Shown here piece after piece: positions 1 to 20,678 of a DNA stretch of 20,678 nt. How positions within the stretch are numbered: position 1 is the stretch's first letter; the number at the start of each line of letters is the position of its first letter. The notes beneath the pieces were generated by a model, which saw only the letters and a list, made by a program, of their open reading frames with translations, searched no databases and was not told where the DNA came from. Made by a program: the position numbers and the translations under genes. This DNA comes from a virus: the IMG/VR virus record IMGVR_UViG_3300034010_000547, positions 1-20,678 of that record; one strand, given 5' to 3'.

Positions 1-1
1 C

Positions 2-1561
2 GCGTACACGCTGGTCGAGGACCGGCAGGCCGCTGCTGCGCCGGCCAGCTTTATCCTGCAATGCGGGGAGCCGAAGCAGCGCGACCGCGCGGCGGCCGTC
101 AGCGTGGACGATCCCGACGACATCGTGTTCGCCATCCACTATCTCGAGAAGGATGCGCCCGCTGCGGTCGAGGGGCGGGGCGGGAACAACACAACCTATG
201 CCGTGGCGGCCCGGCTGATCGAGATCGGCGTGTCGGGCGAGCGCGCGGCCGAACTGATGGCTGAGCACTGGAACCCGCGCTGTTCGCCGCCGTGGGACAT
301 CGCCGAGCTTGTGACGATCTGCGGCAATGCGGCGAACTACGCACTGGCCCGGCAGGGGTCCGGTGGCGTGTCATCGCTGAAGGACCAAGCCGGCGAGCCG
401 GTCACGCTGCCAGCCCCGTCGTCGCGCGGGAAGTTCGACAGCGTGTTTCAGAAGCGCAAGCTCACGCCGATCGAGAATATTCCTGCGCGTGAGTGGGTGA
501 TGCACAGGCTGCTGCTGCGGCGCGAGACGACCGTGCTGGCCGGCGCGGGCGGCGTCGGCAAGTCGGCGCTGTCGCTGGCGATCGCTGCGCACGGCGCGGT
601 CGGCCGACCGTTCGGGAACTACCATGTGCCCCGCCCGTTCAAGACCGTGATCTACAACCTCGAAGATGACCGGCACGAGATGGAAGCGCGGCTGTACGCG
701 ACATGCGCGATCTACGGTCTGGATGTCGCCGAGGTCGAGCGGAACGTTCTGCTGTGGCCGGGTCGCGAGATGCGGTTCCGGCTGATGGACAAGAACCACC
801 AGGTCGTGATGGCCGATGTGCAGGAATTGGCGAGGCTGATCAAAGGCGAGAGCTTCGACGTGCTGACCCTTGACCCGCTGGTGAGCCTGCACCACGAGGA
901 AGAAAACGACAACGTGGCGATGGGCGAAGTCATGGAAGCTGTGAACGGGCTGGCCCGCCTCGCCAACGTGGCGTCGCTGGTGTTGCAGCACACGCCCAAG
1001 GGTGTGCGCGCCGCCGGCTCGCAGGACGCAGTGCGCGGTGCGGGCAACATCGTCAACGCGGTTCGGATCACGGCGACCATGTACGCTGCCGACGAGCACG
1101 ACGCAGCGCTATACGGGTTCGGCGAAGGCTACCGGGCCAAGTACGTTCGCATCGACGACGCCAAGTCGAACAACGCCGCGATCGAGACGAAGCCCCTGTG
1201 GCTGGAACGGCAAGGCTTCCCGCTGCCGAATGGCGACAGCAGCTACGCGCTGCGCCCGTTCGACACCACGGCCACGTCGGCAGGCGAGGGGCGCATGATG
1301 GCAACCATTCTGGCGAGCTACATGGATCGCCACGGGACGCAGCATCTGCTGACCCACGATGCGGCCAAGGTTCTGACTGACGCCGAGCCGTATTTCCGCG
1401 AGCAGGTGCCGGCGAGTGGCGACCTGCGGCACCTGAAGGTGCTGGTCGAGTTGAGGCTGGCGACACCCGTTGAGGTTGACGGCGGCTTGCGCGTCAGCGT
1501 TCAGACCAAGACGGTGCCGGGCGGAGACACGGCCCGGCGCTATGTGGTCATCGAGGCGTAG
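2..1561 (+). CDS. RepA-like AAA+ replicative helicase (5'-truncated)
   Basis: The reading frame is open to the left edge, so the gene begins outside the window and the in-frame GTG at 104 is unlikely to be its start. A P-loop GAGGVGKS is encoded at 542-565, followed by a strand and acidic turn (VIYNLEDDRHEM) and a Walker B-type segment FDVLTLDPLVSLH near 855-893. A later stretch, LQHTPKG then GSQDAVRGAGNIVNAVR, matches the sensor and arginine region of RecA-fold RepA/AAA_25 helicases. The N-terminal part visible here, with NNTTYAVAARLIE, resembles the small helical domain that often links a primase-polymerase domain to the helicase, so the full protein may be a primase-helicase. By family it should unwind DNA at the phage replication fork in the cytoplasm. 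Two small genes follow on the same strand. Helicase class is confident; the primase part is inference. Confidence 0.85.
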   Translation, partial: AYTLVEDRQAAAAPASFILQCGEPKQRDRAAAVSVDDPDDIVFAIHYLEKDAPAAVEGRGGNNTTYAVAARLIEIGVSGERAAELMAEHWNPRCSPPWDIAELVTICGNAANYALARQGSGGVSSLKDQAGEPVTLPAPSSRGKFDSVFQKRKLTPIENIPAREWVMHRLLLRRETTVLAGAGGVGKSALSLAIAAHGAVGRPFGNYHVPRPFKTVIYNLEDDRHEMEARLYATCAIYGLDVAEVERNVLLWPGREMRFRLMDKNHQVVMADVQELARLIKGESFDVLTLDPLVSLHHEEENDNVAMGEVMEAVNGLARLANVASLVLQHTPKGVRAAGSQDAVRGAGNIVNAVRITATMYAADEHDAALYGFGEGYRAKYVRIDDAKSNNAAIETKPLWLERQGFPLPNGDSSYALRPFDTTATSAGEGRMMATILASYMDRHGTQHLLTHDAAKVLTDAEPYFREQVPASGDLRHLKVLVELRLATPVEVDGGLRVSVQTKTVPGGDTARRYVVIEA

Positions 1562-1576
1562 GGAAGGAGAAGAGTG

Positions 1577-1891
1577 ATGGAAATGAGCGAGATACCCGAG
1601 GACATCCTGGCAAAGGCTGAGACGGTCTATGACGTGCTGGAAACTACCAGCCCTCACTATCAGGGATCACAGGCGGAGCGGCTTGATATCAGGGTCATCG
1701 CCCGCGCGATCATGGAAGAGCGGGAGCGGTGCGCGAGGATCGCCGGTGAATACGGGACGCCAAATCGCTTCAGTGTTCCCGATGTTTGGCGAGACGAACA
1801 ATCTCCGTCAGAGGTCTACGACATAGCGGCACAAGACGTTTCGCTCTGGATTGAAACCGCCATCCGCGACCTGGGAGGAAACGATGAGTGA
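1577..1891 (+). CDS. small hypothetical early phage protein
   Basis: This 104-residue acidic protein has no function I recognise. It lies 15 bases after the helicase stop. AAGGAG at 1564-1569 stands 7 bases before ATG 1577, which I prefer to the GTG at 1574 or the ATG at 1583. A central helix, IARAIMEERERCARIAGE, is a motif that recurs in short accessory proteins of alphaproteobacterial phages and prophages; this is from general familiarity, not a search. There is no signal peptide or membrane segment, so it is probably cytoplasmic. The next gene starts inside its last codons (8-base overlap), so the two are probably translated together. Base composition is less GC-rich than in the virion genes. 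Confidence 0.65.
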   Translation: MEMSEIPEDILAKAETVYDVLETTSPHYQGSQAERLDIRVIARAIMEERERCARIAGEYGTPNRFSVPDVWRDEQSPSEVYDIAAQDVSLWIETAIRDLGGNDE

Positions 1892-2393
1892 TCTGGTGGA
1901 GAGGCTGCTGGGCGTCTATCGCGTGCGAGATTCCGCGACGCTTTCCGTGGAGGCGACGCCGGACAACGAGAACTACTTTGTGCAGACATTTCGGACCACG
2001 CCTATCAAAGTCGAAGCTGCTCGCGAAATTGAACGCCTCCGGGCAGAGAATGACATAAACCGCGCTCATGCCGTCGAGCATTACGGATGGCTTGTCGAGG
2101 AACGCGAAAAGACTGCCCGCCTCCGAAAAGAGAATGAAGCCTTGCGCGGCAAGGTCGGGCGGCTCGAACGCCTCAACGAGTATCATCATAAGCGCGCCGA
2201 GTTCGCGGGGCGGCACGTTCTCGCCCTGAGAGAGGCGCTGAAGCCGTTCGCTGAAATGTGCGCCGATGTCGAAAGTTGCGCTGCCGAGTATCCGGCAGAT
2301 CATCCAGCTTCAAACCCTGATGGATGGTTTACAGGATTCGAATGGGATGATCTCCTCCGCGCCCGAGCGCTTTACGAAGCAGGGGTCAAATGA
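1884..2393 (+). CDS. hypothetical protein with central coiled coil
   Basis: I chose ATG 1884 because GGGAGGAA at 1873-1880 sits just before it and the frame overlaps the previous stop by 8 bases; the frame is open further upstream, but the extension has no better start. The 169-residue product begins MSDLVERLLGVYRVRD, a start style seen in many phage small proteins. It then has a long charged helical region (about residues 50-115) rich in Glu, Arg and Leu, for example IERLRAENDINRAH and RLRKENEALRGKVGRLERLN, which should form a coiled coil. The C-terminal part is acidic and aromatic (DGWFTGFEWDDLLRARALYEAG). It probably dimerises in the cytoplasm; the function is unknown. It is the last plus-strand gene before the convergent minus-strand block. 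Confidence 0.65.
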   Translation: MSDLVERLLGVYRVRDSATLSVEATPDNENYFVQTFRTTPIKVEAAREIERLRAENDINRAHAVEHYGWLVEEREKTARLRKENEALRGKVGRLERLNEYHHKRAEFAGRHVLALREALKPFAEMCADVESCAAEYPADHPASNPDGWFTGFEWDDLLRARALYEAGVK

Positions 2394-2465
2394 TCAACCC
2401 ATGAACCACAACCGCGCTTGTTGTTCACCAAGTGGGGATCGGCGACACGCAAAGAAGGCGTGACT
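2394..2465. other. convergent intergenic junction
   Basis: This 72-base gap separates the plus-strand early genes from the minus-strand late block, which converge here. A bidirectional terminator would be expected, but I see only weak inverted repeats: CACGC 2446-2450 with GCGTG 2458-2462, and ACAAC with GTTGT near 2407-2424. Neither has a convincing T-tract. Confidence 0.5.
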
Positions 2466-2834
2466 TCACCCTCCCGGCTCCGGCACCCAAAAGCATGGCG
2501 GCTTTCCGTAGGGCGTGATGAGCTTTCCCTTGCCACGCTCATCCCGGCAGAGATGGAATTGCCCATCGGGCGAAGTCCGCGCCGCATCAAAGGGGATGAC
2601 AACCCCCTCCTTCTTGAGCCGCCATCCATCCGGCGTGCGCTCGATCTCGGTGCGCGGAACCGGGACAGGGAAGCAATCAACTTCCGAGCAGCATTCATAT
2701 GGATACCAGCTATGCGCCCTTGCGTGGTAAGCACCCACGCCAAACAGGACAAAGAACACCACGAACAGAAAGAGAGCTGTGCGAAATGAACCGCGACACT
2801 CCGGGGGCGGTGGTCCAAAAGGCGTGCCGAACAT
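2466..2834 (-). CDS. exported cysteine-rich small protein, unknown function
   Basis: The start at 2834 is supported by AAGGAG six bases upstream. The 122-residue product opens with a short Pro-rich cytoplasmic stretch and a strongly hydrophobic segment at about residues 20-35 (ALFLFVVFFVLFGVGA). This is followed by YHARA-HSW, which could be a signal peptidase site; otherwise the segment is a membrane anchor. The exported part has five Cys (48, 49, 54, 96, 114) and the pattern HSWYPYECCSEVDC, then SPDGQFHLCRD and PPCFWVP. I recognise this as a type common in alphaproteobacterial genomes and prophages, without a known role. It is the last gene of the lysis-side block, 10 bases after its neighbour. 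It could modify the envelope or act on superinfection, but that is speculation. Confidence 0.7.
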   Translation of the reverse strand: MFGTPFGPPPPECRGSFRTALFLFVVFFVLFGVGAYHARAHSWYPYECCSEVDCFPVPVPRTEIERTPDGWRLKKEGVVIPFDAARTSPDGQFHLCRDERGKGKLITPYGKPPCFWVPEPGG

Positions 2835-2844
2835 AGGCGGCTCC

Positions 2845-3075
2845 TTATTTGGGGAGGGGAAGGCCCATTAGCTTGTAAGCAACGATTGTCAGACCGGAAC
2901 CAATGCCCCCGCCGATGGTTGTTCGCATCCAGCCCGCGAGCTTTTCCATGCCGCGCCGCTCGTTTAGGTCGCGCTTAAACTCGGCAATCTCATCGCGCAT
3001 TTCCCTGACATCTTCACGCAGGCGGGCAACCTCAGTTTTGGTTGCAATAGCAATGTCGCGCGTATCTTCACTCAT
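2845..3075 (-). CDS. coiled-coil membrane protein, XhlA/holin-accessory-like
   Basis: The 76-residue product has an N-terminal coiled coil (residues about 8-42, TEVARLREDVREMRDEIAEF), a short basic link, and a C-terminal hydrophobic segment (about 52-70, TTIGGGIGSGLTIVAYKLMG). This layout resembles the hemolysin XhlA family, small phage membrane proteins found beside holins and endolysins. By analogy it would sit in the inner membrane and adjust or assist lysis. Its start codon overlaps the stop of the upstream gene as ATGA. AGGGG lies 7 bases before the ATG. Family assignment rests on architecture and position only; it could equally be an unrelated membrane-anchored coiled-coil protein. Confidence 0.65.
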   Translation of the reverse strand: MSEDTRDIAIATKTEVARLREDVREMRDEIAEFKRDLNERRGMEKLAGWMRTTIGGGIGSGLTIVAYKLMGLPLPK

Positions 3076-3284
3076 TGCAAGACCCCTGAATCAAAGTCCT
3101 CTGGTAGCCCGACAAAGAAACGCCCACTTTTCTTGTGCTCAATCACCACGGCAACGGCTTCTTCAGGGTCAGCGGTATCCTCGCCATCGGCATCGAACAT
3201 ATCCGTAATGATGCCCGTGCCGCCATCGTCAAAAGTGGCCAAGCGAGCGTCGAGATTAATCGCTTCAACGTCTGGGGTTTTCAT
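3072..3284 (-). CDS. small acidic hypothetical protein
   Basis: I placed the start at ATG 3284 (MKTPDVEAINLDARLA), preceded by GGAAGGGGT. The frame is open further upstream, but that part would overlap the lipoprotein gene and has Arg/Ser-rich, shadow-like composition. The 70-residue product is strongly acidic (FDADGEDTADPEEA) and ends in a small beta-like unit, GRFFVGLPEDFDSGVLQ. It has no membrane segment. It is translationally coupled to the following coiled-coil membrane gene through a 4-base overlap. I do not recognise a function; its place in the lysis region may be incidental. Confidence 0.6.
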   Translation of the reverse strand: MKTPDVEAINLDARLATFDDGGTGIITDMFDADGEDTADPEEAVAVVIEHKKSGRFFVGLPEDFDSGVLQ

Positions 3285-3318
3285 CGGCAATACCCCTTCC
3301 GCAGCGCATTGTTCTGCT

Positions 3319-3618
3319 TCATTTCCGCCCCCTGCAAATGCGCGCGGCCTCGTCGAGCCGCTCCCACTCGGTCGCGAGCGCATCCGGTGCGGCCCCGGCC
3401 CGAATAGCCGCTTCTATTTCCACCTCGATCACGCGGAGCTTTTCGGCGCTCGATGGTGTCGGGCAGGCGGGCGCAATGGTGCGCTGGGTTGCGAGCTTGG
3501 AGGCGTCGAACCCCGGTTCATGGACGGCCAGCGCCATCGGTCCTGGGCCGCTTGCGCAGCCGGTCAAGAACGTCAGCAGCGCCGCCGCGCTCAACAGAAT
3601 TGTTTTTCGCCTGATCAT
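3319..3618 (-). CDS. lipoprotein, candidate outer-membrane spanin subunit
   Basis: The 99-residue product has a textbook lipoprotein signal: a basic N-terminus (MIRRK), a hydrophobic core, and the lipobox LTGC with lipidated Cys21. Residue +2 is Ala, not Asp, which favours the outer membrane. The mature part of about 79 residues has a Pro/Ala-rich start and a C-terminal helix (EIEAAIRAGAAPDALATEW). The gene begins inside the previous gene in another frame, with its own GGGAG six bases before the ATG. This is the nested arrangement known for Rz/Rz1 spanins, which join inner and outer membranes in the last step of lysis. It is somewhat longer than classic Rz1. Lipoprotein is confident; the spanin role is inferred from position and topology. 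Confidence 0.75.
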   Translation of the reverse strand: MIRRKTILLSAAALLTFLTGCASGPGPMALAVHEPGFDASKLATQRTIAPACPTPSSAEKLRVIEVEIEAAIRAGAAPDALATEWERLDEAARICRGRK

Positions 3619-3766
3619 CGGCGACTCCCGCGATTCCCCGGTTGAGATCAGCCGAGCCCTCGGCCCGGCCCTTGTCCTGAAGGTCGCGGTCGCGCCGCCA
3701 ATCGGCGACGAGACGCGCGAGAAAATCGCCGAACCCCTTCAGGATCGCGGCGAGAAGGGCGCTCAC
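3518..3766 (-). CDS. candidate inner-membrane spanin-like lysis protein
   Basis: The start is GTG 3766, overlapping the holin stop as GTGA; there is little Shine-Dalgarno sequence, so translation is probably coupled to the holin. The 82-residue product opens with a moderately hydrophobic, amphipathic helix (MSALLAAILKGFGDFLARLVADW), then a charged helical stretch (RRDRDLQDKGRAEG), and ends with ADVLDRLRKRP. Short proteins of this build are common just after holin/endolysin genes in alphaproteobacterial phages. The last 101 bases are shared out of frame with the lipoprotein gene, as in Rz/Rz1. The membrane helix is weaker than in a typical Rz and there is no long periplasmic coiled coil, so the i-spanin call is tentative. 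Confidence 0.6.
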   Translation of the reverse strand: MSALLAAILKGFGDFLARLVADWRRDRDLQDKGRAEGSADLNRGIAGVADDQAKNNSVERGGAADVLDRLRKRPRTDGAGRP

Positions 3767-3960
3767 TTGCCAGTGCCAGAGAAGCCCGCCCGCAGGGTTC
3801 CAAGGCCAAGCGCGGCAAGGACGTGGGTGAGCCAGTCAGACCCGACATCGACGCCCGGCACATCGATGCCGAGGCCCTTCTCGACGGCCACGACGAGCAC
3901 GAGCACGGCGGCGATGATGTAGGTGCGGTAGCCCGCACCGAGCTGAAGAATTGCACTCAT
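3763..3960 (-). CDS. holin
   Basis: The 65-residue product has a clear membrane helix at residues 14-26 (YIIAAVLVLVVAV). A second, weaker hydrophobic stretch at 44-56 (LTHVLAALGLGTL) is separated from it by a short acidic loop, and the C-terminus is short and basic. Size, topology and position directly after the endolysin identify a small holin, which opens the inner membrane at the set time and lets the endolysin reach the peptidoglycan. AAAGGAG lies about 6 bases before ATG 3960. Its stop overlaps the next start. Holins are sequence-diverse, so the call rests on architecture and context rather than a motif. Confidence 0.8.
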   Translation of the reverse strand: MSAILQLGAGYRTYIIAAVLVLVVAVEKGLGIDVPGVDVGSDWLTHVLAALGLGTLRAGFSGTGK

Positions 3961-3980
3961 GGGTAACTCCTTTGGGTTGG

Positions 3981-4511
3981 TTATGCTTCGTTGGTCGAGA
4001 CAGGCCCGCTCGCGGCAAGGCGAATGGGCCGAACATTCGCCGGAGGGGCGATGCGATAGAAACGCCGCACAGCGATGCAGCGAGCTTTGGCGATGCGGAT
4101 AATGCTCACCGCGTTGCCTTGGTTGCCGCCGAGAACGTGGTAATGCGTGCCGTCATCGCCGACATAGATCCCGACATGCCCCCCGCCCCGTCGAACGAAA
4201 ACGAGGACATCCCCCAGCGAGGCACGCGGCGAAGCTTGCCCCCAGCTTGCCCATGCGCGCGCCCACAGCGGCTGCACGCAGTCTGGCTTGCCGGCGCGCC
4301 GGGCCACGATGGCCATGAAAAGACCGCACCAAGGGATGGCATCAGCCGTGAAGACACGCGCGAGGTCGCCGCCCATTTCGCGTGCCCAGCCCATGATCTC
4401 CGGCGTATTGCCCGGCCCTGCGGTTTCCCGCGTGCCATGAAGGCGAAGCGCCTCCACAAGCATTTTGGGTCCGCCCTCGCGGGAAAGGTATTCGTATTTC
4501 CTTGGGAGCAT
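3981..4511 (-). CDS. endolysin, TIGR02594/CHAP-like (NlpC/P60 fold)
   Basis: The 176-residue product carries the signature of the TIGR02594-type phage amidase/peptidase family. Visible elements are PWCGLFMAIV with likely nucleophile Cys62, WARAWASWG, GDVLVFVRRGGGHVGIYVG with His112, and the polar YHVLGGNQGNAVS near Asn130. A papain-like Cys-His-Asn triad would cut the peptide part of peptidoglycan. There is no signal peptide or separate wall-binding domain; the N-terminus (residues 1-40, with LVEALRLHGTRE) is the usual short helical lead of this family, so release should depend on the adjacent holin. It begins 9 bases after the fibre stop and is followed by the holin after 20 bases. The start ATG 4511 follows a GAGG-rich stretch at the fibre end. 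Confidence 0.88.
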   Translation of the reverse strand: MLPRKYEYLSREGGPKMLVEALRLHGTRETAGPGNTPEIMGWAREMGGDLARVFTADAIPWCGLFMAIVARRAGKPDCVQPLWARAWASWGQASPRASLGDVLVFVRRGGGHVGIYVGDDGTHYHVLGGNQGNAVSIIRIAKARCIAVRRFYRIAPPANVRPIRLAASGPVSTNEA

Positions 4512-4520
4512 CTCGCCGCC

Positions 4521-5861
4521 TCACCGAGTGTAGCTGATGTTGACCGCGCCAGCGTCGAATGTGTTCGCGCCAGTTGCCAAAATACGAATACGGTCGATCT
4601 CACCTGAAAGGGTTTTTATCCCCGCTCCGGTTATTATAGAGATTGTGCTGTGAACATTAGCGTGACTTTGCGTCCACTTGTTTCCGCTCATACGCCTAAT
4701 TATTAATTGGCCGGAAGGAGACCTGGTTGCGTCACCAACAAATAACACAAAACCAGTCGTGCTATTAGCCGCTTGAATAGCGGCGCCAGCGAACACCAAG
4801 CCCGAGGTTGAAACGTATCCTGTAGCTTCTATGCCTCCGCTTGTTCCAAGCTGCACCAACAGATGATCTGTGCCGCTTAGTGAAACCCCGTCGAAAGCTA
4901 CTACAATTTCGTTGAGGCCGGCCGGCAGACCTGTGAAATCGAACTGCGTGCCGCTGGTCGTGGCTTGCTGTGTCGCAAGCACGATATCGCCGGGCGGCGC
5001 CCACGCTCCGTCAGCCCTGAGAAAGTTTACCGTGCCGCCGCCAGAGGCTGGTGCGAGGCCGGCAGTCGCGCTCGATACATTCCCGATGATCGTGCGCAGC
5101 TCCGCGCCGGTGACGTCAATCGGCGGGCCAGTTCCCGCCCCTGCCGCTCGACCTTTGAGCGTGCCCTGCGCCATATTGGCCAGCTTGGAATTGGCAACCG
5201 AACCATTGTTGAGGTTCGCGCCGTCAATCGCGGCGCCACCCCCTAGAGCCACGATGGCGGCAAGTTGCACGGGTGTCAGATCGCCAGGTGGTCCAGGTCC
5301 TGCGCCGGCGGCCCGCCCCTTCACGGCGGCCTCTGCCATATCAACCAGGTCCGTGTCCGAAATCGAGCCCGGCGCTATAGAACCTGACGGGGATGTCGGG
5401 GCCGGACGTCCAGCGGTGTCGAACCCGAGAAGCTTACCCGCGCGCGCCGTCGCACTCGGAAGCAGCAAGTCTTCGGTTGCCGTCAGGGTGTCTAGATCGC
5501 CCACGCGCAAGCTGCGCGACAGCGCGTCAAGCAGGTACTGAGACATCATGGTCAGGCGATCAAGCGCAGTTTCGATCGTGCCTTCAAGAACAGTCTGCCC
5601 GTTCACAAAATCGACAAGCTGCTGGAACGCGGGTTTGCGCAGAAGCAGGACCACGGCCCCACTGGCCGGGGCGGTGCTGAACGTCACCGTGCCGCCCGCC
5701 GGATTTCCGGCACCGGTTACGGTGTAGCCGGTAGTCTGCAAAACCCCGTTCACCCCGACCAGGATGTCGTTGTTCAGAAAGAACAGCGAGGGAAACGCGA
5801 ACGCGACAGACGTGCCGTCGCCCGTGTAGACATACTTGGCGGTCGAGGATGCCACGGTCAC
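4521..5861 (-). CDS. tail fibre / receptor-binding protein
   Basis: The start is GTG 5861, with AAGGA seven bases upstream and 2 bases after the ejection-protein stop. The N-terminus (about residues 1-115), with KYVYTGDGTSVAFAFPSLFF, GTVTFSTAPASGAVVLLLRK and FVNGQTVLEGTIETALDRL, is the virion-attachment domain of T7-type and related podovirus fibres. The middle has two copies of a GRAAGAG-GPP-D-LT unit, a linker type seen in many phage fibres. The C-terminal domain (about 290-446) is beta-rich, with DFTGLPAGLNEIVVAFDGVSLSGT and IDRIRILATGANTFDAGAVNISYTR, and should bind the host receptor. DNA for the last 130 codons is clearly more AT-rich than the rest, suggesting exchange of the tip. The order after the gp16-like gene matches T7 gp17. 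Confidence 0.82.
   Translation of the reverse strand: MTVASSTAKYVYTGDGTSVAFAFPSLFFLNNDILVGVNGVLQTTGYTVTGAGNPAGGTVTFSTAPASGAVVLLLRKPAFQQLVDFVNGQTVLEGTIETALDRLTMMSQYLLDALSRSLRVGDLDTLTATEDLLLPSATARAGKLLGFDTAGRPAPTSPSGSIAPGSISDTDLVDMAEAAVKGRAAGAGPGPPGDLTPVQLAAIVALGGGAAIDGANLNNGSVANSKLANMAQGTLKGRAAGAGTGPPIDVTGAELRTIIGNVSSATAGLAPASGGGTVNFLRADGAWAPPGDIVLATQQATTSGTQFDFTGLPAGLNEIVVAFDGVSLSGTDHLLVQLGTSGGIEATGYVSTSGLVFAGAAIQAANSTTGFVLFVGDATRSPSGQLIIRRMSGNKWTQSHANVHSTISIITGAGIKTLSGEIDRIRILATGANTFDAGAVNISYTR
5083..5335 (-). repeat. duplicated fibre linker unit
   Basis: Within the fibre gene, residues encoded near 5250-5335 (AAVKGRAAGAGPGPPGDLTP, then a LAAI segment) are repeated near 5083-5175 (TLKGRAAGAGTGPPIDVTG, then ELRTII). 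The DNA copies have diverged, so this is an old duplication preserved at protein level. Confidence 0.7.
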
Positions 5862-5863
5862 GG

Positions 5864-8800
5864 TCAGTTCCTTGTGTAATTAGAGTTGCCGGTTAGGACT
5901 TGCAGCAATTCGCGCATGCCATAGTAACTCTGGTACGGGACCACGGCAAGCGCTTGGTTGACGTCGCGCTTCGGCGGGTCGCGACCCGCCGCGAGGTCCG
6001 CCGCCACGCGACCCGCCGCGATGCCGCTATCCACCAGTCCGGCGGTCGGCCCGAGCAGCGCACCAAACGCGGCCGAGCTTTCCGACCCGCGCGTGCTTGT
6101 GACGCCGAGCCCGCCCGAGCCGCCCAGGGCCGCAATGGGCGATTTCACCGGGTTGAACCTATACTGGTAGCCGACCGCCCCTGTGACGCGCTCGGCGCGG
6201 TTGCTAAGGTCGAACAGCAGCGGAAAGAAGCCCGACCGGTCCAGCCCCTCGCCGATCAGCAGCGCCGGGTTTTTGGTCGTGTCCTCGACGTACTTCTTCC
6301 AGCGCTCCTGCCCGCCGCGCCACGCCGCCAGATAGGAGGTCAGCGCCCCGAGCGAGGTCATAACGACCAATCCGCCAATCAGGCGGCTATGGCTTTCCTG
6401 CAGGCCCCGGATCATAACGTTGCTGTGCGCGCCCATTGCGTAGCCCGAGAACTGCGTGAGCACCCTGCCGATCGGATGGTTTACAAACAGCGGCGCGTCG
6501 CCAGACTTGCGCAGGGAGATGATGCTGTTCACGTCGGTATTGACCGCAGCCCGGTACGTCCGCACCGCGTTCTCGGCGCGGGCGATTTCGGTTGCGCTGC
6601 CAGTCGCGTTCGCGGCGGCCAGCCAACGCTCGGTGTTGGCGACCCGGATGCCATCGACCGTCTGACCGTGCGCGGTGACGTACCGCGCGATGTCGGCCTG
6701 CGTCTGCTTGCCGATCCCAAGCATGCGCAGCAGCGCCTGCGGATCGCCGCGAACGAATGACCCGTCCTGCGGTTTGGCGTTCAGCACGGCTTCCAGTATT
6801 CGATGCTGCGATAACGTGGACGCGATGGCCTGCTGCGCGTCTGTAAACAGGTTCACGAAGTTCCATCGCGACGCGATGTTCGTGGCCTTCTGCATGACCC
6901 GCTCGACGCTCGTGACGCCGTTGATGAACGGATCGGCAATGTCGCCGTTCGCGACCTGCATGGCGTGGGTGACGCGCCCGGCGACCAAGCCTGACAGCTT
7001 CGCTTCCCGCAGCGACAGCTTCAGCCCTTCGCTGCCGGCGTTGAACGCCTGCGCCATCAGGTCCGGCATGTTGCGCATGTACGGTTCAAGCCCATGCACC
7101 ATTGCGGGTCGGTAAAATTCGCCGATGTTCGCCAGCAGTATGCCGCCCATCAGCCGGATGTAGTTGAAGTGCATCAGCATCCGCGTGATCGCGCCGAAGT
7201 TCGAGTTGTTCACGCCCGCGTTGTGCGTGCCACGGATTTTGTCGCGCCCGACCTGAATGTCCTCAATCGCTGACGCCTCGTCCGCCGCGAGCAGCCGGTT
7301 TGCCTCGACCTTGGCCGCCGCGAGGTTCTGCTTCGGCCCGAACTTGTCGCGCCCGAGCACCGCATTGATGCCCGCGACACCCTTGGCCTGATCGACAGCG
7401 ACGCGCATGTCGCTATATTCCTTAGCGACGACCGCAAGCTGGTCGGCCATGTCTGCACGCCCGAACCGTCGGGTCAGCTCGATCTCGCCTGCCATGGCGC
7501 GGGCATACCGGTTCGCGACCTCGCGCACGTCATCGACCAGCCAGCCACGCCCGGCCAGCAATTCGTCCGGCACCATGAACGTGCGATCCTTCAGCGGGCC
7601 GGTGCTGACCTTAGTGATGAACGACGGAATGTCCTCGCGCTGCTGCACCTTGCCGGTGATCGTGTCGTAAACATCTTTCGCGGCCTGCCGCCCGGCGGCT
7701 TCGAAGTCGTACCGCTCACCGCGCTCGATGCCAAGCGCTTTGCGCGCGCCCCACCGGTTGTCGAACCGACCTTCAACGTCTTCCAGCACCTTGCCGTACT
7801 GCGCCTCTTGCCGGGTCGCCCGCTCGGCGACCTGCTCGGGCGTCAACTTGGCCGCCCTCGCCTTCAGCTCCGCGGACTTCTCGCCGCGCCGGATGCTGCG
7901 CGCTGCGACCTGTTCGTTCACGGATTTCAACGTCGCCTCTAGCTCTGCGGCAAAGTCGCGCGCCGCCTCGACGGCGGTTTCGCGCCGCGACATGCGGTCG
8001 GCCAGATCTTCCAGCTTCGCGATCTGGCGCTCGTACTGCGCGATGACCGTCTTGGACTGGTCGATCTGCTTCGTGACGCGATCCGCCTCGCGCGTACCGG
8101 CACGGATCGCTGCCTGACCTTCCTGCCCCTGCGCCGCTGCACGGGCCGCCGCTTCCTGAAACGCTCGCTGCGGGTCCATCGCCTCGACATATTGCGCGCC
8201 GAGTTTGTTGGCGCGCTCCGCAGTCTTGGTTGCCTGCTCGCGCAGCTTCACGATCTGCTCGCGCACGCTGTCCGCCGCCTCGGCTGCGCGACCTTCCGGG
8301 TCACGGCGAATGTCGTTCAGCAGGTTCTTCGTGCGCTTGGCGAACGCCGCCAGTGAGCCGCTGACCTGATCTTCCAGTTCCTCGATGCGCTCCTGCAGAC
8401 GCTCGCCGCGCGCAAGCTGTGCATCCGGGTTGCGCTCACGCAGGTTGCGCATTCTGGTCTTCAACTCGGCGGACTTTTCTAGGTACGCTTCCAGTTCCGG
8501 CCCGCCTTGCTGCCTCAGCTTTTCAATCTTGGCTTTAGCTTCTGCCCGTTCAGCCGGTGTTCTCGCTGCCCGCAACTCGCCGCGCAGGACTTTAAGGTCG
8601 CTTCGGGCGTCTACGTGCACGGGGTTCTGCTGGTCCAGCAGTTCGCCCTGCCGCTCGATCTCCGCCATGCGGGCGGCTCGCGCATCGCCTGTCTGCCGAA
8701 GGTCGTCCAGTCGCTGACGGTACAGCGCCCGCGAGGCCGTGACCTTGGCCGCGTCTTCGCTGTAGGCAACCCCCATGCGCTCGGCAAATTGCCGCCCGAT

Positions 8801-10180
8801 CAAGTCCAGGAACTCGGGCTCGGACGCGAGCAGCCGATCCCGATTGTAAATACGGCTGAAGTAGCTGGCGGCCGTCTTTACGTCCAAGTCGCGCTCGTCG
8901 AGCAGGTACGTCCCGTCCGACCGCTTCATCTTCAGTGCGTCGTCGGTGAACGTGCCGAACAGCTTGCGGTACGCCTGCGCGGCCCGCGCGACGGCCGGGT
9001 TGTCCGACTGGTCGTTGTTGCGCATCGCTACGCCGACGGCCTTGTAGAAATCGTCCTCGCCCATTCGGACGCCGGCCTTGCGCATTTCCTTGTACGCCGC
9101 CTGCGCCTGTGTCGCGGCTTCGGCCTGCAGCGCTGTAACGCGGGTGCGAATGGCTGCCTCGACCGACACGCCCGTCGTCTCGCCTGCCGAGTGCATGGCG
9201 CGGTAGATGGTGTTCTCGTAAACTACGTTGCCGATCTGCCGAGCCGAAGCCGCGTACCGCTGCGTCGCGCGCAGGACCGGGTTGAACCGCCACGTCGTCT
9301 GCACCACTGCGCGGGCCGCCGCGCCCTGCACTTCCAGATCTGCGCGGCTACGTGGCGCGTCCACTGGATCGACAAAGAACGAACCTTCGGCGATGTCAGC
9401 ACCGCCAGCAGCAGGACGCCCGGCGGCCAGTTGTTCAGGAACGAACTCATTCGGAACCTTTCCTGATTGAATGTCTGCGATGTTTTCCAGTGCCTTCTGC
9501 GCAGCGATGCGCTCGTTCTTGCCGAGCACTGCCGCGACACCTCCGCCAAGCAGCGACCCGAGCACTGCCGCCGCACCGATGTTGATCGCGCTTTCCGCCG
9601 CCGTGCGCGTCTCCTGCGTTGCCTGCAGAAACCCTTCGGTCGCGGCCTGCGTGGCGCCCGCGCTGACGCCGCCGAGAAGCATGGACCTGCCAATCGACCA
9701 GCCGCCCTTTGCGCCGCGCACAGCCACGGTGCCGGGGATCAGCGTCGGGGCGTCGAATACGCCCGCCGCGATCTGCGCGAATGTGCCGGCCCATCCGGAA
9801 GCGGCCAGGGTTTCGCGGTCCCGCTGCTCCATCTCGATTTGCGCCTTCACGGCGTCCGCGCGCCGGGCGTTCAGTACCCCGATAAAACTATCCTCGTAGC
9901 CTTGAAGGTTGTTGCTGCGCACGTACTCAACCGGATCGAACTGCCCGTCGTCATCGTTGTCCACGCCGAGGTCCTTGCGCGACAGCATGGATGCCACGGT
10001 GTTGTCCTGCCGGAACGCCGCAGCAAAGACCGAGCGTGACGCCAGTTCCTGCGCCCGCGCCAACGACGCTTCGGTATCGTAGCCGGCGGTCGTTTCGGCG
10101 AGCGGCGGTTTCGCATAGTTCGCGAACAGCGCCGCCGGCCCTGCCTGCTGATCCAACTCGTCGAATGTCTTGAACGTCAT
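5864..10180 (-). CDS. T7 gp16-like internal virion (DNA ejection) protein
   Basis: This 1438-residue protein occupies the position of T7 gp16 (1318 residues), between the gp15-like gene and the fibre. Its N-terminal region has a hydrophobic, small-residue stretch (about 135-220, SMLLGGVSAGATQAATEGF and GAAAVLGSLLGGGVAAVLG). A very long charged helical region follows at about 485-815, rich in Arg, Glu and Ala. Further hydrophobic stretches occur near 1000-1035 (YIRLMGGILLANIGEFYRP) and 1264-1290 (LIGGLVVMTSLGALTSYLA), then GLDRSGFFPLLFDLSNRAE, a segment I associate with large podovirus internal proteins. By analogy it is packed in the capsid core and ejected to form part of a channel across the envelope. 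Unlike T7 gp16, no N-terminal lytic transglycosylase motif is visible. Start overlap ATGA with the upstream gene; AGGAGAGGG precedes the ATG. Confidence 0.8.
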   Translation of the reverse strand: MTFKTFDELDQQAGPAALFANYAKPPLAETTAGYDTEASLARAQELASRSVFAAAFRQDNTVASMLSRKDLGVDNDDDGQFDPVEYVRSNNLQGYEDSFIGVLNARRADAVKAQIEMEQRDRETLAASGWAGTFAQIAAGVFDAPTLIPGTVAVRGAKGGWSIGRSMLLGGVSAGATQAATEGFLQATQETRTAAESAINIGAAAVLGSLLGGGVAAVLGKNERIAAQKALENIADIQSGKVPNEFVPEQLAAGRPAAGGADIAEGSFFVDPVDAPRSRADLEVQGAAARAVVQTTWRFNPVLRATQRYAASARQIGNVVYENTIYRAMHSAGETTGVSVEAAIRTRVTALQAEAATQAQAAYKEMRKAGVRMGEDDFYKAVGVAMRNNDQSDNPAVARAAQAYRKLFGTFTDDALKMKRSDGTYLLDERDLDVKTAASYFSRIYNRDRLLASEPEFLDLIGRQFAERMGVAYSEDAAKVTASRALYRQRLDDLRQTGDARAARMAEIERQGELLDQQNPVHVDARSDLKVLRGELRAARTPAERAEAKAKIEKLRQQGGPELEAYLEKSAELKTRMRNLRERNPDAQLARGERLQERIEELEDQVSGSLAAFAKRTKNLLNDIRRDPEGRAAEAADSVREQIVKLREQATKTAERANKLGAQYVEAMDPQRAFQEAAARAAAQGQEGQAAIRAGTREADRVTKQIDQSKTVIAQYERQIAKLEDLADRMSRRETAVEAARDFAAELEATLKSVNEQVAARSIRRGEKSAELKARAAKLTPEQVAERATRQEAQYGKVLEDVEGRFDNRWGARKALGIERGERYDFEAAGRQAAKDVYDTITGKVQQREDIPSFITKVSTGPLKDRTFMVPDELLAGRGWLVDDVREVANRYARAMAGEIELTRRFGRADMADQLAVVAKEYSDMRVAVDQAKGVAGINAVLGRDKFGPKQNLAAAKVEANRLLAADEASAIEDIQVGRDKIRGTHNAGVNNSNFGAITRMLMHFNYIRLMGGILLANIGEFYRPAMVHGLEPYMRNMPDLMAQAFNAGSEGLKLSLREAKLSGLVAGRVTHAMQVANGDIADPFINGVTSVERVMQKATNIASRWNFVNLFTDAQQAIASTLSQHRILEAVLNAKPQDGSFVRGDPQALLRMLGIGKQTQADIARYVTAHGQTVDGIRVANTERWLAAANATGSATEIARAENAVRTYRAAVNTDVNSIISLRKSGDAPLFVNHPIGRVLTQFSGYAMGAHSNVMIRGLQESHSRLIGGLVVMTSLGALTSYLAAWRGGQERWKKYVEDTTKNPALLIGEGLDRSGFFPLLFDLSNRAERVTGAVGYQYRFNPVKSPIAALGGSGGLGVTSTRGSESSAAFGALLGPTAGLVDSGIAAGRVAADLAAGRDPPKRDVNQALAVVPYQSYYGMRELLQVLTGNSNYTRN

Positions 10181-12918
10181 CGGACAACCCTCTCCTGCGC
10201 CTTGGCCTGCGCCGCCCGTTCGACGTCAATCAACTTCTGCTGGTCTTTGATGGCGGCTCGATCCGCGCGGAACCGCTCGGTTTCCTCGCGCAGCCGCTGT
10301 TCGGCTTCGCGGCGCTGCTTGCGCTGCGCCTGCTCGGGCGTCAATACCTGGTCGGCAAGGTACGGCGGCAGCGTGGCCGGCAACCCGAACTGGTCGATAT
10401 ACTCGACCGGACCCTTGGCGACCAGTTCCGCGTTGGCCTTGTTCTTGTCGGTCACGTACTGCTCGATGTCCGGAAAGAACGCCCCATCAAGGACCAGAAG
10501 CTGTTGCGTTTCATCTTTCGGCGTGACGACAATCTGGTACGGCACCGATCGGTAGCTCGTGCGCTGCTGCGGATTGCCGCTGTCGCTGCGCGTGACCTCG
10601 ACGCCCTGCCGGCTGCGGAACACGGAACTCGTGCTTACCCCGTCGCGCTCGACCGGCATCAGCACAACCTGATCGGCTCCGACAACCACGCCGAGACGTT
10701 GCTGCACGATCTGCGTCGCCTGTTCACTGACCCACTTGTGTCCGTCTCGGGCGCCGGGCAGCGCCGGCAACCCGGCCTTGTCCGGCGGGTATCGCGTGAT
10801 GACGCCGTTCTGCACGCTGAACTGCTCTTTCATCTTGGCGTCGGCGTACTTCATCGCCACGGCTGGATCGCGGTGGACCTCGAACCCCTCGCGCGCAAAC
10901 TCGGCGTAGATCGAGCTGATCGCCGTGCGCTGCGGACCCTTCGGCATTTGCCCGCCGATCGTACCGAACCAGCTACCAGTCAGCCGACTTTCAACCTTCT
11001 CCTGCGTCAGGTAGTCCTTGCGGAACTTGTCCATCTGCTCGGACTTGACCGGGTTCAGCCGCTCGGGGTCGCGGTTCTCCTGGATCATGCGCTGCACGGC
11101 CTGCTCGGACGACAGCCCGAAATCCTGCGTCAAAAAGTCGTACCGCTGCGCCTGCTTCTGCAAGTCCGCACCGCCCTCGACGCCGGCCATCGCGTTCGGG
11201 TTCTGCCGCAGCATGTTGGATGCAGCGGTCAGCGCCGCCGTCATCTTCTGCGGGTCTTCGGAGATCATCGCGCCGCGCATTGCCGTGGCGAACTGCTGCG
11301 GCATGATGCCTGTGCGGTCGAACAGGACAGCCGCCGCCTCGGCGGGCGCTGCGCCCTGCTTGACCATGCTGTCGAACACCGCGCCGACGCCGCGCTTGTG
11401 CGAGCTGTCGTAAGGGTTTGCGACGCCGCGCCCGCCCTGCGCCAAGCCGATGCCGACGTTCAGGTCGGCGCTCGCTTCCTGCCGGTCCTTGATGATGCGC
11501 TCGGCACGCTGGATGTCGCTGATGTCGGTCAGCACGCCGGTTCGCCGCGCTGCTTCGTATGTCGCTTCGGGCGCCGGGCCTTCTTTCAACTGGACGTACA
11601 CGCTGTTGCGCTGCGCGGCCAGTTGCGCCTGGTTCGCCGCGTCCGTCGCTTTTTGCTGTTCGGCCAGCGCGCTTTTCGCCGTTTCCAGCACCGCCGCGCT
11701 CTGCTGCGGCGTCAGCGCCTGAGCATATGCGGGAGCCGGCGCCCCCGCGCCCCTGCCGGAAACCACCATATCCGCTTCGGAGTTTCGCCGGGCGGCGTTC
11801 ACCCCGTTGTTGTGAGACGCAAGATTGCGAACGGCCGCCGCGAGCCGCTGCGGGTCGCCTGACTGAGCCGCTACGGCCACCGAGTTCAGCGCGCCGCGCG
11901 ATCCACCTGCGCGCTCGCCGGGGCCGTCCCACGCCCCTGCCCCGTAGTTATAGGACAGCGACACCATGACGGCCTGCGCCGCCGGGGACAGCTTCTCCCA
12001 TGCGTCCTTGCCGATGGCCGCCACCGCAGCCGGCATGTACTCGTTCTTGACCCGACGGTCGAGGTCGCGTTCTGCGTCTTCGCGGCTGACGCTCATCCCT
12101 TGCTCGACGCGAACAACAGTCCCGTCGGCTTTGGTTATCGTGTCACTGCCGTAACCGATGCGCCAGGCGTTCACGTCCCAATACGGAGTTTCGCGAAAAC
12201 CCTCTTTGCGCCGCAGCAGGTCTTTCATGCCGCCGAGGCCCGGCTGCATGTTGGCGGAAATGTAACCTTCCGGGTTCTGTTGCGCCTCGGCTTGCGCCGC
12301 CGTGAACGCCAGCGAATTGCGCAGCTCCTGCTTGCGGGCCTGCTTCTCGAGCGGCGTCAGCGTGGACTTGTCGATCAGATCTTCCTGATCTTTGACGAAC
12401 TGTTCATAACTCGCTGGCTGCTGCTGCACCGCGACGCCGGCCTTGCGCTGTTCCTCGGTCAGGGTCAGCCGCGTGTTCGCATCCTGTTGCTGGTACTGAT
12501 CCTGGAACGCTTGCGCGGTTCGGCGGTTCTGGAACGACTGCGCTTTGGCGGCGTACTCGGCCCGCTTGTCGGCGGGCAGGCTTTCCAGCCACTGCCCGAA
12601 GCGCCCGGCGGTCGCGTCGCGCGCCGTCATCCAATGCCCGTCTGCCGCGCCCTGCATCGTGCGCTGGCGCTCTTGGTAGTCGAGATTGTCCTGCTCCTGA
12701 AGCTGCAGGAATTGCTTCTCGTAGTCGAAGTCTTTCACGCGGTCGGCGTTCGCCTTGATTTTGGCCGCAAGCTGAAGCCCCGCGTCTGCCAGTCCCTGCG
12801 TGGCACGACCGATCTGGCCGCCGAAATCGTCGGCGTTGGCGCGGTCAACCTGCATGCGCGCGTTTGGCAGGTCTTCGCGGTTGCCCGCCGTCATCAAGTC
12901 AAGCGGAAGCCGTGCCAT
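10177..12918 (-). CDS. T7 gp15-like internal virion protein with lysozyme-like domain
   Basis: The 913-residue product begins MARLPLDLMTAGNREDLPNA and has a Gln- and Ala-rich helical N-terminus (about 40-215). A lysozyme-like domain follows at about 228-385: KEGFRETPYWDVNAWRIGYGSDT with candidate catalytic Glu239 and Asp248, then MSVSREDAERDLDRRV, AAQAVMVSLSYNYGAGAW, and a C-terminal NGVNAARRNSEADM that matches the closing motif of GH24-type lysozymes. The remainder is long and helical, ending in a basic Arg/Gln-rich tail. By position it is the gp15 equivalent (747 residues in T7) with an added muralytic domain, which would open peptidoglycan locally during DNA entry. The residue aligned with T4 lysozyme Thr26 appears to be Arg253. 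Three bases separate it from the upstream gene. Confidence 0.82.
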   Translation of the reverse strand: MARLPLDLMTAGNREDLPNARMQVDRANADDFGGQIGRATQGLADAGLQLAAKIKANADRVKDFDYEKQFLQLQEQDNLDYQERQRTMQGAADGHWMTARDATAGRFGQWLESLPADKRAEYAAKAQSFQNRRTAQAFQDQYQQQDANTRLTLTEEQRKAGVAVQQQPASYEQFVKDQEDLIDKSTLTPLEKQARKQELRNSLAFTAAQAEAQQNPEGYISANMQPGLGGMKDLLRRKEGFRETPYWDVNAWRIGYGSDTITKADGTVVRVEQGMSVSREDAERDLDRRVKNEYMPAAVAAIGKDAWEKLSPAAQAVMVSLSYNYGAGAWDGPGERAGGSRGALNSVAVAAQSGDPQRLAAAVRNLASHNNGVNAARRNSEADMVVSGRGAGAPAPAYAQALTPQQSAAVLETAKSALAEQQKATDAANQAQLAAQRNSVYVQLKEGPAPEATYEAARRTGVLTDISDIQRAERIIKDRQEASADLNVGIGLAQGGRGVANPYDSSHKRGVGAVFDSMVKQGAAPAEAAAVLFDRTGIMPQQFATAMRGAMISEDPQKMTAALTAASNMLRQNPNAMAGVEGGADLQKQAQRYDFLTQDFGLSSEQAVQRMIQENRDPERLNPVKSEQMDKFRKDYLTQEKVESRLTGSWFGTIGGQMPKGPQRTAISSIYAEFAREGFEVHRDPAVAMKYADAKMKEQFSVQNGVITRYPPDKAGLPALPGARDGHKWVSEQATQIVQQRLGVVVGADQVVLMPVERDGVSTSSVFRSRQGVEVTRSDSGNPQQRTSYRSVPYQIVVTPKDETQQLLVLDGAFFPDIEQYVTDKNKANAELVAKGPVEYIDQFGLPATLPPYLADQVLTPEQAQRKQRREAEQRLREETERFRADRAAIKDQQKLIDVERAAQAKAQERVVR

Positions 12919-12921
12919 CTG

Positions 12922-13467
12922 TCACCCGTAAACCCGGCTCGCGCCGGTCAGAAGTGTGGTGCCCGCGTTGATGAACCCGGCGGTGCGGGAGTTTCGCGCG
13001 TTGGCCTCGCTCAAGGACGCCGAAGCGCGCAGTCCGCGCGCTCGCACGCTGCCCTCGTACAGTGCGGTCAGCCCTTCAAGCGCCCCCTGCGTTTCGACCA
13101 CGTTCAGGATGTCCGCGACGCTGCCCTCTGTGTCGAAGCCACTCTGAAGCGATGCCGCTCGCGTGGCGGCGACCTTCTGCCGCGTGCGCGTCGCCTGCTC
13201 GGACGCTCGCGCCGCCGCGTTCTGGTTCTCCTGGTCGGCTTGCTGCCGCTGGACCTCGGCGTTGTATTTTGCCGCGTCAGACGCCGCCTGACCCTGTTGC
13301 AGCGCACCAAGCGTCCCGATCAGCGTCGAGCCGACAGTCAGCGCCGTGCCAAGCGAAAACCCCGATCCAGCCGTGGCGGCCGTCGCGCCCGCTGCGGCCG
13401 TGCCCGCACCGAACACACTGCCAATCGCCGAGGCGACACTCGAAACAACCGGGATAAGAAAGGCCAT
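12922..13467 (-). CDS. T7 gp14-like internal virion protein
   Basis: The 181-residue product (T7 gp14: 196) has a hydrophobic Ala/Gly-rich N-terminus, MAFLIPVVSSVASAIGSVFG followed by more small residues through about 65 (GSTLIGTLGALQQGQAA). A charged helical middle follows, with KYNAEVQRQQADQENQNAAA, and then NARNSRTAGFINAGTTLLTGAS at the C-terminus. This pattern, a membrane-prone start with a helix running into an Ala/Gln-rich coil, is what podovirus gp14-type ejection proteins look like; they are thought to insert in the outer membrane after release from the capsid. It sits between the gp13-like and gp15-like genes with gaps of 1 and 3 bases. Function is by synteny and composition. Confidence 0.75.
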   Translation of the reverse strand: MAFLIPVVSSVASAIGSVFGAGTAAAGATAATAGSGFSLGTALTVGSTLIGTLGALQQGQAASDAAKYNAEVQRQQADQENQNAAARASEQATRTRQKVAATRAASLQSGFDTEGSVADILNVVETQGALEGLTALYEGSVRARGLRASASLSEANARNSRTAGFINAGTTLLTGASRVYG

Positions 13468-13468
13468 G

Positions 13469-13909
13469 TCACACCGTCCGTGCGTACATCACATAGTCAA
13501 TTCCGTTCGCGAATTTGCGCATAAGGCCCTCCTTGTGAAACCCGAGCGCGCGCATCCAGCGGTGCCCTTCGGCGTGGTGCCGGTCAACATACGCTTCGAC
13601 GCGCTCAAACTCAACCTGTAGAACTTCAAGTTGCCGGCGGATTTCGCGTGTCATCGCCAACATGGCCGGGCCGCTATCCGCGCCGATGAACCCCCACACC
13701 GCCGTTCGGCCTTGCCACATCGGCGTGTGGCCGCCGAGCGCGACGAGCTTCCCGTTCATCCTGACGCCCCACACCGGACCAGACTGGATGAGCCGAAACA
13801 GGTTATCCGGCGTGCACGGCGATTGACGGCGCTGCGCGGGCTGCGGCTCGAGCTCGAGCGCCATGGAGGGGCGAATGTCGCGCGTGATCTCAATTATTGA
13901 TTTGCGCAT
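13469..13909 (-). CDS. T7 gp13-like protein with GNAT acetyltransferase fold
   Basis: The 146-residue product resembles the GNAT-fold internal proteins found at the gp13 position of T7-like phages (T7 gp13: 138 residues). Visible elements are VWGVRMNGKLVALGGHTP (strand-turn-strand), TAVWGFIGADSGPAMLAMTR, then VEAYVDRHHAEGHRWMRALG and GFHKEGLMRKFANGIDYVMY, the usual GNAT closing pattern in which a helix precedes a beta-bulge strand. The clear acetyl-CoA R-x-x-G-x-G/A loop is not evident, so it may be structural rather than enzymatic. It overlaps the nozzle gene by 20 bases; the Shine-Dalgarno before ATG 13909 is weak, and a shorter start at 13864 has none. In T7 this protein is needed for virion maturation. 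Confidence 0.75.
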   Translation of the reverse strand: MRKSIIEITRDIRPSMALELEPQPAQRRQSPCTPDNLFRLIQSGPVWGVRMNGKLVALGGHTPMWQGRTAVWGFIGADSGPAMLAMTREIRRQLEVLQVEFERVEAYVDRHHAEGHRWMRALGFHKEGLMRKFANGIDYVMYARTV

Positions 13910-16157
13910 CGCTGATCACCGCGACGAGAGTTGCCGGAAGCGGCATCGACTGTTCGTAGCAGACGTATCCATCGGTGTCATACCCGCCGGGGGACGTGAG
14001 CTTGTAGTCTCCGGAAAACAGGGCCGGCGGTGTGCCGACCGGCGCTGCCGGGTTCAGCGTCTTGATGTCGTCCATGCGCTCGAAACTCGGGCCGGCCCGC
14101 CCGCCAATGGTCGATTGCAGCCGCAGCTTCACTTCTCCAATGGCTTTGCGCGCGGCCTGCGCCGTACCGATGCCGCCGCTCACTTCCATCCGCATCGTCT
14201 GCATGCGGCTCACGAACCGGTAGCCAACGTGCGCCAGCGTAACGGTTCGGTCGAGCGTAATCTGCCCGCCCGTCACGACGCGGTCTGGATGGTTCGCCCC
14301 GTTCGCGCAGATGCTGACAGTCTTGCCTTCCATGTGGCCGAGCCCGGTGATCGTCGCGGTCGCGGTGCCGCGATATGTCACGCTGCAATCGACGTGCACC
14401 GCCTCCGCCGCGCCCTTCTTCACAAGCCGGTAATCGGTCATGTACTCGATCGAGCGCTGCGTCGCGCCGTTGACGGTGCGCCGGACGATGAACCAAGCGT
14501 CGTCAGTCCTGCCGTCGGGCGACGGTATCGACTGAACCGCCTCGACAACCGCGTCCCCGCCGAAGTATTGCGGTGCCCACGCAATGACGCCGCGCTCGCG
14601 GTTCAGTACCAGCGCAGCCGTTGTGCCGTCGGAAAGTACGCACCACACAATGCTGTCGCGCTGCTGCTGGTACGCCCAATCCACGATCTCGCGCTGCTCT
14701 TGCTCGGTATCCCCTGTGATTTCCGAGCCGTCGAAGATATGCTCCGACAGCACCGTCAGGTCTTCGGCTTTATACCGGTCAATCTCGAACGAGAACCGGG
14801 TGTCGCGGATGCGGTGGCCTGCGCGCTCGACAAACAGGATACTCTCCCCGACCTTCAACGGGCGCAGCAGCCGCGCGCCGTAATCGGTCTGCGGGTCGGA
14901 CTGGACGTTATCGGCGGCGAACACGGTCTGCGTCGTCTGTTCGCGTAGCGCAATCTCGCTTTCAGCCGACCCCATCAGCAGCGCTTTCGACGGCGCGGTC
15001 CACCGAATGTCGCCGAGCCTGTCCGCCGCCAGCGTCAGGATCATGGCGGTCTCTTTTGTGACAAGCCCGGCGTCGCGCCGCGAGAAGTTGCTAAAATCAC
15101 CGACCACGGACAGGAACGCAGTTCGGTTTCGCGTGTAGACAAGCCGTTCTTTGAAAAACGCGATCGTCGTCGGCCAGCCGTAAACAGATGAAAAGTGACT
15201 GTGCGACCAGCGGTTTGTCGGGCTGTTGACCGTCTGCAGCGGAAGCTGCGATACGACATCCGCAGTGCACGACACACCGCCTGACGCAACGGCGGTTATC
15301 CGCGCCCACCCATACCCCGAGTGCAGATATCGCCAGGTTATTGCGCCGTCGAATGCGTCGCCTTCAGTATGAACCGGCACGTACCGTTGAATGGTGCTGC
15401 CGCTTGGAACTGTGTACGAGTTCTGCGCTTCGTACACGTTGCCCGCGTTTCGGATCTGGTTGCCTGCGCTGATAGCCGTGCCAACGCCGGTCTGGTACGG
15501 CGGCAACGTGCTCGGGTTCTGGCTTTCAAGCAGGAACAGAGACCCGATGTGACCGGACTGAAAGATGGACTGCCCGGTAGTGCATGTGATCGTGATGCCG
15601 GTGCCCGTGACCGCCGATGCCTGCACAGAGATCGCCTTGTCGGTGTTGATGTCGCGAAACGGCCCGCCGACGAACACTTCCTGCAGGAACGTCCAATTCG
15701 TCGCCCCGAGGCGCGACAGCTTGTAGGGCGGGTGTTTGCCTTCCACATGGACAACCCACATAATGTCGCCGGATTGCAGCGTGCGCAGCGCGAACGTGCC
15801 CTCGATCGTCACTAGGTCGGCTTCGCTGTACGGCGTCGAAACCTCATAGGCCGACCCGCCGCTGAGAAGCTGGCCGCGGTTGACGTAAAAGCGAATGTAA
15901 TTTTCGCCGAACTCCAAAATGTAGGACTGCGTGACCGAAAATCGGAAGTCGGTCAGCCACGTCCGCTTGGCGCTGTTTTTTACCGTCGCCACGAAGCGCG
16001 TGCCGCCGCGCCGCCGGGCCGGACCCTGCACGGTCGGGATGAAATTGGAAAGTTGCTTGCACCCCGAGTAATATTTGTCCTGATCGACCCGTCCGTCGAG
16101 CAGCGGGGTCAGCTCGCCAGCGTTGAACGCCGTGATGATGGGGCGGGCGCGCGGCAT
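13890..16157 (-). CDS. T7 gp12-like tail nozzle (tail tubular protein B)
   Basis: The 755-residue product (T7 gp12: 794) opens with RPIITAFNAGELTPLLDGRV and YYSGCKQLSNFIPTVQGPARRRGGTRFVA, the typical start of podovirus nozzle proteins. WLTDFRFSVTQSYILEFGENYIRFY follows, then the beta-propeller-like core with SVYGWPTTIAFFKERLVYTRNR and FSNFSRRDAGLVTKETAM. It would cap the tail and hold the fibres. I prefer ATG 16157, one base after the gp11-like stop; a TTG at 16166 in frame would add three residues but lies against the purine tract. The CDS ends inside the gp13-like gene. Family confidence is high; the exact start is moderately sure. Confidence 0.87.
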   Translation of the reverse strand: MPRARPIITAFNAGELTPLLDGRVDQDKYYSGCKQLSNFIPTVQGPARRRGGTRFVATVKNSAKRTWLTDFRFSVTQSYILEFGENYIRFYVNRGQLLSGGSAYEVSTPYSEADLVTIEGTFALRTLQSGDIMWVVHVEGKHPPYKLSRLGATNWTFLQEVFVGGPFRDINTDKAISVQASAVTGTGITITCTTGQSIFQSGHIGSLFLLESQNPSTLPPYQTGVGTAISAGNQIRNAGNVYEAQNSYTVPSGSTIQRYVPVHTEGDAFDGAITWRYLHSGYGWARITAVASGGVSCTADVVSQLPLQTVNSPTNRWSHSHFSSVYGWPTTIAFFKERLVYTRNRTAFLSVVGDFSNFSRRDAGLVTKETAMILTLAADRLGDIRWTAPSKALLMGSAESEIALREQTTQTVFAADNVQSDPQTDYGARLLRPLKVGESILFVERAGHRIRDTRFSFEIDRYKAEDLTVLSEHIFDGSEITGDTEQEQREIVDWAYQQQRDSIVWCVLSDGTTAALVLNRERGVIAWAPQYFGGDAVVEAVQSIPSPDGRTDDAWFIVRRTVNGATQRSIEYMTDYRLVKKGAAEAVHVDCSVTYRGTATATITGLGHMEGKTVSICANGANHPDRVVTGGQITLDRTVTLAHVGYRFVSRMQTMRMEVSGGIGTAQAARKAIGEVKLRLQSTIGGRAGPSFERMDDIKTLNPAAPVGTPPALFSGDYKLTSPGGYDTDGYVCYEQSMPLPATLVAVISDAQINN

Positions 16158-16158
16158 G

Positions 16159-16770
16159 TCAGGCAAGCCCCCGTGCAGCCATCCACGACCCGTCAGGCAT
16201 CTGCTCCGGGGGCCGCTGGATCGCGTTATTCTTGCGAGCCGAGGTCAGGGCTTCGGCGTAGTTTTCCTTCGCCATCTTGACCGCACCATCGGACTTGGTG
16301 AGCGGATAGGCCAAACGCACCGCAAGCGCCATGGCCGCAGCCTGCACGAACTCAGGCGGCCACAACGACGGATCGTCGGTCTTGTCGGCGAGGTATGTGA
16401 TGTTCAGCGGCGCACCGAAGTCGGTCAGGATCGCTCGGCCCTGTATCTCGTAAGGTGGAACCGGGTTCGTGTCGATGTTGCGCAGCATCGAGAACACCCA
16501 TCGCTGCTCAAGCTCGACAAGCCGCAGAAACGCAGACGGCAGGTTGAACGAACGGGCGAATTTGTACAGCGGTGCCCCGGCGTTGGCCGGCAGCGCTGCC
16601 TGCTCTTTGGCGAAGTACCACGGGTGCGTGGCGATCTCGCGGCGCACGACCTGATCGTAGCAGACCTTAGCCTGGCGCGCGCTCTCGGTGTCCTCGTCGG
16701 GGTCGGCGATGCCGTTCGCCGCAATGGATTGCAGCGCCAGATTGATGACAGAGGTTCGAGACACGGCCAT
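16159..16770 (-). CDS. T7 gp11-like tail adaptor (tail tubular protein A)
   Basis: The 203-residue product (T7 gp11: 196) has the family pattern MAVSRTSVINLALQSIAANG, then ARQAKVCYDQVVRREIATHPWYFAKEQ, FARSFNLPSAFLRLVELEQRW, and FVQAAAMALAVRLAYPLTKSDGAVKM near the C-terminus. Twelve copies of such a gatekeeper protein usually form the ring joining portal to nozzle. Start ATG 16770 has AAGGG eight bases upstream. It is the first gene after the hairpin at 16792-16819, so its expression may depend on read-through from the capsid transcript. Confidence 0.87.
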   Translation of the reverse strand: MAVSRTSVINLALQSIAANGIADPDEDTESARQAKVCYDQVVRREIATHPWYFAKEQAALPANAGAPLYKFARSFNLPSAFLRLVELEQRWVFSMLRNIDTNPVPPYEIQGRAILTDFGAPLNITYLADKTDDPSLWPPEFVQAAAMALAVRLAYPLTKSDGAVKMAKENYAEALTSARKNNAIQRPPEQMPDGSWMAARGLA

Positions 16771-16791
16771 CGTGGCATCCCTTCAAGCAAA

Positions 16792-16819
16792 TGCGCCGGG
16801 GCGTGACCGCCCCGGCGCA
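16792..16819 (-). terminator. 12-bp hairpin before the tail genes, T7 T-phi position
   Basis: TGCGCCGGGGCG (16792-16803) pairs perfectly with CGCCCCGGCGCA (16808-16819) around a 4-base loop. Reading the minus strand, the stem is followed by TTTGCTTG, a broken T-tract, so termination is probably partial. It lies between the decoration and gp11-like genes, the place T7 has its leaky late terminator T-phi. The gp11 Shine-Dalgarno follows within about 10 bases. Confidence 0.75.
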
Positions 16820-16828
16820 ACGCGAGAC

Positions 16829-16846
16829 ATTCGGTCGGAACCGAAT
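16829..16846 (-). other. TCCG-loop hairpin directly after the decoration stop codon
   Basis: On the minus strand, ATTCGGT-TCCG-ACCGAAT forms a 7-bp stem beginning at the base after the TAA at 16849-16847. UCCG belongs to the UNCG family of stable tetraloops. It has no T-tract; an RNA 3'-end stabilising or processing role is plausible, in tandem with the larger hairpin 9 bases downstream. Confidence 0.6.
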
Positions 16847-17311
16847 TTACGGGCCGACGAAGTAAAGGTCAACGACCAGTCGCGCGCCGGCGGTGGTCGG
16901 AAGCGAAGCGGTCGCGGTGGTCATGATAATCTCTTCCTCGGCGGCGAGCGGCGGGTCCGCAAACCGGAGCGCCGTGCCGAAGTTGGTCGGCGTGTCTACC
17001 GCAGTGAACACCGCCGCAGCGCGATACTTGCCGGTCGTGCCGGCGATACCGATCGCGACGGTGGACGTACCGAGCGACACCGACGACACAAGCTCGCCGC
17101 CAGCAAAGCGGTAGCCGGCCGGGACACGGGCCAGCACCACCGGGTCGGCCGACGTGATTACGGTGCCGGCCGAGGTCGAGTTCAGGTTCGGTGCGTCGAG
17201 CGGGATCGTGGCCCGGAAGACGCGCACGCGCCCGCCAAGGGCCTCGTTGCCCACGAGGTTGCGCGGGACGTCGGCGACGCCACGCATTTCGTTCGAGTAG
17301 AAAGTCGGCAT
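16847..17311 (-). CDS. head decoration / cement protein
   Basis: The 154-residue product follows the major capsid gene by 54 bases and has AGGAG nine bases before ATG 17311. It is almost entirely beta-strand in character: RVRVFRATIPLD, TVITSADPVVLARVPAGYRF, SSVSLGTSTVAIGIAGTTGK, RAAAVFTAV, IIMTTATASLPT and ARLVVDLYFVGP. The motif of a rational-looking strand pair, G-Y-R-F-A-G-G then S-LGTSTVAIGIAGTTGKY, recurs in capsid-adjacent proteins of many podoviruses, where a jelly-roll-like cement protein strengthens the shell. BPP-1 has its cement gene (bbp16) beside its capsid gene, a comparable arrangement. Fibre-like head protein is the alternative. The decoration role is inference from position and beta content. 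Confidence 0.7.
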   Translation of the reverse strand: MPTFYSNEMRGVADVPRNLVGNEALGGRVRVFRATIPLDAPNLNSTSAGTVITSADPVVLARVPAGYRFAGGELVSSVSLGTSTVAIGIAGTTGKYRAAAVFTAVDTPTNFGTALRFADPPLAAEEEIIMTTATASLPTTAGARLVVDLYFVGP

Positions 17312-17344
17312 GGAGATTACTCCTGATCTGGATTGGATGAGACG

Positions 17345-17364
17345 GAAGGGGCCGGAGCCCCTTC
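17345..17364 (-). other. C(TCCG)G tetraloop hairpin directly after the capsid stop
   Basis: Reading the minus strand, GAAGGGGC-TCCG-GCCCCTTC is an 8-bp stem with the ideal C-G closing pair of UNCG tetraloops, one base after the capsid TGA (17368-17366). There is no T-tract, so it is more likely a stabilising or ribosome-spacing element than a terminator. It lies between two genes that should need very different or very high doses. Confidence 0.65.
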
Positions 17365-17365
17365 A

Positions 17366-18307
17366 TCACGCGCTGTTGCAGACGATACGCACGACCTTCT
17401 TTTCCTGCGTGCGGGTGGCGCCGACGTTCATCTCGCCCCAAATCTGCGTGTTGTAGTTCTTGTCCGGCCGGGTATCGACACGGACGTCCACGCCCTGCCA
17501 CTGCGCGTAATGCACGCCGCTCGCCACCCAACACGGAATGTTGCGGGTCAGGGACGCGATGCCGCCCGGAATGATGGTCGGGACCGACAGCGGGTAGACC
17601 GGCGTGGTGCCGTCATCTTCCGCCGCCTGCCACTCAACGTGGACGAAGTTGAAGCCCATGAACGACGTGACGCGGCCGTCCACAAGGGTCGGGCGGTCGT
17701 TGTAGTCCATGTTCGTCACCTGCAGTTCGCCAAGCAGGTTGTCGTGCTCGACCGACGTGATCGCGATGTACGCCTGCTCGCGCGCCAGGTCGAGACCGGA
17801 CGCCATGAGGATGCGCTTCGCGGCGCGGAGCTTCGGAACGTTCAGCCCCGAGTTCGCGCCGCCGACGTTGACGCCGACTTCCTGCGCCGCGAGGAACGGC
17901 GTGCTGATCGTGCCGTTCTCACCCGTGAACGCCGCGGAGAAGAACGAAGTGCCGATTTCATCGTCCACGCCGCGCCCAAGGGAGTTGGCGATGGCCTCGG
18001 TGCAGGGCGAGCGCAGGTCGATCAGCATGCGCTGAATGTCAAGCTGCTCGATCAAGGTCGAGGTGGTGACGCTGTTCGGGAACACCCACCGACGGTTGCC
18101 GGGCACGTTGAAGTGCGGCGTATCCGTGTGGCGGGCGCGGTTTCGCGTGCGGCCGATGGTGCCGAACTGCTCGACCGGCGAAGCGGCCTTGCCCTGGTAC
18201 GAGCCCTGCGAAACATAGGCAGGAAGGCGCATACCGGACTGCTGAAGAAGGTGCTCGACGTTGCGCGAGAACGTCAGAACGTGGTGCTGCTGCACAGTGA
18301 AAGACAT
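17366..18307 (-). CDS. major capsid protein (Phage_capsid_2 / BPP-1 type)
   Basis: The 313-residue product has the features of the Phage_capsid_2 family, the HK97-fold capsids that include Bordetella phage BPP-1 Bbp17. These are an N-arm with HHVLTFSRNVEHLLQQSGMR, then YQGKAASPVEQFGTIG, a Pro/Trp turn RRWVFPNSVTTSTLIEQLD, SPCTEAIANSLGRGVDDEIG (helix and spine), a long middle LRAAKRILMASGLDLAREQA, and VDVRVDTRPDKNYNTQIWGE near the end, the usual closing strand. Many copies form the icosahedral shell. It follows scaffold, as in T7, but is separated from it by 253 bases carrying its own promoter. GGAG lies seven bases before ATG 18307. Confidence 0.87.
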   Translation of the reverse strand: MSFTVQQHHVLTFSRNVEHLLQQSGMRLPAYVSQGSYQGKAASPVEQFGTIGRTRNRARHTDTPHFNVPGNRRWVFPNSVTTSTLIEQLDIQRMLIDLRSPCTEAIANSLGRGVDDEIGTSFFSAAFTGENGTISTPFLAAQEVGVNVGGANSGLNVPKLRAAKRILMASGLDLAREQAYIAITSVEHDNLLGELQVTNMDYNDRPTLVDGRVTSFMGFNFVHVEWQAAEDDGTTPVYPLSVPTIIPGGIASLTRNIPCWVASGVHYAQWQGVDVRVDTRPDKNYNTQIWGEMNVGATRTQEKKVVRIVCNSA

Positions 18308-18432
18308 GGCGGATCTCCGCGAGTGTGGGTTCCTGTTTCGCGGTTATCCGGCAAGCCGGGCCGACATGATGTCGGGGTCGGTCGGGTGTGGGGCTTGTGC
18401 CTGTGCGGCCCGTCAACCCCGACGCTGCGTGA
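18308..18432 (-). promoter_or_regulatory. capsid mRNA leader with inverted repeats
   Basis: If the promoter at 18433-18461 is used, the leader is about 120 bases, long for a phage late gene. It contains two exact inverted repeats, CCGACAT-G-ATGTCGG (18361-18375) and CCGGC-AA-GCCGG (18348-18359), nearly adjacent, and the capsid ribosome binding site GGAG. The repeats could be a repressor operator or leader RNA stems that protect the message. No ORF of note is seen in it. Confidence 0.5.
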
Positions 18433-18461
18433 TTTGTAACCTGACGTTTCGACACTGTCAA
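18433..18461 (-). promoter_or_regulatory. sigma70-type promoter for the capsid gene
   Basis: Reading the minus strand there is a perfect -35 TTGACA (18461-18456), a 17-base spacer, and -10 TACAAA (18438-18433; 4 of 6 matches to TATAAT). It lies directly downstream of a strong terminator and in front of the capsid gene. Alphaproteobacterial vegetative promoters often keep the -35 well and tolerate a poorer -10, which fits. This predicts host RNA polymerase transcribes the capsid unit. Confidence 0.7.
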
Positions 18462-18472
18462 CGCAACGAAAA

Positions 18473-18498
18473 AGCGCCGCCCGGTGAGGGGCGGCGCT
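18473..18498 (-). terminator. strong intrinsic terminator between scaffold and capsid
   Basis: AGCGCCGCCC (18473-18482) pairs exactly with GGGCGGCGCT (18489-18498) around a 6-base loop. On the minus strand the stem is followed by TTTTCGTT, giving a run of T with the arm end (CTTTTT). It ends transcripts coming through the scaffold gene, 62 bases after that gene's stop. Confidence 0.85.
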
Positions 18499-18516
18499 GA
18501 GGAACAGGGAGCAAAA

Positions 18517-18536
18517 CCGACGAGCTTGCTGGTCGG
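18517..18536 (-). terminator. weaker upstream hairpin with T-tract
   Basis: On the minus strand CCGACCAGC and GCTCGTCGG form a stem with one mismatch and a tiny or opened loop, followed by TTTTGC. It would act in tandem with the strong terminator 18 bases downstream. Less certain because of the mismatch and tight loop. Confidence 0.45.
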
Positions 18537-18560
18537 AGCAATCGCGCCCCCTCCCGTATC

Positions 18561-19430
18561 TCACATCTTCGCGTTGACCGCAAGTTTCGCGAGCGCATCC
18601 ATCTCGGCCATCGCAACGGCCCGAACCTTCGGGTCGGGGCTGTTGTACCGCTCCATGAATAGCCGGTCGCCGTAGAGCGCATCCATCTTCGCCTTGGCGG
18701 TCGCGGGTGTGTGCTGCGCAAAGCCCGGTGTCTGCGTGCGGTTCTCTGCGCCGGGCGGCTGCGCCTCGACGTAGTTCCGCCCGAAGAACTCGAAATACTT
18801 GGCCGCCTTGGCAGGACCCCAAACCGCCTCGGCGGCCTTGATGTCCTCCTCGGGCATGCCTGCGGCTTTCGCTGCGGCCTTTCCGACCTCGACCTTCTGC
18901 TCGAACTGCGGGCCCCACTCGCGCTCAAGCCCTTCGATCTCGGTTGCGTGATCCTGCTGGACCTTCCGCACGCTGTCGAGTTCGGCGGCACGATACAGTT
19001 CAGCGACCATTTGCGCCTGCTTCGGCAGCAGGCCGGCTTTGTGGAACCAGCCCTTCGCCGTGCCGAGGAACTTTTCATCCGCGCCGTCGATCTTGATCTC
19101 GTAGCCGTTGGCGTCCTTCGGCCGGCCGAGGCGGTCGAAGATTGCATCCAGCGCCGCCGTATCACTTTCATCCTTCGGAAGCTGGACCGTGCGGCCCGCC
19201 TTGTCGGCGCCGAACAGCTTTTCAAGGCTGTTGTAACTCTGCAGCGCCATGGTGGCGACATCTTCGGCGGGCAGGTCTGGCTTGTAGCCTTTGGCGTCCG
19301 CCCACTCTGCCAGATCGCCGGGCAGCTTGCTGCGCCATGAAGCGCCAGCCGGCGGCGCCGGCGTGGGCTCCGGGGCGGGCGTTGGGGCCGCTTGGTCCCC
19401 CACCGGGGCAGTCTGTACGTTCTCAGTCAT
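18561..19430 (-). CDS. capsid scaffolding protein
   Basis: The 289-residue product has a Pro/Ala-rich disordered N-terminus (GDQAAPTPAPEPTPAPPAGA), then WRSKLPGDLAEWADAKGYKP, and a long helical, charged middle (AELYRAAELDSVRKVQQDHA, IEGLEREWGPQFEQKVEVGK, FFGRNYVEAQ). It ends in a helical C-terminus with AMAEMDALAKLAVNAKM. This is the usual build of podovirus scaffolds (T7 gp9: 307 residues), placed immediately before the capsid gene. It would guide shell assembly and leave before DNA packaging. The start ATG 19430 overlaps the Bbp19-like stop as ATGA. Two terminator-like hairpins follow its stop, so scaffold and capsid are separately controlled. Confidence 0.82.
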   Translation of the reverse strand: MTENVQTAPVGDQAAPTPAPEPTPAPPAGASWRSKLPGDLAEWADAKGYKPDLPAEDVATMALQSYNSLEKLFGADKAGRTVQLPKDESDTAALDAIFDRLGRPKDANGYEIKIDGADEKFLGTAKGWFHKAGLLPKQAQMVAELYRAAELDSVRKVQQDHATEIEGLEREWGPQFEQKVEVGKAAAKAAGMPEEDIKAAEAVWGPAKAAKYFEFFGRNYVEAQPPGAENRTQTPGFAQHTPATAKAKMDALYGDRLFMERYNSPDPKVRAVAMAEMDALAKLAVNAKM

Positions 19431-19717
19431 TGCAGTCCGTCCTCAAGGTTGTGGCGATCTTCGAGCTTCACGTTCAGCATGTGAACGAGCAGGTCGTAGA
19501 CTTCTCGCCGCCCTGCCGCTCGGGCCATTCCGAGCGGGTCAAGTGCTCCCGTGGCGTCACGGGGGAATGCGTTACCTCGGCCATCTGCCGCGCAGAAGTC
19601 GCGAAGGTAGGCAAGAACAACCTTGCCATTCTTCGTGAGCTGGCCTTTGCTGTCGCAGCACATGGCGCGCAGCGCCTGCTGCCGGACCTTGGCTTTGATC
19701 TTCGGCGGGATGTTCAA
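19427..19717 (-). CDS. Bbp19-like small phage protein
   Basis: The start is TTG 19717: GGAGG six bases upstream supports it and it overlaps the previous stop as TTGA. The 96-residue product has YLRDFCAADGRGNAF, then DPLGMARAAGRREVYDLLVHM, the pattern of the Bbp19 family (FC near a Phe, then a GRREV helix) named after Bordetella phage BPP-1. Function in that family is not established; its genes lie between portal and scaffold, suggesting a head or packaging role. The N-terminus (KIKAKVRQQALRAMCCDSKG) is basic and could bind DNA or protein. Family match is by motif memory. Confidence 0.7.
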   Translation of the reverse strand: MNIPPKIKAKVRQQALRAMCCDSKGQLTKNGKVVLAYLRDFCAADGRGNAFPRDATGALDPLGMARAAGRREVYDLLVHMLNVKLEDRHNLEDGLQ

Positions 19718-20121
19718 CGGCGCCTCCGGCGAAACAGCAGCACGATACCAGACCCGGCCGGCCCGCCGTTTCCGGAAAGCAGGCCGGTCAGAAACCGCAG
19801 GGTTGACGCCCCCTCAAGGGCTCCAGCACTGCCGGAGCCGGTGAGGTCCGCCGCCACGGCAAACGCCAGTGCAGAAGCGCCGATAAGCGGGCCATTACCT
19901 ACTACCCCACCAGATGGCGTGAAGGCAAGCGACGTTGCGCCTTCGATGTTGGCTCCGGCCCCGCCAGAACCGGTAAGGCCTGCCGTCGCAGCAAACGACA
20001 GGTTTAGCGCGCCGGAAAGCGATCCGTCTCCCGCCAGCGCGCCCGCCGGCGTGAATGTTAGAGTTGAAGCACCGACAAGCGCCCCGCCCGCCGCCTTCTT
20101 TGAAAGCAGGGTTAGGAACAT
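19714..20121 (-). CDS. Gly/Ala/Thr-rich repeat protein with Arg5 C-terminus
   Basis: The 135-residue product has about five imperfect units of roughly 20 residues, for example GASTLTFTPAGALAGDGS, GALNLSFAATAGLTGSG, GATSLAFTPSGGVVGNG, GASALAFAVAADLTGSG and GASTLRF. Alternating hydrophobic and small residues with Gly turns suggest a beta-solenoid or stacked beta-hairpins. It ends IVLLF followed by five Arg, an unusual charged tail that could bind DNA or anchor to another protein. The N-terminus (MFLTLLSKKAAGG) has no clear signal peptide. I recognise no family. The start ATG 20121 has only a weak ribosome binding site. Its place before the scaffold suggests a minor head or decoration component; that is inference. 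Confidence 0.65.
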   Translation of the reverse strand: MFLTLLSKKAAGGALVGASTLTFTPAGALAGDGSLSGALNLSFAATAGLTGSGGAGANIEGATSLAFTPSGGVVGNGPLIGASALAFAVAADLTGSGSAGALEGASTLRFLTGLLSGNGGPAGSGIVLLFRRRRR

Positions 20122-20141
20122 GTCGGTGCTCTAGGTTTCCG

Positions 20142-20417
20142 TCAGGCTTCGGGGAAGGTGAAGACGAGCGTCGAGGTGTTGGCCTCGGCGTCATTGACCC
20201 GGCTCACCAGAGTCGCCGGGGTGATCTGCGTCTGAGGCGGGATGAGTGTGACCGTGATATCTTCGGCAGCAGTTGTTTCAATCAGCGGCACGTAACCGTT
20301 GGGGATGACGCATGTGATGCCATCATCATCCGTCACGCCAAGGGCTTGGTTAAAGTGCGTGATATCGTTGGTATCGGGATCACGAATAGCCTCTTGAATG
20401 TGAACCTGTTTCTGCAT
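20142..20417 (-). CDS. small hypothetical virion-region protein
   Basis: Several in-frame ATG codons lie at 20432, 20429, 20423 and 20417. I prefer 20417 because TGGAG sits six bases before it, whereas the others have no ribosome binding site or one abutting the ATG. The 91-residue product runs MQKQVHIQEAIRDPDTND, then ITHFNQALGVTDDDGITCVI and ITVTLIPPQTQITPATLVSR, with acidic and Thr-rich strands and a short beta-like end (TSTLVFTFPEA). No membrane segment or known motif is seen. It follows the truncated gene at the window edge and precedes the repeat protein by 20 bases, probably in the same transcript. Function unknown; a capsid-associated part is possible. Confidence 0.6.
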   Translation of the reverse strand: MQKQVHIQEAIRDPDTNDITHFNQALGVTDDDGITCVIPNGYVPLIETTAAEDITVTLIPPQTQITPATLVSRVNDAEANTSTLVFTFPEA

Positions 20418-20428
20418 TTTCATCTCCA

Positions 20429-20678
20429 TCATGCGAAAGCGATGACGCCTGTCACGTCACCTAGGGTTACAGCCGTGTTGTTCGTTAGCCCTTGCCCGCC
20501 CGTGACGGCCAAAGTAATGGCGGATGCGAAACTGAAGCCGCCTTCATTTTGTATGTTGATAGTCTGGTTTGGAGGGATGCCAATTTCAGCTATCGCAGAC
20601 GTTGTTCCGACTGTGACGCTTGCGGACGCCGTGTTCCAAAACTTGATCCATCTTGTCGAAGAACTATTGTTTGTCGCC
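20429..20678 (-). CDS. virion-associated hypothetical protein (5'-truncated)
   Basis: The reading frame is open to the right edge on the minus strand, so the start lies outside the window; about 82 residues are visible and the stop is TGA 20431-20429. The visible part reads STRWIKFWNTASASVTVG, then IAEIGIPPNQTINIQN, FSFASAITLAVTGGQGLTNN and TAVTLGDVTGVIAFA. This beta-rich pattern, a residue near the start with W/F-x-N-T-A, a Pro turn, then FASAITLAVTG, matches a small domain that I have seen in many podovirus and siphovirus proteins of unknown exact role. Codon use is less GC-rich than in the main virion genes. Whether it belongs to a longer fibre-like protein cannot be judged from here. Confidence 0.6.
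   Translation of the reverse strand, partial: ATNNSSSTRWIKFWNTASASVTVGTTSAIAEIGIPPNQTINIQNEGGFSFASAITLAVTGGQGLTNNTAVTLGDVTGVIAFA

Follow-up and report, generated by a model that had tools for sequence, protein, structure and literature searches.

It has long been asked how tailed phages keep capsid and scaffold in proportion, and most of the answers come from a small set of model phages. In T7, promoter phi10 lies between the scaffold and capsid genes (genes 9 and 10), and terminator Tphi follows the capsid gene and precedes the tail genes (T7 annotation), as a preliminary description of the present locus had correctly stated; transcription there is by the phage-encoded RNA polymerase, and no terminator is annotated between genes 9 and 10. 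Among Rfam families, translational riboswitches and the leader RNAs of phages are conserved elements near a start codon whose alternative folds free or hide the ribosome-binding site. In RNA phages, coat protein acts on translational operators, which are short structured RNAs at the start of a virion gene. HTVC010P-type pelagiphages, such as Skadi, rely on host RNA polymerase (PMC10504331), and the authors of the Skadi study found no terminators or riboswitches in that phage. RNAs of the alphaproteobacterial αR8 family (MmgR and SisA-D; RF00519) consist of a hairpin, an anti-Shine-Dalgarno 10-mer, and a terminator, and Caulobacter SisA represses mRNAs, including those of TonB-dependent receptors, through the 10-mer (PMC12559287).

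Gene annotation of the window, which is the whole 20,678-base stretch of DNA analyzed (IMG/VR record IMGVR_UViG_3300034010_000547), revealed a T7-like virion module on the minus strand (Table 1). By its sequence, the window represents part of the genome of an HTVC010P-type podovirus, with a capsid protein of the PF19821/phrog_3437 family and T7-like virion gene order, both of which are shared with Skadi and other pelagiphages of this type. The nearest named phages by capsid were HTVC010P-type pelagiphages (≤33%), with one uncultivated podovirus at 41%; many of the relatives compared came from IMG/VR and a few from bacterial assemblies. The single-subunit RNA polymerase that defines T7-like phages (Autographiviridae) was detected in none of five longer relatives (PF00940 search; the T7 positive control was found), the window itself being a fragment, and host-type signals therefore fit, in line with the use of host polymerase by HTVC010P-type phages. 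The protein encoded directly before the capsid gene is, by that position, a probable scaffold. The label "decoration" in the preliminary description received moderate support, as the predicted model of that protein (pLDDT of 63, a modest confidence) had as its top PDB match chain 7eel_H (Foldseek E value, 1.6e-4), from the capsid of cyanophage Pam1, and the next matches were phage capsid or cement chains. The sequence from locus L005 was left out of the comparison of this gene among relatives. Elsewhere in the window, residues 145 to 453 of a 913-aa protein of the internal virion region (10177-12918, minus strand) matched endolysin family phrog_7, and a 1,438-aa protein matched internal virion protein families.

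TABLE 1 Positions of annotated and predicted features in the window
Feature	Position	Strand	Description
Virion module genes (fibre, internal virion proteins, tail proteins, capsid, gene before capsid)		-	Profile matches
Probable scaffold, upstream gene	18561..19430	-	289 aa; directly before capsid; phrog_3742 (unknown function)
Diverged αR8-type (RF00519, suhB/mmgR) sRNA element, probable	18459..18543	-	26.3 bits
5' hairpin of sRNA element	18517..18536	-	Rfam alignment and fold; only UUUU after it
Putative anti-Shine-Dalgarno seed TTTGCTCCCT	18506..18515	-	9/10 to the αR8 10-mer TTTCCTCCCT
Predicted intrinsic terminator, scaffold side	18473..18498	-	10-bp stem, then TTTTTCG; position conserved, stems differ
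Predicted -35 TTGACA	18456..18461	-	Invariant in nine genomes
Predicted -10 TACAAA	18433..18438	-	17-nt spacer from -35; TAnA kept in nine genomes
Capsid 5' leader RNA	18308..18426	-	~119 nt; predicted start; long invariant blocks
Leader helix P0	18371..18423	-	GTCGGGGT (18423-18416) with ACCCCGAC (18378-18371)
Motif copy 1	18392..18410	-	GGC-C-GCACAGGC-ACAA-GCC
Motif copy 2	18341..18363	-	CGG-C-CCGGCTTGCCGG-ATAA-CCG
Competing helix predicted to hide the ribosome-binding site	18311..18349	-	Called from fold, consensus fold, and duplex computation
Probable Shine-Dalgarno GGAG	18315..18318	-	7 nt before ATG
Major capsid protein	17366..18307	-	313 aa; PF19821 (E value, 1.2e-65), phrog_3437
Probable decoration/cement protein	16847..17311	-	154 aa, all-beta; kept after capsid in relatives
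Predicted downstream intrinsic terminator	16792..16819	-	12-bp stem, weak T tract; position conserved in relatives

The promoter and hairpin features of the preliminary description were all present at their positions on the minus strand. Terminator-like sites in the region were not exceptional as a count (8, compared to 4.3 ± 2.0 in shuffled sequences), but the two strong hairpins folded far more stably than shuffled sequences did (z = -4.1 for 18545-18467 and z = -4.6 for 16822-16780); the arrangement was held to be real because of its conservation across nine distinct genomes (the window and eight relatives, with capsids 63 to 100% identical). Comparison of the intergenic region in related phages, a check proposed in the preliminary description, revealed an invariant TTGACA (9/9), a variable spacer, and, at a distance of about 17 nt, a -10 hexamer that kept TAnA. 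In 9/9 genomes, the promoter was preceded by a GC hairpin whose tail was T rich and whose stem sequence differed between genomes; promoter and stem were both kept, not lost, in close relatives. Beyond the decoration gene, the relatives examined had another such hairpin, likewise with a T-rich tail and with differing stem sequences. Two tandem hairpins had been described there; the one at 16819-16792 stands as a terminator conserved in position, but the one at 16846-16829, which is present, is probably no terminator, because it is without a T tract and is not conserved.

The hexamer pair at 18461-18433 was omitted from a consensus promoter scan only because the scan demanded T at the last -10 base. 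Hexamers with 16- to 18-nt spacing, conserved over variable flanks, are consistent with a predicted sigma-70 promoter. Promoter-like sites scoring ≥9.5 were found before the capsid gene in 32% of 68 diverse members of the capsid family, compared to 3.5% in shuffled sequences and 1.5% on the reverse strand. A perfect TTGACA-17-TATAAT was observed between the pre-capsid gene and the capsid gene of Alteromonas phage ZP6 (L345:560-588), with no terminator before it. The conserved order of terminator, promoter, and terminator amid otherwise variable sequence agrees with the host-type promoter that had been proposed for the capsid-decoration unit, and the nine-genome conservation, together with the conserved position of the downstream terminator, supports its insulation. 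A transcription unit that is real and conserved in close relatives is therefore well supported by these comparisons; the scaffold-to-capsid ratio may be set by separate promoters, as the preliminary description proposed. The unit resembles T7 genes 9 and 10 in its promoter between scaffold and capsid and its terminator after capsid and before the tail genes, and it differs in its host-type signals, the terminator ahead of the promoter, the inclusion of the decoration gene, and a leader that resembles a switch. Many distant relatives had a small ORF (start, e.g., MDIAQIRLECLKLA) between scaffold and capsid, which the window's clade lacks; in L016, L023, L027, L187, and similar loci it lay about 280 to 310 nt upstream of the capsid start.

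The two hairpins after the scaffold gene had been read as a weak and a strong terminator. Both hairpins are real, but the pair corresponds to the 5' hairpin and the terminator of a diverged αR8-type sRNA element, with hairpin, anti-Shine-Dalgarno 10-mer (UUUCCUCCCU, 9/10 bases in the window), and intrinsic terminator in the same order as in the αR8 family. The score of the window against RF00519 (26.3 bits; E value, 0.0014 in 301 bases and 2.2e-5 in the record) was below the 41-bit gathering cutoff, and six loci representing five distinct relatives (L004, L005, L006, L007, L008, and L012) were above it, with scores of 44.5 to 59.9 bits at the same syntenic place. By position, the window element is probably a diverged αR8 copy, formally not a member of RF00519, and it also differs from the family in being placed between phage scaffold and capsid genes. 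A CTCC core was found between hairpin and terminator in 9/9 genomes, with the 5' hairpin missing from L003. As to a possible action of the αR8 seed on capsid, inspection by eye showed only CUCCC/GGGAG to be shared.

The 17-base αR8 core (TTGGGCGTTTCCTCCCT) occurred in at least 120 stretches among IMG/VR viral contigs, and nearly all of the 80 loci inspected (L047 to L126) had the αR8 order, in which a hairpin and the seed are followed by a GC hairpin and then a T tract. The αR8 elements of other phages frequently came after a gene matching transcription antiterminator family phrog_6386 (12/39 upstream genes) and preceded HNH or terminase genes (for example, L341:4001-4039 and L342:4001-4030 from Bradyrhizobium phages, and members of A5), a place that resembles that of the late promoter of lambda, from which a short terminated RNA is made. 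Nothing relevant to phage-borne αR8 RNA was found in the literature searched, which excluded most subscription papers.

It is possible, though on the unlikely side, that the main product of this gap is a working αR8-type sRNA derived from the 3' end of the scaffold transcript, which would pair with host mRNAs (such as that of a TonB receptor) or phage mRNAs, termination being a by-product. The matches above the RF00519 cutoff in five distinct relatives, the seed core in 9/9 genomes, the occurrence of the αR8 core in at least 120 viral stretches, and the repression of TonB-dependent receptors by the SisA 10-mer (PMC12559287) point in this direction, but the window copy scores below the cutoff, L003 is without the 5' hairpin, and the putative element has no demonstrated promoter of its own. 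With the element read instead chiefly as an insulator, the terminator that it contributes to the end of the scaffold transcript would limit read-through into the capsid gene.

The capsid leader had a computed fold with a z score of -2.4, and helix P0 was part of the consensus fold of nine leaders, with pairs that were mostly unvarying. The leader contains a motif in which the strands of a three-pair helix (P1 and P1') enclose, in order, one C, the hairpin P2, and either ACAA or ATAA. Two copies were found in the window leader and one in most diverged relatives, about 45 to 115 nt before the capsid start; the motif was rare elsewhere in long loci and was absent from HTVC010P itself. A blind scan of the whole of IMG/VR (2.9 million viral contigs) with a pattern for one motif subclass returned 80 loci, 3 of which were cut by contig ends. 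Among the 77 evaluable loci, 73 were positioned just upstream of a gene of the PF19821/phrog_3437 capsid family, and 4 were inside other genes. A phage-like contig of the isolate Ensifer adhaerens ST2 (L249/L294) also encodes a capsid of this family and carries a motif of the CCTC class. In 29 distinct cores, all seven pairs showed two-sided changes (7/7) and 98% of cells were paired, a count that is insufficient alone because the cores had been required to have P1 and two or more P2 pairs, a choice that favors pairing. The covariation alignment used loop-trimmed cores; MAFFT on full cores misplaced the variable P2 loops. The leader matched none of 4,227 Rfam families, and a search of the literature, with most subscription papers outside its reach, yielded nothing relevant to a capsid leader RNA. 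Relative to Rfam, the motif is thus a candidate new class of capsid leader RNA. A match of L011 to RF02356 was below the family cutoff and is not claimed. At 18423-18362 of the window (minus strand), CCCCGAC could pair either with the 5' GTCGGGG or with a local GTCGG, which makes a second alternative fold possible.

The competing helix of the window, in which GGAT (18349-18346) and CCGCGA (18343-18338) pair with TCGCGG (18322-18317) and ATCC (18314-18311), encloses the GGAG and uses the P2 3' arm, loop, and P1' of motif copy 2, so the two folds are mutually exclusive. The nine-leader consensus fold retained this helix, with a few two-sided changes. In the CCTC subclass, P2 was complementary to the ribosome-binding region, often over 10 to 12 bp; in the window's clade and in the class termed "other," no such pairing of P2 was observed, and it is the strand after ACAA that pairs with the ribosome-binding site. 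Own pairing was favored over swapped pairing in 52 leaders (z = -11.5), within subclasses (z = -8.7 and, for the "other" class, z = -5.4), and in 38 leaders from the blind scan (z = -13), and the effect was still significant after stricter thinning for relatedness. In the window's own clade, which has few distinct members, the swap test was marginal (n = 6; P of about 0.04 to 0.05). All strong duplexes (36/36) involved the ribosome-binding site and overlapped a motif helix, the overlap being partly built in because the pairing computation was given only the region from P2 to P1'+8. Neither this bias nor the one in selecting cores for covariation affects the swap tests or the collection scan.

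The state with the site hidden (OFF) was the computed minimum-energy state, by 3 to 24 kcal/mol, so that reaching the other state would require an activator or kinetic trapping. A receptor-like fold that excludes a site-hiding fold, as in riboswitches, was thus found by computation. Because folding of the leader competes with pairing of the ribosome-binding site, translation is probably a further level at which the dose of capsid is set. The leader resembles the Rfam translational riboswitches and phage leader RNAs described above, from which it differs in lacking a family match and in being attached to the major capsid gene of tailed phages.

On balance, capsid and decoration are likely to be transcribed as a unit of their own, in which dose is controlled at two levels. 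The host sigma-70 promoter would begin a new transcript, and the terminator after the decoration gene would end it. In that transcript, the folded motif would leave the ribosome-binding site free (ON), and the unfolded motif would allow P2, or P1' and the bases following it, to pair with the site (OFF). The leader would then act as a translational switch whose default state is OFF and which is turned ON by stabilization of the motif, most simply through an assembly protein; folding during transcription would be the alternative to a protein factor. The motif occurs almost exclusively with one capsid family, in phages of different hosts, and for this reason the factor favoring one state would most likely be a virion-assembly protein, scaffold or capsid.

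The insulated promoter unit may, less probably, be all there is, with a constitutive leader structure that serves mRNA stability or fixed low initiation and does not switch. The conserved promoter and terminators suffice for the finding of the preliminary description, and the sequestered state was computed to be far more stable in many leaders, but a constitutive hairpin leaves unexplained both the near-invariant C/ACAA internal loop and why covariation keeps these helices even though they are not the most stable fold. Autogenous repression, in which capsid protein would bind the motif or the competing fold and shut off its own translation, is doubtful to a similar degree. The motif tracks one capsid family, and the coat operators of RNA phages, likewise short structured RNAs suited to control by a virion protein, are a precedent. 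The present leader differs from those operators in its fold and in belonging to double-stranded DNA phages, and its pairing geometry predicts activation on motif stabilization, so that a stabilized motif would free the ribosome-binding site, not hide it. Distinctly improbable is an ordinary operon with leaky terminators and a weak promoter, in which scaffold and capsid are cotranscribed; the T tract after 16819-16792 is weak and the -10 TACAAA has only 4/6 consensus bases, but the -35 is invariant beside a variable spacer and the terminators are conserved. DNA inverted repeats can serve as protein sites, but an operator, packaging, or recombination site at the DNA level is highly improbable given complementarity that always includes the ribosome-binding site, G-U pairs (48/711), and a fixed position relative to the start codon.

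The αR8-type element and the conserved leader RNA element are both additions to the preliminary description, and the wider interest of the locus lies in these parts inside the unit, a host-type sRNA element as insulator and a candidate class of capsid leader. Host-type αR8 regulatory RNAs within phage operons bear on how phages borrow host regulation. An insulated host-promoter unit combined with a widespread, covarying two-fold leader offers a concrete and cheaply testable case of capsid control at the RNA level. More tentatively, the leader may belong to a hitherto undescribed kind of cis-acting RNA switch that, across a large group of tailed phages, controls how the major capsid protein is translated; the motif would be a receptor for an assembly protein (e.g., scaffold), and the window's clade would have added a captured host-type αR8 sRNA as an insulating terminator. 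If so, capsid would be made only once scaffold is present.
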